DNA from: Halovibrio variabilis
Lineage (GTDB): Bacteria; Pseudomonadota; Gammaproteobacteria; Pseudomonadales; Halomonadaceae
NCBI RefSeq assembly: GCF_007991175.1
Contig: NZ_BJXV01000003.1
Coordinates: 62,001 to 126,000, forward strand
DNA length: 64,000 bases
Direction: 5' to 3'
This document shows, piece after piece, positions 1-64,000 of this stretch. Below the pieces are notes generated by a model that ran no database searches, was not told the origin of the DNA, and saw only the letters and a list, made by a program, of their open reading frames with translations. How positions within the stretch are numbered: the stretch's first letter is position 1; each line of letters opens with the position of its first letter. A program made the translations under genes and the position numbers.

Positions 1-960
1 GTGGGCCAATACATAGCTGCGCCCGGTAATGGTATTTTCCACTACCTGGTAATCGCCTTCTTGATGGATGCCGGTAAAGGTGCCGATAAAGCCAGTATTG
101 CGCAGTGAGACCGTTTCCAGCTTATCCCCCACGTTGAGCCGCCCCTCGTAGTTCATCAACGCTAAGCGGGCCGAGGTACCGGTTCCCGTTGTGCTACGGC
201 AAATAACCCCTGGATGCACATAGGTCGTTGAACGTGAGCGCACATAGCCTTCGCCCACGGGCTCTTCAGGGCCCATAAAGTGTAAAAACGGTAGCGGCCC
301 CACATCGCCCAGGGTGTAGTGGGAAAAACCACGCTTGGCTTTAATCGCTTCAACAATTTTGAAGGCACACTCAGCTAACGCTCGCTCTTCTTCATACACC
401 AGCCTAAAGCCCAGCTCAGCGGCATCGACCAAGGCGTAAAAGCCACCGCTATAGGCGATTGAGTAGGTGACCTTACCGATCCCCGGTACGTGAATCTGAT
501 CGCGGTAGGTGTCGATATAGCTGGGCAGCCCGCCACAGGTCACCGACTCAACTACACCGTTGTGCACTCTCGCTTCAATTTGTACTAGCCCAGCGGGCGC
601 TTCCAGTTTAAAACGCTGAAGGCCTTCCTGTTTGGGCACAATGCCTCTCTCCAGCACGGCGGTGGCCGTGCATAAGGTATTCGAACCCGAATAAATCGGG
701 TAGCCCATGACTTCCATAATGATATAACCCGCGACAGCCTCAGGGTGAGTCGCCGGCACCAGCAGATCAACCGACATTTCCGGGAGACCGTAGGGCTCTT
801 CAAGCAGCAGGCGACGCAGCCCGTCGGCGTCATCGCGTAGATACTCCATCTGCTCGCGCACGGTGGCACCTGGCAACACATCAATGCCCCCCGTGACGAT
901 ACGACTGACATCGCCACCGGCATGAGTGTCCATCAGCTGAATGGTATGCACGTTATTCAC
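1..960 (-). CDS. Proline racemase family protein, probable trans-3-hydroxy-L-proline dehydratase (3' end cut)
   Basis: This reading frame stays open from a GTG at 960 through the left edge, about 320 codons. The family handles proline and hydroxyproline stereochemistry or dehydration. Visible hallmarks are an N-terminal D-T-H-A-G-G (residues 11-16), a first catalytic cysteine in S-N-T-L-C (Cys97), and a second active-site loop T-T-G-T-G-T-S-A in which Thr258 takes the place of the usual second cysteine. A Cys/Thr pair is known in the family for trans-3-hydroxy-L-proline dehydratases, while Cys/Cys or Ser/Cys is typical of racemases and 4-hydroxyproline epimerases. The GTG start is preceded by AGGAG six bases upstream and shares one base with the stop of the upstream oxidoreductase (TAGTG), so the two are translationally coupled. 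Family membership is firm; the exact reaction is inferred. Confidence 0.85.
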   Translation of the reverse strand, partial: MNNVHTIQLMDTHAGGDVSRIVTGGIDVLPGATVREQMEYLRDDADGLRRLLLEEPYGLPEMSVDLLVPATHPEAVAGYIIMEVMGYPIYSGSNTLCTATAVLERGIVPKQEGLQRFKLEAPAGLVQIEARVHNGVVESVTCGGLPSYIDTYRDQIHVPGIGKVTYSIAYSGGFYALVDAAELGFRLVYEEERALAECAFKIVEAIKAKRGFSHYTLGDVGPLPFLHFMGPEEPVGEGYVRSRSTTYVHPGVICRSTTGTGTSARLALMNYEGRLNVGDKLETVSLRNTGFIGTFTGIHQEGDYQVVENTITGRSYVLAH

Positions 961-2147
961 TAGCGGCGCTCCTGACCAGACGGTGTGTTTTCAAGCGCAA
1001 AAGGCGCGCCGTGGTCGGCCCACTGTGCATCGGGCACAATGACAATTTTACCCAGAAAGTTGCTGTCCCGATTGACAAAATAGCGCTCGGCTACATGTAG
1101 GTCGGAAAGCTTGAAGGCCGCGTGGAGCACTGGCTTTAACTCCCCGCTGCGAATCCAAGCGACGAGCTGCTCGGCCTCTTCACGGGTGCCGTGGGAAACG
1201 CCAAAAATCTGTACTTGATAGAGGTATATGCGGGTCCACATCATTTCGCTGAGGTTGCCACCGCTGGCACCGGCGATTGAAAGCCGCGGATAGTTCTTAC
1301 GCCCCTGCATATCGACAATCATGGTATCGATAAACAGATTGGTCATCTCACCGCCGACCAAATCCATGACCGCATCAATCGGCTGGCCGCCGGTAGTGTC
1401 CAGAACACGCTCAACAAACGTGGGCAAATCGCCGCGATCGATGACGGCTTCCGCGCCTAATGCTTTAAGCGCTTCGGCTTTGTCTAGCTTGCTGACCGCA
1501 TAAGGAATAGCCCCTACGATGCGGCACAGCTGAATCAGTGCGGTGCCAACGCCGCCGCTGGCGCCGCTCACCAACACGCGCTCGCCAGCACTGACGTTGG
1601 CGGCGGTCATCATGTGATAAGCGGTTTGATACGAGCACATCCCCATTGAAGCCAGCTCTGCGTCGTGCAGCTCTGGGTTGGGCACCGCGTGGAATTGATC
1701 GGCGGGGACGTCAATAAACTCAGCAAACCCTCCATCGGCCCCATGGCCATAGTAATCGGGGGTTAGGTTAATATCGCGGCGCTCATCGGCGTAGATATTA
1801 AAATCGAGCAGCCCTCGTTGGCCAATGCGTTCAGCATCAACGCCCTCACCGACCGCCACGATACGGCCAGCCACATCGGCGCCCTGGATACGCGGAAAAG
1901 TTAACGTTGGCGTGCCACCCATGGCGAACGAAGTAACATCGCCTTTATCCTTGGTGGGGTATAACCCCTCTCGGGCCTTGCGGTCGGTGTTATTCTTCGC
2001 CGTGGCAGTTACCTGCACCAGCACTTCGCCCGCCTTAGGCTGCGGGGTCGGTACATCCTGATGGTATTCCAGCTTTTCGATATCACCATGACCGGTCAAT
2101 AGCATGGCGGACATCGTCGTTGGTAACGTGTGGGCAGCTTCAGCCAT
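960..2147 (-). CDS. Zinc-binding-type alcohol dehydrogenase family (MDR) oxidoreductase
   Basis: A 395-residue medium-chain dehydrogenase/reductase. The N-terminal GroES-like domain carries G-A-D-V-A-G-R near residue 90, and a Rossmann domain near residues 180-330 carries S-G-A-S-G-G-V-G-T for NAD(P)H binding. The cysteines that bind structural zinc in classical alcohol dehydrogenases are not evident, so a quinone-reductase-like or enoyl-reductase role is likelier than ethanol oxidation. The ATG has GGGAG nine bases upstream. It is the first gene of a two-gene unit with the proline racemase family gene, overlapping by one base, which suggests joint use in hydroxyproline or imino-acid metabolism, but its substrate cannot be read from sequence. 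Confidence 0.85.
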   Translation of the reverse strand: MAEAAHTLPTTMSAMLLTGHGDIEKLEYHQDVPTPQPKAGEVLVQVTATAKNNTDRKAREGLYPTKDKGDVTSFAMGGTPTLTFPRIQGADVAGRIVAVGEGVDAERIGQRGLLDFNIYADERRDINLTPDYYGHGADGGFAEFIDVPADQFHAVPNPELHDAELASMGMCSYQTAYHMMTAANVSAGERVLVSGASGGVGTALIQLCRIVGAIPYAVSKLDKAEALKALGAEAVIDRGDLPTFVERVLDTTGGQPIDAVMDLVGGEMTNLFIDTMIVDMQGRKNYPRLSIAGASGGNLSEMMWTRIYLYQVQIFGVSHGTREEAEQLVAWIRSGELKPVLHAAFKLSDLHVAERYFVNRDSNFLGKIVIVPDAQWADHGAPFALENTPSGQERR

Positions 2148-2173
2148 AACGTGACTCCCTGATGGAATGTGTT

Positions 2174-2186
2174 AACTATTATAGTT
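2174..2186 (-). promoter_or_regulatory. Putative -10 box inside a perfect inverted repeat upstream of the MDR gene
   Basis: The inverted repeat AACTAT-T-ATAGTT lies 27 bases before the ATG of the MDR oxidoreductase. On the minus strand it contains TATAAT (2178-2183), a consensus -10 hexamer. No good -35 hexamer is seen at 16-18 bases. A palindrome sitting on the -10 would fit an operator for a repressor such as an HxlR, MarR or TetR type, but no such regulator is adjacent. Inferred from sequence only. Confidence 0.4.
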
Positions 2187-2249
2187 GAAGATAACAAACT
2201 CTCACCGAGTCTCAAGCCTCATCCATCGCGGTGGCGGCAACGCTGGGCG

Positions 2250-2828
2250 TTAACCAAACACGGGGACGCCAATTAATAGCATGTGCAGATAGAACGCGAA
2301 AACCGCATACGCTACCAAGCCTAATAATACCGTGGCAATGGTCGCCATCTTAGAAGTGTTAACCGGTGCGGGCGGCGAAAGGCGGTCGCGCTTTTTGGCC
2401 GTTTTAAAGGCCAGGATAGCCCAAACCAGAAAGGCAGCGAAAAAGATAATATCGCCCAAGCGCCCGTTGACGAGCAGGTGAGCAAACGCCCAAATTTTGA
2501 CTGCCAGCATCATTGGGTGGCCAAGTTTGGCCTTAATGGCGTTGCCCGGGACATAGGCCGCTACCAACATGATAAAGGCAGGCACCATCAAAAGCGCCAC
2601 CGCATGGCGTAACCCCATGGGCGGGTACCAAACCATAAAAGGGTCGAGGCGCATCTGCCCGTAACCATAAATCGCAACGGCTAGACCAACCAGCGACACC
2701 ACCGAATAGGCGATCTTCCAGTTGGTCTCGCCCAATTTGGCAATCTGCTGCTGACGCCAGTTTTCAGCAAAAATACGCACGGAATGGCTGCCTAAAAAAA
2801 TCAGCAGGCCAATAATCATAATGGTCAT
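2250..2828 (-). CDS. NnrU family integral membrane protein
   Basis: A 192-residue, very hydrophobic protein with about six membrane segments. The N-terminus (M-T-I-M-I-I-G-L-L-I-F-L-G-S-H-S) and internal motifs such as L-G-H-P-M-M-L-A-V-K-I-W-A-F-A-H-L fit the NnrU family, named from denitrification clusters and related to isoprenylcysteine carboxyl methyltransferase-like membrane proteins. I chose the ATG at 2828 because GGGAGTACTTCC precedes it with good spacing; an in-frame start at 2900 would add 24 residues without a ribosome-binding site. No nitrate or nitrite reductase genes are nearby, so a denitrification role is not supported here. Single gene between the MDR pair and corA. Confidence 0.85.
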   Translation of the reverse strand: MTIMIIGLLIFLGSHSVRIFAENWRQQQIAKLGETNWKIAYSVVSLVGLAVAIYGYGQMRLDPFMVWYPPMGLRHAVALLMVPAFIMLVAAYVPGNAIKAKLGHPMMLAVKIWAFAHLLVNGRLGDIIFFAAFLVWAILAFKTAKKRDRLSPPAPVNTSKMATIATVLLGLVAYAVFAFYLHMLLIGVPVFG

Positions 2829-2997
2829 GGAAGTACTCCCAGGTAATACGCTAGTGACGGCTTGAAGCCTTATAGTCTTGGTCGCTGCAGAGGATGCCAC
2901 AGACAGCCACCAACCACATGTTAATGCGTCAACTTTTCGCTTACCTAAAAGCTCAACATGCCAACAGAGGGGGAGGTTAACCTAGCGACTTGGCGCT

Positions 2998-3013
2998 AAA
3001 AACTAAAATTAGT
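2998..3013 (-). terminator. Weak intrinsic terminator after corA
   Basis: Six bases after the corA stop, the minus strand reads a small AT-rich hairpin ACTAA-TT-TTAGT followed directly by four T residues. The stem is only five base pairs, so termination strength is doubtful. Confidence 0.3.
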
Positions 3014-3019
3014 GCTGCG

Positions 3020-3988
3020 CTAAAACCAATGCTTGCGCCTGAAAAGCCAAATCAATAGCCCACCGATTCCCAGCATCACGCCCCAGACAAAAAAGTAGCC
3101 GTACTCATAGCGCAGTTCAGGCATATTGTCGAAATTCATGCCATAGATACCGGCAATAAAAGTCAGTGGTACAAAAATCGCGGTAATCACCGTGAGCACG
3201 CGCATGGTGATGTTTAACTGGTGGGAGGAAATGGAAATATAGCCGTCGACCAAGTCGCCGCAAATGTCGTAGTACATTTGGGTCAGGGTGTAGAGCCGTT
3301 CGAAGCGTTCGGCCACATTGTTAATCGCGTGCAGGGTTTCACTCTCATCCCGGGGCAGATGTTCATAGTCGTAGGCCGTCAGCTCTTGCGTGATCCCTTT
3401 GTGGTAACTAAAGATACGCCGCATTTTGACCAATCGAGAACGATAGCTAATGATCTTGCGCATCAAAACATCATTACCGTTTTCTAACAGTTCATCCTCA
3501 AGATCGCTTAGCTCCGTTTCAAACTCGAGCAGGCTGTCGATATAGAAGCCCGCCGATATATACATCACCCGCAGCGCCACGTGCTCCGGAGAATGCGCTA
3601 AAAGCGTTTTGCCATGGTCATTGAACAGGCGCTCAATACTTAACGCCTCACCGGGATGAAGGGTCACCAGAAACCTTGTACCGATAAAGAAGCACAGCTG
3701 CTGAGGCTGATAGTTCAGCGTTGCATCGAATGACGAAATGCCGCGATAAATAATCAGCGTGTGGTTATCAAACTCTTCTATTTTCGGCGGATGACGCTCT
3801 TTTTGTGCGTCCTGAATCGCCATCGAATGAAACTCAAACGCCTCTAAAATAGTCCGCTCGCGCTCCTGAGTCTCGCCCTGCATATCGATCCAGATATGGC
3901 TATCGGGTGTGGCTTGCCACATTGCGAACAGGTCTTCATCACCTTCGTAAACCGCCCCGTCAGGAGTGGTCAAAAGCGTCCTAATCAT
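3020..3988 (-). CDS. corA: CorA family divalent cation transporter
   Basis: A 323-residue CorA-type magnesium/cobalt (or zinc) channel. A long soluble N-terminal region ends in two C-terminal membrane helices. The first ends in Y-G-M-N-F-D-N-M-P-E-L, containing the G-M-N ion-selectivity signature and the M-P-E-L loop; the chain then ends with the second helix and basic R-R-K-H-W-F. The ATG at 3988 has AAGGA upstream and overlaps the end of the preceding diguanylate cyclase by eight bases, so the two are probably coupled in translation. An earlier in-frame start at 4024 lies deeper in the cyclase gene and lacks a ribosome-binding site. CorA versus ZntB specificity is not certain from sequence, but the M-P-E-L loop favours CorA. 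Confidence 0.92.
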   Translation of the reverse strand: MIRTLLTTPDGAVYEGDEDLFAMWQATPDSHIWIDMQGETQERERTILEAFEFHSMAIQDAQKERHPPKIEEFDNHTLIIYRGISSFDATLNYQPQQLCFFIGTRFLVTLHPGEALSIERLFNDHGKTLLAHSPEHVALRVMYISAGFYIDSLLEFETELSDLEDELLENGNDVLMRKIISYRSRLVKMRRIFSYHKGITQELTAYDYEHLPRDESETLHAINNVAERFERLYTLTQMYYDICGDLVDGYISISSHQLNITMRVLTVITAIFVPLTFIAGIYGMNFDNMPELRYEYGYFFVWGVMLGIGGLLIWLFRRKHWF

Positions 3989-5453
3989 ATTCGTCCTTGA
4001 GATTGAGTGCGTCGGGAGCCGCACTATCGGCAGAGCGCGCCATGCTTACCTGGCCCTTGCCAGAATGTTTAGCTTCGTACATGGCCACATCAGCGCGTTT
4101 AAGTAGCTCATGAGCCGTTTCTCCAGCGGTAGGTGAATAAAGTGCGGCGCCTATGCTGGTGCTTACCCTCAGGCTTATCTCGCCCATTGGGACCGGTTTT
4201 TCTGTCACCTCGACCATGGACTGAGCCAACGGCTGAACAGCGTCGGGGGCAACGCCTTCTAATAGAACCACGAACTCATCCCCCGCCCAGCGGGCAACAT
4301 AATCGGTTTCGCGAACGGCCGTTTTCAAACGCTTCGCTATCTCGCGCAGCAGCGCATCGCCGGTTGTATGGCCGTGCTGATCATTAACCGCTTTAAACCC
4401 GTCTAAATCCATAAACAACACGGCCAGGTGTTTTTGCAAGCGGCGGGCACGTGCCATTGCTTCAGCCAGGCGTTCATTCAAGGCGCGCCGGTTGGGCAGC
4501 TGGGTCAACACATCTTCTCGGGCTTCCTGGTCGCGTAGCCGCTCCAACTGCTGACGCTCGGTAATATCGTGTATAAACAAACTGCGCCGCTGTTGGCCAT
4601 CGATGCGCAACGATTTTATGCGAATTTCTACCGGCAGTTGACTACCGTCTCGGCATTGAGCGGTGGCGATCAGCGGCGCCTGTTCGTCGCTGGCGGGTAG
4701 CCCTTGCGGAAACAGCAGCTGGGTGATCGGCCGTGCCTGCGCTTGTTTGCGTGGCCAACCAAACATCATCTCCGCGGCGCGGTTCCAATCCAAAACCACG
4801 TCGTGTGTATCCAGGCTAATATAAGCGTCGTAGGCTGACTCGATGACCAGGTTGAGCTCCCGAGTACGCCGCTCTATCTGGTTTTCCATACTTTGATGAA
4901 ACGCTTTCAGCGCCTGCTGCGATGCCTGCTTGGTCTTCTTCTCAACAATCAGCCGCTCACGCAGGTGAATTTCATCAGTCACGATAGCGGCCAGGTCTTG
5001 CATAACCGCAAACTCATCTTCTTGTAGCCTGCGCGGCTTGGTGTCGATGGCGCACAGCGCCCCCAGCGGCAGGCCTTGGGAGGAGAGCAGCGGAAAACCA
5101 ACGTAAAAGCGAATACCGTCCTGAACGGTCACGAACGGGTTGTTAGCAAAACGTTCGTCCGCCGTGGCGTCTTCGACGATAAGAGGCACGGCTTGCATAA
5201 TGGTATGCGCGCAGAAGGCCACATCTCGCGACGTCTCGCGCGTTTCGACACCGACGCTCGACTTAAACCACTGCCGATCAGCGTCAATCAACGATACCGT
5301 TGCAATGGGCACATTGAGCAGCTTCGTCACCAGCCGGGTAACACGGTCAAAGACTGGCTCGTGGGGGGTATCAAGCAGCTCAAGCTCGCGGAGAACTGCC
5401 AAGCGCGCATCTTCATTAGGTGTTATAGGATAAGACATTGTAGTGTCACCCAT
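3981..5453 (-). CDS. GAF-PAS sensor diguanylate cyclase
   Basis: A 490-residue cytoplasmic signalling protein. Order: GAF domain (about residues 25-165, with D-V-A-F-C-A-H-T and the loop G-F-P-L-L-S near 119), a short coiled linker (170-200), a PAS domain (about 200-300, ending D-I-T-E-R) and a C-terminal GGDEF domain (about 315-480). The active-site loop is A-G-D-E-F (390-394), a variant compatible with cyclic di-GMP synthesis, and R-E-T-D (381-384) five residues before it matches the inhibitory I-site R-x-x-D. No EAL domain and no membrane segment are seen. ATGs at 5453 and 5438 are both possible; neither has a strong ribosome-binding site. The gene overlaps corA downstream by eight bases. 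Confidence 0.9.
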   Translation of the reverse strand: MGDTTMSYPITPNEDARLAVLRELELLDTPHEPVFDRVTRLVTKLLNVPIATVSLIDADRQWFKSSVGVETRETSRDVAFCAHTIMQAVPLIVEDATADERFANNPFVTVQDGIRFYVGFPLLSSQGLPLGALCAIDTKPRRLQEDEFAVMQDLAAIVTDEIHLRERLIVEKKTKQASQQALKAFHQSMENQIERRTRELNLVIESAYDAYISLDTHDVVLDWNRAAEMMFGWPRKQAQARPITQLLFPQGLPASDEQAPLIATAQCRDGSQLPVEIRIKSLRIDGQQRRSLFIHDITERQQLERLRDQEAREDVLTQLPNRRALNERLAEAMARARRLQKHLAVLFMDLDGFKAVNDQHGHTTGDALLREIAKRLKTAVRETDYVARWAGDEFVVLLEGVAPDAVQPLAQSMVEVTEKPVPMGEISLRVSTSIGAALYSPTAGETAHELLKRADVAMYEAKHSGKGQVSMARSADSAAPDALNLKDEYD

Positions 5454-5494
5454 GATGGTAGGCGTTTGCTTACCATCATAACGCGATTGGCACC

Positions 5495-5520
5495 TTCCTG
5501 CTTATGGTTCCTGCTTATGG
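5495..5520. repeat. Exact 13-bp tandem duplication in an intergenic gap
   Basis: The unit TTCCTGCTTATGG occurs twice with no spacer (5495-5507 and 5508-5520), between the diguanylate cyclase start and the symporter stop. It is one of several short tandem repeats in intergenic gaps of this window. Confidence 0.9.
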
Positions 5521-5524
5521 CTGG

Positions 5525-6895
5525 CTACTTTCTAATCACCGCTGCGATCACCACGCTCACCAAGGTGGACGCCACCAGCGCCCCCAGAAATGGCCCCAAG
5601 GTCGGCACACTGCCCGGAAAGCTCGCCGCCAAGAAGCCCGCCACAAGGCTGCCTTGGCTAACCCAGCCGGGTAACACGGCCCCTATCAGCCCGGCAATTC
5701 CGCCGCCCACGGCGGCGAGGGGTGTCATTCGTTGCCACAGGCCCAGCAACACGGGAACCACAATGGCGGCACACAGTAAGTCGGCAATCAAAAACAGCCG
5801 CAGTACGGATAACCCCTGCAAGGCAATGATCACCACGGGAACCATCAAGATGAGGGTAATCCAGCGGGTAGCCACCAGTGAGACGCCGCGCTGCTCGCTG
5901 CGGGCCACTACCAGGGAAGCAATACCGTTCTGCAGGGTATCAACGCTAGAGGCCACCAAGGTAACGGCGAGCACCAACGCTGGTAACGACAGCCAAGCGG
6001 GGGCATCAGACAGCAGCGCAAAAAACGGCATTGGCGGCTCACCTAGCGCAACGCCACTCATTGCCGCCAAGGTGCCCAAGCCGCCAATGATCATCACGAC
6101 CACAACGGTCATGCCACCGCCCAACCAGGCACCACGCCCCAGGCTTTGGTCATCCTGGGCCGCCCAAACGCGCTGCCAGTACCCCTGGTGAAATAAGTTG
6201 GCCGCCGTGACCGCAATGACGAGTGTTAGCGCCACACTGAGCGCGTTCGTTACGGGCACTGAAGGCAGCGCCGCCTCGCTGGGCATTGCGGGCAGCCGCC
6301 ATAACGCGACGCTGCCCACCGCCAAGAGTAGCGCCAGCAAAAGCCAAGCCTGCCAGCGGTCGGTAGCAAGACTGGCGCGCAGCCCGCCCACCGCCGTATA
6401 AACAAGCGTGGTCAGTGCCACACCGATAATCACTAGCGCAGGCGGCACGTCAGAAAGTAACCCGGTGATCGCCCCGATGGCGGTTAGCTCTGCGGCCAAA
6501 AAGCAGGCCATATAGCCGACTGACACCAAGGTTACCCAGCGCCGCACCCCCTTGCCGTAGCAAGCGTCAGCGAACTCGGCGATGCTTCGGCCTTCTGGTA
6601 AAGCCCGGCGAATTTTAGGCCCGTAAAGCCCTAATACAATAAAGGGCAGGGCCGATCCCACGGCATAACCCGCCAGTGCTAACGGCCCCACAAAAGCGCC
6701 AATTTCAGGGGGTGCAAACAAAATCCAGGCGCCCATACCGGAGGCAAGAAAGGAGAGCCCAAGGGTCGAGGAGGTTTGCGAATTGCGCGCCGTGACATAG
6801 TCATCAACCGGGCCATCCACCCAGCGAGCACGTAAACCTAAATAAGCAAAACAGCATAGCGCCGCGCCAAGCACGGCTGATGTCAGGTAAAGCAT
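5525..6895 (-). CDS. Sodium/solute symporter family protein under TPP riboswitch control (probable thiamine-related transporter)
   Basis: A 456-residue protein with about 12-13 hydrophobic segments of the sodium:solute symporter (SSS) type. Internal features include G-S-A-L-P-F-I-V-L-G-L-Y-G-P near residues 80-95 and Y-T-A-V-G-G-L-R-A-S-L-A-T-D (about 165-180), typical of SSS transporters. The leader is a TPP riboswitch whose closing stem overlaps the ribosome-binding site GGAGG, nine bases before the ATG. That argues strongly that the cargo is thiamine or a precursor such as hydroxymethylpyrimidine or a thiazole. SSS members in thiamine regulons have been called ThiV, and this may be one. 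No thiamine biosynthesis genes lie beside it, so the substrate is inferred from regulation. Confidence 0.85.
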   Translation of the reverse strand: MLYLTSAVLGAALCCFAYLGLRARWVDGPVDDYVTARNSQTSSTLGLSFLASGMGAWILFAPPEIGAFVGPLALAGYAVGSALPFIVLGLYGPKIRRALPEGRSIAEFADACYGKGVRRWVTLVSVGYMACFLAAELTAIGAITGLLSDVPPALVIIGVALTTLVYTAVGGLRASLATDRWQAWLLLALLLAVGSVALWRLPAMPSEAALPSVPVTNALSVALTLVIAVTAANLFHQGYWQRVWAAQDDQSLGRGAWLGGGMTVVVVMIIGGLGTLAAMSGVALGEPPMPFFALLSDAPAWLSLPALVLAVTLVASSVDTLQNGIASLVVARSEQRGVSLVATRWITLILMVPVVIIALQGLSVLRLFLIADLLCAAIVVPVLLGLWQRMTPLAAVGGGIAGLIGAVLPGWVSQGSLVAGFLAASFPGSVPTLGPFLGALVASTLVSVVIAAVIRK

Positions 6896-6907
6896 GTCGC
6901 ACTTCCT

Positions 6908-6987
6908 CCGCCGGTACGAACCGGATCAGGTTCCAGGGTCTGCGCGCTGCGCATTCTCAGCCTTTATGGCAAAGGCTCCCCTGGCGA
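6908..6987 (-). promoter_or_regulatory. TPP (thiamine pyrophosphate) riboswitch, THI element
   Basis: Read on the minus strand, the segment begins TCGCCAGGGGAGCC, continues through GGCTGAGA followed by a GC-rich hairpin, then GACCCTGGAACCTGATCCGG and closes with GGCGG. These are the conserved THI-box elements: the CUGAGA pyrimidine-sensor loop and the ACC-UGGAACCUGAUC pyrophosphate-sensor helix. P1 pairs TCGCC (6983-6987) with GGCGG (6908-6912), and the next bases on the 3' side form the GGAGG ribosome-binding site. This layout predicts repression of translation when TPP is bound. Terminator-based control is less likely because no hairpin plus T-run fits before the ATG. Confidence 0.95.
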
Positions 6988-7213
6988 CAGTGAATGTAGG
7001 TAAATATCTAGACCCTATCTTCAATTAAAAGCGCAGCTTAGTAAAGGTTAGGCGCTACTCGCAATCTGTCAGCTAGGTTAAAAACGCACTAAAATTAATC
7101 ACATAATCATTGCTTGCGATGATGCTTGTTTATCTAATTAAAACGGTTTAGCTAACGCATAGTAAAACGCTGGCATAAGAAACTTTTCATCCGCTGCCCT
7201 GCCCGCCATACTG

Positions 7214-7237
7214 AGCTAGCGATCTATAATAGCTAGC
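7214..7237 (+). promoter_or_regulatory. TATAAT flanked by two AGCTAGC copies
   Basis: In the 303-bp gap between the TPP riboswitch and the hypothetical gene, a consensus -10 hexamer TATAAT (7225-7230) lies between two AGCTAGC copies (7214-7220 and 7231-7237). Each core GCTAGC is itself a palindrome. The arrangement looks like paired operator half-sites around a promoter reading toward the gene at 7291. No convincing -35 hexamer is present. I see nothing else defined in this gap. Confidence 0.4.
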
Positions 7238-7290
7238 ATAAAAAGCGGCGTGCTACTCCGCCTAAACAGCTCGTTCAAAGGGACACTGTC

Positions 7291-7983
7291 ATGATTCATA
7301 ACGAAGCCAAGGAACACACCGCTGGTCGGCTAAACGAACTATTTTCTGACCCCTATCGCGCGTTTGACAACGATACGGATGAGCGTCAGCTGCATATTCG
7401 CATTATGCTGCATATGCTACTTGCCCGCCCGATGAAACGCGGGCAAATAACACTGCGGGTTATCCACGGCTGGGAAAATGGCGGCTATGAGCCGAAAGAC
7501 CTTCAGCACGTCGATTACCCGCTTAGCAACGTGGCCGATTTCAAACGCGTGGTCAGAGATTTTGAATATGCCTCTAAACACAATACCCCTTTACCCACCG
7601 ACACCACCGCCGTTCTTGACGATCCGCTAACCGAGGCGATTGCAAACGCCGAAGCCCTGGGCCAGCACCTTCCCCCTGACATTCGCAGTACGCCCGCACA
7701 CTGGCAGACCTTTGATGGCGGCCTGGCACTCTACACACTGTTTAAAATGTATCACCGCTTGGTGTATAGCGAAGACGACGCCTATCGGTGCACGCAGTGC
7801 CTCACATCGCACGGCCTGCGTGAAATACACGAGTTCCATCTGGAAGAGGGAGAGTTCGCGCTGCTGGTACCCCCTGCCTCACGCTTTATGGAGGAGTCTT
7901 CTCTGCTTGTATTGCATGAAAGCCAACTTGACCCGATCGAGCAGTTGCTCGAAGAAAGCCTGCCGTTATTCGATAATTTCTAA
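7291..7983 (+). CDS. Hypothetical protein with a CxxC motif
   Basis: A 230-residue soluble protein that I do not recognise. The ATG has GGGAC seven bases upstream. No signal peptide or membrane segment is visible. The first half contains a regular-looking block (H-I-R-I-M-L-H-M-L-L-A-R-P-M-K-R-G around residues 37-52), the middle contains Y-R-C-T-Q-C-L-T-S-H-G (about 164-174), where C-x-x-C plus nearby histidines could bind a metal, and the C-terminus is acidic (E-E-S-L-P-L-F-D-N-F). It is convergent with the Alpha-E gene, separated by only 20 bases, and has its own upstream region with a possible promoter. Composition and codon use look like the neighbours, so it is probably a native lineage-specific gene. 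Confidence 0.75.
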   Translation: MIHNEAKEHTAGRLNELFSDPYRAFDNDTDERQLHIRIMLHMLLARPMKRGQITLRVIHGWENGGYEPKDLQHVDYPLSNVADFKRVVRDFEYASKHNTPLPTDTTAVLDDPLTEAIANAEALGQHLPPDIRSTPAHWQTFDGGLALYTLFKMYHRLVYSEDDAYRCTQCLTSHGLREIHEFHLEEGEFALLVPPASRFMEESSLLVLHESQLDPIEQLLEESLPLFDNF

Positions 7984-8003
7984 GCCTTTGAACAGGCTAG
8001 GCC

Positions 8004-9011
8004 CTAGTCGTTATCGTTGTCACCCGCGTGGTGTTGACTCTGGCTTTGGTGCGGCGTCGTCGCCATCGGCACGGCGTCGTCATTAACGAAATAGGTCGCG
8101 CTCAGCGTAGCGTGGATGGCGGCAAAGCCAATCTGCAGCTCGTCGATAAACGCATGCAGCTTACTGGGCGAATGAGCTAGCGCTTGAATATCGGCGTCCA
8201 CCACGTCGGCACGCACCAGGGAAACCGTCGCTGCCGGGCGATCCTGGCGAGGCAAGAGCGTTAGTTCGTAGCCAAGTGTTTCCAGGCTGCAGGCAATCGA
8301 GCGCGGCAGGTTGGGGTCTTGTAACAAAAAGCGCAGCACATCCGGCCCGCGCACGCGCAGACGCACCTGCTGGCGATACATCTGATAAGCGGTGAGCGAC
8401 TTTAGCACGCTCATCCACTGCAGATTCTCAAACGGCAGCAGCTCTTCTGGGTTTTGCGGCAACAGGCTGGCGGAGCGCACATCGACAATCCGCGTGGTCA
8501 TATCGGCCCGTTCCAACTGACGCCCCAGCTCAATAAAAGTACGCGCCAGACCATGGCTTAAGGTGCCTTCAATGAGCCCGGTCAGGGTTTGGCAGCCACG
8601 AATGACGTTTTTAAGGAAGTTATCCCGCCGCCGCGGACTAACGCCGTTTTCTACGTGATCCGCCACGTTTAAATATAGCTGGTTAACCTCTTCCCAAATC
8701 TCCCGCGGCACCACGTCTCGGGTGGTTCTTAAATTTTCCCGGGCGCTCGCCAGCGCTGAAATAATCGAAATATCATTGTCGGTATCAGCGCATAAAAAGT
8801 GCACCACGCTACGTTCATCAAAGTCTGCATGGCGGGCGGTGAAGGCTTCCCGGCTGCCGGTCATTTCAATCAGTGGCGCCCAGCCCAGCGGCAGGCGCCC
8901 TGGCAAATCGAGCATAAGGTGACTATTGACGCTCAACAGGCGCGCGGTATCTTCTGCGCGCTCAATATAACGCGCCATCCAATAGAGGTTTTCTGCAACG
9001 CGTGACAGCAT
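8004..9011 (-). CDS. Alpha-E domain protein (DUF403/COG2307)
   Basis: A 335-residue protein beginning M-L-S-R-V-A-E-N-L-Y-W-M-A-R-Y-I-E-R-A-E-D, the standard opening of the Alpha-E family: helical proteins, rich in conserved acidic residues, that accompany circularly permuted ATP-grasp enzymes. The ATG at 9011 has AAGGAG upstream and lies four bases after the stop of the ATP-grasp gene, so the two form an operon. The family's biochemistry is not established; comparative genomics has linked it to ATP-grasp amidoligases and transglutaminases in a predicted peptide synthesis or modification pathway. The C-terminal tail (H-Q-S-Q-S-Q-H-H-A-G-D-N-D-N-D) is low complexity and likely disordered. Confidence 0.93.
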   Translation of the reverse strand: MLSRVAENLYWMARYIERAEDTARLLSVNSHLMLDLPGRLPLGWAPLIEMTGSREAFTARHADFDERSVVHFLCADTDNDISIISALASARENLRTTRDVVPREIWEEVNQLYLNVADHVENGVSPRRRDNFLKNVIRGCQTLTGLIEGTLSHGLARTFIELGRQLERADMTTRIVDVRSASLLPQNPEELLPFENLQWMSVLKSLTAYQMYRQQVRLRVRGPDVLRFLLQDPNLPRSIACSLETLGYELTLLPRQDRPAATVSLVRADVVDADIQALAHSPSKLHAFIDELQIGFAAIHATLSATYFVNDDAVPMATTPHQSQSQHHAGDNDND

Positions 9012-9015
9012 GGCG

Positions 9016-10497
9016 TTAGGCTCCTTTCGCCGCGGCCGCGGCCGCGTTATCGTCGGTTTCCACAATCCAGGTATCTTTACTGCCGCCGCCTTGGGAAGAG
9101 TTGACCACCAGCGAGCCCTCGATTAGCGCCACCCGGGTAAGGCCACCGGTGGTGACGTGGATTTCAGGTCCTGAGAGAATAAACGGGCGTAAATCCACGT
9201 GGCGCGGCTGCGCTAAACCATCGAAAAGGGTCGGCGTAGTCGATAGTGCCAGGGTAGGCTGAGCCATGTAGTTACGCGGGTTCGCCTTGATCAAACGGGC
9301 AAACTCTTCACGGGTTTCTTTCGTTGAGCGTGGGCCAATCAGCATACCGTAGCCCCCCGACTCGTTGGCCGGCTTCACCACCAATTCATCCAGGTGATCG
9401 AGTACATAGCGGCGGTCGTCCTCGAACATGCACAAATAGCTCGGCACGTTGGGCAGCAGCGGCTCCTGATCGAGATAGTAGCGAATCAGCGCGGGCACAA
9501 ACGCATAGACGACTTTGTCGTCAGCGACGCCAGCGCCGGGGGCATTGGCCAGCGCCACTTTGCCCGCCCGCCAAGCGCGCATTAGCCCTGCCACCCCTAG
9601 CATTGATGTCGGATTAAAGGCTTCCGGGTCTAAAAACTCGTCGTCCACACGGCGATAAATCACATCGACCCGGCGTCGTCCCTCCACGGTGCGCATATAT
9701 ACTACGTCATCGTCGTCGACGACTAGGTCGCTGCCCTGCACCAGTTCCACGCCCATTTGCTGGGCAAGGTAAGCGTGCTCAAAGTAGGCAGAGTTATAAA
9801 TACCCGGGGTCAGCACCACCACCTGGGGCTCATCCCCAGGCCGCGGCGACATCGCCGCCAGCATGTCGTAAAGATTGGCCACATAGTCATCCACGGGCAG
9901 AATTTTGCCTGAAGCAAACAGCTCCGGCAGCACCCGTTTGGTGACGTTGCGGTTTTCAAGCATGTAAGAGACGCCGGAAGGAATACGCAGGTTATCTTCC
10001 AGCACATACAGCGTACCCTCGCCATCGCGGACTAAGTCCGAGCCACACACATGCGCCCACACGCCGTGGGGAGGATTAATGCCGACACACTGGGGGCGAA
10101 AATTGACCGATTGCGCCAGCACTTCCGCAGGCAGTACTTTGTCCTTAATCACTTTTTGGTCGTGGTAAAGATCATCGATAAATAAATTCAACGCCTGCAC
10201 ACGCTGCTTAAGACCCGCCTCTGTTTTGCGCCACTCACTGGCGGGAATAATCCGCGGCACAATGTCAAAGGGCCAAGCCCGGTCGATCATGGCTCCTTCA
10301 GAATAAACGGTAAAGGTAATCCCCATGGTACGAATAGCGATCTCAGCGGCGGTTTTTCGCTCCGCCAACTCTTCGGCGCTAAACCTTGCCAACATGTTGC
10401 ACAGTTCACCCGCTGACGCGCGTGGCTGACCGGGTGCGGCCATCAGCTCATCGTAATAGTCACGACACGCATAGTTATTCCAATTCACTTGGCTCAT
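9016..10497 (-). CDS. Circularly permuted type 2 ATP-grasp protein (COG2308), stand-alone
   Basis: A 493-residue enzyme-like protein. Motifs expected for the family are present: E-D-N-L-R-I-P-S-G-V (167-176), L-T-P-G-I-Y-N-S-A-Y-F-E-H-A-Y-L-A (229-245), Y-R-R-V-D-D-E-F-L-D-P (281-291), the ATP-lobe motif K-P-A-N-E-S-G-G-Y-G-M-L (375-386) and Q-G-G-G-S-K-D-T-W near the C-terminus. It is therefore probably active as an ATP-dependent carboxylate-amine ligase; substrate unknown. It ends in an alanine run encoded by repeated GCGGCC. It is the first gene of a two-gene unit with the Alpha-E protein and divergent from the transglutaminase arm. Its intact ATP lobe contrasts with the fused copy at 14108-16531. 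Confidence 0.93.
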   Translation of the reverse strand: MSQVNWNNYACRDYYDELMAAPGQPRASAGELCNMLARFSAEELAERKTAAEIAIRTMGITFTVYSEGAMIDRAWPFDIVPRIIPASEWRKTEAGLKQRVQALNLFIDDLYHDQKVIKDKVLPAEVLAQSVNFRPQCVGINPPHGVWAHVCGSDLVRDGEGTLYVLEDNLRIPSGVSYMLENRNVTKRVLPELFASGKILPVDDYVANLYDMLAAMSPRPGDEPQVVVLTPGIYNSAYFEHAYLAQQMGVELVQGSDLVVDDDDVVYMRTVEGRRRVDVIYRRVDDEFLDPEAFNPTSMLGVAGLMRAWRAGKVALANAPGAGVADDKVVYAFVPALIRYYLDQEPLLPNVPSYLCMFEDDRRYVLDHLDELVVKPANESGGYGMLIGPRSTKETREEFARLIKANPRNYMAQPTLALSTTPTLFDGLAQPRHVDLRPFILSGPEIHVTTGGLTRVALIEGSLVVNSSQGGGSKDTWIVETDDNAAAAAAKGA

Positions 10498-10861
10498 GGG
10501 CGCTCTCCTGGCGCTGGGGTGGACGCGGCAATGTCCTTAATGCTCAGTGTAGGTCTGCCGCGTGCAAAACATTCCAATAATTCAGAGCAATATACGTACC
10601 ATCTTTTGCGTTATTTCAACGCTTGCTTACCCAAACGTTACTTATCGGAAATTTTGAGCACTCAATAGCGTCTCAGTGCACTGTTTTAGCGCACCCAAGA
10701 GGCTTCAATTTGGTGCACTAGCGCATTTCCACTCTTGTTAAACGCCTTAGGCCAGATACCAGCTGCAAAAAAGTAAAAGTGGAACGATACTTGCGGAACA
10801 TTCGGTTATTCCCTAACGCAACCGACTATCCGGTTGATAACGGTTCCTTTGAGGGTGGCCC
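10498..10861. promoter_or_regulatory. Divergent promoter region between the two arms of the ATP-grasp/transglutaminase locus
   Basis: A 364-bp gap between two divergent operons, so promoters for both should lie here. The sequence is more AT-rich than the genes. A small hairpin AACCG-ACTATC-CGGTT lies at about 10820-10835, shortly before GAGGGTGG, the ribosome-binding site of the plus-strand gene. I could not assign convincing -35/-10 pairs and saw no small gene. Confidence 0.5.
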
Positions 10862-13800
10862 ATGACCATTCGCGTTGCCTTGTATCATCGTACGACTTAC
10901 CACTTTGACCGCCCGGTGCTTCTTTCGCCCCATGTGATTCGGCTACGCCCGGCGCCTCACTGCCGCACGCATATTGAGGCGTACTCGCTCAAACTCTCCG
11001 GCGATGACCACTTTATCAATTGGCAACAGGATCCCTTCGGCAACTTCAATGCCCGCGTGGTGTTCCCCGAACCACGTAAAGAGTTAACCATTGCCGTCGA
11101 GCTCATTGCCCCGATGACGGTAATCAATCCGTTTGATTTCTTTTTAGATGAGATTGCCCAAACGATCCCGTTTGCCTACCCAGCGTCATTGCGCCAAGAA
11201 TTAAGCCCTTACCTGGAAATAACCGAAGCCGGGCCGCGGCTGATGGCGTGGCTTGAAACCGTCCCGCGCACCCCCACCACGACCGTCGATTTTTTGGTTG
11301 CGCTGAACCAGCGCCTGCAGGACGACATCGGCTACTTGGTACGTTTAGAACCCGGCGTGCAAAGCTGTGAAGAAACGCTGACGCTTGCCAGCGGCTCCTG
11401 CCGCGACAGCGCCTGGCTGCTGGTGCAGATTTTTCGTCATCTGGGGCTCGCCGCACGCTTTGTGTCGGGCTACCTGATTCAGCTCAAGTCGGATGTCAAA
11501 GCGCTGGATGGCCCCAGCGGTAGCGAGGAGGATTTCACCGACCTACATGCCTGGACCGAAGTATTCCTGCCTGGGGCCGGTTGGGTAGGCCTGGACCCGA
11601 CCTCGGGCCTGTTCGCGGGCGAAGGCCATATTCCGTTAGCCGCCACCCCCACCATCGGCAGTGCAGCGGCGATCACCGGGTCTTCAGAAAAGTGTGAGGT
11701 CAGCTTTGATGTCACCATGGAAGTCGAGCGCATTCACGAAGACCCGCGAATCACCAAGCCGTATAGCGATGAGCAGTGGCAGCGCATCGGCGCGCTAGGC
11801 GACCAGGTTGACGCTGAGCTTAACCAGCAGGACGTACGCCTGACCATGGGTGGCGAGCCGACCTTTGTGTCGGTGGATGACATGGAAAGCCCGCAGTGGA
11901 ATACCCAAGCGCTAGGCGAACACAAGCGCGAATGCGCCGAGGTGCTGCTGGCTCGCCTTCAGGCGGCTTTCGCCCCCGGCAGTGTGATTCAGCAGCAGCA
12001 AGGGAAAAGGTACCCCGGCGAACCGCTACCGCGCTGGGCGTTGGCCTGCTACTGGCGTAAAGACGGCGCGCCGCTATGGCGGAACCCACAGTGGTTAGCC
12101 TTTATGCCGGACGCGCCCGAGGTAGCCGCGGACGACGTAACCGCTCAGCGCTTTACCACCGCGCTAAGCGAGCGTTTGAGCGTGGCCGAGCGCCACTGGC
12201 ACTCAGCCTATGAAGATAGCGCTTATTATCGTTGGCAAGAGCAATCGCTGCCGATCAACGTTGACCCACGCAACGCCACTGTCAACGACGGTGCTGAACG
12301 TCAGCGGCTAGCACGGCTATTGCAGCAGGGCCTGGACGCCGTGGTCGGCTATGCACTGCCCCTGCGCCATTCGCTTAGCCAGGCCCACCGCTGGGAAACT
12401 TGCCGCTGGCCGCTCAAGCGCGAGCATCTTTTTTTAGTGCCCGGCGATTCGCCCATAGGGCTGCGCCTGCCACTCTCCGCCTTGCCGTGGGCCGACCCGG
12501 ATCAAGCACCGACGGAAAGTGACCACCAGAACGGCATTATCCATACCAGCCTATGCGTGGAGCCTCGCGATGGCCGTTTGCATATTTTCCTGCCGCCGCT
12601 GACCCACCTGGAACACTATTTTGATCTGATCAATAGCGTGGAAGAATGCGCCTGCGAGCTGGCTTGCCCGGTCGTCATTGAAGGCTACGCACCGCCCCAG
12701 GATTCGCGCTTGGAAAAATTGATGGTGACGCCCGACCCCGGTGTGATCACTGTCAATATGATGCCGGCAGCGAGTTGGCAAACCCTGGTGGCGCAGACCG
12801 AACGCCTCTATGCCGATGCGTGGGCGTCGCGCCTGGGCACCGAGAAATTTATGCTTGATGGGCGCCATACCGGCACCGGCGGCGGCCACCAGATCACCCT
12901 GGGTGGCATCACCCCTGACGACTCGCCGTTTTTACGCCGCCCGGATCTGCTCGCCAGCATAGTGACTTACTGGCAGCACCATCCGAGCCTGTCATACCTG
13001 TTTGCAGGCTTATTTACTGGCCCTGCCAGCCAGGCCCCGAGGATGGATGAAACCCGCCACGAGGCACTTTACGAGCTGGAAATCGCCCTCCAGCAAATGC
13101 CTGCAGGCGACCTGAATCAGCCTTGGCTAGTGGATCAGCTGCTACGCCCCTTGCTCACCGATTTAACCGGCAACAGCCAACGCGCCGAGCTGTGTATCGA
13201 CAAACTCTACCCACCGGATAGCGGCGATAGGCAGCTAGGCCTGTTAGCGCTACGCGGCTTTGAAATGCCGCCGCATGCCCGCATGGGGCTGATGCAAATG
13301 CTGCTGGTCCGCGCCCTGGTGGCACGCTGCTGGAAAACGCCTTACCGGGCCAAACCAGTGCGGTGGGGCAGCGCCTTGCAGGATCGCTGGATGCTGCCCC
13401 ATTACCTGTGGAGTGACCTTGGCGATGTGCTCGACGATTTACGCTGCCATGGCTTCGATTTTGACCTGGCGTGGTTTGCGCCCTTCCTGGCGTTTCGCTT
13501 TCCGCTACACGGTCGCCTGCACACTCCCATGCTGGATATCGAGCTGCGCCAAGCCATCGAACCCTGGCATGTCGCGGGTGACGAGGCCGGCGCTGGCGGC
13601 ACTGGCCGCTACGTCGACTCCTCAGTGGAGCGCCTGGAAGTCAACGTCAGCGGCATGAGCGGTGACCGTTACGTGGTGACCTGCAACGGTCGCCGGGTAC
13701 CACTTTCCGCAACGGGCAGAAACGGTGAAGCGGTGGCCGGGGTGCGCTACCGTGCCTGGCAGCCGCCCTTGGCGCTGCATTCGGCGCCGCATTCGCAAAT

Positions 13801-14056
13801 TCCCATTCACGCACCGCTGGTGTTTGACGTGGTCGACACCTGGAACCAGCGCTCCGTCGCGGGCTGTACTTACCACGTGGCGCACCCCACTGGCCGCCAC
13901 TTTGATACCTTTCCGGTCAACGCCTTTGAAGCCGAAGCGCGCCGACTAGGCCGCTTTAGTGACAGCGGCCATCGCCATGGCCATCAGGTCCCCAAGCTGG
14001 AATCCCCCAGCCTGGAGCTACCGCAGACCCTCGACCTGCGCTGGACGCCAAGCTAA
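10862..14056 (+). CDS. Large transglutaminase family protein with C-terminal DUF2126
   Basis: A 1064-residue protein. Residues 1-300 are a transglutaminase-like cysteine peptidase domain: an N-terminal beta region, then the core with nucleophile Cys180 in G-S-C-R-D-S-A-W, His229 in D-L-H-A-W-T-E-V-F and Asp245 in G-L-D-P-T-S-G, a complete Cys-His-Asp triad. Residues from about 320 to the end are DUF2126, opening L-T-M-G-G-E-P-T-F-V-S. No signal peptide is seen, so it should act in the cytoplasm. In the predicted amidoligase pathway such proteins would hydrolyse or transfer isopeptide bonds made by the ATP-grasp partner; this is inference from co-occurrence. Length is normal for the family. 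It leads the plus-strand arm, 51 bases before the fused ATP-grasp/Alpha-E gene. Confidence 0.93.
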   Translation: MTIRVALYHRTTYHFDRPVLLSPHVIRLRPAPHCRTHIEAYSLKLSGDDHFINWQQDPFGNFNARVVFPEPRKELTIAVELIAPMTVINPFDFFLDEIAQTIPFAYPASLRQELSPYLEITEAGPRLMAWLETVPRTPTTTVDFLVALNQRLQDDIGYLVRLEPGVQSCEETLTLASGSCRDSAWLLVQIFRHLGLAARFVSGYLIQLKSDVKALDGPSGSEEDFTDLHAWTEVFLPGAGWVGLDPTSGLFAGEGHIPLAATPTIGSAAAITGSSEKCEVSFDVTMEVERIHEDPRITKPYSDEQWQRIGALGDQVDAELNQQDVRLTMGGEPTFVSVDDMESPQWNTQALGEHKRECAEVLLARLQAAFAPGSVIQQQQGKRYPGEPLPRWALACYWRKDGAPLWRNPQWLAFMPDAPEVAADDVTAQRFTTALSERLSVAERHWHSAYEDSAYYRWQEQSLPINVDPRNATVNDGAERQRLARLLQQGLDAVVGYALPLRHSLSQAHRWETCRWPLKREHLFLVPGDSPIGLRLPLSALPWADPDQAPTESDHQNGIIHTSLCVEPRDGRLHIFLPPLTHLEHYFDLINSVEECACELACPVVIEGYAPPQDSRLEKLMVTPDPGVITVNMMPAASWQTLVAQTERLYADAWASRLGTEKFMLDGRHTGTGGGHQITLGGITPDDSPFLRRPDLLASIVTYWQHHPSLSYLFAGLFTGPASQAPRMDETRHEALYELEIALQQMPAGDLNQPWLVDQLLRPLLTDLTGNSQRAELCIDKLYPPDSGDRQLGLLALRGFEMPPHARMGLMQMLLVRALVARCWKTPYRAKPVRWGSALQDRWMLPHYLWSDLGDVLDDLRCHGFDFDLAWFAPFLAFRFPLHGRLHTPMLDIELRQAIEPWHVAGDEAGAGGTGRYVDSSVERLEVNVSGMSGDRYVVTCNGRRVPLSATGRNGEAVAGVRYRAWQPPLALHSAPHSQIPIHAPLVFDVVDTWNQRSVAGCTYHVAHPTGRHFDTFPVNAFEAEARRLGRFSDSGHRHGHQVPKLESPSLELPQTLDLRWTPS

Positions 14057-14107
14057 TGCTTTCCTATTAGCTAGCGGTGCAGGATAATCAGCGGCCTACT
14101 TCTCAGG

Positions 14108-16531
14108 ATGACCAGGACAATGACGGCCCCTGTCTCTACCTCGCTTCTCGCGCCTGTTAAACATGGGCTCGTTGAGGATTACTTGAATCAGCTAGGCAAG
14201 GGACAGCCCGGCACGTTTGACGCCATGCTCGATGGTCAGGGGCAGCTGCGCCCCGGTTGGCAGAGCTTACTCGGCTGCTTGGAGGCCCTGGGTCCGGAAG
14301 GCCGCTATCAACAGCATGAAGAGATCCAGCGACTGCTAGCCGAAAACGGCGTGATTTTCAATCGGCACGACGACACCCAGGGGCGTTCGTGGCGGCTTGA
14401 CCCGCTGCCCTGGGTGATTGATGAAGCGCAGTGGCAAACATTAGTGGCGGGCTTAGTCCAGCGCAGCCGGCTACTCAGCGCCCTCTATGACGACCTTTAC
14501 GGGCCCAAAACGCTGTTTGCGGCGGGGCTATTACCGGCTCAGGCACTGCTTGCATCGCCGCACTTACTATTACCCTGCCATCAGTCACTGCCCGATCAGC
14601 GTTCCGCGATCAACTTCCATGCCGTGGATGTCATTCAGGACACTCAAGGCCAGTGGCGGGTAATCGCAGACCGGTTGCAGGCGCCGTCAGGCACGGGGTT
14701 TGCGCTTGAAAACCGCATCCTGATGGCCCGCGCGCTGCCCGACATGTACCGCAATGCGCCATTGAAGCGGTTAGCCGGTTTTCTTGACCTGCACCACCGC
14801 ATGCTCATCGCAATGGCCTATTACCATCGTGATAATCCAACGCTTATTTTGCTGACCCCAGGGCCGTCCAGCCCGCGCTATTTTGAGCACGCCTATTTGG
14901 CCAACTATCTCAATATTGCGCTGGTGGAAGGTCAGGATTTAGTCGTCCGCGATAGCCAAGTATGGCTGCGCACGTTAGGCGGCTTAAAGCCAGTGGATGT
15001 GGTATTGCGCCACTGCGATGACGCCTATTGCGACCCGCTGGAGCTGCGCGGCGATTCGCCGCTAGGCGTGCCTGGCATGCTGCAGACCATGCGCGCAGGC
15101 AAGGTGGCCCTGTCTAACGCTTTAGGGGTGGGCATTTTGGAAGACCCCGTGCTTGCCGACTACCTGCCTGCGCTATGCGAGCACCTGCTGGGTGAGCCGT
15201 TACGGCTAGCCAATGCGGATACCTCGACGGTGCCCGCCACGGCGCCGATGTTTGATAGCCACCTGCAGCGTTTAGAGCCCGCCTCCTTGAACCTACGCTG
15301 CTTTGTCACCCGCACACCGGACAGCGCCAGTGGAAAGCGCAGCGCCGACAATGACTATCAAGTCATGCCCGGCGGTTTAGCCTGGGTCGGCAAGCCTGGG
15401 TCGCCGTCGTTAAGCAGCACCGTCGTTAAGGATGTGTGGGTCACGGCCGCCTCGCCCCAGCCCCATGTTAGCCAGCTACGCCAGGCCCGCGGCCCGGTGG
15501 TCGCCACCCGCGACGGCACCGACCTGCCCAGCCGGGTGGCCGAAAGCCTGTTTTGGCTAGGTCGCTACGGCGAACGCTTGGATACCCGCGCGCGACTATT
15601 GCGTGAAGCGCTGCTGAGGTTGATGGAGTATGACCAGGATGACATTGCCGACCAATTGCTGGATGAGCTGCTGCTGGCGTTGGATATCACCACGCTCAAC
15701 GAGGACGCCGCGCAGCGTGCGCAGGCACCGCGGATTGGGTTTGAGCTAAAGCGCGCCGCGCTGCTGGCGCAATTCGATGACGTCGACCCGCAGGCGCTGC
15801 AGCCACTGTTTGCCCAGCTCATGCGCAGTGCGCGCAGCGTGCGCGATCATTTGGGCGACGACTCCTGGCGCGTCGTGCACCAGCTAGGCGAGCAAATAGC
15901 CACGTTTAATACCCATTTAGGCACCAGTGCGGCACGCCGCGCCTGCGAAGGGCTATCGGCCCAGTTAGCGGCCTTCTTCGGGCTGTGCAATGAAACCATG
16001 CCGCACCACTTCGGCTGGCGATTTATGGATATCGGCCGTTTTTTGGATCGCGTACTGGGGCTACTCAAGCTGCTCAAGCTGACTCTCCATGCCCCGCACT
16101 CACCGGGGCTTGCGCTATGGGAAGTAGTACTCGCCACTACCGATAACTTTACCGCCTACCGGCGGCGCTATCGCAGCGAGCTCCACCCCGCGGCGATTCT
16201 GGACCTCTTGCTGTTTGACGAAACGAATCCCCGCTCGGTGGGCTATATGCTCAAGCGCATTGAGCGGCAAATGGACCAACTGCCCGGCAGTTCATCGCCT
16301 TACCGTAATGCAGAACGACGGCTGTTGATTCAGGCCAATGCGGCGCTGCACTTGGCCGATATTGATCGCTTGAGCCATTTAGCCGACACCTCAGAGGCGC
16401 AAGCAGCGCTAGCGCAACTGCTGGATGCCTTGATAGCCCCCTTGAGCGCGCTTTCTGAGGCGATAAGTCAGAGCCATTTCAGCCACGTGGAGCGGCCACG
16501 CCAGCTTGTCAGCATGGAGCCCGACGCATGA
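14108..16531 (+). CDS. Circularly permuted ATP-grasp / Alpha-E fusion protein with a shortened ATP lobe
   Basis: An 807-residue fusion. Residues 1-450 match the stand-alone ATP-grasp protein: A-L-E-N-R-I (199-204), L-T-P-G-P-S-S-P-R-Y-F-E-H-A-Y-L-A (249-265) and R-H-C-D-D-A-Y-C-D-P (301-310) correspond. Residues from about 471 on are Alpha-E, opening L-P-S-R-V-A-E-S-L-F-W-L-G-R-Y. Around residue 370 (DNA about 15215), however, roughly 65 residues present in the stand-alone protein are missing, including K-P-A-x-x-x-G-G-x-G. The later Q-G-G-G-S-K-D motif is also changed. ATP binding is therefore doubtful. The Alpha-E part looks complete. An alternative ATG at 14120 fits the ribosome-binding site better. 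The stop overlaps the next transglutaminase gene by four bases. Confidence 0.92.
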   Translation: MTRTMTAPVSTSLLAPVKHGLVEDYLNQLGKGQPGTFDAMLDGQGQLRPGWQSLLGCLEALGPEGRYQQHEEIQRLLAENGVIFNRHDDTQGRSWRLDPLPWVIDEAQWQTLVAGLVQRSRLLSALYDDLYGPKTLFAAGLLPAQALLASPHLLLPCHQSLPDQRSAINFHAVDVIQDTQGQWRVIADRLQAPSGTGFALENRILMARALPDMYRNAPLKRLAGFLDLHHRMLIAMAYYHRDNPTLILLTPGPSSPRYFEHAYLANYLNIALVEGQDLVVRDSQVWLRTLGGLKPVDVVLRHCDDAYCDPLELRGDSPLGVPGMLQTMRAGKVALSNALGVGILEDPVLADYLPALCEHLLGEPLRLANADTSTVPATAPMFDSHLQRLEPASLNLRCFVTRTPDSASGKRSADNDYQVMPGGLAWVGKPGSPSLSSTVVKDVWVTAASPQPHVSQLRQARGPVVATRDGTDLPSRVAESLFWLGRYGERLDTRARLLREALLRLMEYDQDDIADQLLDELLLALDITTLNEDAAQRAQAPRIGFELKRAALLAQFDDVDPQALQPLFAQLMRSARSVRDHLGDDSWRVVHQLGEQIATFNTHLGTSAARRACEGLSAQLAAFFGLCNETMPHHFGWRFMDIGRFLDRVLGLLKLLKLTLHAPHSPGLALWEVVLATTDNFTAYRRRYRSELHPAAILDLLLFDETNPRSVGYMLKRIERQMDQLPGSSSPYRNAERRLLIQANAALHLADIDRLSHLADTSEAQAALAQLLDALIAPLSALSEAISQSHFSHVERPRQLVSMEPDA

Positions 16532-17400
16532 ACTACACGCTGCGCCATACCACCCGCTACCACTACAGCGCCCCCGTGACCCTGTGCCATAGCGAAGCCC
16601 GGGTGCTACCGCGTGAAACGCCCTATCAGCAGTGCGGCGCCTCGGCATTACAGATTAGCCCGGCGCCCCAGGTGCAGAGCGAACGCCGCGACGTGTTTGG
16701 CAATCGGGTGCTTTATTTTGCACTCGAAGAGGTCCACCAGAGCCTGGACGTCACCGTGGTCACGCCGCTTTATACCCAGCCGTTAGCCGCGCTACCGAGC
16801 ACCTCGCCGAGCTGGGAAAACGTGGCTCAGCAGCTCTGCCAGGCAGGCAGCTTTGACCTTCAGCTCTACCGCCTGGACTCGCCGTTTATCCGCCGAAACG
16901 ATGCATTGGCCACCTTTGCCCACCGCTGTTTTACCCCAGGCAGGCCCATCGTCGAGGCAGCGCTAGCGCTTAATGAACTGATTTATCAAACCTTTGAATA
17001 CGACGCCAGCTTCACCACCCTAGCGACGCCGCTAAGCGAGGTGCTCGCCCAACGGCGCGGCGTCTGCCAAGACTTCGCCCATCTGGCGATTGGCGCACTG
17101 CGTTCGGTAGGGCTTGCCGCCCGCTATGTTAGCGGCTATTTAGAAACCCAGCCGCCACCGGGCCAGCCACGGCTTATAGGCGCAGATGCTTCCCATGCGT
17201 GGCTGGCTACCTGGATTCCCGACTGGGGCTGGCTAGCCCTCGACCCCACTAACGGCACCGTGGCCGGTGAGCAACACCCGGTGCTGGCGTGGGGACGCGA
17301 CTACGCGGATGTGGCCCCGCTCAAAGGGGTGATGAATGGCGGCGGCGAACATCGTTTAGAGGTAGAGGTCGACGTCAGGCCTTCTCATAGGCGGCCTTAA
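16528..17400 (+). CDS. Small transglutaminase family protein
   Basis: A 290-residue transglutaminase-like protein with an N-terminal beta-sheet extension (M-N-Y-T-L-R-H-T-T-R-Y-H-Y) and a catalytic core at about 150-245. The triad is visible: Cys180 in R-G-V-C-Q-D-F-A-H, His223 in S-H-A-W and Asp239 in L-D-P-T-N-G-T. No signal peptide is seen. It starts in an ATGA overlap with the ATP-grasp/Alpha-E fusion, so its synthesis is coupled to it, completing the three-gene arm. Its 3' end overlaps the convergent DUF3581 gene by 26 bases. Biological substrate unknown; by context it should cleave or transfer the product of the ATP-grasp ligase. Confidence 0.93.
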   Translation: MNYTLRHTTRYHYSAPVTLCHSEARVLPRETPYQQCGASALQISPAPQVQSERRDVFGNRVLYFALEEVHQSLDVTVVTPLYTQPLAALPSTSPSWENVAQQLCQAGSFDLQLYRLDSPFIRRNDALATFAHRCFTPGRPIVEAALALNELIYQTFEYDASFTTLATPLSEVLAQRRGVCQDFAHLAIGALRSVGLAARYVSGYLETQPPPGQPRLIGADASHAWLATWIPDWGWLALDPTNGTVAGEQHPVLAWGRDYADVAPLKGVMNGGGEHRLEVEVDVRPSHRRP

Positions 17401-18082
17401 GGCGATAAAACTCCTCAACGATAGCGGCCATTTCATCAGTGTCGTAATCGCAAAGACCGCTTACCACCAGCTTTTTGGAGCCGACGCCCACCGGTTCGCC
17501 AGCGGAATCAATCGAAAACTCCAGCAACGCATCGGCACGCTTACCCTGCACCTCTAACGACGACTGGTACAGCGTTAAGCCCGGTGAGAAACCATCTAAC
17601 CGCTCAAGTGAAAACCCCATGCTGTCGTAAATGACCAGCGGGCGTTTAGGGTTAAACATCACCCCGTGTTGCTCCATCAGGGGCTTCAGATAGTGCGGAA
17701 AGTTTTTGCCTGAAAACGCCACATAACAGCGTGCAAATGCTTCCACCGCGGCGCTATCCTGGGTCGTTTCACCATCACGCGTGACCTGCAGGTAACATTT
17801 CCCGTGCTCATCACAAACGTGAATAGCACCGTTTTCTAACCCACTAAACTTTAGCGGCGTATCGGCTCCCACCATGTTAGTGAAGCGAAAATCCATTTGC
17901 CGCGACAAGCCAAACTTTGCTAGCACCAACGCAAACAGCAGGTCGCCGGGGACACAAAAGCGGCGTGCATCCGGGTTATGAATGGGGTTGTAATCGCCAG
18001 CCACGCCTTTGGCAAAGCGGCTGGCCTGCTCTGCGGAGATCACTACATACTCGCCGCGCTGCGTGTAAAAATCCTGAAACAT
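17375..18082 (-). CDS. DUF3581 family protein with a MaoC-like hydratase motif
   Basis: A 235-residue cytoplasmic protein that I assign to DUF3581. The N-terminal part contains F-A-K-G-V-A-G-D-Y-N-P-I-H-N-P-D-A (23-39). The D-x-N-P-I-H core (Asp30, Asn32, His35) is the catalytic signature of MaoC-type hot-dog hydratases, which act on enoyl-CoA or enoyl-ACP, so a double hot-dog fold is a reasonable guess. The usual following H-G is replaced here by P-G-D (about 45-47). The gene is convergent with, and overlaps by 26 bases, the small transglutaminase gene, and is divergent from the AsmA-like gene. Family recognition is fairly sure, function is inference. Confidence 0.8.
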   Translation of the reverse strand: MFQDFYTQRGEYVVISAEQASRFAKGVAGDYNPIHNPDARRFCVPGDLLFALVLAKFGLSRQMDFRFTNMVGADTPLKFSGLENGAIHVCDEHGKCYLQVTRDGETTQDSAAVEAFARCYVAFSGKNFPHYLKPLMEQHGVMFNPKRPLVIYDSMGFSLERLDGFSPGLTLYQSSLEVQGKRADALLEFSIDSAGEPVGVGSKKLVVSGLCDYDTDEMAAIVEEFYRLKAAYEKA

Positions 18083-18191
18083 GGCGTTTGTTGCCTGCCT
18101 AGCGTTGAAATCGAAAACCCGTTACTGCCCAACGTCGCGCATAATGCCATAAAACACTCCCCAACAGGAGTTATCTGCTAGGGAAGCCACT

Positions 18192-21100
18192 ATGTCGGAC
18201 GCGAACACTGGAAAACAACGCCTGCCCCGCCTGCTGCTGAAAGCGTTGATTGGTTTACTGTTGATGACGGTGATTTGGGTGGCTGGCAGCTATTGGTTAC
18301 TTAACAGCCAGTGGCTACCGGAACGTATTTCTCAATTCGAAGGGATCGACATCCGCTGGGACCAAGGGGTCAGCCGCCATCCAGGCCGTTGGGAGCTAGA
18401 AGGACTCTATTTAGCCCGCGAAGATGACGCCCTGCCCATCGCGATTGAGGCCGAACACGCCACCCTTTCGCTCTCGTTGCTGGCCCTGCTGCGCGGCGAG
18501 CTGCACATTGACGCGCTGGATGCCGACGGCATTCGTCGCCTAACCATCGGTGATATAGCCCTCGAAGCAGAGGGTCAGCTGCGCGTAGAAGACACCACGC
18601 TAAGCCGCGATACGCTGGCAGTCCCCCACTTTTCCCTCGCCATTACGCATGGTCGCTTAGTACGCCAGAGCGATCAAGCCGCCCTGGTAAACGATATCCA
18701 GCTTACCGCTGAGGCGACGCTAGCCAGTGTTGCTCCCGTGGACGTCGCCAGCGGAGAACTCAACCCTGACGTATGGGCGGCGCTTTCCGCCCAGCTGCGG
18801 GTCGATGCTCAGGCGGATGCCTGGGATGTCTTTATGCCCTATCTGGACACCCTGCCCTGGCTAAGCCTGGCGGGGCGGGGTGCATTAACCGGTACGGTTA
18901 ACCTGAAAGCCGGTGAATTACAGCCCGATAGCGCGCTGACGCTTGCGGCTCCGGCGCTGCGCTTAGCGGTGGACGAGCAGCGCCTGCGCACGCCCGATGA
19001 TTCACCCCGCTGGCTGATTGCTGACAACCCACCGCCCAGCCACGTAGCAAGCGGTGAAGGCCAGATTCGCCTATTCGTTGACCGCGATCACGTGCATTTT
19101 AGCACCCGGCTCAGCGACGTAGCGCTGGCTGAAGCAGTACTGGCCGATACACACGTTTATGCAGAGCATGCTGAGCTACGCCTTGCCGCGCAGATCCCTA
19201 ATCAACGCCTGGATCAACTGGCTCTCCCCACGGCGGCAACGCTTGAGCTGGAAGGCGACATCACCCGTTTGGATATGCTTGACCGATACCTGGCCCCCCA
19301 TTCGCCCTCACAGAATGCTGAAGAGCAAGGTATTCGCCTTGCCGGCCATGGCCACATTGACGCCCAGGCCAGTATCCGCGAGTCGCGCCCTCATCGTGCC
19401 TCGCTAACGATTCGAGCAAATGAGCTGATCGCAGACACCCGGGGTTTTATCGCCCAGGGTAGCGGTTTACTCACTGCCCAGCTAACGCCGCAAGCGATGA
19501 TTGACGTGACTGTTAACGTCGCCGATGCCACCTTACACCACTATAACCGGCTGCTGCTCGAAGATGCCGACATTAACGTCGTCGCATCGAGCCCCAAGGA
19601 TGCAGACCAAGCGCGTGAAGCGGCATCCGCAACGCTAAGCTGGCAAGCCACCCGGCTACCCAATATCCGCGTGTTACAAGGCTATCTGGCGGCAATACTG
19701 CCCGAACCAGCGCCACTGCAAATGCTTAGCGGGCAGGCAACCAGCCACGGTCAGCTCGATTTCACCGCGACGCAGGCCAGTGGCCAGGTGTACCTATCCG
19801 GCGTGGGGATTGCCACCCATTGGCAGCACGGCGAGCAGTCAGGCACCCTAACCAGTGATATGCAGCTTAACCTCACCATTTCGCAGGCGGCGATGGACGG
19901 TTCCACGCTGGATATCAGCGGCACCCGGCTGAATTGGCAAGTTGCCGACATTGACCAGCCGAGCGAACGTCTAGCAAGCGCCTTGGTACTCACCGACGGC
20001 CGTTTTCAGCGCCTTGATGAGGTGCCCAGCGGTCAGTTTGCGCTTGAAGGCAGCGTGCAGCGATTAGGCTTTTTAAATGCGTTTCTACCCGATGCGCATG
20101 GTTTAGCCATCGCGGGTGAGGGCCAGCTCTTTGCCCAAGGCGCTTTTCGCGATGACCGGCTGTTGGCACCTACCCGACTGCGCGTCAATGCCGACCAGCT
20201 TGAAGTGACCTTTTTAGACTATCTCGCCACCGGACGTGGTGAACTCACCGCCCAACTGAATAGCGCTGAGCAAGCCCAACTCTCACTCGGCATCCCCCGC
20301 TTTGCCTTAGGGCGCCAAGACGATGACCGTCCTCATCTGGAAGGCCGCCATTTCGCCCTTACCACCCAGACAGAGCATTTCAGCGCCGTACTCGAATCGC
20401 CTCAAGCCGAACACTTTACGACGCGTATTGCGCTGCCGATTACCGAAGTGCCCGATTTCACCCGCTACAATCGCTATCTGCCAGAAGATGCCGGCATTAC
20501 GTTGCTGGATGGGCAAGCCAGCCTGGAAAGCGAGTGGCTGCTGGAAGGGTTAAACGCCCAGGGGGAAATAACGCTGCGCGCTTTCGGCGCCGAGCTGGCC
20601 CTGTTGGAGCAGCGCCTGCGTGGCGACTTGCAGTTTTATTTACACTTAACCGACGGCGATCTGGAAACACAGCGCTTTACCGCCGACGACTCTTTCTTAC
20701 GCTTGGAAAATATCGCTCGATTGAATGAAGGTGGCTCGGCAGATACAGGCTGGTGGGTGCAACTGCTAATGGACGAAGCACAGCTAGACTGGGCAGACCC
20801 TATTCGTCTAACCAGCCAGCTGCGTCTTGAAATGCGCGATACTGGTTTACTGGCTCGGCTATTTCTAACCCGCGCCCGGGATAGCGACTGGCTCGGGCGG
20901 CTACTGAACGTGCGCGATATCAGCGGCACTGCCCGGTTATTGATCAACGGCAATCAAATAGGTTTGCGCGACCTAACGCTAACCGGCGGCCCGCTGCTGC
21001 TGCTTGCGGATGTCACTCTGGCGGATCGCAGCGCGAATGGCGCCCTGTATGCCCGCCTTGGCGCGCTGGGATTAGGGGTAGAACTTAACCAGAGCGAGCC

Positions 21101-21203
21101 CACCCTGCGGGTTATTCAACCCCGCCGCTGGTTTGACCGCTGGCAAGAAGCGAATCGTTTGCCTAGATACCGGTCAACGCTGCCAGCACCAGCATATCAA
21201 TAG
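18192..21203 (+). CDS. Large AsmA/YdbH-like envelope protein
   Basis: A 1003-residue protein anchored by one N-terminal membrane helix (about residues 15-35, L-L-K-A-L-I-G-L-L-L-M-T-V-I-W-V-A-G-S-Y-W) and otherwise a long periplasmic chain of alternating hydrophobic and polar residues expected for beta-strand-rich 'bridge' proteins. The pattern, and the C-terminal stretch A-R-L-L-I-N-G-N-Q-I-G-L-R-D-L-T-L-T-G-G, resemble AsmA, YdbH and TamB type proteins, which carry phospholipids between the inner and outer membranes. AGGGAAG precedes the ATG. I cannot place it in one subfamily. Monocistronic, divergent from DUF3581. Confidence 0.7.
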   Translation: MSDANTGKQRLPRLLLKALIGLLLMTVIWVAGSYWLLNSQWLPERISQFEGIDIRWDQGVSRHPGRWELEGLYLAREDDALPIAIEAEHATLSLSLLALLRGELHIDALDADGIRRLTIGDIALEAEGQLRVEDTTLSRDTLAVPHFSLAITHGRLVRQSDQAALVNDIQLTAEATLASVAPVDVASGELNPDVWAALSAQLRVDAQADAWDVFMPYLDTLPWLSLAGRGALTGTVNLKAGELQPDSALTLAAPALRLAVDEQRLRTPDDSPRWLIADNPPPSHVASGEGQIRLFVDRDHVHFSTRLSDVALAEAVLADTHVYAEHAELRLAAQIPNQRLDQLALPTAATLELEGDITRLDMLDRYLAPHSPSQNAEEQGIRLAGHGHIDAQASIRESRPHRASLTIRANELIADTRGFIAQGSGLLTAQLTPQAMIDVTVNVADATLHHYNRLLLEDADINVVASSPKDADQAREAASATLSWQATRLPNIRVLQGYLAAILPEPAPLQMLSGQATSHGQLDFTATQASGQVYLSGVGIATHWQHGEQSGTLTSDMQLNLTISQAAMDGSTLDISGTRLNWQVADIDQPSERLASALVLTDGRFQRLDEVPSGQFALEGSVQRLGFLNAFLPDAHGLAIAGEGQLFAQGAFRDDRLLAPTRLRVNADQLEVTFLDYLATGRGELTAQLNSAEQAQLSLGIPRFALGRQDDDRPHLEGRHFALTTQTEHFSAVLESPQAEHFTTRIALPITEVPDFTRYNRYLPEDAGITLLDGQASLESEWLLEGLNAQGEITLRAFGAELALLEQRLRGDLQFYLHLTDGDLETQRFTADDSFLRLENIARLNEGGSADTGWWVQLLMDEAQLDWADPIRLTSQLRLEMRDTGLLARLFLTRARDSDWLGRLLNVRDISGTARLLINGNQIGLRDLTLTGGPLLLLADVTLADRSANGALYARLGALGLGVELNQSEPTLRVIQPRRWFDRWQEANRLPRYRSTLPAPAYQ

Positions 21204-21353
21204 GGCCCAGATCGGTACGCCAACACCACCCTTTTAAATGACACTCGCTACCATAGCCTGGCCTTCATTGCATTAGGCAGTATCAACCCTAAAACATGGC
21301 CTATTCGATCCATTTAGCAGTAATATAAATGCTGAAAAGCGAGGTCGTTTGCC

Positions 21354-23159
21354 ATGCCGCCCCGTAGGTCCGCCATCTACATTAAATATCTGCTAATAAT
21401 GCTACTTGCCATGCTGGCGGCTTCCTCCTGCGCGTTACAGGCGGATACGTCGCCGCAACCTCAGCCAATTCAAAACTGGGAGTATCGTTGGGGCGACTCC
21501 CCGCTAAAAGCAGATTCATCGCCGCAATGGCTGAACGATGGTTCGCCGGATTGGCACGCCATTAACTTCCCGGCCGACCCGCCCCAGCGCAATGGTCAAG
21601 AAAATGTCTGGTTTCGTACGGTGTTACCAGAGGGTAATTGGAACGACCCGGTGCTTTATATCACCAGCATGAATTTAATCGGCCAGATCTACCTAGACAA
21701 CCAGCTGATTTATCAGCACGGAGAGTTCGACGCGCAAGGGCGTGGCGACTTTGCTGGCTGGCCTTGGCACATGGTCGACCTGCCCGATGACGCGGCGGGC
21801 CAGCCCCTCTACCTGCGGGTGTTCTCCTCTTACACCAATATCGGCTTATGGGGCGAAGTGCAGGTGATGGAGCGCATTGACGTGCTGAAACAAGCCATTC
21901 GTGATTCAGTTCAGGACCTGGCCGTCAGCGCCATTGTGTTGGTCTTGGCGATTCTCGCCACCATTTTTGCGTTGATTAGCCCTGAAAGACGTGGGTTCGG
22001 GGCTATTGCCCTCTTTGCCTACGCGTCAGGGTTTATGTTGCTCGCCGAAGCACCGGCGCGCCAACTAATCGCAGACAATGCACTGGCCTGGGACACACTG
22101 CGCGCGGGCAGCTACTTCACGCTGCCCGTTGCACTGGGTCTGCTGCTAAGTTACTGGCTTGAAGGCACGGCAAAGCGATGGATAACGCGGCTTTGGATAC
22201 TGCATTTGGCTTATCTGGTCACCGCCATCGGCCTGGTACACCTTGGGGGTCTTAACCTATCGCTGACCTTCCCTGTGTTCGACGTATTATTGGCCGTCAC
22301 ACTCCCCACGATGCTGCTACTTGCCCTGCTGCGTTTTCCTCAGTTGAACCTTGAGCAGCGGTTGCTGGTCGTCAGTTTTGCCTTTTTTGGCCCGCTTTTA
22401 TTGATCGACATGCTGGTTGCCCATGGTTTCCTGCCCTGGCGAAGCGTGCCGCTGAGCTATGGCACACTGGCTTTCTCACTGGCCAATGCGGCTATTTTTC
22501 TATGGCATTACCGACACACTCAACAACAGTTAGCGGCGGTCAACGAAAACCTAGAGCAGCAAGTGGCATCGCGCACCGCAGAACTCGATCAACTGGTTCA
22601 GGAATTAGAAGGCCTCTCCTTTAAAGACCACCTGACGGGACTGCACAATCGACGCCATTTCAACACGGTGCTAGACCACGAATGCCGTCGTGCTAAACAG
22701 CACGGCAGCCAGCTTTCACTGCTCATGATGGATTTAGACCATTTCAAACAGATCAATGACCTCTTTGGCCACGAGGCAGGTGATACCGTGCTGGTTGAGG
22801 TCGCTTCACGGCTTCGCCAACACTTTATTGACTTAGGCGTGGTGTGCCGAATTGGGGGTGAAGAATTTGTCGCTTTACTGCCATTGGCCTCCGCCAAAAT
22901 AGCCGAATCCAGCGCTAACGACCTGTTAGCCTTAGTGTCACAAGCAGCCTATGCTCACCACGGAATACCGCTGGGACGCATCACTCTCTCTTGTGGCATT
23001 GCCACCTACCCGGACCATACCCGCGAGCCTCAGAAGCTACTCAGGCTCGCCGATGAAGCGCTTTATCAAGCCAAGCGTACTGGGCGTAACCGATGCGTGG
23101 TGTGGTCTACGCCGCTTGAAGAACCGGGATTGATGCATGACAAACAGCAACCCCAGTGA
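21354..23159 (+). CDS. Membrane-bound diguanylate cyclase with a 7TM sensor region
   Basis: A 601-residue sensor. An N-terminal export signal (I-K-Y-L-L-I-M-L-L-A-M-L-A-A-S-S-C, about residues 9-26) precedes a periplasmic domain (about 30-175) with a beta-sandwich look (V-W-F-R-T-V-L-P, I-Y-L-D-N-Q-L-I-Y), then about seven membrane helices (185-385), a short coiled coil (L-A-A-V-N-E-N-L-E-Q-Q-V-A-S-R) and a GGDEF domain. This is the 7TMR-DISM plan. The catalytic loop is intact, G-G-E-E-F at 501-505, and the canonical I-site R-x-x-D five residues upstream is not evident, so feedback inhibition may be absent. The ligand is unknown; such sensors often bind small or carbohydrate ligands. The serine-cysteine near the signal end only loosely fits a lipobox. 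Confidence 0.9.
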   Translation: MPPRRSAIYIKYLLIMLLAMLAASSCALQADTSPQPQPIQNWEYRWGDSPLKADSSPQWLNDGSPDWHAINFPADPPQRNGQENVWFRTVLPEGNWNDPVLYITSMNLIGQIYLDNQLIYQHGEFDAQGRGDFAGWPWHMVDLPDDAAGQPLYLRVFSSYTNIGLWGEVQVMERIDVLKQAIRDSVQDLAVSAIVLVLAILATIFALISPERRGFGAIALFAYASGFMLLAEAPARQLIADNALAWDTLRAGSYFTLPVALGLLLSYWLEGTAKRWITRLWILHLAYLVTAIGLVHLGGLNLSLTFPVFDVLLAVTLPTMLLLALLRFPQLNLEQRLLVVSFAFFGPLLLIDMLVAHGFLPWRSVPLSYGTLAFSLANAAIFLWHYRHTQQQLAAVNENLEQQVASRTAELDQLVQELEGLSFKDHLTGLHNRRHFNTVLDHECRRAKQHGSQLSLLMMDLDHFKQINDLFGHEAGDTVLVEVASRLRQHFIDLGVVCRIGGEEFVALLPLASAKIAESSANDLLALVSQAAYAHHGIPLGRITLSCGIATYPDHTREPQKLLRLADEALYQAKRTGRNRCVVWSTPLEEPGLMHDKQQPQ

Positions 23160-23176
23160 AATCAAACATGTCCTTT

Positions 23177-23217
23177 CTTGGCTAAAAACAGTCTTGGCTA
23201 GAAACAGACTTGGCTAA
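23177..23217. repeat. 16-bp tandem repeat, about 2.6 copies
   Basis: Units CTTGGCTAAAAACAGT (23177-23192), CTTGGCTAGAAACAGA (23193-23208) and a partial CTTGGCTAA (23209-23217). The last partial copy contains the stop codon of the minus-strand DUF2252 gene. It fills most of the gap between two convergent genes. Confidence 0.9.
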
Positions 23218-24536
23218 TCCGACGCCGTGGCCAGAAAATGGTCGATAAACACGGCGTAATCTTGCTCAACGCAGTCGGCATAAGCCACCGCCAGTGTCGA
23301 CACCACCTCAACAAACAGGTCTTCACGACCTTTTAACCGTTGGCAAACGGCATTGGCAAAGCGTGTTGGGTCCCCCTGGTTAAGCGCCTGGGCGCCGCGT
23401 AGGTGTTCACGGGCGAGAATTTGCCCCCACTGGTGCGCCAACTTGCGATACGACTTATTGCCGGACAGCTTATGGGTAGGAAAGTCTTTCTTGAACGGAG
23501 AGCGTTCGCGAACCGAAAACACTCGATCGTTCAATGTTAGCCACCCCAGATAGGGGTCTGGATGTTCCGCAATGGCATGAAAGGCGGCCGCATGACGAAT
23601 ACCCTCATTGGGAAACGAGCGGCGCCAGGCTCGCTTTTGATCTGCACTCATCAGCCGATAGGCTTCCGGCGCCACCTGCTCCTTCACGTCCAGCACAATA
23701 TCATCGTGCTCATGATCGCGGCCGCCTTCAATCAGCACGTAGTATCGCTCCACCCCGAGCGAGCCGGTGCCTGCATCCAAGCGGCGGGCGGTATCTTTTA
23801 CCCGAAAATGCTGCGGGTCGCTATCCTTGACCGGATGCTGAAGCGTTTGCTGATACTCGTGCTCAATCGTCCGGCTCAACTGGCTCGCCACATCGGCAGG
23901 CAGGTTAGCGAGTTTGCCAGGACGCTCGGCGAACAGACGGCCTTTCTGCTCATCCAGCGTGGTCCACTTTTCAAGCATGCGGGCGCGGCTCTGCTTGTCA
24001 GCCACTTTATTCATAAAGGGTTTAAGCGGGCCTTTGGCGCTTTCGAGGGTCACGGCCTCAACGGGGGTGCCGTCCGCATGGTCAGCCAGCGTTTGATAAT
24101 AGCCTTGTATTAGCTTTTTAAGCGCCTTCTCAATGGCCTTTGTCGCTAACTCAGCGTTCTCGCGACCATCCAATACGATGCTGACAGCGAGCCGCCACAG
24201 GTCGTATTGATAATCTCCAATCAGGGCATCGTCAAAGTCATCCATACCATAGCGAACTTGGTCATCATGGTGCCCGTAGGCGCCAAAATTGTACGCATGG
24301 GCATCGCCCTGCAGCCACGTTTGCGTTGCCGGCCAACCACCAAATAGTGCAAAGCGCCAATCGTGCCAAACATCGTCCCAGTAAAGGTGATTAGTGCCCC
24401 GAAAAAAACGGTACGGCGACGCTGCCATTTTAGAGAATTTCGCTTGGCGGGTGGCCGTTGTCAGGGCCGAATTCGTCTGCTGAATTGCCTCGATCACCTG
24501 CTGCGGGCGATTGTGTCCTGTCAGTGCTTGGCTCAT
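23214..24536 (-). CDS. DUF2252 family protein, kinase-like motifs near the N-terminus
   Basis: A 440-residue cytoplasmic protein of DUF2252, whose members are uncharacterised. Residues about 75-125 carry Q-G-D-A-H-A-Y-N-F-G-A-Y followed by M-D-D-F-D-D-A-L-I-G-D-Y-Q-Y-D-L-W-R-L. These match the catalytic loop (H-G-D-x-H-x-x-N) and metal-binding D-F-D segment of aminoglycoside-phosphotransferase-type kinases, except that the first His is Gln here and they lie near the start of the chain rather than after an N-lobe. A circularly permuted or rearranged kinase-like fold would explain this; that is inference. Starts directly at ATG 24536; no operon partner. Substrate unknown. Confidence 0.85.
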   Translation of the reverse strand: MSQALTGHNRPQQVIEAIQQTNSALTTATRQAKFSKMAASPYRFFRGTNHLYWDDVWHDWRFALFGGWPATQTWLQGDAHAYNFGAYGHHDDQVRYGMDDFDDALIGDYQYDLWRLAVSIVLDGRENAELATKAIEKALKKLIQGYYQTLADHADGTPVEAVTLESAKGPLKPFMNKVADKQSRARMLEKWTTLDEQKGRLFAERPGKLANLPADVASQLSRTIEHEYQQTLQHPVKDSDPQHFRVKDTARRLDAGTGSLGVERYYVLIEGGRDHEHDDIVLDVKEQVAPEAYRLMSADQKRAWRRSFPNEGIRHAAAFHAIAEHPDPYLGWLTLNDRVFSVRERSPFKKDFPTHKLSGNKSYRKLAHQWGQILAREHLRGAQALNQGDPTRFANAVCQRLKGREDLFVEVVSTLAVAYADCVEQDYAVFIDHFLATASD

Positions 24537-24600
24537 TGCGGTGGCCTACCTATAGGTGCATAAGAAATAAAGCGATCTGCTTCATGATAGGCGATAAATA

Positions 24601-26100
24601 CTAAGAGATTAAGTCAGCGGCTTTTATCCGCTGGGTAAACCCGCGGGGCGCGGCGATACGAAAGAAACGCTCGACCACTTCGCCTTGGGTAGCCGGCGTT
24701 ATCAACGAGACCGCGATAAATACCGGCAGGTTAAGCATCAGCCCCCAGAATCCCGCATGGATGCCCATGGGGTGTGACCAAAGAATAGTAAATGCCGTGG
24801 TGATCAAAAACCCCGCCACGATACCCGCCATCACGCCCAAGCGAGACGCTCGCGGCCAGAAGAACATACCAACGAACGCAGGCAGCACCTGAGAGGCAAA
24901 CCCCAGCCCCACCAACAAAATCATTACCAAACTGCCAGGCTCGGCAATCGCCAGCGGCGCTACCACTAAGAACATAATGGGCAGGATCAGCAATCGAGCG
25001 AGCTTTCCGGTAGCGCCATCAGAGAGCTTTAGCATCGGCTGAAGCACATCCTTGCTGAGTGACAGCGAGACCGAATGAATAAACGGCTCGCTGGAAGACA
25101 TTGAGGCGGCCAGGGTGCCTGCGCCGAGCAACCCCACTAATACCACCGGCAAGTGCTGCATGGCGTATTCGAGTACAACCGTATCGGCCCGAGCCAGCTC
25201 AGGCAGCGAAAAAATGCCGATAAAGCCGACCACCACCATGGGCAAAATCACCACGTAATAAGTGGGCAACCAGGTAGCGCTGCGGCGAATAGTCCGCGCC
25301 GAAGAGGCGCTCATCCACTGCGTCCATACCGGCGGCATAAACGAGAACATGGAAACGATGATCGAGGTTGTCCAGAAGCTAAAGCTCATATCGCCGCCTG
25401 CGCCGGGCAGGGTGAGAAACTCACTGTGCTCGGCCTGAATGCGCTCGAATACCCCAGCAAAGCTCAGCCCGCCGGTAGCGCTATGCACCGCCCAGAGGCC
25501 AACGGCCCAGGCAACGATCAGCATTAACACGCCCTGAAACGCATTGGTGCGACCAATCGCCCGCTGACCGCTGGCGTAGAGATAGACGGCTATGCAAGCC
25601 AGCACCAGCACGACCCCCAACCAAATCGGAATCATCCCACCGCTCATCACAAATAGAATGTACGCCGAACCAATGGTTTGCAGCACCGCGTAGGCAATAG
25701 AGCCAATCGCCATTACGAGCGCCGCCAGCGCGCCCAGCGCGGGGCTTTGGTAGCGGTCTGAAATGGCACTTGCCTGAGTCACGTGGCCAAACTGCTCGCC
25801 GAACTGCCACACCTTCGGCCCGAAGTACCACGCTACCAGTGCCAGGTAAGCAAGGTAGATCGCTACATAAAATACTGCGACGCCTTTGGAATAAGCCCAG
25901 CCGGGCGCGCCCATAAAGGTGTAAGCACTCACACTACCAGCGGCGATCAACAGGTAGAGCGTCACCGGCCCCATGCTGCGGCCCGCCACGCCCCACTCTT
26001 CCAGGCTATTCATGGAGCGCCCTGCCCTGGCGCGCAGGCCAATTACCATCGCAATGGCGACATAGGTCAAGGTAATGAGCAGTGGCCAAGGGCTACTCAT
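24601..26100 (-). CDS. Sodium/solute symporter family permease paired with DUF3311
   Basis: A 499-residue transporter with about 13 membrane segments. It opens M-S-S-P-W-P-L-L-I-T-L-T-Y-V-A-I, and the loop Y-T-F-M-G-A-P-G-W-A-Y-S-K-G-V (about residues 60-75) and Q-W-M-S-A-S-S-A-R-T-I-R-R-S (about 260-275) are typical of SSS proteins of the pantothenate/proline branch. It overlaps the small DUF3311 gene by eight bases; such two-gene pairs are a recurring transporter unit in which the small partner is needed or stabilising. An amidase gene upstream in the same unit suggests the cargo may be an amide or the acid released from it. Substrate not known. Confidence 0.9.
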   Translation of the reverse strand: MSSPWPLLITLTYVAIAMVIGLRARAGRSMNSLEEWGVAGRSMGPVTLYLLIAAGSVSAYTFMGAPGWAYSKGVAVFYVAIYLAYLALVAWYFGPKVWQFGEQFGHVTQASAISDRYQSPALGALAALVMAIGSIAYAVLQTIGSAYILFVMSGGMIPIWLGVVLVLACIAVYLYASGQRAIGRTNAFQGVLMLIVAWAVGLWAVHSATGGLSFAGVFERIQAEHSEFLTLPGAGGDMSFSFWTTSIIVSMFSFMPPVWTQWMSASSARTIRRSATWLPTYYVVILPMVVVGFIGIFSLPELARADTVVLEYAMQHLPVVLVGLLGAGTLAASMSSSEPFIHSVSLSLSKDVLQPMLKLSDGATGKLARLLILPIMFLVVAPLAIAEPGSLVMILLVGLGFASQVLPAFVGMFFWPRASRLGVMAGIVAGFLITTAFTILWSHPMGIHAGFWGLMLNLPVFIAVSLITPATQGEVVERFFRIAAPRGFTQRIKAADLIS

Positions 26101-26320
26101 GGTCGTCTCGCTCTACAATGCGGTTGCCGATCAACATCACCACCACGCAGGCAAAAATCACCAGGTAGCTCCACACCACTATCAGCGGCAAGCCCATCAC
26201 CAAGGTGGCCCGGTTCACCAACCCAATTACCGGCCATGTGCCTGCCAGCACCAGCGCCACAAACGCAATTAATAGCCCCCAGCCCGCCCGGGAGGTAGGC
26301 AGCACCAATAAAGGTCCCAT
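26093..26320 (-). CDS. DUF3311 small membrane protein, SSS transporter partner
   Basis: A 75-residue protein with two hydrophobic segments (about 14-33 and 41-65) and a charged tail R-I-V-E-R-D-D-H-E. DUF3311 proteins usually sit directly before an SSS symporter, as here, where the two frames overlap by eight bases. AGGGGAATACTT precedes the ATG. Presumed to work with the symporter in the inner membrane. Confidence 0.85.
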   Translation of the reverse strand: MGPLLVLPTSRAGWGLLIAFVALVLAGTWPVIGLVNRATLVMGLPLIVVWSYLVIFACVVVMLIGNRIVERDDHE

Positions 26321-26348
26321 AAGTATTCCCCTTAATATTTGAATTCAA

Positions 26349-26373
26349 GTTTTTAATGAACGTTTTTAATGAC
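26349..26373. repeat. AT-rich near-tandem repeat of a 12-13 bp unit
   Basis: GTTTTTAATGAAC (26349-26361) is followed directly by GTTTTTAATGAC (26362-26373) and then a degenerate third copy (AGATTTTTAA). It lies in the short gap between the amidase stop and DUF3311. The T-runs could also contribute to transcript ends on the plus strand, but no strong hairpin is seen. Confidence 0.75.
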
Positions 26374-26391
26374 AGATTTTTAAAAACGGCT

Positions 26392-27804
26392 TTATTGTGC
26401 CCCCACTTTATCAGTTGGCAGCGTTGGCCAGCGCATGGGTAGCGCCAAGCGCTCTTCAAGCAGTCGCGCCAGCTTGAGTACAAAATGATCCGCGAAACGT
26501 GAGCCAACCAACTGCACGCCAATAGGCATATCGCCGCTACTGAACCCAGCATTAAGGGAAATAGCGGGTTGCTCGCCCATGTTCCACGGCACGGTATAAG
26601 CAATGTGCTCAAAAGGCTGACGCGGATCATTAGTCGGCGATGGCCACTCAGCCGGAAAGGCGATATTGGGGGTGGTGGGTGAAATCACCGCATCGACCTC
26701 ATCAAATACGCTTTCGGTAGCGCGTCGCATCATCATGGTTTGCTGGAAACCTTGCACCGCGTCTACGCCACTTAAGCGCGCGCCGCCATCGGCCCAGGCT
26801 AAAATGGCAGGCAGTACCTGCTCACGCTCTTCTGCCGAGAGCTTTAACAGCTCGCTCCACTGTCGGGCCTGCCAGAAGTGATCCAGCCCATCCAGCATTT
26901 CGCGGGTCAGTACTGGCGCCAGCGGCACCAGCGTTGCTCCGGCGGCTTCCAAATGCTTTGCGGCCTGTTCCACTTGGTGGCGAATCTCATCATCCAGGGG
27001 CAGACCACACCCCGCCTCCATCATCACTCCCACTCGCAAGCCTTTAATGTCTAACCCTAGATCCATCCAATCGATTTTTTCCGGCGGCAGACGCATCGCA
27101 TCGCGTCGATCCGTACGGGCAAGTGCCGTCATCATCAGCGCGGCATCCTCTATGCAGCGGCTCATGGGCCCGGCACAGCGACCCACATAATACGGATCTA
27201 TGGGTATCCGGCCCAGGGTGGGCTTAAAACCGACGACCCCGCACCACGCCGCTGGCAAGCGTACCGAGCCACCAATATCGGTACCCACATGCAGCGGCCC
27301 AAGTCCTGCGGCGGCCGCCGCGCCCGCCCCCGCGCTTGAACCACCGGTATTACAGGCTAAATCCCAGGGGTTTCGGGTTAAACCATGGAACGACGAGAGA
27401 CCGGATGAGAGCATGCCAAAATCGGGGCAGGTGGTTTTTGCCAACAGCAAGGCATTGTCTTCCGCTAGGCGCGCAGCTGGGGGAGCGTCCTCCGTAGCAG
27501 GTGCTTGCTCACCCAGCCCCGTGCCCACCGGCACCGGCATCCCTTTAGTGGCAATCAACTCTTTAAGGGTGACCGGGACACCATCCAAAGCGCCGTTTGG
27601 CTCGTCTTTTGCCCAGCGTTGGGTGGATGCTTCAGCTGCTTTAATGAAGGCATCGGGCTGATAGGCATACAGCGCGTTAATGTGCGGCTCCCAGCGGTTG
27701 ATATGCTCAACCAGGGCGCCTGCTACCTCACTTGGCGAGAATGTATGGGTTCGGTAGCCCGCTAGCAGCTGCGTGGCGGTTAGTTGGTATGGTTCAGGCA
27801 TCAC
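26392..27804 (-). CDS. Amidase signature family amidase
   Basis: A 470-residue amidase signature hydrolase. The Ser-cisSer-Lys triad is present: Lys81 in P-V-T-L-K-E-L-I, the cis-Ser pair in G-G-S-S-A-G (154-159) and nucleophile Ser180 in G-T-D-I-G-G-S-V-R-L-P-A. The usual glycine-rich core follows. Such enzymes hydrolyse a range of amides to acid and ammonia; substrate not deducible. No signal peptide, so cytoplasmic. It is followed by DUF3311 and the symporter on the same strand after 71 bases, and preceded by a LysR regulator 163 bases upstream, suggesting a regulated uptake-and-hydrolysis unit. Confidence 0.92.
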   Translation of the reverse strand: MMPEPYQLTATQLLAGYRTHTFSPSEVAGALVEHINRWEPHINALYAYQPDAFIKAAEASTQRWAKDEPNGALDGVPVTLKELIATKGMPVPVGTGLGEQAPATEDAPPAARLAEDNALLLAKTTCPDFGMLSSGLSSFHGLTRNPWDLACNTGGSSAGAGAAAAAGLGPLHVGTDIGGSVRLPAAWCGVVGFKPTLGRIPIDPYYVGRCAGPMSRCIEDAALMMTALARTDRRDAMRLPPEKIDWMDLGLDIKGLRVGVMMEAGCGLPLDDEIRHQVEQAAKHLEAAGATLVPLAPVLTREMLDGLDHFWQARQWSELLKLSAEEREQVLPAILAWADGGARLSGVDAVQGFQQTMMMRRATESVFDEVDAVISPTTPNIAFPAEWPSPTNDPRQPFEHIAYTVPWNMGEQPAISLNAGFSSGDMPIGVQLVGSRFADHFVLKLARLLEERLALPMRWPTLPTDKVGAQ

Positions 27805-27967
27805 ATCACCTTTTGCTGTTGTTGTCCGACGGCTGTCATCAGGCAGTCGTTATCAATAAGCTCAGCATGCACCCACACAGCGACCTCTGCTATTTCAATA
27901 TTGACCGCAGAGTGTCCACAATTTGTGTGCACTCCACTCTTTCTAGATCTCTCAGGTTCAAGCCCTT

Positions 27968-28879
27968 TCAGGATGGCGGGTCTTGCCGGGTTTGCAGTGC
28001 ACTCGCCAGCAGCGAAAGGCATGCCTCGGTGGCAAAGCTGCGCTGGCGATGGCGATAAACGCAGAGATCAATCCGCGCTGCTTCGAGCTCTAAAGGAGAT
28101 AGGGGAATGCTGACGAGCTTGCCTAACTGACACTCTCGAGCTACCGCCATCGGCGGCAATACCAGCACACCCGCGCCGTTAAGGGCGAGTGCTTTCTGAG
28201 TTTCCAGCGAGGCAGTCTTGAAGGTAGGGACTAGGGTAACGCCCGCCCGGTGTGCTGCGCGCTCCAGCGCTTGGCGAGCGCCATAGGATTCATCAGGTAG
28301 GATCAGCCGGTGCTCTGCCAAGGTGTGAAGACTCACCTCAGAAGCCGCGGCCAATGGATGGCCTGGAGCCATCACTGCATGGTGGTGCAACTCGGCACTA
28401 GCAAAGGGGACAATGTCATCATGGCGAGGCATAAAGAACGACAGGCCAATATCTGCATCGCCTCGGCGCAGCGCCTCCACCATTTGGCTGGCGCTTGCGA
28501 TCCCGATATCAAAACTCAAATGAGGATAGCGCTGTCCCATTTTGGCTAACGCTGGGGCTAACAGGCCAGCCACAACGCCTTCCGCTACCTGCAAGCTGAC
28601 CCGGCCAGTGCGTAAACCTTTAAGGTCGGCAATATGCTCCTGCACCCGCTCAAGATCACGCAGGGTGCGCTGGGCCTGGGCGGCCAACAGCTCCCCCGCC
28701 GCCGTCAGGCTAATGCCGTTAGGGCCGCGCTCGATGAGCGGTGCGCCAAGCTGGTGTTCAAGTAAATCGATCTGGCGGCTAATCGCCGTGGGGGCGATAT
28801 GCAGCTGGGCGGCAGCTTGGCGCAGTGAACGGCACCGGGCCACAGTATCGAAGTAGCGTAATGCACGCCCACTGATCAT
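27968..28879 (-). CDS. LysR family transcriptional regulator
   Basis: A 303-residue LysR-type regulator. The N-terminal winged helix-turn-helix (about residues 5-65: A-L-R-Y-F-D-T-V-A-R-C-R-S-L-R-Q-A-A) is followed by a linker helix and a periplasmic-binding-like effector domain (about 90-295). AAGGGG precedes the ATG. It lies upstream of the amidase/DUF3311/symporter unit on the same strand, separated by 163 bases, and is the likely regulator of that unit, although LysR genes more often sit divergent to their targets. Inducer unknown. Confidence 0.92.
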   Translation of the reverse strand: MISGRALRYFDTVARCRSLRQAAAQLHIAPTAISRQIDLLEHQLGAPLIERGPNGISLTAAGELLAAQAQRTLRDLERVQEHIADLKGLRTGRVSLQVAEGVVAGLLAPALAKMGQRYPHLSFDIGIASASQMVEALRRGDADIGLSFFMPRHDDIVPFASAELHHHAVMAPGHPLAAASEVSLHTLAEHRLILPDESYGARQALERAAHRAGVTLVPTFKTASLETQKALALNGAGVLVLPPMAVARECQLGKLVSIPLSPLELEAARIDLCVYRHRQRSFATEACLSLLASALQTRQDPPS

Positions 28880-28888
28880 AAGCGCCCC

Positions 28889-29365
28889 TTAAAGCCCCAA
28901 CTGTCGTGACATCACGGTGACGGTTTCGCCCCGATACTCAAGGCTTTCTAACTCCTGCCACCCCAGCCGTCGATAAAGCGACTGTTGATCAGGGGTATAG
29001 AGATAGAAGCGCTCAAGGCCTTTCGCGGTTGCTTCGGTTTCTACCTGGCGCACCAACGCAGAGGCAATACCCTGCCCCCGCCATTCGGGCACGACAAATA
29101 CTGAGGCCAGCCAGGGGGTAAATTCGCGGCGAATACTCATATCATCGGCAATGAGGCTGGCGGTGCCAATTGGTGTTTCGCCTTGCATGGCCACAAAAAT
29201 GGAAGGCACGCCAGCCTGTCCACAATTGGCCTTAGTACGTTCAATGGCTTGTTCTAGTGTGAGCCCTGGGTGTAAATGCCCCCAGGCTGCAAATGTCCAG
29301 CCTGCGACTACTGCACCGATAGAGTCGTCGGCCCTTAGCCGCTTGAGGATGATATCGCTTTGCAT
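28889..29365 (-). CDS. GNAT family N-acetyltransferase
   Basis: A 158-residue GNAT protein. The acetyl-CoA motif A is visible as V-F-V-V-P-E-W-R-G-Q-G-I-A-S-A-L-V (about 88-104), and motif B includes F-Y-L-Y-T-P-D-Q-Q-S-L-Y-R-R-L-G-W. Small soluble acetyltransferase of unknown substrate. It ends nine bases before the LysR start on the same strand, so the two may be co-transcribed. An 8-bp inverted repeat CCTTATTT/AAATAAGG lies upstream (29379-29418) and could be a regulatory site. Confidence 0.88.
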   Translation of the reverse strand: MQSDIILKRLRADDSIGAVVAGWTFAAWGHLHPGLTLEQAIERTKANCGQAGVPSIFVAMQGETPIGTASLIADDMSIRREFTPWLASVFVVPEWRGQGIASALVRQVETEATAKGLERFYLYTPDQQSLYRRLGWQELESLEYRGETVTVMSRQLGL

Positions 29366-29425
29366 AAATGGCGCCCCGCCTTATTTAGCAGAAGCGAATA
29401 CATTAGCGACAAATAAGGTGTAGCG

Positions 29426-30115
29426 CTATAGCGCGTCAAGCCAGGGAGTGGCAAACGGCTGCCCCCACTTATCGCCGTGTACCAGTTCACTTAATGGCAG
29501 GCGGGAACGCCAGCCTTTCGCTTCAAGCTCCGGCTGGTCTAAAAACTCGCTCACGTAGCCAAGGCAGAGATACGCCAGCGGATAAACGTGCTCAGGCAGG
29601 TTCAACGCTGTGCTTAGCTGCTGCTGATCGAGAATACTCACCCAGCCGACACCAACACCTTCCGCACGCGCGGCCAGCCAGAGATTTTGCACCGCTAAAC
29701 ACGTGCTGAAAAGGTCGATTTCTACAATGCTATTGCGCCCCAGCACATGGGGGCCGCCCCGGCTGCGGTCGCAGGTAATGCAAAGGTTCAACGGGCTTTC
29801 CATAATACCTTGCAGTTTAAGGCTGCGATAACGCTCTTTACGCTCGCCTTCAAAGCGCTCGGCGGCCTTCTGGTTCTCCTGCTCGAACATCGTCAGCACC
29901 GTTTCCCTGACGTCGCGACTTTCAATCACAATAAAATCCCAAGGCTGCATAAACCCCACCGAGGGCGCATGATGCGCGGCCTCCAACAGGCGGTTCAGCA
30001 CTTCAGGGGGAATCGGGTCGGGCAGAAACTGCGAGCGCACATCGCGCCGCTCGTGTATGGCGCGGTAGAGCCCACGCCGCTCTGCATCGGAAAAACGGTG
30101 GTTCGAGGTGGTCAT
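29426..30115 (-). CDS. bluB: 5,6-dimethylbenzimidazole synthase
   Basis: A 229-residue nitroreductase-fold protein matching BluB, which fragments reduced FMN with oxygen to make dimethylbenzimidazole, the lower ligand of cobalamin. Features: Y-R-A-I-H-E-R-R-D-V-R-S-Q-F (17-30), H-H-A-P-S-V-G-F-M-Q-P-W-D-F (48-61) and G-V-G-V-G-W-V-S-I-L (about 152-161). Length is normal. The ATG has no strong ribosome-binding site. It is separate from any cobalamin genes in this window, as often seen for bluB, and its neighbours on both sides are GNAT genes. Other nitroreductases share the fold, but the R-R-D-V-R-S-Q-F segment favours BluB. Confidence 0.9.
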   Translation of the reverse strand: MTTSNHRFSDAERRGLYRAIHERRDVRSQFLPDPIPPEVLNRLLEAAHHAPSVGFMQPWDFIVIESRDVRETVLTMFEQENQKAAERFEGERKERYRSLKLQGIMESPLNLCITCDRSRGGPHVLGRNSIVEIDLFSTCLAVQNLWLAARAEGVGVGWVSILDQQQLSTALNLPEHVYPLAYLCLGYVSEFLDQPELEAKGWRSRLPLSELVHGDKWGQPFATPWLDAL

Positions 30116-30152
30116 TGCGCTGTTCAGGCCTTTTGGCTAATCGACTTTATCG

Positions 30153-30578
30153 TTATAGGATACGCCGCTCCATATAGTGAGTCCCGCCTTCTGTTTTACA
30201 CACGCGAAATCCCATACGTTCGTATAGCGCTATTGCTGGGTTGATACAAAACACACGCAGCCGAAGCAAGCGGATACCCGACTGTTGGGCAATTTCCTCC
30301 GTGTAGCGAATGGCCGTTGTGCCTAAGCCTTGTCGCTGCCATGTTCGATCAATCTGCAACTCTCGAATGTAGTAGGCATTTCCATCGTGATTTATACATA
30401 GCAGCCCCACTCGTGACGCGTTTATGACTAACTCGTAGCTGTCTAACTCGCCCCAGTCTTTATCGAACAAGGCGGGATTCCAGCGCATACCCAGCTGCTG
30501 ATAGTAATCAGACATATTTTGACGAATTATTTTTTCCGCGAACGCCTTGTCGTTAGTAGGCCGAATAATAGGCGTCAT
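30153..30578 (-). CDS. GNAT family N-acetyltransferase
   Basis: A 141-residue acetyltransferase with motif A, R-T-W-Q-R-Q-G-L-G-T-T-A-I-R-Y, and a typical end, Y-E-R-M-G-F-R-V-C-K-T-E-G-G-T-H-Y-M-E-R. I chose the ATG at 30578, with AGGAA upstream, over an in-frame start at 30617 that adds 13 unlikely residues. Substrate unknown. It lies alone between bluB and the arginine succinyltransferase operon. Confidence 0.85.
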   Translation of the reverse strand: MTPIIRPTNDKAFAEKIIRQNMSDYYQQLGMRWNPALFDKDWGELDSYELVINASRVGLLCINHDGNAYYIRELQIDRTWQRQGLGTTAIRYTEEIAQQSGIRLLRLRVFCINPAIALYERMGFRVCKTEGGTHYMERRIL

Positions 30579-30658
30579 ATCTCGATTCCTGGTGCTGTTT
30601 TCACGAGTTTGTCGCAAGCAGTGCTTTGACGCTTTAGCTCCCGATCAGCCAGTCAACC

Positions 30659-32026
30659 CTACCCCAATTGAAACGGGTAAACCGAGCCAATTCTCAATAG
30701 CTGGGTGAGTTCATCCAGAGCAGCAAGCGATTCCTCCGCCAGCTGCGGATCAACCAGATCATCAGGCGCGAGACAGTCGCGGTAGTGACGCTCCACCCAG
30801 GCGGTTAGGTCATCATAAAGCGCATCGGTGAGCAGCACGCGGCCGGTGAGCGCGGCGCGTTCAGCCTCCGTCAGCACCACCCTCAGGCGCAGGCAAGCGG
30901 GGCCGCCGCCGTTGCGCATGCTCTGCTTAACGTCTTTGACGATCACTTCGCTAATGGGGTTATTGCCCGCCAGCAAATAGTCCTGAATAGTGCGCCATAC
31001 TGCTTCGCGCTCCTGGCATTCACCGGGCACTACCAGGGTCATAGTGCCGTCCGGGTTGGAGAGCAACTGGGAGTTGAATAGATATGAGGCGACAGCATCT
31101 TCCATGCTCACCGCCTCAAGCGGCACCCGAACAGGAATAAGAGGCGTGGCCATTTTGGCGCGCAGCTCCTCGAGCGTGCCCTCTTCGTCCAGAAAAGCCA
31201 TTTCGTGATAGAGCAGCACAGGACCATTGCCGACCGCGATCACATCGTTATGGAAGACGCCCGCGTCGATGGCCTCCGGATGCTGCTGGGCAAATACCGT
31301 TTGTGCATCACTTAACCCGTGCTGACGGGCTACCGCCTGGCTAGCCTCCAAGGTTTGGCGGGCAGGATAACGCTTGGGCTCACGCACCCCGCTACGCACG
31401 TCACCAAACGCCTGGCGACCATACACGAATAAATGCACACCCGGTTCGCCGTGCTCACCGCATAATCGAGTGTGGTTGGCCGCGCCTTCATCAGAAAAGG
31501 CAGGCGTCGCGGGCAGCACCGGATGGTGGGCGAAATGCTGTTCGTCGCGGAAAATTGCCTGCAGCACGCGACCGGTGGTTTGGGGCTCTAAATAGCGGTG
31601 AAAGCTCGACTGCAAATTGGCCGGGGTAAAGTGCACGCGGCCATCCTGCGCATCAATGCTGGGCGTCACGGTACCTGCGTTAGCCGTCCACATACTGGAG
31701 GCAGAGCAGACCGCCCGCAGTAGTTGCGGCGCCTCACGAGCAGCGCGGGCCAGCACGTCGCTATTGCTGCCGCTAAAGCCTAGGTCGCGCAACGCGCCGA
31801 TATCTGGGCGCTGTTGGGGGGGGAGTACTCCCTGGGCGTAGCCCGCCTCCATCAAGGATTTCATTTTAAGCAGTCCCTGCAGCGCCCCTTCTTTGGGGTT
31901 GGACACCAAGCCACCGTGGCTCATGGAAGCCACGTTGCCCACCGCCAGCCCTGAGTAGTTGTGGGTCGGGCCGACCAGGCCATCGAAATTGACTTCCCGG
32001 ACGCCGCCTAGTGACGCGGTACTCAT
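30659..32026 (-). CDS. astB: N-succinylarginine dihydrolase
   Basis: A 455-residue enzyme that converts N2-succinylarginine to succinylornithine, ammonia and CO2, the second step of the arginine succinyltransferase (AST/Aru) pathway. It opens [17 protein letters not shown] (11-27), as expected. The catalytic cysteine is Cys378 in [11 protein letters not shown], with a conserved His in F-H-N-D-V-I (about 259). It is the last gene of aruC-F-G-D-B and overlaps astD by four bases. The last pathway enzyme, succinylglutamate desuccinylase (AstE), is not seen next to it. Confidence 0.96.
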
Positions 32027-33495
32027 AGACTGACTCCCGGCGGCAGGGTCTCGGGCATTTCCAGGCTATCGGCTTCCATGGAAGCGACCGGATAGGCACA
32101 GTAGTCCGCCGCATAGAAAGCGCTGGGACGGTGGTTGCCGCTGTCACCTACGCCACCGAAGGGCGCATCGCCGGAAGCACCGGTGGTTTGGCGGTTCCAG
32201 TTCACGATGCCCGCGCGAATTTTCAACAAAAAGTCATCCCAGTCGGCTCTATCGCCGCCAATCAGCCCGGCGGAAAGTCCATAGCGAGTGTTGTTGGCAA
32301 GGGCCAGGGCTTCATCCCAATCGCGATAGCGGTGGATTTTCAGCAACGGGCCGAAATGCTCCTCGTCAGGGACGTCCAACCCGGTTACGTCAATTAAGGC
32401 AGGGCTTAACAGGCTGGTATGCTTTTTCAGGCGCTGCATGCGATTGATTACCGTGCCGCCCATGGCTTCCAGCTCTTCTTGAGCTTTCAGCAGACCATCG
32501 GCGGCGGCCACGCTCACCAAACCGCCGTAAAACGGCGCAGGATTTTCCTCAAACTGACCCGCCACGTGCAGCTTGGCGATCGCCTCAGAAAGCGCATCAA
32601 TCAAGCGGTCGCCTACCTCGCCCTGGGGTACCATCAAACGACGGGCGCAGGTGCAGCGCTGGCCGCCCGAGAGAAATGCCGACTGCAAAATAGCCAGCAC
32701 CGCTGCCCGCTGGTCGTCGACCCCCTTCACCACCAGCGGGTTATTGCCGCCCAGTTCCAGCGCGAGGATTTTATCCAGTTGACCGGCAAACTGCTGGTGC
32801 AGCATACCGCCTACTTTGGCGCTGCCGGTAAACAGTAGACCATCAATATCGGGGTTGCCTGCCAGCGCCTGGCCTACTGACACACCGCCCTGCACCAGGT
32901 TGATCACTCCCGCCGGTAGTCCCGCTTCCAGCCAGCACTGCAACGTCAGGTCAGCGGTGAGTGGTGTTTGGTCGCTGGGCTTGAAGACCACCGTGTTGCC
33001 CGCCAATAGCGCGGGCACCATATGGCCGTTAGGCAGATGGCCAGGGAAGTTATAGGGGCCAAACACCGCCATGACACCATGAGGACGGTGACGCAAGACA
33101 GCATGGGTGCTTCCAACGACCTTTTCCCGCTCGCCGGTACGCTCGTTATACGCTTTTACAGAGAGCGCTACCTTGCCCACCATCGCGCCCACTTCGGTGC
33201 GCGCTTCCCACAAGGGCTTACCAGTTTCTGCAGCAATCGCCAGGGCCAGCGCTTCGCCGCGCGTTTTGAGCACCTCGGCAAATCGCTCGACCAGCGACTG
33301 GCGCTCGGCAAAAGGCTTGCGTGCCCAGCCAGGGAAAGCGCTGCGGGCAGCCTTCACTGCGGCCGTGACCTGGTCGGCGCTGGCCGTCGCGGCTTGCCAT
33401 AACGGCTGGCCGGAAACAGGGTCGTGCTTGTTCAACGGCTCTGCGTCACCTGCGATCCAGGCGCCATTGATCAGTTGCTGCTGCTGGGCGTGCAT
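32023..33495 (-). CDS. astD: N-succinylglutamate 5-semialdehyde dehydrogenase
   Basis: A 490-residue aldehyde dehydrogenase of the AST pathway, oxidising succinylglutamate semialdehyde with NAD. The catalytic Cys is in [10 protein letters not shown], the general-base Glu in [10 protein letters not shown] and the nucleotide-binding turn in [10 protein letters not shown]. The ATG at 33495 follows AGGAG and begins [13 protein letters not shown], the usual N-terminus; a start at 33555 would run back into the upstream gene. It overlaps astB by four bases and follows aruG after 22 bases. Confidence 0.96.
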
Positions 33496-33517
33496 AAAAC
33501 TCTCCTGTAAACGTCGC

Positions 33518-34549
33518 CTAGGTTTCAAGTAGCCGTAGGGTATCGCCGGTGGCAACGCCTAAGCGCTGCGCTTCTTGTTCACTCAGCACGATGGTGTTGT
33601 CTTCGCTGGGCGCGCGACCGATCCAACTGGCGGTAAAGCTGAGCATGTAGGTGGTGGCCGCCAGCCAGCGGCTGACGCTCTCTTGCGGCGCGCTTGTCGA
33701 GACTTCCACCTGACAGAGCCGCGAATTGCGGATAGCCCGCACGTCATCGATGTAGGCTTCCACCGTGGGGCCACCGTCGAAAATATCGATATAGCCTTCC
33801 CAGCGTAGCCCCTCTTTTTTAAGCATCTCCAGCGCTGGGCGGGTATGCCGATGCACCTGACCAATACAGGCCCGGGCTTCTTCAGCCATAAAGGTGGTGT
33901 AAATGGGGAACTTGGGCATCAACTCGCCGATAAAGCTCTTCTGTCCCAGGCCGGTCAAGCGATCCGCCTCGTTAAAATCCATGGGAAAGAAGTGTTTTCC
34001 CAGGCTCTCCCAAAAGGGACTGGTATTGTTTTCGTCGAACACACCGCGCATTTCCGCTAACACTTTATTGGGGAAATGGTCGCGAAACTGAGCCATAAAC
34101 AGCCAGCGCGCCTTGGAGAGCAGTGCGCCGTTACGCAGATGCTTATTAGCTTCACCGCGATACTCGGGGCGCAGAAAAAGCGAGCACACTTCGGCGTCGC
34201 CGGTGTGGTCGGAACTTAAAAACAGCGTATCAATGGTGCGGTGCAAATCCAGCTGTATGGAGGAGTGCGCTAAAGTGCCCAATCGGTAATTATAAAACGG
34301 CACTTCGCGGCCCACCTGCCCCTCAATGGCGCAGCACCCGGCCAGCTCGCCGCTCGCTTCATCTTCCAGCACAAAGAAGTAGAGCCGGTCATCCACCGGC
34401 GTGCGCTCTTCAAAGGCACTGGCGGCGGCTTCAATCTTACCGGCTAAAAACTCGCGGTTATCCGGCAGTGAGGTAAAGCCAACGCCCGCCTGCTGCGCAA
34501 GCGCCTGGAGCCCATCCAAATCATCGCGGGCAATGGGTCGAATGCGCAT
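33518..34549 (-). CDS. aruG: Arginine/ornithine N-succinyltransferase, beta-type subunit
   Basis: A 343-residue arginine N-succinyltransferase of the AstA family that uses succinyl-CoA to succinylate the alpha-amino group of arginine. Typical blocks: S-L-F-L-R-P-E-Y-R-G (about 124-133), F-W-E-S-L-G-K-H-F-F-P-M-D-F (about 183-196) and I-D-I-F-D-G-G-P-T-V-E-A-Y (about 258-270). It follows a paralogous AstA-family gene (aruF), sharing one base of the stop/start TAATG; two subunits instead of one AstA is the Pseudomonas arrangement. GGAGAA precedes the ATG. Alpha/beta naming is by gene order. Confidence 0.94.
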   Translation of the reverse strand: MRIRPIARDDLDGLQALAQQAGVGFTSLPDNREFLAGKIEAAASAFEERTPVDDRLYFFVLEDEASGELAGCCAIEGQVGREVPFYNYRLGTLAHSSIQLDLHRTIDTLFLSSDHTGDAEVCSLFLRPEYRGEANKHLRNGALLSKARWLFMAQFRDHFPNKVLAEMRGVFDENNTSPFWESLGKHFFPMDFNEADRLTGLGQKSFIGELMPKFPIYTTFMAEEARACIGQVHRHTRPALEMLKKEGLRWEGYIDIFDGGPTVEAYIDDVRAIRNSRLCQVEVSTSAPQESVSRWLAATTYMLSFTASWIGRAPSEDNTIVLSEQEAQRLGVATGDTLRLLET

Positions 34550-35613
34550 TACATTTCTCCTTCATCGAGCGCGTCTACCGCGGCGGGTAGCGTCAGCGGC
34601 GCGGCAAGCACCGCCCGCCCTTCCGTGACGCCCAACCGCTCGGCGTGCTCGGGGGAAAGCATCAGTTGCCCCGTAGGGGATAACGCATAACGCGCGACGA
34701 TACAGCGGAACTCACCGAGCTTTTGATTGGCAACCAGCGCGGGTTCGGCATCGGGCAACGCGTGTTCAGGGCGAATGCGTACCGGGTGCCAGGCGGCACT
34801 GCGGAAGGTTTCCAACCGCTCGCGCTCGGCTTTGACAATCGGCCCGGCGTCGAAAATATCCACATGCCGGGAGCGCACAAAGCCCTCCGCCAGCATCTCC
34901 TCCAGCGCCTCTTCGTGGGCAGGGTGCTCCCGGCCAATCGCTGCCCGCGCCTGGGGCGTTAGCAGCGGCAAATAAAGTGGGAATTGGGGCATCACTTCAG
35001 CGATAAAGCTTTTCGAGCGCACTCCGGCAATGTGATTAATATCCTGGAAGCTGCGGGCAAAAAAGTGCCGCCCTACGCTCTCCCAGAACGGCGATTCGCC
35101 GCGGGTATCCAAATAGCCGGGAAACGCCACCGCTAAGATGCGCGAAAAGCGTTCTGGGTATTGGGCAATAAACATCAGCCGCGCCCGGCGCAAAAGGCTT
35201 TCGGCGCTGGTGCCTTTGTAGCGCGGGTTTAGCGAAAAGGCGCACAGCAGGGTGGCATCCGAGACTTCATGGGAAAGCGCTAACGTCTGCACTTCGCGGC
35301 GAACGTTCAACTGCTGGGAAGCGTGAATCAGCGTCTCTTGGCGATAGGTGTAGTAAGCCTCATTAGCGCCCGCCTGGGCGCGAATGGTGGCCGTACCGAG
35401 CACTTCCTCGCGACTGTCGTCCGCCAGCACAAACGTATAGTGCTCATCTTCTGGAAACTCAACGTCGCCGTTAAAGGCATCCTGGGAGCGCGCAATACGC
35501 TCCTGGAGCCGTTCACGATTGGCGGGCAAGTTGGTAAGTTTAGGCACCGCGTGCTCGGCTAATTGCTCCAGCGCCATAAGGTCAGCCGCTTTAACGGGTC
35601 GAACTACCAGCAT
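34549..35613 (-). CDS. aruF: Arginine/ornithine N-succinyltransferase, alpha-type subunit
   Basis: A paralogue of the downstream subunit with the same blocks: A-F-S-L-N-P-R-Y-K-G, P-F-W-E-S-V-G-R-H-F-F-A-R-S-F and V-D-I-F-D-A-G-P-I-V. The pair should form the arginine/ornithine succinyltransferase. I chose the ATG at 35613 (M-L-V-V-R-P-V-K-A-A-D-L) because AGGGGG lies at good spacing and homologues start there; an ATG at 35667, in an ATGA overlap with aruC, would add 18 residues and remains possible. One base is shared with aruG. Confidence 0.93.
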   Translation of the reverse strand: MLVVRPVKAADLMALEQLAEHAVPKLTNLPANRERLQERIARSQDAFNGDVEFPEDEHYTFVLADDSREEVLGTATIRAQAGANEAYYTYRQETLIHASQQLNVRREVQTLALSHEVSDATLLCAFSLNPRYKGTSAESLLRRARLMFIAQYPERFSRILAVAFPGYLDTRGESPFWESVGRHFFARSFQDINHIAGVRSKSFIAEVMPQFPLYLPLLTPQARAAIGREHPAHEEALEEMLAEGFVRSRHVDIFDAGPIVKAERERLETFRSAAWHPVRIRPEHALPDAEPALVANQKLGEFRCIVARYALSPTGQLMLSPEHAERLGVTEGRAVLAAPLTLPAAVDALDEGEM

Positions 35614-35663
35614 TCTCGACGCCCCCTGTTGAGTTAAGACGGTAACCGCTGCGGTTTGCTCAC

Positions 35664-36878
35664 TCATGCGGTTGCAACTAACCGCTCAATCGCGCGCTCT
35701 AGGCGGGCCATGCCCTCGGCAATATCCGCTTCAGGAATCACCAGGGAGGGCGCCATGCGCAGTACGTTCGGCCCGGCAATCAGCGCCATCAACCCCTCTT
35801 CGATAGCGAGCGGTAGAATGTCTTTGGCGCGGCCTTCATAGGCATCCGACATCTGGGCGCCTATCAGCAAGCCCATACCGCGAATCTCTTTAAACACGCC
35901 GTGCTTGCGGTTGATGGTTTCCAAGTGCTCGCGGAACAGATCATGGCGATGTTTAACGCCGGCAAGCACCTCCGGGGTATCGATAAATTCAACCGCCGCC
36001 AGCGCCACCGCAGACGCCAACGCATTGCCGCCGTAGGTGGAACCGTGGGTGCCAATCGCCAGCGATTTAGCTACCGCATCGGTCGCCAGCATGGCGCCAA
36101 TAGGGAAACCGCCGCCCAGGGATTTTGCACTGGTGAGAATATCCGGCGTAATACCATAGTTCTTATAGGCGTAGAGCTCGCCGCTACGGCCCACGCCGGT
36201 TTGCACTTCGTCGAAAATCAGCAGCGCGTTGTGTTCGTCGCACAGGTCGCGCAGGCCCTGAAGGAATGCTTGCGTGCCGGGTACGATACCGCCCTCGCCC
36301 TGCATCGGTTCAACCATAATCGCGCAGGTGTCGTCGCCAACCAGCTTGCGCACGCTCTCCAGATCATTGTAATCGGCATGCAGGATGCCGCCGGGCACCG
36401 GGCCAAAGCCCTGGGAGTACTTGGGCTGACCGCCAACGCTAACGGTGAAGAAGGTGCGGCCATGGAAAGATTGATAAAACGAGATGATCTTATCTTTATG
36501 CTCACCGTGGTGATCCACCGCCCAGCGGCGCGCCAGCTTCAGCGCGGCTTCGTTGGCTTCACCGCCGGAGGAGCATAAGAACACCTTATCGGCGAAGGTG
36601 CGCTCGACCAGCGATTTGGCCAGGTTCAGCGCTGGCTCGTTGGTAAACACGTTGGAGAGATGCCAGAGCTTCTCGCCCTGCTCTTTCAGCGCATTGACCA
36701 GCACTGGGTGGCAATGGCCTAGTGAGTTCACCGCAATACCGCCGGCGAAGTCGATATATTCACGCCCTTCTTGGTCCCACAAGCGGCTACCTTCACCGCG
36801 CACCGGAATGACCTGCTGCGGGGCGTAGTTGGGCGTCATGTAGTGATCGAAATCCTGACGGCTTGGGGTATGGCTCAT
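35664..36878 (-). CDS. aruC: Succinylornithine/acetylornithine aminotransferase
   Basis: A 404-residue class III PLP aminotransferase that turns succinylornithine plus 2-oxoglutarate into succinylglutamate semialdehyde plus glutamate; such enzymes also serve acetylornithine. PLP lysine in [13 protein letters not shown]; cofactor-binding [11 protein letters not shown] and [10 protein letters not shown] are intact. It leads the operon aruC-F-G-D-B, the same order as in Pseudomonas, and the whole unit appears to be one transcript because spacings downstream are 22 bases or overlaps. No ArgR or other regulator is adjacent. Confidence 0.95.
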
Positions 36879-37179
36879 GGCACGCTATCTCCAATGGAGG
36901 AAAGAAGTAACAACAGTATAAGCGGCCAACCCGGTTAACCGCTTTCAGCAATGGGACGGCAAATTATGAATAGCCGCATTTAACTGGCGTACCCCCTTTT
37001 TGTAACACTCTATATCCGTCCTTGTGCACCTCACGGTATCAGTGACGTATTTAGCAACCTGCTTTTTATTGTCGGCAATCAAGGGCGAGTCAATCCGTGA
37101 GCCTGCGTAGCCAAGCACCTGCACTTCCACGCTGTTCGCGGTAGGCTTGAGTAAACCCCCTCCCCGAGGAGCACTCCGC
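36879..37179. other. Intergenic region between the aru operon and the C45 gene
   Basis: About 300 bp between divergent genes. It must hold the aru operon promoter (minus) and that of the C45 gene (plus). A 92-codon minus-strand frame (36945-37220) has no recognisable similarity, lacks a good ribosome-binding site and runs into the C45 gene; I do not call it. The right half marks the shift to more GC-rich sequence. No clear operator found. Confidence 0.4.
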
Positions 37180-38220
37180 ATGCTCGACATAACCCACCTG
37201 CGCGGTAGCCGCCATGCCATTGGCGTGGCCCATGGCCAGCGCCACGCCGCACAGATTCAGCGCAGCATTGAGGTCTATGACCGGCTGTTTCAAGACTTTG
37301 TAGGCCTCGACTGGGCCGCCGCCCGGCAGGAAGCACGACGCTTTATACCGGCTATCGAACGCGCCTTCCCGGCGATCCTGAATGAGCTTGAGGGCATTGC
37401 CGAGGGCGCCGGCCTGCAGCGCGACGACATTCTCACCCTCAACTGCCGCAGCGAGATCTCGCTAACCCAAGCCAGCGGCGGCTGTTCCGCCTTCTCGCTC
37501 TACCAACAGGGTCGCCAATGGCTGGCCCAGAACTGGGACTGGCGCCTCGACCAGCTCGATAACGTGGTGGTACTGCACATAGAGAGCGACGATGCGCCGC
37601 CGCTGGTCAGCGTCGGCGAGGCCGGGATGCTGGCCAAGATCGGCCTCAACGCCCACGGCCTCGGCGTGTGTCTCAACGCCATCCGCTCGCAGACCTGCGG
37701 CGACGGCCTGCCGATCCACGTCGCCCTGCGCAAGCTTCTCGAAAGCGACGGCTTCACCAGCGCCCAGCGCATCGTCGCGGAAGACCGCGTCGCCTCGCCA
37801 GCGCACTTTCTGGTCGCCAGCGCTGCAGGCCAGGCCGCCGGCTTCGAGGTACAGCCCGGGCCGCCGGGGGTACTCGAGCCCAGCGGCGGGCGGGTGACCC
37901 ATACCAACCACCTCTACGCCGCGGCCGCCACCGCCTATGTCACCGACTTCTCTAAGCCCGACTCCCATGTGCGCCTGCGCCGCCTCAATGAGCTGCTCGA
38001 CCCACCGCCAGAGGCCGGCGTTAGCGCGCTGTTCGACGTACTGAGCGACCACCACAATGCGCCCATGTCGATCTGCAAGCACACCGACGTCGACCTGCCC
38101 GAGGCCGAGCGCATGGAGACCCTGTTCGCGGTGGTGATGGCCCTCGACAAGCGCACCCTACACCTGCGCTACGGCTACCCCTGCAAGGCTCGGCAGACGC
38201 TGAGCATCACGCTCGACTAA
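37180..38220 (+). CDS. C45-family (AAT-like) Ntn-hydrolase / autoproteolytic acyltransferase
   Basis: A 346-residue member of peptidase family C45 (acyl-CoA:6-aminopenicillanate acyltransferase-like). These Ntn hydrolases cleave themselves to expose an N-terminal cysteine. The nucleophile is Cys102 in A-S-G-G-C-S-A-F, followed by W-L-A-Q-N-W-D-W (114-121), the characteristic block. Upstream, R-G-S-R-H-A-I-G-V-A-H-G (8-19) and E-G-I-A-E-G-A-G (71-78) are also family features. The ATG at 37180 is preceded by GAGGAG. Reaction unknown: amide hydrolysis or acyl transfer. The gene is more GC-rich than its flanks (70% in one sampled line against 58% in aruC), as is the next gene, suggesting recent acquisition. 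Confidence 0.88.
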   Translation: MLDITHLRGSRHAIGVAHGQRHAAQIQRSIEVYDRLFQDFVGLDWAAARQEARRFIPAIERAFPAILNELEGIAEGAGLQRDDILTLNCRSEISLTQASGGCSAFSLYQQGRQWLAQNWDWRLDQLDNVVVLHIESDDAPPLVSVGEAGMLAKIGLNAHGLGVCLNAIRSQTCGDGLPIHVALRKLLESDGFTSAQRIVAEDRVASPAHFLVASAAGQAAGFEVQPGPPGVLEPSGGRVTHTNHLYAAAATAYVTDFSKPDSHVRLRRLNELLDPPPEAGVSALFDVLSDHHNAPMSICKHTDVDLPEAERMETLFAVVMALDKRTLHLRYGYPCKARQTLSITLD

Positions 38221-38314
38221 CGGCGCGAGAAAAGAGGCAGCTGAATCAGGACGGTGAGCGGGCTACACTGACCCAGGATCGACAGTTTCAGCAGCAGCGA
38301 CAGGGAGCAGCGCC

Positions 38315-38635
38315 ATGAAATATATCTTCGAAGTGCATATCCGCGACGGCTACCGTGCCGAGGACTACGCCGACGCCTGGGTCCGCGCCAGCCAACTCAT
38401 CCAGCAGGCGCCTGGGGCACGCGGCACCGAACTGCATCGTAAGATCGGTGACCCCAACACCCTGATCGCCATCGCCCACTGGGACAGCAAGGCCAGCCGC
38501 GACGCCATGGAAGCCCAGCCCAACCCGGAGATAAAGGAAATCATCCGCCGTGCGGCCCCCTGCTGCGAGATCCGCCTGATCGGCGAATTCGAGGAGCCTG
38601 AGTGGGTGGTGATGCCGCCGAATGCCAAGTCATAA
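38315..38635 (+). CDS. Antibiotic biosynthesis monooxygenase (ABM) domain protein
   Basis: A 106-residue single-domain protein of the ABM/dimeric alpha-beta barrel fold: a first strand with Y-I-F-E-V-H-I, a helix with Y-A-D-A-W-V-R-A-S, and A-I-A-H-W-D-S-K-A-S-R-D-A-M near residues 50-63. GGGAG precedes the ATG. Such proteins are cofactor-free oxygenases or stress-related proteins; function not deducible. It follows the C45 gene by 94 bases on the same strand and shares its GC-rich composition, so they may be one transferred unit. Confidence 0.82.
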   Translation: MKYIFEVHIRDGYRAEDYADAWVRASQLIQQAPGARGTELHRKIGDPNTLIAIAHWDSKASRDAMEAQPNPEIKEIIRRAAPCCEIRLIGEFEEPEWVVMPPNAKS

Positions 38636-38720
38636 GCAGGTGTTGGGCTAGAGATAACATTAGTATCGCTGATGTTGCTAAGCTGCCTGGGCGGCAGGGC
38701 ACGGTCACAAGGCCCCTTTT

Positions 38721-38747
38721 TTTACTGGCTCAGCTTTACTGGCTCAG
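38721..38747. repeat. 14-bp tandem duplication between ABM and SDR genes
   Basis: TTTACTGGCTCAGC (38721-38734) is followed directly by TTTACTGGCTCAG (38735-38747), then a short CTCAG echo. The 262-bp gap (38636-38897) holds nothing else I can name. Confidence 0.85.
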
Positions 38748-38897
38748 TGCTCAGCAAGCGACTGAACGCCTGGTCGATTGAAGACCGCCCTCTTGAAGAA
38801 GCCTAAAAGAGCACCATACTGATTAGCAAGCTACGCGGTTATTCGCTGCGCTGCATAGTGATGAGCACCGACACTCAGGACGAGAGGAGACCAGCAT

Positions 38898-39692
38898 ATG
38901 CAGATTAATCTAAGCGGCAAGCACGCCATTATCACCGGTTCTACAGCGGGCATTGGTTTTGCGATTGCTCAAGGGCTCGCCAGTGCAGGCGCTGATGTGG
39001 TCGTCACAGGACGTACCCAAGCGCGGGTTGACGAGGCCATCGCGGCGCTTAAAAAAGACGCCCCCAATGCCAAGGTGGAAGGCGTGGCGGCGGATCTGGG
39101 TACCGCTGAGGGTTGCCAAACCTTGATAGCGCAGCAGCCCAGTGCAGATATCCTGATCAACAACGTGGGTATTTTTGCGCCCCAGGACTTTTTCGACGTT
39201 GACGACGCCACCTGGCAACAATTTTTTGATATCAATGTGATGAGCGCCGTACGCCTTTCTCGCCATTATGCACAGGGCATGCGCGAGCGCGACTGGGGCC
39301 GTATTCAATTTATCTCCAGCGAGTCGGGCATCAATATCCCCAGCGAAATGGTCCATTACGGCATGACAAAATCGGCGCTGCTGTCGATATCGCGGGGGCT
39401 CGCCAAGGTGCTCAGCGGCACCCAGGTCACCGTGAATGCCATTCTGCCCGGGCCGACCCGTTCCGAGGGCGTACTCAATATGATTGGTGACATGGCTGAA
39501 AAAGAGGGTATTTCACAGCAGGAGGTGGAAGCCCGCTTTGTGAAGGAGAACCGCCCCTCCTCCATTATCCAGCGCTTGGCGACGCCTGAAGAAGTTGCCA
39601 ACATGAGTGTGTATGCCGCGTCGCCCCAGGCCAGCGCCACCTCTGGGGCAGCGCTTCGTGTGGAAGGCGGCATCGTCGATACGTTAACCTAA
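38898..39692 (+). CDS. SDR family NAD(P)-dependent oxidoreductase
   Basis: A 264-residue short-chain dehydrogenase/reductase. The cofactor motif is T-G-S-T-A-G-I-G-F-A (14-23), the N-N-V-G block is at about 90, and the catalytic Y-x-x-x-K appears as Y-G-M-T-K with a preceding S-S-E-S. R-T-Q-A-R near residue 40 suggests NADP preference. AGGAGA precedes the ATG. Substrate unknown. Convergent with the GlxA-like regulator, with only five bases between the two stop codons. Confidence 0.92.
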   Translation: MQINLSGKHAIITGSTAGIGFAIAQGLASAGADVVVTGRTQARVDEAIAALKKDAPNAKVEGVAADLGTAEGCQTLIAQQPSADILINNVGIFAPQDFFDVDDATWQQFFDINVMSAVRLSRHYAQGMRERDWGRIQFISSESGINIPSEMVHYGMTKSALLSISRGLAKVLSGTQVTVNAILPGPTRSEGVLNMIGDMAEKEGISQQEVEARFVKENRPSSIIQRLATPEEVANMSVYAASPQASATSGAALRVEGGIVDTLT

Positions 39693-39697
39693 TCTTT

Positions 39698-40711
39698 CTA
39701 ACCCAGGCGCTCTTCCCGCGGTGTCATACCAAAGTGGTGCCGGTAGGCAGTAGAAAAGTGGGCACCCGAGGAAAACCCTGTGGCAAAGGCGATATCGCCT
39801 ACTGCCCGGTCGCTTTCCCGCAGTTGTTTGCGGGCTTCCTGTAAGCGCAAGTCTAAATAATAGCGGCTGGGCACCGCTTGCAAATACTTCTTAAATAGCC
39901 GCTCTAGCTGACGCCGGGAAATTCCCAGGTGTTCGGCCAGCTCCAGGGTTGAGAGCGGCTCCTCAATATTGGCTTCCATTAGCGTCACGGCATCCACCAG
40001 GCTTTGCGGTGCGTGGCCCAACCGGCTGCGCAGCGGCACATGTTGGCGTTCATCGGCCAAACGAATACGATCGCAAACAAACTGCTCCGACACCTGCTCA
40101 GCCAAGCGGGCACCGTGATGCTGACCAATCAGCGTAAGCATCATATCCATGCCGGCGGTGCCGCCTGCGCAGGTCAGCCTATCGCGGTCGATCTCGAACA
40201 GCTGCTGGGAAAGCGTGACTTGCGGGTACGCCTGGGCAAAGGCCTCGAAACGCTGCCAGGGGAGCGTGGCGCGGTAACCTTCCAGTAGCCCACAGCGCGC
40301 CAGCACTTCGGTGCCGCCCGCCAGTCCGCCCAGCGCCACGCCGCGGCCTTGATGACCTCGCAACCACTCGTTCAGCTTAGCGGGTAACGCATAGGGCAGC
40401 GGCGTGGGCGCGCAGACCAGCAGAAAGTCGAGTGGCCCAAGCGCGGTGCTTAGCTCGTGCTGGGCCAGCAGCGACAGCTGCGCGCTACTGCGCACCGGCT
40501 GGCTATCCATACTCAGCGTGACGGTGTGATAAAGCATTTGCCCACTCAGCTGGTTGGCCATTTGCAACGGTTCCAGCGCGCTGGCATGGGCCAGCAGCGA
40601 AAACCCCGGCAGCAGCACAAAGGCTACCCGCCTACGGCTGACGCTAACCGGCGGCACTAACAGGTTAGACTGCATGATAGGTAATTGCGCAGCATGAAAG
40701 ATCGCCATCAT
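39698..40711 (-). CDS. GlxA family AraC-type transcriptional regulator
   Basis: A 337-residue regulator with an N-terminal DJ-1/PfpI (GATase1-like) domain (about 27-215; V-A-F-V-L-L-P-G-F-S-L-L, D-F-L-L-V-C-A-P-T-P) and a C-terminal AraC DNA-binding domain (about 235-335; two helix-turn-helix units, L-A-E-H-L-G-I-S-R-R-Q-L-E-R-L-F and A-F-A-T-G-F-S-S-G-A-H-F-S-T-A-Y-R). Such proteins often control carnitine, choline or arginine-related catabolism. Starts at 40711 or 40675 are both possible; neither has a strong ribosome-binding site. Target unknown. Confidence 0.9.
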   Translation of the reverse strand: MMAIFHAAQLPIMQSNLLVPPVSVSRRRVAFVLLPGFSLLAHASALEPLQMANQLSGQMLYHTVTLSMDSQPVRSSAQLSLLAQHELSTALGPLDFLLVCAPTPLPYALPAKLNEWLRGHQGRGVALGGLAGGTEVLARCGLLEGYRATLPWQRFEAFAQAYPQVTLSQQLFEIDRDRLTCAGGTAGMDMMLTLIGQHHGARLAEQVSEQFVCDRIRLADERQHVPLRSRLGHAPQSLVDAVTLMEANIEEPLSTLELAEHLGISRRQLERLFKKYLQAVPSRYYLDLRLQEARKQLRESDRAVGDIAFATGFSSGAHFSTAYRHHFGMTPREERLG

Positions 40712-40795
40712 CGGAGTGAAACGTCTATCTTACGCAATTACTTAGCTGAAGGCAGCGTTATGACCTGTGCAGCAAAAAAGTGACGCAAGAATGCA

Positions 40796-40822
40796 AATTG
40801 CCGGGCACAAGGCCCGGCAATT
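40796..40822 (-). terminator. Rho-independent terminator-like hairpin
   Basis: An 11-bp perfect stem AATTGCCGGGC / GCCCGGCAATT with a 5-base loop. It lies 24 bases beyond the stop of the small membrane protein gene on the minus strand, followed there by a modest T-containing stretch. Likely ends that gene's transcript. Confidence 0.7.
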
Positions 40823-40845
40823 GAGAATGACACAACACATTTACT

Positions 40846-41064
40846 TTAGCCGCCGCTGCCACCAATACCCAGGATAAGCAGCCCAGCCACAATAATCCCA
40901 ACCGCCACAACCACTAACGGGATCACTTGATGCAGCCTGTTGGGTGGCTTCTGTTTTGCCTCAGGCTGAAGGTGCGGCTGAGAAGCGTCAAAGTCCTCAG
41001 GAACCCGTTCATCCAGTAAATGCTGCTTCTCTTCTTCTCGGGTCTTACTCTCCCTGGTATCCAT
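40846..41064 (-). CDS. Small single-pass membrane protein, hypothetical
   Basis: A 72-residue protein with a highly charged N-terminal half (M-D-T-R-E-S-K-T-R-E-E-E-K-Q) and one C-terminal membrane helix (I-P-L-V-V-V-A-V-G-I-I-V-A-G-L-L-I-L-G, about 48-66) ending G-G-S-G-G. ATG at 41064 has a strong GGAGG six bases upstream; an earlier in-frame ATG at 41094 overlaps the downstream-facing end of fabV and lacks one. Looks like a tail-anchored protein. Not recognised. Follows fabV on the same strand. Confidence 0.7.
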   Translation of the reverse strand: MDTRESKTREEEKQHLLDERVPEDFDASQPHLQPEAKQKPPNRLHQVIPLVVVAVGIIVAGLLILGIGGSGG

Positions 41065-41097
41065 AAATACCTCCTGGCTATCCGGTTGCATCACACC

Positions 41098-42309
41098 CTA
41101 TAAATTAATGACATCGAACTTCACCTCAGGGTTCACATCGGCATCGTAATCGACATCATCGCGCTCAAAGCCAAACAGCTTCAAGAATTCGTGCTTATAA
41201 CCAGCATAGTCGGTAATTTCAAAAAGGTTGTCGGTGGTTACCTCTGACCATAAATCCTGGCAGGCTTGCTGAACATCGTCGCGCAGCTCCCAGTCATCCA
41301 GGCGCAGACGGCCAGCCTCGTCGGTGGCAAACTCGCCGCGCAGCCCCTGGGCCGAGTAGAGCTGCTCGCTGAACAGGCGATTCAACTGGTCAATCGTGCC
41401 TTCGTGCAGGCCCTGTTCTTTCATGATGCGATACACCATGGCGATATACAGCGGCATCACCGGAATCGCCGCGCTGGCCTGAGTGACCACCGATTTGAGC
41501 ACCGCTACGTTGGCGCCACCGCCGCTGGCTTTCAGCTGGCTGTCGATAGCCGTTGCAGCGCGGTCCAGGTCTTCCTTGGCTTTACCCAGCGCACCGTGCC
41601 AGTAAATAGGCCAGGTGATTTCGGTGCCGATATAGCTAAACGCCACGCTACGCGCGCCTTTCGCCAGCACGCCCGCTTGGTCAAGCGCGTCCATCCACAG
41701 TTCCCAATCTTCGCCCCCCATCACGGTAATGGTATCGTCGATTTCCTGCTGCGTGGCAGGCTCGACTTCCACTTCGGTAATCGCGTCTTTATTGGTATCA
41801 ATGGCCGTGGCGCGGTAGGTTTCACCAATTGGCTTCAGGCTTGAGCGCTTCACTTCGCCGCTATCGGGCAGCTTGCGAACGGGCGATGCCAGCGAGTAGA
41901 CCACCAGGTCAATCTCGCCCATGTCCTGTTTAATCAATTCAATGGCTTTCTCGCGCGCTTCATGGGAGAAGGCATCGCCGTTAATCGACTTGCTATACAA
42001 GCCTTCTTGCTTAGCGAACTTGTCAAAAGCAGCGCTGTTGTACCAACCGGCGGTGCCGGGCTTTTTATCAGTAGCAGGCTTTTCAAAGAACACGCCCAAA
42101 GTGTCGGCACCGTAGCCAAACGCGGCGGTAATCCGTGCGGCTAGGCCATAGCCACTGGAAGCCCCAATCACCAATACCTTTTTAGGGCCTTGGCTTTTAT
42201 CCAAACCCCGCGCGCGGGTTGCTTCAATTTGTTCGCGGACGTTTTGCTCACAGCCGACAGGATGCGTGGTGGTACAAATAAAGCCGCGCACTTTGGGTTT
42301 AATAATCAC
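41098..42309 (-). CDS. fabV: Trans-2-enoyl-CoA/ACP reductase, FabV type
   Basis: A 403-residue NADH-dependent enoyl reductase of fatty acid synthesis. The GTG start at 42309 gives [20 protein letters not shown], the standard FabV N-terminus, with GAGG upstream; an ORF start at 42363 adds 18 residues not found in the family. The NADH site is [11 protein letters not shown]. The catalytic Y-x8-K is [10 protein letters not shown]. FabV is a triclosan-insensitive alternative to FabI. Followed by the small membrane protein gene after 33 bases. Confidence 0.95.
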
Positions 42310-42512
42310 AGTGAACCTCGTTATCAGATAAATGTCGCTATCGACACCGTTTTGCCGTAGCAATGTCGTGACTCAGTGGGACTATTCTAGCTGTCTACGC
42401 CCGCCCTGTCCGCTCTTGAGCGATTGTCCTTTCGAGCGACTGCCCGCCCTTGAGCTAGAGGCGCTTTCACGTCACGATAGCCACTATTAACTACTTCACC
42501 AACGAGGCACAC

Positions 42513-42899
42513 ATGAATGCGCAGCAGCTAGTAGACGAACGCGGCGATCTTTGGCTAGCGTTAGCGCCGCTGTGGCTTGACCGTGAACCCAGCGAACGAG
42601 ATTACGCGGGCATGGTAGAGGTAGTGCAGCGCTACGATATGACGCTTAACGAGTTGGAGTGGATGTTTCGCTTGGAGATGGCCCCAGTGATGTCGCGTCA
42701 TCAGCTATCCATTGCCAGCGAATGGCGTCAATTTGACGACCGCAAACTGATGCAGCAGTTGGTTAACCACAACATGCGATTGAAGGGCTGGCGGCGCAAA
42801 AGCTGGGCGCTGTTCTCAGGCTTAACCACCATGATGGTGCGTCACCGTTGGAACGAGCTAATGAATCGCGTACTGGTCGCGCGGGGTGAGCAGGTATAA
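42513..42899 (+). CDS. Hypothetical protein, DUF7079-like
   Basis: A 128-residue soluble protein. The first part (L-W-L-A-L-A-P-L-W-L-D, about 13-23, then Y-D-M-T-L-N-E-L-E-W-M-F-R-L-E-M-A-P-V) resembles the small DUF7079 family, in which a helical region is followed by an E-V-A-P motif. This is a tentative assignment. The C-terminal part is basic. No membrane segment. The gap upstream (42364-42512) contains imperfect repeats of a TTGAGCGA-like unit. Convergent with the glutathione peroxidase gene. Confidence 0.65.
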   Translation: MNAQQLVDERGDLWLALAPLWLDREPSERDYAGMVEVVQRYDMTLNELEWMFRLEMAPVMSRHQLSIASEWRQFDDRKLMQQLVNHNMRLKGWRRKSWALFSGLTTMMVRHRWNELMNRVLVARGEQV

Positions 42900-42917
42900 A
42901 CAGCAAGGACAGCGACC

Positions 42918-43406
42918 TTAAGGGTAAGCTTGATCTAAGGCTTTTTCTAATGCCAAACGCAGCGGGCGCCCATGGTCCTGAGGCCCGAACCGAGCGATCA
43001 CACGCCCATCACGCCCGATCAGAAATTTAGTAAAATTCCATTTTATGGTTTTAGTCCCCAGCACACCAGGCGCCTCGTTTTTAAGCCACACAAAGAGTGG
43101 ATGTGCGCCCCCACCGTTGACCTTTACTTTTTCCATTAGCGGAAACGTCACGCCGAACTGAGCCTCGCCGAAAGTACAAAACGCTTGGGCGCTCTCCGGT
43201 GATTGGCGGCCAAACTGATTACACGGAAATCCAATCACGGTAAAACCACGATCACGATAGCGCTGATAGAGGGTTTCAAGCTCTTTTAACTGTGGGGTAA
43301 AGCCACACTGGCTAGCGACATTGACCACTAACAACACTTGGCCCCGCAGCGCCCGCAGGTTGAACGGCAGCCCTTGGTGGGTATAACAATCTTGGTCGTA
43401 AATCAT
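42918..43406 (-). CDS. Glutathione peroxidase family thiol peroxidase
   Basis: A 162-residue peroxidase that reduces peroxides with glutathione or thioredoxin. The catalytic site is a cysteine, not selenocysteine: N-V-A-S-Q-C-G-F-T-P (29-38, Cys34). F-P-C-N-Q-F-G-R-Q-S-P-E and K-W-N-F-T-K-F-L-I supply the Gln, Trp and Asn of the tetrad. ATG at 43406 is preferred; an in-frame TTG at 43421 is less likely. Cytoplasmic, single gene. Confidence 0.93.
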   Translation of the reverse strand: MIYDQDCYTHQGLPFNLRALRGQVLLVVNVASQCGFTPQLKELETLYQRYRDRGFTVIGFPCNQFGRQSPESAQAFCTFGEAQFGVTFPLMEKVKVNGGGAHPLFVWLKNEAPGVLGTKTIKWNFTKFLIGRDGRVIARFGPQDHGRPLRLALEKALDQAYP

Positions 43407-43466
43407 CACTAAGCCCCACAAAAAACCTCAAACGGCATGCCTATCACCATGCCACGACTGATCTTT

Positions 43467-44084
43467 TTACACCAGTGGCCCGGCAACCACTCTTAGCGCC
43501 AACGCAATGAGCAGCACCCCGGTAATGCGGTTAATCCAATGGGCACGCTGTTGCAGCCAGGGTAGAATTCGTGAGTGTGACAACGCCACTGCGACCAACA
43601 CGTACCAGCCCCCATCAATGATCATGGCGGTTGACACAATAATCGCTTTCGCCAGCGCGCTCATGTCTGGCGTGACAAACTGGCTCAGCAGCGCAACAAA
43701 AAAAAGAATGAGCTTAGGGTTGCCCAACGCGACCAGCACACCCTCTTTGGCTGCCTGCCCGCGGTTAGTGGCAATCACGTTGGGCGCTAAGGCGCCCGCT
43801 TTGGCTGCACGTAACGCTTGCCACCCTAGCCACGCCAAATAAGCCGCTCCACACCACGTGATTAGCTGAAACAGCAGGGGAAAACCGGCGATTAATGCGC
43901 CCAGCCCCCAAACAGTTAATAGCGCATAAAAACCCACGCCAAGGGCATGAAAGAGTGCTGCCGTCATACCGTTAAAGCGACCACCGCCGAGGGTATGACG
44001 CAATACCAGGGCCAAACTGGGCCCTGGCGACATAGCGCCCATGGCACAAATCGCGGCTAACGATAGCCACAATGAAAATGGCAT
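43467..44084 (-). CDS. LysE family translocator
   Basis: A 205-residue exporter with about six membrane helices. M-S-P-G-P-S-L-A-L-V-L-R-H-T-L-G-G-G-R (about 18-36) is the N-terminal signature, and G-N-P-K-L-I-L-F-F-V-A-L-L-S-Q-F (about 122-137) the second. Family members export lysine, homoserine, threonine and related molecules. GGGAG precedes the ATG. Divergent from the YebC-family gene across a 220-bp gap containing an AT-rich stretch, probably promoters. Cargo unknown. Confidence 0.9.
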   Translation of the reverse strand: MPFSLWLSLAAICAMGAMSPGPSLALVLRHTLGGGRFNGMTAALFHALGVGFYALLTVWGLGALIAGFPLLFQLITWCGAAYLAWLGWQALRAAKAGALAPNVIATNRGQAAKEGVLVALGNPKLILFFVALLSQFVTPDMSALAKAIIVSTAMIIDGGWYVLVAVALSHSRILPWLQQRAHWINRITGVLLIALALRVVAGPLV

Positions 44085-44304
44085 AGCGGTTTCTCCCTAA
44101 GGTGTTGATAGCATACTCTGCAGGCTGGCGGCCAGTATAGCGCCAGGGACCCCGCTCTTCAGCTAGCGGCTTAAATAACGCTGTTAGCATGGTACGCTGT
44201 TGGGTAAAATTTATGCTTTTGGCGCTTTTCACTTTTTTCAAAAATACCCGCCGCTCACCGCGAGAGGCGTATAGATAACCGTATCGATAACATAGGACGG
44301 CAAC

Positions 44305-45039
44305 ATGGGTAGGGCTTTTCAGAACCGTAAGGAATCCATGGCCAAAACGGCCGATGCAAAGACCAAGGTTTATAGTAAATATGGCCGCGAGATTTACGTT
44401 TGCGCCAAAGCTGGCGGTACCGACCCCAATAGCAACTTGGCACTGCGCGGTTTAATGGAGCGGGCTAAAAAAGATCAGGTGCCTTCCCACGTCATTGATA
44501 AAGCACTCGACAAAGCCAGCGGCGCCGGTGGCGAAGATTTCTCCGCCGCCCGTTACGAAGGCTTTGGCCCCGGCAATGTAATGGTGATTGTCGACTGCCT
44601 TACTGACAACCCCAACCGCACCTTTGGTGACGTGCGCGGCTGCTTTACCAAAACCAAGAGCAAAATCGGCACCCCCGGCAGCGTTAGCCATATGTTTGAC
44701 CACTGCGCCATTTTCTCCTTCGCTGGCAGCGACGAAGAGGCCGTGCTCGAAGCCTTGATGGAAGCCGATGTCGATGTCACTGACATTGAGCAAGAGGACG
44801 GCCGCATTACCGTTTTCGCCCCGCACACCGACTACGCCAAAGCCAAACAGGCGCTGTTAGACACCTTCGGTGAGATTGATTTTGAAGCGGATGAAATTCA
44901 GTTTCTGCCGCAAACCACCACCCCGGTGGAAGGCGACGATGTGGCAATGTTGGAAAAATTCCTGGGCATGCTCAATGAATTGGACGACGTCCAAAACGTT
45001 TATCACAGCGCTGAACTACCTGAGTCTAGTGAGGCTTAA
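44305..45039 (+). CDS. YebC/PmpR family transcription or translation factor
   Basis: A 244-residue protein of the YebC family, opening [17 protein letters not shown], with [23 protein letters not shown] and N-P-N-R-T. The family comprises DNA-binding regulators and, by recent work, factors that ease translation of proline-rich stretches. I keep the first ATG because the [11 protein letters not shown] opening is conserved, although AAGGA lies before the second (44338). The sequence resembles the YeeN branch rather than the RuvC-linked YebC, and no ruvABC genes are next to it. Confidence 0.92.
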
Positions 45040-45140
45040 ACATCACGCCACGAACTTATAGTCTAAACTAGAGTCGTGCTAGACAGTAGATAACGCGTTT
45101 AAGGGATTAATCTTTATTGCACGTATCGAAGGAGAAAGCG

Positions 45141-45407
45141 ATGAGTGTTGTTCACGTTAGCGAAGCAGAACTGCATGCCAAACTAGAAAAATGTATTGCT
45201 GGGGAGCGGTTATTGATTGAACACGAAGGCAATCGCTTTAGCGCAAGAATTCAGCACGTCGGGTTGGTGGGCGTGAAGGTGATACCTGAAACCGAGATAA
45301 AAAACAGCCGAAAAGCGCCGGGCGACATTGAAGGCATCACGGTTCCCTACGATGAAATACTGGAGCTTGAAGTGAAGGGTGTGGTTTATAGCCGCCTGAC
45401 TGATTAG
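45141..45407 (+). CDS. Hypothetical protein, 88 residues
   Basis: A small acidic cytoplasmic protein beginning M-S-V-V-H-V-S-E-A-E-L-H-A-K-L-E-K, with GGAG upstream. The middle (R-I-Q-H-V-G-L-V-G-V-K-V-I-P-E-T-E-I-K) looks beta-rich. It could be related to phd/AbrB-like small proteins because of the E-A-E-L-H-A-K-L opening, but no toxin gene is adjacent, so I do not call an antitoxin. A strong hairpin follows the stop. Confidence 0.6.
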   Translation: MSVVHVSEAELHAKLEKCIAGERLLIEHEGNRFSARIQHVGLVGVKVIPETEIKNSRKAPGDIEGITVPYDEILELEVKGVVYSRLTD

Positions 45408-45413
45408 CTCTCT

Positions 45414-45445
45414 TGTACGCCTTGCAAAGCAACACAAGGCGTACA
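45414..45445. terminator. Hairpin between convergent genes, probable bidirectional terminator
   Basis: Perfect 11-bp inverted repeat TGTACGCCTTG / CAAGGCGTACA with a 10-base loop, seven bases after the 88-residue gene and about 30 before the MDR stop. There is no T-run on the plus strand, so it may instead stabilise 3' ends. Confidence 0.6.
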
Positions 45446-45474
45446 CGTCAACTGACTAAATCGCGGCTAAGCGA

Positions 45475-46485
45475 TTAAAACGTTAGGCAGATTTTACCGA
45501 AGTGCTGGCCCGACTCCTGATGGCGGAAAGCCTCGGCGATCTCGGCAAGCGGAAATTCGCGGTCAATGATCGGATGCATATCCAGCGTTTCAAGGGCGCG
45601 AATCATCTCGATCTGCTGGCGACGGCTGCCCACAATCAAGCCTTTTAGATTAGCCTGTTTGGCCATGAGCTTAGCGGTGGGTATTTCGCCTTCGCGGCCG
45701 GTTAGGATACCAATCAAGGCGATATGCCCGCCGATTTTCACCGCATCAATGGATTGTGGCAAGGTACCAGAGCCACCCACCTCAACCACATGATCAACGC
45801 CTTCGCCGTTGGTTAGCTCTTTGACGCGCTTACCCCACTCGGGCGTTTCCTTGTAGTTGATGGTGTGTTCAGCGCCCATCTCGCGCAGCCGCGCCAACTT
45901 GTCGTTAGACGATGACGTTGCAATTACGCGCGCGCCCATCAAACGCGCAAACTGCAGGGCGAAAATGGATACCCCGCCGGTGCCCAGCACCAGCACCGTT
46001 TCGCCCGCTTTAAGGCCGCCATCGACCACTAGCGCCCGCCAAGCAGTTAAGCCCGCCGTGGTTAAGGTAGCCGATTCAGCGTGGCTATAGCCCTTGGGTT
46101 GATGGGTAAACCACTCGACCGGGCGCACCACCTGCTCACGAGCGTAGCCGTCCACGCCGTCGCCTGGCGTGGTGCGAAAATCACCGACTCTGGCCGGGCC
46201 TTCTAGCCAATGCGGGAAGAAGGTCGAGACCACGTGATCGCCAACGGCGAATTCGCTCACGCCTTCACCGACCGCTTCTACCACACCCGCGCCATCGGAC
46301 ATGGGAATGCGGTTTTGTTCTGTCGGGATCATTCCGGCAACCACGGCGTAGTCGTGGAAATTCAAGGAACTGGCATGAAGGCGTACTTTTATTTCGCCAG
46401 GGCCGGGCTGGCCTGGAGCCGCTAGTTCAACGACGTCTAGTTTGTCTAAACCGCCGGGCTCTCGAAGCTGAATAGCTTGCATCAC
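45475..46485 (-). CDS. NAD(P)-dependent alcohol dehydrogenase (zinc-less MDR)
   Basis: A 336-residue medium-chain dehydrogenase. N-terminal R-L-H-A-S-S-L-N-F-H-D-Y-A-V-V-A-G (34-50) is the zinc-independent variety; S-D-G-A-G-V-V-E-A-V-G-E-G lies at about 64-76. Rossmann motif: L-G-T-G-G-V-S-I-F-A-L-Q-F-A. Probably an NADPH-dependent quinone or enone reductase. Single gene; the substrate is not deducible. Confidence 0.9.
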   Translation of the reverse strand: MMQAIQLREPGGLDKLDVVELAAPGQPGPGEIKVRLHASSLNFHDYAVVAGMIPTEQNRIPMSDGAGVVEAVGEGVSEFAVGDHVVSTFFPHWLEGPARVGDFRTTPGDGVDGYAREQVVRPVEWFTHQPKGYSHAESATLTTAGLTAWRALVVDGGLKAGETVLVLGTGGVSIFALQFARLMGARVIATSSSNDKLARLREMGAEHTINYKETPEWGKRVKELTNGEGVDHVVEVGGSGTLPQSIDAVKIGGHIALIGILTGREGEIPTAKLMAKQANLKGLIVGSRRQQIEMIRALETLDMHPIIDREFPLAEIAEAFRHQESGQHFGKICLTF

Positions 46486-46526
46486 TACCTCCTATTGAAC
46501 GCATGTCATTAAAAACGACTGGTCTA

Positions 46527-48422
46527 TTATGAGATGAGGGCATTATCTTCAAGATCAAGGTCGTGACCTAAGAAACCACCCGACTGTCGCTGCCACAGGC
46601 TGGCATAGATTCCCCCTTGCGCCAGTAACTCCTGATGCGTACCAGTTTCCACAATACGCCCTTCGTCGACCACAACCAGTCGGTCAAGCATGGCAATGGT
46701 GGACAGGCGATGGGCAATCGCAATCACCGTTTTGCCTTCCATCAGCGTATCCAGCTGCTCTTGAATGGCGGCTTCCACTTCAGAATCCAGCGCCGAAGTG
46801 GCCTCATCCAAGACCAGAATCGGCGCATTCTTGAGCAGCACCCGAGCAATCGCAATACGCTGGCGCTGGCCGCCGGATAGCTTAACGCCCCGCTCGCCCA
46901 CATGAGCGTCCAGTCCGCGGCGTCCTTTCGGGTCGACCAATTCATCGATAAAAGTATCGGCATGGGCGCGGCGCACCGCGTTCCAAACGTCCTCTTCGCT
47001 GGCATGTGGGCTGCCATAGCGAATGTTGTCGCGCAGCGAGCGGTGCAGCAGCGAGGTGTCCTGGGTCACCATGCCAATCTGATGACGCAGGGAGGTCTGC
47101 GTCACCTCGGCAACGTTCTGTCCATCAATTAGAATGCGCCCACCCTGGACGTCATAAAACCGCAGCAGCAGGTTGGCAAGGGTTGATTTACCCGCACCCG
47201 AGCGCCCTATCAACCCGATTTTCTCACCGGGGGCAATGGTTAGGTTAAAACCATCAAACACGGTTTTGTTTTCGCCCTTGGCCTGCTCGTAACCAAAGCG
47301 CATGGCGTCAAAACGAATCTCCCCTTGGGGCACACTTAGCGGCTGAGCGTTAGGGGCATCGCGAACGGTGGGTTCTTGGGCGATGGTATTCATACCGTCT
47401 TGTACGGTGCCAATATTCTCAAATAGCCCGGCAACTTCCCACAAGATCCAGTCAGACATAAAGCGGATACGCATCACCAGCGCAATGGCGATCGCCAGCA
47501 CGCCAAGCGAAATCGCCTCGGTGTACCAGGCGCTGATCGCCATGGCCGCCGTGCCCACCAATAGCGCCGTGTTCAGCAGCGTCAACCCCACGCTCATGAT
47601 GGTCACCAACCGCATCTGACGATGCACGGTGACCATAAAGCCTTCCATGGCGTCTTTGGCGTAGCGCTGCTCGCGCTCGGTATCGGCAAACAGCTTGATG
47701 GTTTGGATATTGCTGTAGCTATCCACCACACGGCCGGTCATTTGCGCGCGAGCGTCCGCCTGGGCCATGGAGACATCCCGCAGACGCGGCACGAAGTAGC
47801 GCATAATCGCCAAGTAGCCCACCAACCATAGCCCCAGCGGGATCAGCAGCATCAGATCCGCCCGGCCTAGCAAATAGGCCGCGCCGGTAAAATAGACGAT
47901 GGCGTAGACCAGCAGATCCATCACCTTGGTGACGGTTTCGCGAATCGCCAGCGCCGTTTGCATGACTTTCTGCGATACCCGCCCAGCAAACTCATCCTGA
48001 TAGAATGCCAGGCTCTGGCTCAGCATATGGCGGTGGGACAGCCAGCGGCCGATCATCGGGTAGTTACCAAAAATGCTTTGGTGGGTGACCAGTGACTGCA
48101 TCAGCACTAATAGCGGTAAGCCTATCAGTAACAATAACCCCAAGCCTGACAGCCATAAGCCATTTTCTGCCCAAAAATTCGCCCGCTCCACGTTGCCCAG
48201 CCAATCTACTAACTGGCCCATATAGCTAAAAAACACCACCTCAGCCGCCGACACCAGCGCCGTGAACAGCGTCATAAGCAGCAACAGCGGCAGCATCGGA
48301 CGAGAAAAATGGACAATAAACGGCATCAAGCCCTTAGGCGGTGTTTCAACGTTGCCTTCAGGGTAGGGATTGACCCGCGTTTCGAAGTAACGAAATAGCG
48401 GCTGTAAAACACGCGACAGCAT
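46527..48422 (-). CDS. ABC transporter, fused permease and ATPase (exporter type)
   Basis: A 631-residue half-transporter. Six membrane helices (about 40-340) form the permease; the nucleotide-binding domain (about 370-600) has Walker A G-R-S-G-A-G-K-S-T, signature L-S-G-G-Q-R-Q-R and Walker B I-L-V-L-D-E-A-T-S-A-L-D. It should act as a homodimer exporting lipid, drug or peptide. The ATG at 48422 follows AAGGAAAA; a longer in-frame start at 48548 would run through a tandem DNA repeat and give a cysteine-rich extension not typical of the family, so I reject it. Cargo unknown; monocistronic. Confidence 0.93.
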   Translation of the reverse strand: MLSRVLQPLFRYFETRVNPYPEGNVETPPKGLMPFIVHFSRPMLPLLLLMTLFTALVSAAEVVFFSYMGQLVDWLGNVERANFWAENGLWLSGLGLLLLIGLPLLVLMQSLVTHQSIFGNYPMIGRWLSHRHMLSQSLAFYQDEFAGRVSQKVMQTALAIRETVTKVMDLLVYAIVYFTGAAYLLGRADLMLLIPLGLWLVGYLAIMRYFVPRLRDVSMAQADARAQMTGRVVDSYSNIQTIKLFADTEREQRYAKDAMEGFMVTVHRQMRLVTIMSVGLTLLNTALLVGTAAMAISAWYTEAISLGVLAIAIALVMRIRFMSDWILWEVAGLFENIGTVQDGMNTIAQEPTVRDAPNAQPLSVPQGEIRFDAMRFGYEQAKGENKTVFDGFNLTIAPGEKIGLIGRSGAGKSTLANLLLRFYDVQGGRILIDGQNVAEVTQTSLRHQIGMVTQDTSLLHRSLRDNIRYGSPHASEEDVWNAVRRAHADTFIDELVDPKGRRGLDAHVGERGVKLSGGQRQRIAIARVLLKNAPILVLDEATSALDSEVEAAIQEQLDTLMEGKTVIAIAHRLSTIAMLDRLVVVDEGRIVETGTHQELLAQGGIYASLWQRQSGGFLGHDLDLEDNALIS

Positions 48423-48450
48423 ATATTTTCCTTGTGAAGAACGCAGGCAG

Positions 48451-48510
48451 CAGTGTCTACAGAAACAGTGTCTATAAAAACAGTGTCTATAAAAACATTG
48501 TCTACAGCGC
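48451..48510. repeat. 15-bp tandem repeat, four copies, in the ABC transporter leader
   Basis: CAGTGTCTACAGAAA, CAGTGTCTATAAAAA, CAGTGTCTATAAAAA and CATTGTCTACAGCGC, head to tail at 48451-48510. The two middle copies are identical. It lies 28-90 bases upstream of the ABC transporter start on the minus strand, where promoter or leader sequence is expected. Confidence 0.95.
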
Positions 48511-48562
48511 CGATACCCTGACCGAAAAGCGGAAAAGATGCGCGACAACGTAAGCTGAAACG

Positions 48563-49441
48563 TTAGTAAGGCTGCGGAATTTCACCATCGTCGTCGTCAT
48601 CATCGCGCATACGCGCTTGGCGGTCGGCCTCTTCCTCTTTGGCATCGTCGATCACTTCCATCAACTCATCGACGTTAGCAATATGGGTATCGGCATCGAA
48701 GTGGCCGGTGAGCTTACTATCCGGATGCAGTTCACCGGTTTCATACAGTGCCCACATCTCTTTGCCGTATTCCGTAGTGAGCAGCGCTGGCGCGAACTGG
48801 CCGAAGTAGTTGCGCATGTTATTGACATCGCGATACAGCATCGCGGCGGCGCTGTTATTGCCTGCGGCATCAACCGCCTGGGGGAGATCGATAATCACCG
48901 GGCCGGAGGAGTCGACCAATACATTAAATTCCGACAGATCGCCGTGAATCAACCCCGCGCATAGCATGCGCACCACGTCCTGGATGACCTTGGCGTAGTA
49001 GGTTTCGGCCTGCTCGGGGGTAAGCGTTACCTCATCCAAACGCGGCGCCACGTTGCCTTCGGCGTCGGTGATCATTTCCATCAGCAGTACGCCATCCACA
49101 AAGCCGTGGGGTTCGGGTACCCGAACCCCAGCCGAGGCAAGGCGATAGAGCGCATCGACTTCGGCATTCAGCCACGCCTGCTCCTGCTCTTTCTGGCCGT
49201 AACGGGTTTTTTTGGCCATGGCCCGAGAACGGCGACTGTTGCGCTCTTTACGCCCCTCTTGATATTGAACCGCCTGTTTAAAGCTGCGCTGCTTAGCTTC
49301 TTTAAACACTTTGGCACAGCGCACTTCGTCACCGCAGCGCACCACGTAGACCTGCGCTTCCTTGCCACTCATCAGTTGCACCAGCACCTCGTCGATCATT
49401 CCATCATCGACCAGGGGCTGTAATCTTTTGGGGATTTTCAT
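48563..49441 (-). CDS. RIO1-like serine/threonine protein kinase (PA4780 family)
   Basis: A 292-residue atypical kinase. The catalytic loop is L-I-H-G-D-L-S-E-F-N-V-L-V (about 163-175), with metal-binding I-I-D-L-P-Q in place of D-F-G, as in RIO kinases; the N-lobe has G-K-E-A-Q-V-Y-V-V-R and C-A-K-V-F. The C-terminus is an acidic tail (R-M-R-D-D-D-D-D-D-G-E-I-P). In bacteria its substrates are unknown. It is separated by 72 bases from dbpA, on the same strand; ribosome-related roles are plausible by analogy with eukaryotic RIO proteins, but this is inference. Confidence 0.93.
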   Translation of the reverse strand: MKIPKRLQPLVDDGMIDEVLVQLMSGKEAQVYVVRCGDEVRCAKVFKEAKQRSFKQAVQYQEGRKERNSRRSRAMAKKTRYGQKEQEQAWLNAEVDALYRLASAGVRVPEPHGFVDGVLLMEMITDAEGNVAPRLDEVTLTPEQAETYYAKVIQDVVRMLCAGLIHGDLSEFNVLVDSSGPVIIDLPQAVDAAGNNSAAAMLYRDVNNMRNYFGQFAPALLTTEYGKEMWALYETGELHPDSKLTGHFDADTHIANVDELMEVIDDAKEEEADRQARMRDDDDDDGEIPQPY

Positions 49442-49513
49442 GGTTAGCTGCGTCGGCTCCTCTTTACGATCTTGACCATCTGACTTGACTACCTGAACTG
49501 ATTGATCAGTAGC

Positions 49514-50911
49514 TTAATAACGGATACGGCGAACGCGGAAAGCGCGCCCTTTTAATTTATCACGCTCGAGTTTTGCCTGGGCTTGTTGAATAACACCGCG
49601 CTCGACGGCCACGTAAGCGCTACGCGCGAGTACCTTAATTTTACCTACTTGATCACCGTGCAGCCCCCCTTCACTGGTCAGCGCGCCGAGAATATCGCCC
49701 GGGCGTAGTTTATCTTTCTTGCCACCGGCCAATTGCAGCGTCGCCATCGGCGGCTCAAACGGCACCGAGTGCTGGGCTTTAGGCAACGGCTCGGTGCGAA
49801 TCGGCTGTTCCAGCAAGCCTTCCAGCCGCTCCAGGCGGTAACTTTCTTTAGGTGTCACCAGCGTGCAGGCAATACCGCTGGCCCCGGCGCGCCCGGTGCG
49901 CCCCACCCGGTGCACGTGGACATCGAGCTCGCGGGCAATTTGGTAGTTAAACACCGCGTCCAGCTGGGCGATATCCAAGCCCCGCGCGGCCACATCCGTT
50001 GCCACCAAAATAGACGCACTTTGATTGGCAAACAAAATCAGGATGCGATCGCGATCTTTCTGCTCTAAATCGCCATTGAGCGCCACGGCACTGAAGCCCG
50101 CATCGGTTAGCTGCTCCGCCACGGCTTGGGTTTCGCGTTTGGTGTTGCAGAACACGACGCTAGTGGCGGGCCGATAGACCAGCAGCAGCTGGCGCAGCGC
50201 CTCGAATCGCGCCTCTTCATTGGCAACGCTATAAAAGTGCTGCTGGATAGTGCTGGCGTCGTGCACCTCGGCGACTTTGACCATCACCGGCTCCTGCATC
50301 ACGCCCCGGGTCATCGCGGTTAAGCCACCTGATGCGTGCTCATCCGGGAAGGTGGCACTGAACAGCAGCGTTTGGCGATCCTCGGGCGTTTCAGCAATAA
50401 TCGCATCCAGCGTGGCCTGAAAGCCCATATCCAGCATGCGGTCCGCTTCATCCAATACCAGTATCGACACCGAATCCAGGGTGAGCGAACCTTTACGCAG
50501 GTGCTCATCAATACGCCCTGGGGTGCCCACTACAATGTGCGCCCCGTGCTCTAAAGAGCCGAGCTGGGGGCCAAAGGGGGCGCCACCGCAGAGCGTCAGC
50601 ACCTTTACGTTGGCCACGCCACGCGCCAAGCGGCGCAGCTCTTCAGCCACTTGGTCAGCAAGCTCCCGAGTGGGGCATAGCACCAAGCCCTGCACCGCAA
50701 AGCTGTCTATTTTCAGTTGCGCCAGCAGTGCTAAGCCAAAGGCCGCCGTTTTGCCCGAGCCGGTTTTCGCCTGCGCCAGCACATCGCGCCCGGCTAGCAT
50801 CGGCGGCAGGCTTTGCGCCTGCACCGGCGTCATTTCGTGGTAGCCAAGGGATGCCAGGTTGCTCAGTAAAGCTTTTGGCAACGCTAACGAGGAGAAAGAG
50901 GAGTCAGACAC
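49514..50911 (-). CDS. dbpA: DEAD-box RNA helicase, DbpA type
   Basis: A 465-residue RNA helicase. Q motif (G-Y-H-E-M-T-P-V-Q-A-Q), motif I A-K-T-G-S-G-K-T-A-A, motif II V-L-D-E-A-D-R-M-L-D and motif VI H-R-V-G-R-T-G-R-A-G are all present. The C-terminal DbpA RNA-binding domain is seen in K-L-R-P-G-D-I-L-G-A-L-T and V-G-K-I-K-V-L-A-R-S-A-Y-V-A-V. It acts on 23S rRNA helix 92 in 50S assembly. The GTG at 50911 follows AAGG; an ATG at 50947 lacks a site. Confidence 0.94.
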   Translation of the reverse strand: MSDSSFSSLALPKALLSNLASLGYHEMTPVQAQSLPPMLAGRDVLAQAKTGSGKTAAFGLALLAQLKIDSFAVQGLVLCPTRELADQVAEELRRLARGVANVKVLTLCGGAPFGPQLGSLEHGAHIVVGTPGRIDEHLRKGSLTLDSVSILVLDEADRMLDMGFQATLDAIIAETPEDRQTLLFSATFPDEHASGGLTAMTRGVMQEPVMVKVAEVHDASTIQQHFYSVANEEARFEALRQLLLVYRPATSVVFCNTKRETQAVAEQLTDAGFSAVALNGDLEQKDRDRILILFANQSASILVATDVAARGLDIAQLDAVFNYQIARELDVHVHRVGRTGRAGASGIACTLVTPKESYRLERLEGLLEQPIRTEPLPKAQHSVPFEPPMATLQLAGGKKDKLRPGDILGALTSEGGLHGDQVGKIKVLARSAYVAVERGVIQQAQAKLERDKLKGRAFRVRRIRY

Positions 50912-51034
50912 GATATTACCTTGCTTGGACCGCCGTGAAGCGGCCATCAGAAATACAGCGTGCGCCGCCTGGAGGGCAGATGACGCACAAACGTTACCGC
51001 ACCATACCAGAAAGTGCTTCTAACTGCGTGACTG

Positions 51035-51502
51035 TCACGTTGCCAGCGGTACAAAAGTCGCCTGACACAGCGTGGCAAGATCGTTTGGCGCCAGCTCAAT
51101 TTCCAGCCCGCGTCGCCCGGCGCTGACATAAACCGTGGCGAAGGCGTCAGCGGAATGGTCGATAAAGGTGGTCAGTCGCTTTTTTTGGCCTAGTGGGCTG
51201 ACCCCTCCCAGCACATAGCCGGAGCTTCGCTCTACCTCTTCTGGCGCCGCCATCGCGGCCTTTTTTGCCCCGGCAGCTTTGGCGATTTGTTTTAAATTTA
51301 GCTGGCCAGTGACCGGCACAATGCCTACGGCAAGCTGTTTACCATCCAGCTTCACGACCAGGGTTTTAAATATCCGCTCGGCCGTAATGCTCAACTTCTC
51401 CGCCGCCTCCAACCCGTAGGACGGCGCGCCTTCGTCGTGGGCATACTCATGAAGTTGAAAGGCAATACCTGCATGTCTTGCACTATCAATAGCCGGTGTC
51501 AT
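51035..51502 (-). CDS. ybaK: Cys-tRNA(Pro)/Cys-tRNA(Cys) deacylase YbaK
   Basis: A 155-residue trans-editing enzyme that removes cysteine from mischarged tRNA-Pro. The family blocks are E-Y-A-H-D-E-G-A-P-S-Y-G, F-K-T-L-V-V-K-L-D-G-K-Q-L-A-V-G-I-V-P-V and G-Y-V-L-G-G-V-S-P-L-G-Q-K-K-R-L, containing the catalytic lysine region. The ATG at 51502 is preferred; a longer start at 51574 adds 24 residues without family support. Monocistronic, convergent with nothing nearby. Confidence 0.93.
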   Translation of the reverse strand: MTPAIDSARHAGIAFQLHEYAHDEGAPSYGLEAAEKLSITAERIFKTLVVKLDGKQLAVGIVPVTGQLNLKQIAKAAGAKKAAMAAPEEVERSSGYVLGGVSPLGQKKRLTTFIDHSADAFATVYVSAGRRGLEIELAPNDLATLCQATFVPLAT

Positions 51503-51816
51503 GGTGTTCTCTTGGTTAACAGCGTTGAGGCAATGGGATTTAATGCGCATACAAGTTAATAACGCGACACACAAGGGGAAGTCAACTGGACGTGGCCATC
51601 AACAATAACGCCCGCTTAGCCAGCGCTTAGGGCTGACTGACACAGCGTTGAAATAATTTAAGTGGCGGAAAACGCCAAAGCCTTCCAGGCTAATAAAAAC
51701 TGCCTCAAAAGGAGACGCCAGGACACGCCAAGTGAAAGACACAGGCAAGTGTCATCTGGGCGTAATACGCACCTGCCAGTGTCGAAGTTGCCGTCAACCA
51801 AGGAGTGATTCCACCG
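51503..51816. other. Intergenic region upstream of phoH
   Basis: About 314 bp between divergent ybaK and phoH. It holds small inverted repeats, TGGCG-GAAAA-CGCCA (51662-51676) and GACAC-AGGCAA-GTGTC near 51738, and AAGGAG ahead of phoH. No gene, tRNA or clear promoter box could be assigned. Confidence 0.4.
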
Positions 51817-53226
51817 ATGGTACGACTCGATAAGAAAGCCACTAGGCTGTACGTGCTGGACACTAATGTCCTCATTCATGACCCCGCTGCGCTCTACCAT
51901 TTTGATGAACACGGCGTGGTAATCCCCATGACTGTTCTAGAGGAGCTGGATAAGCATAAAAACGGTATTCGTGAAATCGCCCGCACGGCCCGTCAAATCA
52001 GCCGTACGCTTTCCGACCTAACGAGCCAAGTCACCTTTGATGAAATACAGCGCGGTATCCCTATCCCTCGTATCAGCGGCGAATCAGGACGCCTACATTT
52101 TCTATGCTATAACGATTTAAAACTCTTCGACGCCCTCGACGATAGCCCTGACAACCGCATCTTGGCGGAAACCTGCCGCCTGCGCGAAGAACGCCCCGAT
52201 GCCTCGGTCATTCTGGTCACCAAAGATATCAACCTGCGCGTTAAAGCCGCCGCGCTGAAAGTACCGGTTGAGGATTACCTTAACGATCGCGCCTTCTCCG
52301 ATAGCGATGCCATGATTGAGGGCGCACAGGTCTACGCTAGCGCAGGCCAACATGGGGCGGCACTATGGGAAGGCCTTAACGTTGATGTCAGCGTGGAGCG
52401 TCTGGATCACCACACTTTCTACCAGCTCAACGGTACCATGCCACGCCACTGGCACGTGGGCATGCTGGTGTCGGATAGCGAAAACGGTGCAGAGTTTGAA
52501 GCGATTATTCGCGAACTGGGCCCCACTTCGGCCCGCCTTCAGCTACTCACTAACTACCGCCACCATGCCGGGGTTTGGGGGGTTCACGCCCACGACAGTC
52601 GGCAAAACTTCACCCTCAACTTGCTGATGGACGCCGAGATTGACCTGGTCACTATTGCAGGCAACGCCGGCACCGGCAAAACCTTTATGACCCTGGCCGC
52701 CGCCTTTCAACAAACGCTGGATGCCAAGCTGTTTGAACGCATTGTATTTACCCGCGCACCGATCCCCATGGGCGAAGATATCGGCTTTTTGCCCGGCACC
52801 GAAGAGGAGAAGATGTCACCGTGGATGGGCGCCTTCCACGACAATATGGACAACCTGTTGCGCAATGAGGAAGGCGATTCCAGCTGGGATAACGGCGCTA
52901 CGCGGCAACTAATTGGCTCGCGGGTGCAGATACGCGCGCCAAGTTTCATGCGCGGTCGCACCTTGAACGATACCTTCTTAATCATTGATGAGGCACAAAA
53001 CTTCACCCCCAAACAGCTTAAATCACTGGTTACCCGGGCGGGACGTAATACCAAGATTGTCTGTTTGGGCAACGTTGGGCAGATCGATACCGCTTACCTC
53101 ACCGCCAATACCTGCGGCATGGCCGCCGTGGTTGAACGCTTTCGCGACTGGCCCCACGCGGGTCATATCACTCTGAAAAGTGTTGAGCGTTCGCGCTTGG
53201 CGCTGGCCGCGGAAGAGCTGCTATAA
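51817..53226 (+). CDS. PhoH family ATPase with N-terminal PIN domain
   Basis: A 470-residue PIN-PhoH protein. The PIN nuclease domain (about 1-140) shows L-D-T-N-V-L-I-H-D (12-20) with its acidic residues, and E-E-L-D-K-H-K. The PhoH ATPase domain (about 240-465) has Walker A G-N-A-G-T-G-K-T and Walker B L-I-I-D-E-A-Q-N. The combination indicates an RNA helicase/ribonuclease-type protein acting on RNA. ATG at 51817 has AAGGAG 11 bases upstream; a GTG at 51805 overlaps that site. Followed by a strong hairpin terminator. Confidence 0.93.
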   Translation: MVRLDKKATRLYVLDTNVLIHDPAALYHFDEHGVVIPMTVLEELDKHKNGIREIARTARQISRTLSDLTSQVTFDEIQRGIPIPRISGESGRLHFLCYNDLKLFDALDDSPDNRILAETCRLREERPDASVILVTKDINLRVKAAALKVPVEDYLNDRAFSDSDAMIEGAQVYASAGQHGAALWEGLNVDVSVERLDHHTFYQLNGTMPRHWHVGMLVSDSENGAEFEAIIRELGPTSARLQLLTNYRHHAGVWGVHAHDSRQNFTLNLLMDAEIDLVTIAGNAGTGKTFMTLAAAFQQTLDAKLFERIVFTRAPIPMGEDIGFLPGTEEEKMSPWMGAFHDNMDNLLRNEEGDSSWDNGATRQLIGSRVQIRAPSFMRGRTLNDTFLIIDEAQNFTPKQLKSLVTRAGRNTKIVCLGNVGQIDTAYLTANTCGMAAVVERFRDWPHAGHITLKSVERSRLALAAEELL

Positions 53227-53236
53227 CCCAAACACC

Positions 53237-53269
53237 ACACCGCCCACCGTTGCCTGCGGTGGGCGGTGT
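53237..53269. terminator. Intrinsic terminator between phoH and the yihY/Mrp-like operon
   Basis: A 13-bp stem ACACCGCCCACCG / CGGTGGGCGGTGT with a 7-base loop, starting 10 bases after the phoH stop and followed by TATT. It ends right at the stop codon of the convergent yihY-type gene, so it can serve both transcripts. Confidence 0.85.
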
Positions 53270-54246
53270 TATTCACTATCTGACCCACGCCACGGCTGAG
53301 GGCTGCCGACGGTGTCCGCTGCAAACGCTTCCCGCTCGCCAAGGGGCCGAGGGTCACCCACCGTGGTATCGTTGTAGGTTTGGCGTTCCATTTCGCTGTT
53401 CACTTCGGCGCCAAACAGTACGACAAACGCCGACAGCCAAAACCATAGCATCAGCGCGACCACCGCACCCAATGACCCATAGAGCTCGCTAAACGCTGAG
53501 AAGTGGCGCACATACAGTGACAGCCCGCCGGAGCCTAACAACCACATTAGCGTCGCTAATAGCGTGCCATAGCTTAACCACCGCCACTGCGCCGAACGCC
53601 GATAAGGCGCGAAGCGATAAAGCAAGGCGATAAGCATGCTCATCAGGATCAATAACGCTGGCCAACGCAGCCACTGTAGGATTTTGTCTAACGGCGGTTC
53701 AATCATTAGGGTGTCGACCACCACCGGCACAACGGCGATAAAGGCAAGCGAGATCAGCGTCATAATAATCAAACCAAAGGTCAGCGCCACCAGCACTGCC
53801 CCGCGATGAATGACGCTGCGCTTTTCGCTTTCGCCATTCACTACGTTGAGACCAATCACCAACACCGCAACGCCCTTTGAGGCAATAAACATCGCAATCA
53901 GCAGCCCGGCTAAAGCCCCCATAAAGCTTCCCGACTCCGCGCTCTCAACCACCTGTTGCGCCTGCTGGTCAATCAGTTTGGCGGCATCCGGCGGCATAAA
54001 GCGACTAATTTCATATAGCTGCTGGCCTGCTTCAGAAGGATCAAAGAGTAGTCCCCACAGTGAAATCACCGCCGCGATGGTCGGAAACAGCGCCAGTAAG
54101 GCATAGAAAGCCACGCCTGCGGCCAGCATGGTAAGCCGGTCACGCCGGGCAGCGCGCACCACACGCCAGGCAATATCGTGCCAGCCATGTTTGGGTATGT
54201 CGCCAGGCACTTCGGCGTGGCGACCGCGAGCGATTTTACGCATCAT
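53269..54246 (-). CDS. YihY/BrkB family inner membrane protein, last gene of the Mrp-like operon
   Basis: A 325-residue protein with about six membrane helices. L-A-A-G-V-A-F-Y-A-L-L-A-L-F-P (41-55) is the family signature, and S-L-G-A-V-V-A-L-M-L-W-F-W-L-S-A-F-V-V-L-F-G-A (seen in two parts) lies near the C-terminus. Function of the family is uncertain; it was once mislabelled as ribonuclease BN. It starts 18 bases after the third antiporter-like subunit, on the same strand, so it is likely co-transcribed, an unusual partnership. Two adjacent ATGs (54246 and 54243) are possible. Confidence 0.9.
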   Translation of the reverse strand: MMRKIARGRHAEVPGDIPKHGWHDIAWRVVRAARRDRLTMLAAGVAFYALLALFPTIAAVISLWGLLFDPSEAGQQLYEISRFMPPDAAKLIDQQAQQVVESAESGSFMGALAGLLIAMFIASKGVAVLVIGLNVVNGESEKRSVIHRGAVLVALTFGLIIMTLISLAFIAVVPVVVDTLMIEPPLDKILQWLRWPALLILMSMLIALLYRFAPYRRSAQWRWLSYGTLLATLMWLLGSGGLSLYVRHFSAFSELYGSLGAVVALMLWFWLSAFVVLFGAEVNSEMERQTYNDTTVGDPRPLGEREAFAADTVGSPQPWRGSDSE

Positions 54247-54264
54247 GCTTTCCTGACAGTCGAC

Positions 54265-56037
54265 TCATCGTTGGCCTTCCCACATAAGTAACGCTGCAAG
54301 CAGCAAGGCAAGCACCATCATCAAACCACTGGCATGGTGGCGCATCCAGTACTCGGCAGCCAACAGGCGGGGCAAATAGCCCATTAACGCCTCTTCCGCT
54401 TGCTTTGATGTTAGCACGCTAGCCGCTTTCACCCTGCCACAGCCGCGTGCTATAAGACGCATCGGCACCAACACAGCGCTGGTAACCCCGGCATAGAGCC
54501 ACCAAAGATCGCCCGCCGGGGGCGCCTTAACGTTGACGTAGCGCAGTAACGCCCCGCCGACGGTAACGATCACAACGCCCGCCGGGAGCGGCCACATAAT
54601 CCCTAGCCACTCTTTCAATGGCGGCATCGCGACACTGTCTGCAGGCAGTGGAAGCCACAGCGGCGTTGCCAGCGCTGCGACGATACCCGTCAGCCAAGCG
54701 CCCCACTGCCAGGGATTACTGCCCCCTTGATGGCGCTGCTGCCACTGGCGCCAAACGGCAACGCCAACCAACGCTGCTGTGCCCACGGCCGCCCAGCTGA
54801 GCAGCTTAATCAACGACTCATGATGCATCTCGTAGAGCGGGCTTTTCACGCTCCATTTAGCGACCATCCCCGCGCCAATAGCGCCGGCGAGGGAAATACC
54901 CGGCAGTGCCAACAGCGGCCAGATTAATGCCCGCGGCCAGCGGGGTAGATGCTCGCTAATACTGGTGCCCATAAACAGCGAGCCTTTGGCCAGCGCATGG
55001 TGGGCAGCAAACAGCACCACCCCTGGCCACAGCAGCGGCCACACCGCGGGCGCGACCAAGCCCATCGCCACCAGCGCCGTCAGCATGCCCATCTGACTGA
55101 TACTTGAGTAGGCCAATATCGCCTTGGGATGACGCTGGAACACGCCATACAGCGCGGCGCCAAAGGCCGCCGCCAACCCGGCCACCAGCATCACCTGACC
55201 CAACTGGGCCAGTGACGCTGAAATACCTTCTTCGCCTAACGGCAATACGCTTATCCACCCCAGCAGGCCCGCCTTAATCATCGCCCCGCTAAGCACCGCG
55301 CTAGCAGGGGCAGGCGCCGCCGGGTGCGCCAGGGGTAGCCATACGTGCAGACCAATCACGCCCGCCTTCACGCCCAAGCCCAGCCACAGCAGTGTGGCCA
55401 TCCAAGCGCCGTGCTCGGCCGTCAGGATGCCCTCACGCACGCCCTGCAGCGTTAGCGTGTTAGCCTCGCCAGCTGCCCATAGAAAGCCGCCTAGAATTAG
55501 CCCTTCCCCCACCACGGCTAATATCAAATAGGCCTTGGCCCCCAGCCGTGCCTCCTGTGTACCGCTATGCACCACCAGGGCGTAGGCAGCGAAGGTCATC
55601 AGCGCAAAACCTAAATAGAAGCTAGCAATATCCTGGGCAATAATTAGCAGCACATTGCCCAACAGGGTCAACGGCCAGAGCAGCGCTAAACGCATCAAAC
55701 GCCGCTGGGCAGCTTGGTCACCGGCCTGGGCTTGTGCCTGCTCCGTCGCGAAGTAGCCCCTGGCGTGTAAGGCCGCCACACTCCACAACAGGGCAGTAAA
55801 CGCCAGCCAAGGGCGGCTTAGCGCGTTTAGTTCCCATTCACCACCCAGCATCCAGGCATCAATGGTCCACTGGGCCTCACCGCCGTAGGCCAGCAACAGC
55901 GCTGGCCAAGCGGCGCTTAGCCAAAGCACTGAACAATAGTCGCGCCGTGCGCTTGGGGTGCGGTAGGTCTGCCATATCACTACCCCGGCAACCGCTAGCG
56001 GCCACAGCAGTGACAGTGCCAACAACAGCGTCATCAT
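54265..56037 (-). CDS. Antiporter-like proton-conducting subunit (NuoL/M/N-MrpA/D superfamily) lacking the TM5 glutamate
   Basis: A 590-residue protein with about 14-16 membrane helices. The TM7 lysine (Lys224 in G-V-K-A-G-V-I-G-L-H-V-W-L-P) and TM8 Lys255 in M-I-K-A-G remain, and a TM12-like lysine is in H-A-L-A-K-G-S-L-F-M-G. The TM5 Glu aligned in the two neighbours is Ala145 here (Y-L-G-F-A-L-M-T-F-A), and the TM8 His is Ser250. A C-terminal extension beyond about 500 carries two more helices. It overlaps the upstream subunit by four bases (ATGA). Its proton/ion path is probably altered; cation specificity is unknown. Confidence 0.88.
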   Translation of the reverse strand: MMTLLLALSLLWPLAVAGVVIWQTYRTPSARRDYCSVLWLSAAWPALLLAYGGEAQWTIDAWMLGGEWELNALSRPWLAFTALLWSVAALHARGYFATEQAQAQAGDQAAQRRLMRLALLWPLTLLGNVLLIIAQDIASFYLGFALMTFAAYALVVHSGTQEARLGAKAYLILAVVGEGLILGGFLWAAGEANTLTLQGVREGILTAEHGAWMATLLWLGLGVKAGVIGLHVWLPLAHPAAPAPASAVLSGAMIKAGLLGWISVLPLGEEGISASLAQLGQVMLVAGLAAAFGAALYGVFQRHPKAILAYSSISQMGMLTALVAMGLVAPAVWPLLWPGVVLFAAHHALAKGSLFMGTSISEHLPRWPRALIWPLLALPGISLAGAIGAGMVAKWSVKSPLYEMHHESLIKLLSWAAVGTAALVGVAVWRQWQQRHQGGSNPWQWGAWLTGIVAALATPLWLPLPADSVAMPPLKEWLGIMWPLPAGVVIVTVGGALLRYVNVKAPPAGDLWWLYAGVTSAVLVPMRLIARGCGRVKAASVLTSKQAEEALMGYLPRLLAAEYWMRHHASGLMMVLALLLAALLMWEGQR

Positions 56038-57539
56038 GGCAGGTACTCCCCCGTGGCGACGCGGGTCGCCCAGTCCAGCGGGCTAAACGGCATACCCGCC
56101 AATAGCCCCGCGCCAAGGCTCGCCAGAGCGGTAAATACCATGGGCCAAAGTAGCCAGCCGTGGGTTTCCAAACGACCTAAACGCTGCTCTTTGGGCCACT
56201 GACCTTGTCCATGCGCGGGCCCTAAACGGAACCAGAGGCGGTGGACGATAGGCAGAAAATACATCGCGTTGAGCGTACTGCTGGCGATGAGCACGACCAC
56301 CACCCAATACATCTCAGCGCGAATAGCACCGATCCCCAGGTACCATTTTGTGATAAACCCCGCTACCGGTGGCAGCCCAATCATACCCAAGGCGCCGACG
56401 GTAAAGGCGATGCTGGTCAGCGGCATACGCTTACCTGCACCGTCCATTTCATCGATGCGGTGAATGCCTAACTCCTCGGCGTAGTTGCCCGCACAGAAGA
56501 ACAGCGTCACCTTCATTAAGCCTTGATGGAGCAAATGCGCCAGTGCGCCAATGGTGCCAAAAGGACCAAACAGGCCGATACCCAGAATGATGTAAGAGAC
56601 TTGGCTGACGGTAGAAAACGCTAATCGGGGCTTTAGCTCCTCTTGTGCGAGGGCACGCAGCGAGCCATAAATAATCGTAATAGACGCCGCCACGGCCAGT
56701 ACCGAGATGACGCCTAACTCAATGCTTAGTTGAAGACCAAATAAATCATACACCACCCGTAAGATACCAAAGGCGCCGGCCTTCACCACGGCCACCGCAT
56801 GCAGCAGCGCACTCACCGGCGCGGGCGCCACCATCGCGCGGGGCAGCCAACCGTGGAGTGGCACCATGGCCGCCTTGACCGCCAGCCCACCGACTAGCAG
56901 GGCAAATATCAGCGTTAACAGGCCGCGGTGATCGTTAAGATAATCACTCAAACCCTCCTCGGATGAGAAGGATTGGTCGCCGGTCAGGTAGTGCAGCAAC
57001 ACGGCGCCTAACAGCAGCACCACGCCGGCGCTTAACGTATAGCGCAAATAGACACGGCCCGCGTCAAGCGCCTTCTGAGTCCCTGAATGTACCACCAGGG
57101 GGTACGTGGAAAGCGTCAACATTTCGTAGAAAATCAGAAAGGTAAATAGATTGTCGGCCAACGCAATGCCTATTGTGCTGGTGACACATAGGCTGAAGAA
57201 GCCGAAAAACCGTTTCCGATTGGCCGAGCCTTCCAGGTAACCAATCGCATAAATCGTGGTGCATAGCCAGAGCAGCGACGATAGCCCGGCAAACATCACG
57301 CCTAGCGCGTCGGCCCGCAGTACGAAATCAACGCCACCCACGACTTGAAAGCTAAAAATGTCTTCGCGACCGGCGGACACTCGCCCCACCATCAGCATGA
57401 CAAGAATGATTTTAATCACCGCCGCCAGCAAGTTAACGGTGGTGCGCAGCCGCCGCGCCTCTTCGGGTAGCGAAAAGATGATAACAACCACCAGCAGCGA
57501 GGTAATTAAGGTGGTGACCGGCAACCACGCGGCATTCAT
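56034..57539 (-). CDS. Antiporter-like subunit, MrpD/NuoM type
   Basis: A 501-residue protein with about 14 helices. The proton-path residues are present: Glu139 in I-F-Y-E-M-L-T-L-S-T-Y-P (TM5), Lys222 in G-L-A-V-K-A-A-M-V-P-L-H-G-W-L-P (TM7), His247/Lys253 in L-L-H-A-V-A-V-V-K-A-G (TM8) and Lys343 in H-Q-G-L-M-K-V-T-L-F-F. Most like MrpD or the NuoM group. It is overlapped by four bases on both sides, so all subunits are translated in a coupled fashion. No iron-sulfur or flavin subunits accompany it. Confidence 0.9.
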   Translation of the reverse strand: MNAAWLPVTTLITSLLVVVIIFSLPEEARRLRTTVNLLAAVIKIILVMLMVGRVSAGREDIFSFQVVGGVDFVLRADALGVMFAGLSSLLWLCTTIYAIGYLEGSANRKRFFGFFSLCVTSTIGIALADNLFTFLIFYEMLTLSTYPLVVHSGTQKALDAGRVYLRYTLSAGVVLLLGAVLLHYLTGDQSFSSEEGLSDYLNDHRGLLTLIFALLVGGLAVKAAMVPLHGWLPRAMVAPAPVSALLHAVAVVKAGAFGILRVVYDLFGLQLSIELGVISVLAVAASITIIYGSLRALAQEELKPRLAFSTVSQVSYIILGIGLFGPFGTIGALAHLLHQGLMKVTLFFCAGNYAEELGIHRIDEMDGAGKRMPLTSIAFTVGALGMIGLPPVAGFITKWYLGIGAIRAEMYWVVVVLIASSTLNAMYFLPIVHRLWFRLGPAHGQGQWPKEQRLGRLETHGWLLWPMVFTALASLGAGLLAGMPFSPLDWATRVATGEYLP

Positions 57540-59026
57540 ACGCCACCTCCGCGCATTAGCGCTAAGGTAAAGTGAGCCAATAAGCCCAGTCCAAATGCTG
57601 TTAAGGCGAGAGACAGCGCAATCAAATCCATGCCTGGCGCCAGCGGTTGGTAATGATGGCGCGGCGCCGAATCGTCAAACGAGTAGCGAAACATACGAAA
57701 CACATAGGCCGCGGTCAGCAGCGTACCGGTTAACAGCGCCGCCACCGCCCACCACTGCTGGGAAATCAGCATCGCCTCTAGTAGCAACCACTTGGCAGTA
57801 AAGCCGGAGCTAGGCGGCAAGCCCATCAGCGTCACGGAGGCAACGCCAAATATTAACAGCGAAAGCGGCAGACGACGGCTGGTACCCGCCAAGCCTTTGA
57901 GCGTGCTCTCCCCGGTCGCGAGTATTAAGTTACCGGCGGCCATAAACATCGCCGCTTTGGCAAAGGCATGACCGATCAACTGCAGCCAAAAGCCCTCCCA
58001 GGCCAAGGCGCGGGGTAGCGGTGCAATATCAGGCCCCAGCAGCAGCGGAAAGACCACCATCAGATAACCCAACTGAGCCACCGTTGAGGATGCTACCAAG
58101 GTTTTCAATGAATCGGTGCGCCACGCCAATAGCCCGCCCCACACAATCGCCAGCATGCCCAGCAAGGCTATGACCCGCGGGGCGTAAAAAGTATCGGGCA
58201 GCAGAATGCTCCACAGCTGCAGCAGCATAAACAGCGACGCCTTGATGACCAGCGCGGCATGCAGCGCGCTAACCGGGGTCCAGGCATTGCCATGTACCGG
58301 CGACAACCACCCGTGCATGGGGAACAGCGCAGCTTTTAAAGCCAGTCCGGCGCCTATCAGTGCAGCGGCAATCCACGCCACTGGCCCAGGCTCAACCACT
58401 GCCGCCAGCCCCTGCAGGTCCAGCCGCCCCCAGTGCCCCAAGATCAGCGCCACCCCCAACAGATAAGCCAGCGACCCCACCAGTGCCAGCAGCAAATAGC
58501 GCATGCCTGCCAGCAGCGCCGCGACTTTTCCCGATAGCAACAGCATACCCACCGCTGACAGCCCCATCAGTTCCAGCGCCACGTAAAGCGTAAGCAAATC
58601 GCTGGCTAGCCAGATTAATGACAGCGCGCTAAGTAGCACGCCCATCAACGGCCACAGCCAGCGCGACAGCGGTTGTGGCTCGCTTAAACGCAACGAGCCT
58701 GGGGTATAGAGCGCGGCGGCAACGCCAATCCACTGGGTGGTTAGTAGCAACAGAACACTGAGCCCATTTAAACGCAGCGACAGGCTGACGCCCGCCACGT
58801 CCCACTGCCAACGCAGCAGCCCCGCCTGGTCATAAGCAGATAACAATACCCACCCAGATGCCAATACCGGCAGACAGGCCAGCGCTACGGGCCACATCCG
58901 TTTAGGCGGAAAAAGCGCCGCCAGCAAGCCCATTAGAAACGGAAAACCCAGCGCGATGCACAGCGCCCAATGCGTACTAACAAGCGGCGCAAAGGTGCTC
59001 TCAAACAGCCCAAAACGCCAGATCAT
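57536..59026 (-). CDS. Antiporter-like subunit, second MrpD/NuoN type
   Basis: A 496-residue protein with about 14 helices. TM5 Glu152 is in Y-V-A-L-E-L-M-G-L-S, TM7 Lys231 in L-A-L-K-A-A-L-F-P-M-H-G-W-L, TM8 His256/Lys262 in L-H-A-A-L-V-I-K-A-S, and a TM12 lysine in H-A-F-A-K-A-A-M-F-M. It overlaps the DUF4040/MrpC-like fusion by four bases upstream and the next subunit by four bases downstream. Whether it corresponds best to MrpA N-terminal or NuoN cannot be decided by eye. Confidence 0.9.
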   Translation of the reverse strand: MIWRFGLFESTFAPLVSTHWALCIALGFPFLMGLLAALFPPKRMWPVALACLPVLASGWVLLSAYDQAGLLRWQWDVAGVSLSLRLNGLSVLLLLTTQWIGVAAALYTPGSLRLSEPQPLSRWLWPLMGVLLSALSLIWLASDLLTLYVALELMGLSAVGMLLLSGKVAALLAGMRYLLLALVGSLAYLLGVALILGHWGRLDLQGLAAVVEPGPVAWIAAALIGAGLALKAALFPMHGWLSPVHGNAWTPVSALHAALVIKASLFMLLQLWSILLPDTFYAPRVIALLGMLAIVWGGLLAWRTDSLKTLVASSTVAQLGYLMVVFPLLLGPDIAPLPRALAWEGFWLQLIGHAFAKAAMFMAAGNLILATGESTLKGLAGTSRRLPLSLLIFGVASVTLMGLPPSSGFTAKWLLLEAMLISQQWWAVAALLTGTLLTAAYVFRMFRYSFDDSAPRHHYQPLAPGMDLIALSLALTAFGLGLLAHFTLALMRGGGV

Positions 59027-59703
59027 GTAGCGTTCTCCTTGGGGTTGCCATCACGCCCCAAGGCATCGACGCCTTCCAAATGCAACAGCTGCCGAATCAG
59101 CAAGGCGCCTAGCATTGATCCCAGCCATGCAATGCACAAACCAACGGTAATCAGCGCCTGGGCAGACGCCGAGGTGCCCGCCACGCCAGCCAAGAGCATA
59201 AACACCCCGGAGCCAAGAATATTGAAGGCCAGCAAGCGGCGTAGTAAATGACGGTGTAACGCAAAGGCGCCTAGCGCGCTGGCAGTGATCATAACCCCCG
59301 CCAGCAGCAGCGGCTGCTCGTCGGGCGAATACACCATGTCAGTAATCACATAGCGAATCGCCGCGCCGACCATCACAAACCAAGCCAGCGCCAGTAGCAG
59401 GCGCGCGAACGACCGCGACCAAGGCTCGTTAAAGCTGTCGCGCTCTAGAGAGGAAGAAACGCCGGGGAAAAATCGGCCCAGGGCATAAAAAAAGCACAGC
59501 CCGGTGAGCACCGCTCCCAGCAACAGTTCAACGGCGGCTAACCAGGGCGCGCCTAACTGCCACCAGGCCAATGTCATGGCGAGGGCAAATGCCACAAAGA
59601 AGCAGCAAGCGCGCACTAGGTGGCGATCAAAGAGGCAAGCCAGCGCCGTGACGGTTAAGCCGAGCGCCAGCAATATTTCTAGAGCATCAAAGGAAGCTAT
59701 CAT
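59023..59703 (-). CDS. Fused DUF4040 (MrpA C-terminal/MrpB-like) and MrpC/NuoK-like membrane subunit
   Basis: A 226-residue protein with about seven helices. The first half has W-W-Q-L-G-A-P-W-L-A-A-V-E-L-L-L-G-A-V-L, like the G-A-P-D-V-A-L-T-E-x-x-V-G-A motif of DUF4040 proteins. The last half has L-A-F-N-I-L-G-S-G-V-F-M-L-L-A and S-A-Q-A-L-I-T-V-G-L-C-I-A-W, matching the N-x-x-N-L and P-Q-A-L-x-L-T-A-I-V-I blocks of MrpC/NuoK. It is the first gene of the operon; the ATG at 59703 has only a weak ribosome-binding site. No MrpE, F or G gene is found beside it. Confidence 0.78.
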   Translation of the reverse strand: MIASFDALEILLALGLTVTALACLFDRHLVRACCFFVAFALAMTLAWWQLGAPWLAAVELLLGAVLTGLCFFYALGRFFPGVSSSLERDSFNEPWSRSFARLLLALAWFVMVGAAIRYVITDMVYSPDEQPLLLAGVMITASALGAFALHRHLLRRLLAFNILGSGVFMLLAGVAGTSASAQALITVGLCIAWLGSMLGALLIRQLLHLEGVDALGRDGNPKENAT

Positions 59704-59782
59704 TCGTTTTCGCTACGTCCTTGCATCGGGCACGAATAGGGATTTACTGTGCCCGCCTTTCCTCCCCTTGTCGACGCGGCTT

Positions 59783-60448
59783 TTAGGCTAAGCGAGCGCT
59801 CAACCACTTACCAATATCGTTTACCTGCTGAGGACATAGCGCGTGGGCCATGGGGTACTGGCGATAGTTGACCGCGTAGCCCATGGCTTTTAAGCGATCC
59901 GCGCCGCTGCGTCCCAAGCTTTCCGGCACAATCGGGTCAAAGTTGCCGTGCTGCACCTCGATAGGAATCTGCCGGTTGGCGTCAGCCAGATCGATATTAT
60001 CGGCGGTGGCAAAGTAGGTCGACATTGCCAACAAACCGCCCAGCGGCGCGGGGAATGTCAGCGCGGCGTGGTAGGCAACCGCGCCCCCTTGGGAAAAGCC
60101 CGCGACAATGATCCGCTGACTGTCGATGCCTTGATCAATCTGCTCTTGAATCAGGGTATGAATACGCTCGGCGGATTGCTTGAGCTGGCGCTCATCGACC
60201 CGGCGCCCCAAATCCATGGCAAGAATATCGTACCAAGCGGGCATCACCATGCCGCCGTTAATCGTCACGGGCAGACGCTGCGAATGGGGCATGATAAAAC
60301 GCACGTGCGAATCTTTGGGCAGCGCTAACGCAGGCACCAGCGGTTCAAAATCGTGCCCGTCAGCACCCAGGCCATGCAATATAAACACGCAGGCATCGGC
60401 GGGTTGACCATCTTTGGGCTCAATAATCAGTTCGCCAGGAGCAGTCAT
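59783..60448 (-). CDS. Carboxylesterase/phospholipase of the alpha/beta hydrolase fold
   Basis: A 221-residue esterase of the carboxylesterase type II (YpfH/Est-like) group. The oxyanion/H-G motif is F-I-L-H-G-L-G-A-D-G-H-D, nucleophile Ser is in V-A-G-F-S-Q-G-G-A-V-A, Asp in G-N-F-D-P-I-V-P and His in Y-P-M-A-H-A-L-C-P. Complete triad, no signal peptide, cytoplasmic. Acyl-ester substrate unknown. Single gene. Confidence 0.93.
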   Translation of the reverse strand: MTAPGELIIEPKDGQPADACVFILHGLGADGHDFEPLVPALALPKDSHVRFIMPHSQRLPVTINGGMVMPAWYDILAMDLGRRVDERQLKQSAERIHTLIQEQIDQGIDSQRIIVAGFSQGGAVAYHAALTFPAPLGGLLAMSTYFATADNIDLADANRQIPIEVQHGNFDPIVPESLGRSGADRLKAMGYAVNYRQYPMAHALCPQQVNDIGKWLSARLA

Positions 60449-60518
60449 GGAATCCAGTTCCTTATCTGAAAAGCGCCACCCTAGCGCAATCCTGCGTTAA
60501 CCGCGAGTGATTGAGCGC

Positions 60519-62288
60519 TTAAAATGGCCACACTAGCGGTATCAACACCAGCGCTATGGCACCGGTTAGCACATTCAAACCGCACCCCAAGCGCAGAAAA
60601 TCGCTGACCTTATAGCCACCCGGGCCATACACCATCAGGTTGGTTTGGTAGCCTATCGGGGTTAAAAAGCTGGCTGAGGCGGCAAACATCACGGCCACTA
60701 CATAAGGCATTGGGCTCACGCCCAAGCTTTCTGCGGCGCTCATTACCACCGGGAAAACAATCACCGCCGCCGCGTTATTAGTCACTAGCTCCGTGAGCAG
60801 TGCGACGACAACGTAAGTACCTATGAGTAGCAGCAGCGGATTACCCGCCACTAACGTTAGCAACCCTCCGCCAATGACCTCAGCCGCGCCGGAGCTTTGC
60901 AGCGCCGCGCCTACGCCAAATGAGGCGGCAATGGTGAGTAACACTTGCGTATCCAAGCCCCGCTTAGCAGCGCCCACCGAACAGCAACCGCTGAGCAGCG
61001 CCAACGCAGCCCCCAGCATGGCAGCGTTAAGCAGACTGATCACCCCCAATGCGGCAAGCAGCACGGCCCCCAACAGAATGCCCCACGCCAGCGGGGCTTT
61101 TTCATGCACTGGCCGCGCCGCGCCATTGAGCTCGCTAATCAGCAGAAAGTCCCGCGACTGACGATGGCGCTCGATAAACGGCGGCCGCGCTTCAAGTAAC
61201 AGCACATCAGCAGACTGCAGGCGCACCTGACCAAGGTTGCCTTTAACCCGCTCGCCACCCCGGCAGATCGCCAATACCGCCGCGCCGTAAAGCGTTCTAA
61301 AGTGGCCATCGCGAATACGCTGGCCAATAAACTGGCACTGGCTAGACACCACTGCCTCGACAAGGCGGCGCTCTTTAAACGCTTTTTCCAGGCTGGGGGT
61401 ATCGTCTTGGGAAGGAATCAAACCGCGAATTTGCTGCAACTCCACCGCTGCATCAGACGTGCCGGCGAACACCAGCCGGTCGCCCCCTTTGAGTTTTTCG
61501 CCGGGCCCGACCACGCTGACCACATTGCCTGCACGCTCGATCTCAACCAAAAATAGCGCCTGTAAGTGGCGCAGCCCAGCCTCTTCAACGCTACGATCGA
61601 CCAGTACGCCAGCGGGATCAACCTCCATTTCGATGGTGAACTCACGGGGGTTGGCAAACGCATTGGCGACCCCTTCATGGGCAGGCAACAGGCGCGGCCC
61701 CAACACGATGAGATAAACAAGCCCCAGGATTGCGACGGGAACCCCGACCCAGGCCAAATCCAACAGCCCCATACCCAGCGCTGGGTAGCGCTCCAGCAGT
61801 AGGCCATGAACGACCAAGTTAGTGCTGGTACCAAACAGGGTAATGGTGCCGCCAAGGATAGAGGCGAAACTAAGCGGCATCAGCAGCCGCTGGGGAGATA
61901 AGCGTAGCCGTCGGCTCCAGCTCATCACCGCAGGAATATAGGTGGCCACCACGGGGGTATTATTGACAAACGCGCTGAGTGCCGCCACCGGCAATAGCAG
62001 GCGCACCAGCGCGCCTCTTTCACTACCGGGGCGTCTCAGCACGTAGCGGATAATAAGATCGATACCGCCCGTTTCACGAATGCTCGCCACCAGCACGTAC
62101 ATAAACGCCACGGTAAACAGGCCGCTATTGGAGAACCCGCCCAGCGCCTGCTGTGGGTCAATCACGCCCAGCGTCATCAGGCCTATCACCGCCCCCAGCA
62201 AAATAATATCCGGGCCCAGGCGTGAAAACGCCATCAGCGGGAAAATGGTCAGTACCACGCCCACTGCTATCCAAGCATCCAGCGACAT
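60519..62288 (-). CDS. SLC13/DASS family permease with RCK_C (TrkA-C) domains
   Basis: A 589-residue transporter with about 12 helices split by a soluble insert of two RCK_C domains (about 195-370; P-G-E-K-L-K-G-G-D-R-L-V-F-A-G and F-K-E-R-R-L-V-E-A-V-V). Flanking membrane motifs S-A-F-V-N-N-T-P-V-V-A (about 103-113) and L-V-T-N-N-A-A-A-V-I-V-F-P-V (about 508-521) are typical for sulfate, arsenite or dicarboxylate transporters with such domains. ATG at 62288 follows AGGG; an in-frame TTG at 62312 is rejected. Monocistronic; substrate not certain. Confidence 0.92.
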   Translation of the reverse strand: MSLDAWIAVGVVLTIFPLMAFSRLGPDIILLGAVIGLMTLGVIDPQQALGGFSNSGLFTVAFMYVLVASIRETGGIDLIIRYVLRRPGSERGALVRLLLPVAALSAFVNNTPVVATYIPAVMSWSRRLRLSPQRLLMPLSFASILGGTITLFGTSTNLVVHGLLLERYPALGMGLLDLAWVGVPVAILGLVYLIVLGPRLLPAHEGVANAFANPREFTIEMEVDPAGVLVDRSVEEAGLRHLQALFLVEIERAGNVVSVVGPGEKLKGGDRLVFAGTSDAAVELQQIRGLIPSQDDTPSLEKAFKERRLVEAVVSSQCQFIGQRIRDGHFRTLYGAAVLAICRGGERVKGNLGQVRLQSADVLLLEARPPFIERHRQSRDFLLISELNGAARPVHEKAPLAWGILLGAVLLAALGVISLLNAAMLGAALALLSGCCSVGAAKRGLDTQVLLTIAASFGVGAALQSSGAAEVIGGGLLTLVAGNPLLLLIGTYVVVALLTELVTNNAAAVIVFPVVMSAAESLGVSPMPYVVAVMFAASASFLTPIGYQTNLMVYGPGGYKVSDFLRLGCGLNVLTGAIALVLIPLVWPF

Positions 62289-62435
62289 CACTACTGCATC
62301 CCTAATCAACAATCAGGCGCTATTGTGATGCCATTTATATATTCTAAAAAGTTATTTTTAGAAACACTTAAAGATCGAAAAGGAATATGCGGGTGTGAGG
62401 CGAGTATCCAATCCAAGCCTGATCCGTATAAATGC

Positions 62436-62461
62436 AAAAACCCCGCACTTGGCGGGGTTTT
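62436..62461. terminator. Bidirectional intrinsic terminator
   Basis: A-run plus CCCCGC-ACTTG-GCGGGG plus T-run (AAAACCCCGC/GCGGGGTTTT), a textbook rho-independent terminator on either strand. On the minus strand it ends the cold-shock gene transcript about 90 bases after the stop. A second small hairpin TCAACGC-TTA-GCGTTGA precedes it (62469-62485). Confidence 0.93.
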
Positions 62462-62490
62462 GAGTCAATCAACGCTTAGCGTTGACTGCT

Positions 62491-62529
62491 AACAGCTATT
62501 ACTAACGACTGTTATTAACAACTGTTACT
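62491..62529. repeat. 13-bp tandem repeat, three imperfect copies, in the csp 3' region
   Basis: AACAGCTATTACT (62491-62503), AACGACTGTTATT (62504-62516), AACAACTGTTACT (62517-62529), then AACAAAC. It lies between the csp stop codon and the terminator. Confidence 0.85.
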
Positions 62530-62547
62530 AACAAACAAGTAAAAGAA

Positions 62548-62754
62548 TTAACTTTCTACTTTGATGTTAGAAGCCTGAAGGCCTTTTTTGCCCTGGGTGA
62601 CGTCGAAGGAAACCTTCTGGCCGTCTTGCAGAGATTTGAAGCCTTCAGCTTGAATTTCAGAGAAATGCGCGAACAGATCGTCGCCATTGTCGTCAGGAGA
62701 AATAAAGCCGAAACCTTTAGTGTCGTTAAACCACTTAACTGTGCCAGTTGCCAT
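62548..62754 (-). CDS. Cold-shock protein, CspA family
   Basis: A 68-residue OB-fold nucleic acid chaperone. RNP1 is K-G-F-G-F-I-S-P and RNP2 D-L-F-A-H-F-S, with the usual opening [10 protein letters not shown]. It binds single-stranded RNA/DNA and melts structure. GAGG precedes the ATG. The 205-bp upstream gap may hold a structured cold-shock leader, but I could not assign elements. The transcript ends at the terminator at 62436-62461. Confidence 0.96.
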
Positions 62755-62959
62755 GATCGAAATCCTCGATATTGCTAATTAAAACCGGGTAATACCCGAA
62801 TTGCAGTGGGTAAAACAAGAGACTTTCACCAGATTTAACGCTAGAGGCGCTTCTATACTGCTGACAACGTGCGACTTGCTAACCAACTGGGCATATTTTG
62901 CGCTTAACGACCCCTTCACGTCAACACCCCCATAAAACGCCGACTAACAGCGCTTGCGC

Positions 62960-64000
62960 CTAGGCGCTATCCGACGCCTGACTGCCTTCAGCCAGTATCC
63001 AGCTCGCGGCCTTCTCCGCAATCATCAGGGTGGGCGAGTTAGTATTACCACTGGTAATCGTCGGCATCACACTGGCATCGGCCACCCGCAGCCCGCTAAT
63101 GCCGCGCACGCGAAGTCGCGGATCAACCACGGCCATTTCATCGTCTTCGCTACCCATGCGCGCGGTGCCAACAGGGTGAAAAATCGTCGTGCCGATATCA
63201 CCAGCCAGCCGCGCCAGCTCGTCGTCGCTCTGGTACTCAAGGCCTGGCTTTACCTCTTCCGGCGTGTACTTCGCAAACGCCGGCTGCTCGGCGATGCGCC
63301 GTGTCACACGCAGTGAATCTGCCGCCACCTTGCGGTCTTCGGGGGTACTTAAATAATTGGGTGAAATCGCCGGCGCTTGGCGTGGATCGCTGCTTTTCAG
63401 CCGAACCGTGCCTCGGCTGGTGGGGTTCAAATTGCACACGCTGGCGGTAATCGCCGGGTACGGATGCAGCGGCTGGCCGAAGGCTTCCAGGCTTAGCGGC
63501 TGCACGTGGTACTCAATATTGGGGTGCGGCTGGTCGGGCGTACTGCGGGTAAAAGCACCCAACTGCGAAGGCGCCATACTCATCGGCCCCGAGCGTTTAA
63601 GCAGGTACTCCATTGCTATTCCCGCTTTACCCCAAAGCGTGCTGGTCATGGCATTGAGGGTTTTGCCATTGGTGATTTTATACACCGAACGAATCTGCAG
63701 ATGATCCTGCAGGTTTTCGCCCACGCCGGGCAGGTCGTGGACGACCTCAACGCCGTGTTCGCGCAGCACCTCACCCGGCCCAACACCGGAAAGTTGCAAC
63801 AAGTGCGGCGTGCCGATCGCCCCAGTGCACAGCACTACTTCTGCATTGCCTCTCTCCTTGTTCAACACAGCACGCTGGACTTTCCCCCCGCGCTCTAGCT
63901 CCACCCCCGCGCAGCGCGGTGTGCCTGCCTGCTCCTCAAAAAGCAGCCGATTGACCTGGGTGGAGTGCCATAGCGTTAAGTTGCCGCGTTTTAATGCGGG
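62960..64000 (-). CDS. GMC family oxidoreductase, choline dehydrogenase-like (5' end cut)
   Basis: The C-terminal 346 residues of a GMC FAD oxidoreductase; the frame is open to the right edge, so the FAD-binding N-terminus lies outside. Visible: T-G-A-I-G-T-P-H-L-L-Q-L-S-G-V-G-P (signature 2), F-H-P-V-G-T-A-R-M-G with the catalytic His, and S-G-N-T-N-S-P-T-L-M-I-A-E-K with Asn. Compatible with choline dehydrogenase BetA or an alcohol dehydrogenase of this family. No betaine aldehyde dehydrogenase is seen here, so a glycine-betaine role is not proven. No signal peptide visible in this part. Confidence 0.9.
   Translation of the reverse strand, partial: PALKRGNLTLWHSTQVNRLLFEEQAGTPRCAGVELERGGKVQRAVLNKERGNAEVVLCTGAIGTPHLLQLSGVGPGEVLREHGVEVVHDLPGVGENLQDHLQIRSVYKITNGKTLNAMTSTLWGKAGIAMEYLLKRSGPMSMAPSQLGAFTRSTPDQPHPNIEYHVQPLSLEAFGQPLHPYPAITASVCNLNPTSRGTVRLKSSDPRQAPAISPNYLSTPEDRKVAADSLRVTRRIAEQPAFAKYTPEEVKPGLEYQSDDELARLAGDIGTTIFHPVGTARMGSEDDEMAVVDPRLRVRGISGLRVADASVMPTITSGNTNSPTLMIAEKAASWILAEGSQASDSA

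Follow-up and report, generated by a model that had tools for sequence, protein, structure and literature searches.

Among the closest described relatives of the locus reported here are operons that encode an ATP-grasp protein, an Alpha-E protein, a transglutaminase-like enzyme and the proteasome-like peptidase Anbu. According to the sections of the report used here, the ATP-grasp protein of the Anbu operon of Y. bercovieri releases phosphate from ATP, and the proteins of this operon gave no specific interactions with Anbu as bait (PMC6376114). The excerpt used of a second report states that expression of Anbu-operon proteins was unchanged across various conditions and that nitrogen limitation raises Anbu in P. 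putida (PMC5666114). In the literature that we searched, no product is reported for an ATP-grasp/Alpha-E/transglutaminase system.

Published work, as far as the quoted parts of each source go, connects nitrogen limitation with sister operons, although some results disagree; all of it comes from species other than the source of our sequence. In B. cenocepacia, I35_5080-83, encoding DUF404/407, DUF403, transglutaminase-like and large transglutaminase-like proteins, belong to the NtrC and sigma54 regulon and depend on both regulators (PMC5491218); judged by name only, the large protein and its locus may be of the DUF2126 type. In P. putida, PP2685-2687 were up under nitrogen limitation (PMC3325844), and PP_2685 and PP_2688 rose on nitrate compared with ammonium, while a fragment of the PP_2685 promoter proved nitrogen-agnostic when placed in a reporter (PMC8050072). 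Nitrogen limitation raised PP_2686-2688 11- to 15-fold in wild-type P. putida and 14- to 20-fold in an rpoN mutant; PP_2685 hardly rose in the wild type (1.12), and the urt genes behaved like PP_2686-2688 (PMC7801951). In addition, a Bradyrhizobium CP_ATPgrasp gene carries a predicted RpoN site (PMC13207237), and domains of this locus type were associated with urea metabolism in marine metagenomes (PMC3597751).

We analysed a window of 64,000 nucleotides (positions 62001-126000 of contig C3) from the 3.73-Mb, 48-contig genome of Halovibrio variabilis. Five open reading frames, all with strong Pfam matches, were confirmed where a first-pass annotation had placed them. On the minus strand, the stand-alone circularly permuted ATP-grasp ligase (9016..10497; PF14403, CP_ATPgrasp_2, 6.9e-168) is followed, four bases after its stop, by the Alpha-E protein (8004..9011, 335 aa from a conserved ATG; PF04168, 3.6e-87). 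The shared divergent control region spans exactly 10498..10861, the 364 bp given before. The plus arm starts with a large protein, whose transglutaminase-like domain (aa 1-262; 10862..11647) and DUF2126 ligase-type region (PF09899; C-terminal part, aa 551-1064, at 12512..14056) precede a fused pseudo-ATP-grasp and Alpha-E protein (14108..16531; CP_ATPgrasp_2 and Alpha-E matches) and a small transglutaminase-like cysteine enzyme (16528..17400; Bact_transglu_N and Transglut_core). The start of the small transglutaminase overlaps the stop of the fusion, and a convergent DUF3581 gene overlaps the small transglutaminase by 26 bases. Adjacent genes for a circularly permuted ATP-grasp and an Alpha-E protein, linked to a transglutaminase-like protein with a Cys-His-Asp triad, show that the locus is a member of the widespread ATP-grasp/Alpha-E/transglutaminase amidoligase systems, as the first-pass annotation had proposed; since such systems have already been predicted in print, it is not a new kind of locus. 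NCBIfam gave no name for any of six proteins tested. A defence system was ruled out, with PADLOC matches for 0/5 proteins, and so was a viral cassette: of 106 stretches of viral contigs that matched the pattern, 0 were relatives.

To place the locus among its relatives, genome contigs were scanned with a transglutaminase-DUF2126 profile, which confirmed at least 585 relatives among 592 pattern matches; by record title, those listed include Gamma-, Beta-, Alpha- and Zetaproteobacteria, Bacteroidota, Verrucomicrobia, Planctomycetes, Nitrospirota, desulfobacterial lineages and Poribacteria. Eighty loci were kept of these at least 585 relatives, and 50 of the 80 had full flanks, defined as 7 kb or more on each side. 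The fusion was found in 34 of the 50, the ATP-grasp/Alpha-E pair in 25, Anbu in 14 and none of these in 7. Modules are shuffled among the kept loci, and the five-gene set of the window is common, also in unidirectional form (e.g. L075). A search of the genome for Anbu with PF00227 found only HslV, immediately followed by an HslU frame, ruling out Anbu elsewhere in the genome; the locus therefore holds no Anbu gene in its operon, in agreement with the first-pass annotation, which had seen none nearby. Each of the 73 genomes of the genus likewise has one PF00227 match, and 10/44 related genomes outside the genus have an Anbu-like match, all ten being also positive for Alpha-E.

Among these 117 related genomes, DUF2126 occurs in 51 (50 above the cut-off) and Alpha-E in 59, and by eye the 51 all fall within the 59. 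A genus-wide repeat found DUF2126 in 47/82 genomes, one a fragment below the cut-off. Both Alpha-E copies are present in 41 of the 73 genus genomes, one copy in 1 (G042, a 66%-complete genome) and none, by subtraction, in 31; two of the 41, G046 and G047, hold Alpha-E fragments or broken copies and are genomes 86% and 80% complete. In three congeners (G011, G045 and G069) the large protein ends at ~300 codons, after its transglutaminase half, and the ATP-grasp, both Alpha-E copies, the fusion and the small transglutaminase are retained. The expectation that the five genes would come and go together across genomes thus held for the Alpha-E copies and failed for the DUF2126 half, which was lost separately in these three.

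Residues were compared within set length ranges (92 transglutaminase-DUF2126, 63 fused and 40 stand-alone proteins, window included), and cut-off copies are therefore absent from the comparison. The motif which the first-pass annotation had noted in one ATP-grasp, VVKPANESGGYG, lies in the stand-alone enzyme. D154, E167, D168, N169, K328 and K375 are identical in 40/40 aligned stand-alone proteins, and the catalytic residues of this pair are kept, as had been claimed. The Asp, the Glu-x-Asn and the lysines, which by analogy with glutathionylspermidine synthetase form the metal/ATP site, with Glu-x-Asn as the metal site, are all in place, as we would expect of an active circularly permuted ATP-grasp. 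The stand-alone protein is not accelerated: its dN to three close relatives is 0.02 in each case, similar to the values between those relatives. Its Alpha-E neighbour had been given a TTG start at 9065; the alignment places the start instead at the ATG at 9011, the resulting MLS being common to 26/26 aligned proteins. An AF2 model of Alpha-E is all-helical (pLDDT 89.7), and its best match in the PDB reached only E 0.97, so that despite a confident model there is no clue from the fold.

The fused protein is degenerate in its ATP-grasp half only, the Alpha-E half being normal. Its CP_ATPgrasp_2 match spans profile positions 1-273 of 374. In a residue alignment (stand-alone numbering), N169 is kept in 0/63 fused proteins and E167 in 1/63 (L095), so the residue set that marks an active circularly permuted ATP-grasp is not kept; conservation of the glycine loop is also lost. 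Outside Vreelandella, N169 is replaced by Arg in 48/55 fused proteins and K328 by Pro in 45/55, K375 is retained in 43/55, and an Asp-Arg-x-Gln motif is formed by D168, R169 and Q171 (53, 48 and 48 of 55); the fusions of Vreelandella lack the K375 loop in 8/8 cases. As the Asn and, with one exception, the Glu of the E-x-N motif, present in 40/40 stand-alone proteins, are lost throughout the fused proteins, the fused ATP-grasp is predicted to be an old, conserved, family-wide pseudo-ligase rather than a product of local decay. Decay confined to Vreelandella was ruled out, the catalytic residues being absent family-wide. The description of the fused pair as apparently degraded therefore stands for the ATP-grasp half, and neither local decay nor a degraded Alpha-E half was borne out. 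A small transglutaminase occurs in the same stretch as the fusion in 34/34 full-flank loci with a fusion (80 loci kept of at least 585). The triad of the small transglutaminase, C180/H223/D239, is intact in 53/53 aligned proteins, window included, and its closest solved relative is 3isr (E 1.2e-11), named a putative cysteine protease.

The large protein matches Bact_transglu_N, Transglut_core and the DUF2126 family profile (E 0; PF09899, 1198.6 bits). Its triad, C180/H229/D245, is intact and the same in 30/30 other loci, so that both triads are kept, as previously noted. The first-pass annotation had counted this protein among the peptidases; the DUF2126 half, however, was placed in the carboxylate-amine ligase superfamily by Iyer, Burroughs and Aravind in 2008, according to the part of their paper cited here (PMC2588565). 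To ask how well this half is preserved, we compared the window with 91 homologues, which define 205 strictly invariant columns in the large protein. The window differs at 12/205, all beyond residue 550: E630T, N676H, H677Q, T722A, R759Q, T772S, H773Q, G790R, R791Q, E796A, E907D and P974S. The last is alignment-dependent, as it adjoins a four-residue insertion and a second alignment leaves the remaining proteins gapped at this column; the 11 further positions carry the family residue in 30/30 loci (L004-L033). None of the other homologues departs alone at more than 4 columns that are invariant in the rest, and in the transglutaminase part of the window's protein 64/64 strictly invariant residues are kept. 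Thus, taking the family-invariant residues of DUF2126 as the candidate active site, the window lacks part of that site.

For aa 556-1040 the terminal branch of the window is 0.175 (mean of 27 congeners 0.011, maximum 0.032), and for the middle part 0.205 (mean 0.020, maximum 0.082). The transglutaminase part, at 0.054 (mean 0.012, maximum 0.043), is therefore also somewhat faster, and mild acceleration on the window's branch is seen for the fusion and for the small transglutaminase. In pairwise comparisons the C-terminal part has a dN/dS of 0.06-0.13, compared with 0.01-0.05 among relatives, and the frame of 1064 codons is open, indicating that selection on this part is probably relaxed or changed and still present. 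Judged by these residues, the DUF2126 half looks like a ligase-type domain that is dead in the window genome, which makes it doubtful that the system is complete, as the first-pass annotation had called it.

Structural comparison of the large protein (model pLDDT 73.9) gave 3isr as the top Foldseek match (E 4.6e-11). Glutamine synthetase (probability 0.94, E 0.044), 1tt4 (0.91, E 0.065) and gamma-glutamylmethylamide synthetase (probability 0.75) followed as weak matches, interspersed with further transglutaminase-type and unrelated low-probability ones, so that they connect DUF2126 with the glutamine-synthetase fold only weakly (E 0.04-0.7). 1tt4 is a predicted glutathione synthase. An hhalign comparison of the DUF2126 profile with the genome's own GlnA was not significant, the sole aligned stretch being GTGGGHQ against GSGMHVH.

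The control region between the arms contains four candidate regulatory sites. A sigma54-like promoter, TGGTACGTATATTGCT, with 1 mismatch to the sigma54 consensus, lies on the minus strand at 10586..10601, 88 bp before the ATP-grasp start. On the plus strand follow an NtrC-like inverted repeat, TGCACTGTTTTAGCGCA (10677..10693), and a second NtrC-like site that ends in TTTGGTGCA (10701..10717), each with 3 mismatches, and a further sigma54-like site before the plus arm, TGGAACGATACTTGCG (10780..10795), found in part of the genus only. Nitrogen-type control signals had not been mentioned in the first-pass annotation. A sigma70 scan of the 364 bp found nothing.

To examine the conservation of these sites, we used 27 congeneric control regions, the window's among them; of 30 relatives fetched, four (L004, L006, L008, L019) had been dropped because the divergent ATP-grasp start was out of reach. 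A minus-strand GG-N10-GC site with up to 2 mismatches is present in 27/27, standing 87-126 bp before the ATP-grasp gene with variable inner bases; the loci belong to one genus and are related, and hence these are not 27 independent events. The best sigma54-like site on either strand has at most 2 mismatches in 27/27 regions and at most 1 in 17/27, compared with shuffle means of 2.3 and 0.2. The plus-arm site was listed in 18/27 regions, absent from 8 and interrupted by an N in 1, and AACGATACT within it is invariant in 16 aligned regions. NtrC-like palindromes with up to 2 mismatches lie between the arms in 15/27 regions, compared with 0.2 in shuffles, and congeners are often nearer the NtrC consensus than the window at the position of TGCACTGTTTTAGCGCA. 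Matches with 3 mismatches number 30 within the window, with 28 expected. Genome-wide, the pattern TGGYACGN4TTGC occurs twice, in the control region and inside a long frame, and its reversed control 10 times; it is therefore not enriched. The exact NtrC core GCACCN5GGTGC occurs at 13 places, 9 of them inside long frames, and beside the 13 we recognised no nitrogen gene (both by eye). The genome holds rpoN and, ~2 kb from glnA, a single ntrC match that exceeds the family cut-off. By eye, the region upstream of glnA shows a sigma54-like site and TTGGTGCA half-sites (TGGCATAATCTCTGCA; half-sites TTTTGGTGCA and ATTGGTGCA), the half-sites being similar to those of the second NtrC-like site. Together, the putative control sites of the locus would point to nitrogen starvation.

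Similar sites were sought before homologues in other bacteria, with estimated starts, cases that are not independent and mechanically made control frames that include spurious ones; phylum labels were taken from record titles, and the 10/80 loci without one were left out of the proteobacterial counts. A sigma54-like site with up to 2 mismatches precedes 17/30 operon-first proteobacterial ATP-grasp genes, compared with 37/685 other frames, and at up to 1 mismatch the counts are 8/30 and 6/685. The other operon-first ATP-grasp genes, non-proteobacterial or unlabelled, have such sites in 0/7 cases. Operon-first DUF2126 genes carry one in 13/38 proteobacterial cases (3 with up to 1 mismatch) and in 4/22 others, six Pseudomonas loci sharing a near-identical site 38-39 bp before the estimated DUF2126 start. 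Sites are rare before genes internal to the cassette (fusion 1/36, small transglutaminase 2/47, DUF2126 2/19, ATP-grasp 0/6) and absent before operon-first fusions (0/10). NtrC-like sites precede 10/30 ATP-grasp and 11/38 DUF2126 genes, compared with 63/684 other frames. Putative sigma54 sites are thus enriched before operon-first ATP-grasp homologues across Proteobacteria.

These data lead us to regard the locus, with somewhat better than even confidence, as a nitrogen-limitation-induced pathway of amide (peptide-like) conjugation and cleavage. Gene content, residue states, the conserved sigma54-like site and the loss pattern are read from the DNA; from here on we infer chemistry, partner roles and the nitrogen response in the source species. 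By residue state, one of three ligase domains would be working, next to two transglutaminase-fold enzymes with intact triads and two Alpha-E domains, and the arm holding the predicted working ligase carries the conserved nitrogen-type promoter. With the fused ATP-grasp a predicted pseudo-ligase and DUF2126 apparently dead, only the stand-alone domain of the three looks catalytic. NtrC and sigma54 would activate the arm with ATP-grasp and Alpha-E and may also activate the divergent one. The stand-alone ATP-grasp, with Alpha-E as partner, would join an ATP-activated carboxylate to an amine, and the small enzyme and the transglutaminase domain of the large protein would cut or exchange the amide. 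The fused protein, paired with the small transglutaminase-fold cysteine enzyme, would be non-catalytic and serve in substrate binding or regulation. DUF2126 would be a further ligase in most relatives and inactive in the source species, where only the transglutaminase half might still be needed.

Other readings bear on single parts of this scheme. The changes in DUF2126 could be early pseudogenisation of a dispensable domain in a decaying large plus-arm gene: its branch is long, the half is missing in three congeners, Alpha-E genes are wholly missing in 31/73, and mildly faster change is also seen in the fusion, the small transglutaminase and the transglutaminase half. We consider this rather doubtful, as the frame of 1064 codons is open, the transglutaminase half retains 64/64 strictly invariant residues, and the C-terminal dN/dS, higher than in relatives, is well below 1. 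That the transglutaminase-fold enzymes cross-link by transpeptidation as the productive step, with the ligase supplying the donor, fits a fold and triad common to transglutaminases and peptidases, but appears unlikely given that the nearest solved relative, 3isr, is named a putative cysteine protease. Nor do we expect the fused ATP-grasp to catalyse another chemistry through its own Asp-Arg-x-Gln motif. This motif is common outside Vreelandella, as is K375 (43/55); nevertheless, with Glu167 in 1/63 and Asn169 in 0/63, Lys328 mostly Pro (45/55), an unconserved glycine loop and the K375 loop gone from 8/8 Vreelandella fusions, the idea is improbable.

The first-pass annotation, and work in print on the Anbu operon, suggested that the ligases tag proteins or peptides and that the transglutaminase-like enzymes trim the tag. 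Domain content and the hypotheses quoted in the part of PMC6376114 used here are in line with this, the DUF2126 family surfaced when the Pup-ligase superfamily was searched (PMC2588565, in the section cited), and the weak Foldseek matches of the large protein include the depupylase Dop. On the other hand, the discoverers, in that section, report seeing no small, conserved Pup-like ORF next to genes of the DUF2126 family (PMC2588565), the genome search found no Anbu, and two of the three ligase domains lack conserved residues, so that a balanced make-and-trim cycle is not evident; we hold tagging to be a long shot. For the conjugation and cleavage pathway that we prefer, nitrogen-starvation control, if true, names the condition in which to seek the product. 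The source species would be a natural experiment, hinting at the ligase domain that may be enough and at those that may be dispensable. Tentatively, and with rather less than even confidence, we propose that a conserved ligase pair, an active ATP-grasp with Alpha-E and a pseudo-ATP-grasp fused to Alpha-E and tied to a transglutaminase-fold hydrolase, might form the core of an unrecognised amide-conjugation pathway for nitrogen starvation in many bacterial phyla, Vreelandella reducing it to a single ligase through loss, or loss of the active site, of DUF2126.

Among known proteins, PDB 3n6x aligns with 450 residues of the stand-alone ATP-grasp (E 7.8e-165); the depositor's name, 'putative glutathionylspermidine synthase', is putative, and the sources consulted show glutathione or spermidine activity neither for 3n6x nor for the stand-alone ATP-grasp. 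The large protein shares the transglutaminase-like N-terminal and ligase-type C-terminal architecture of the transglutaminase-DUF2126 family (Rv2566 type), as set out in the portion of PMC2588565 cited, and is 54-82% identical to 33 aligned relatives; its ligase half departs from the family in a missing linker of ~55 aa and 12 changed invariant columns. The Anbu operon of Iyer et al. (2009), in the parts of PMC6376114 and PMC5666114 used here, likewise encodes a transglutaminase-like enzyme and places ATP-grasp and Alpha-E genes side by side, with nitrogen-linked expression reported in P. putida. In contrast to it, the present locus is without Anbu and has a divergent arm of its own, made up of DUF2126, a predicted pseudo-ATP-grasp/Alpha-E fusion and the arm's own transglutaminase.

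Upstream of the plus arm, GCTGCAAAA and AACGATACT (window 10762-10791) are invariant in all 16 aligned congeneric regions, and the alignment showed that both are kept even in those regions that do not carry the sigma54-like bases. On the minus arm, the model of the Alpha-E protein (window 8007-9011, minus strand) predicts, with confidence (pLDDT 89.7), an all-helical fold, for which Foldseek found no solved relative. Adjoining the Alpha-E gene is an ORF of 230 amino acids (window 7291-7983, plus strand) that gave zero matches when compared with Pfam and NCBIfam, and close to the locus lies a gene (window 3981-5453, minus strand) for a GGDEF protein of the diguanylate cyclase type, which also contains GAF and PAS domains. 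Elsewhere in the same genome we noticed a CRISPR-like array (L045; contig C8, 132424-135438), in which a repeat with the core TTTCTGAGCTGCCTGGGCGGCAGCGCAC occurs in 50 copies spaced by ~60 bases.

An Anbu-like hit and DUF2126 were detected together in five order-level relatives, G075, G076, G088, G097 and G101 (loci L064-L066, L070 and L071). Since the same five genomes carry both, Anbu, the HslV-like peptidase of related operons, and DUF2126 are not alternatives.
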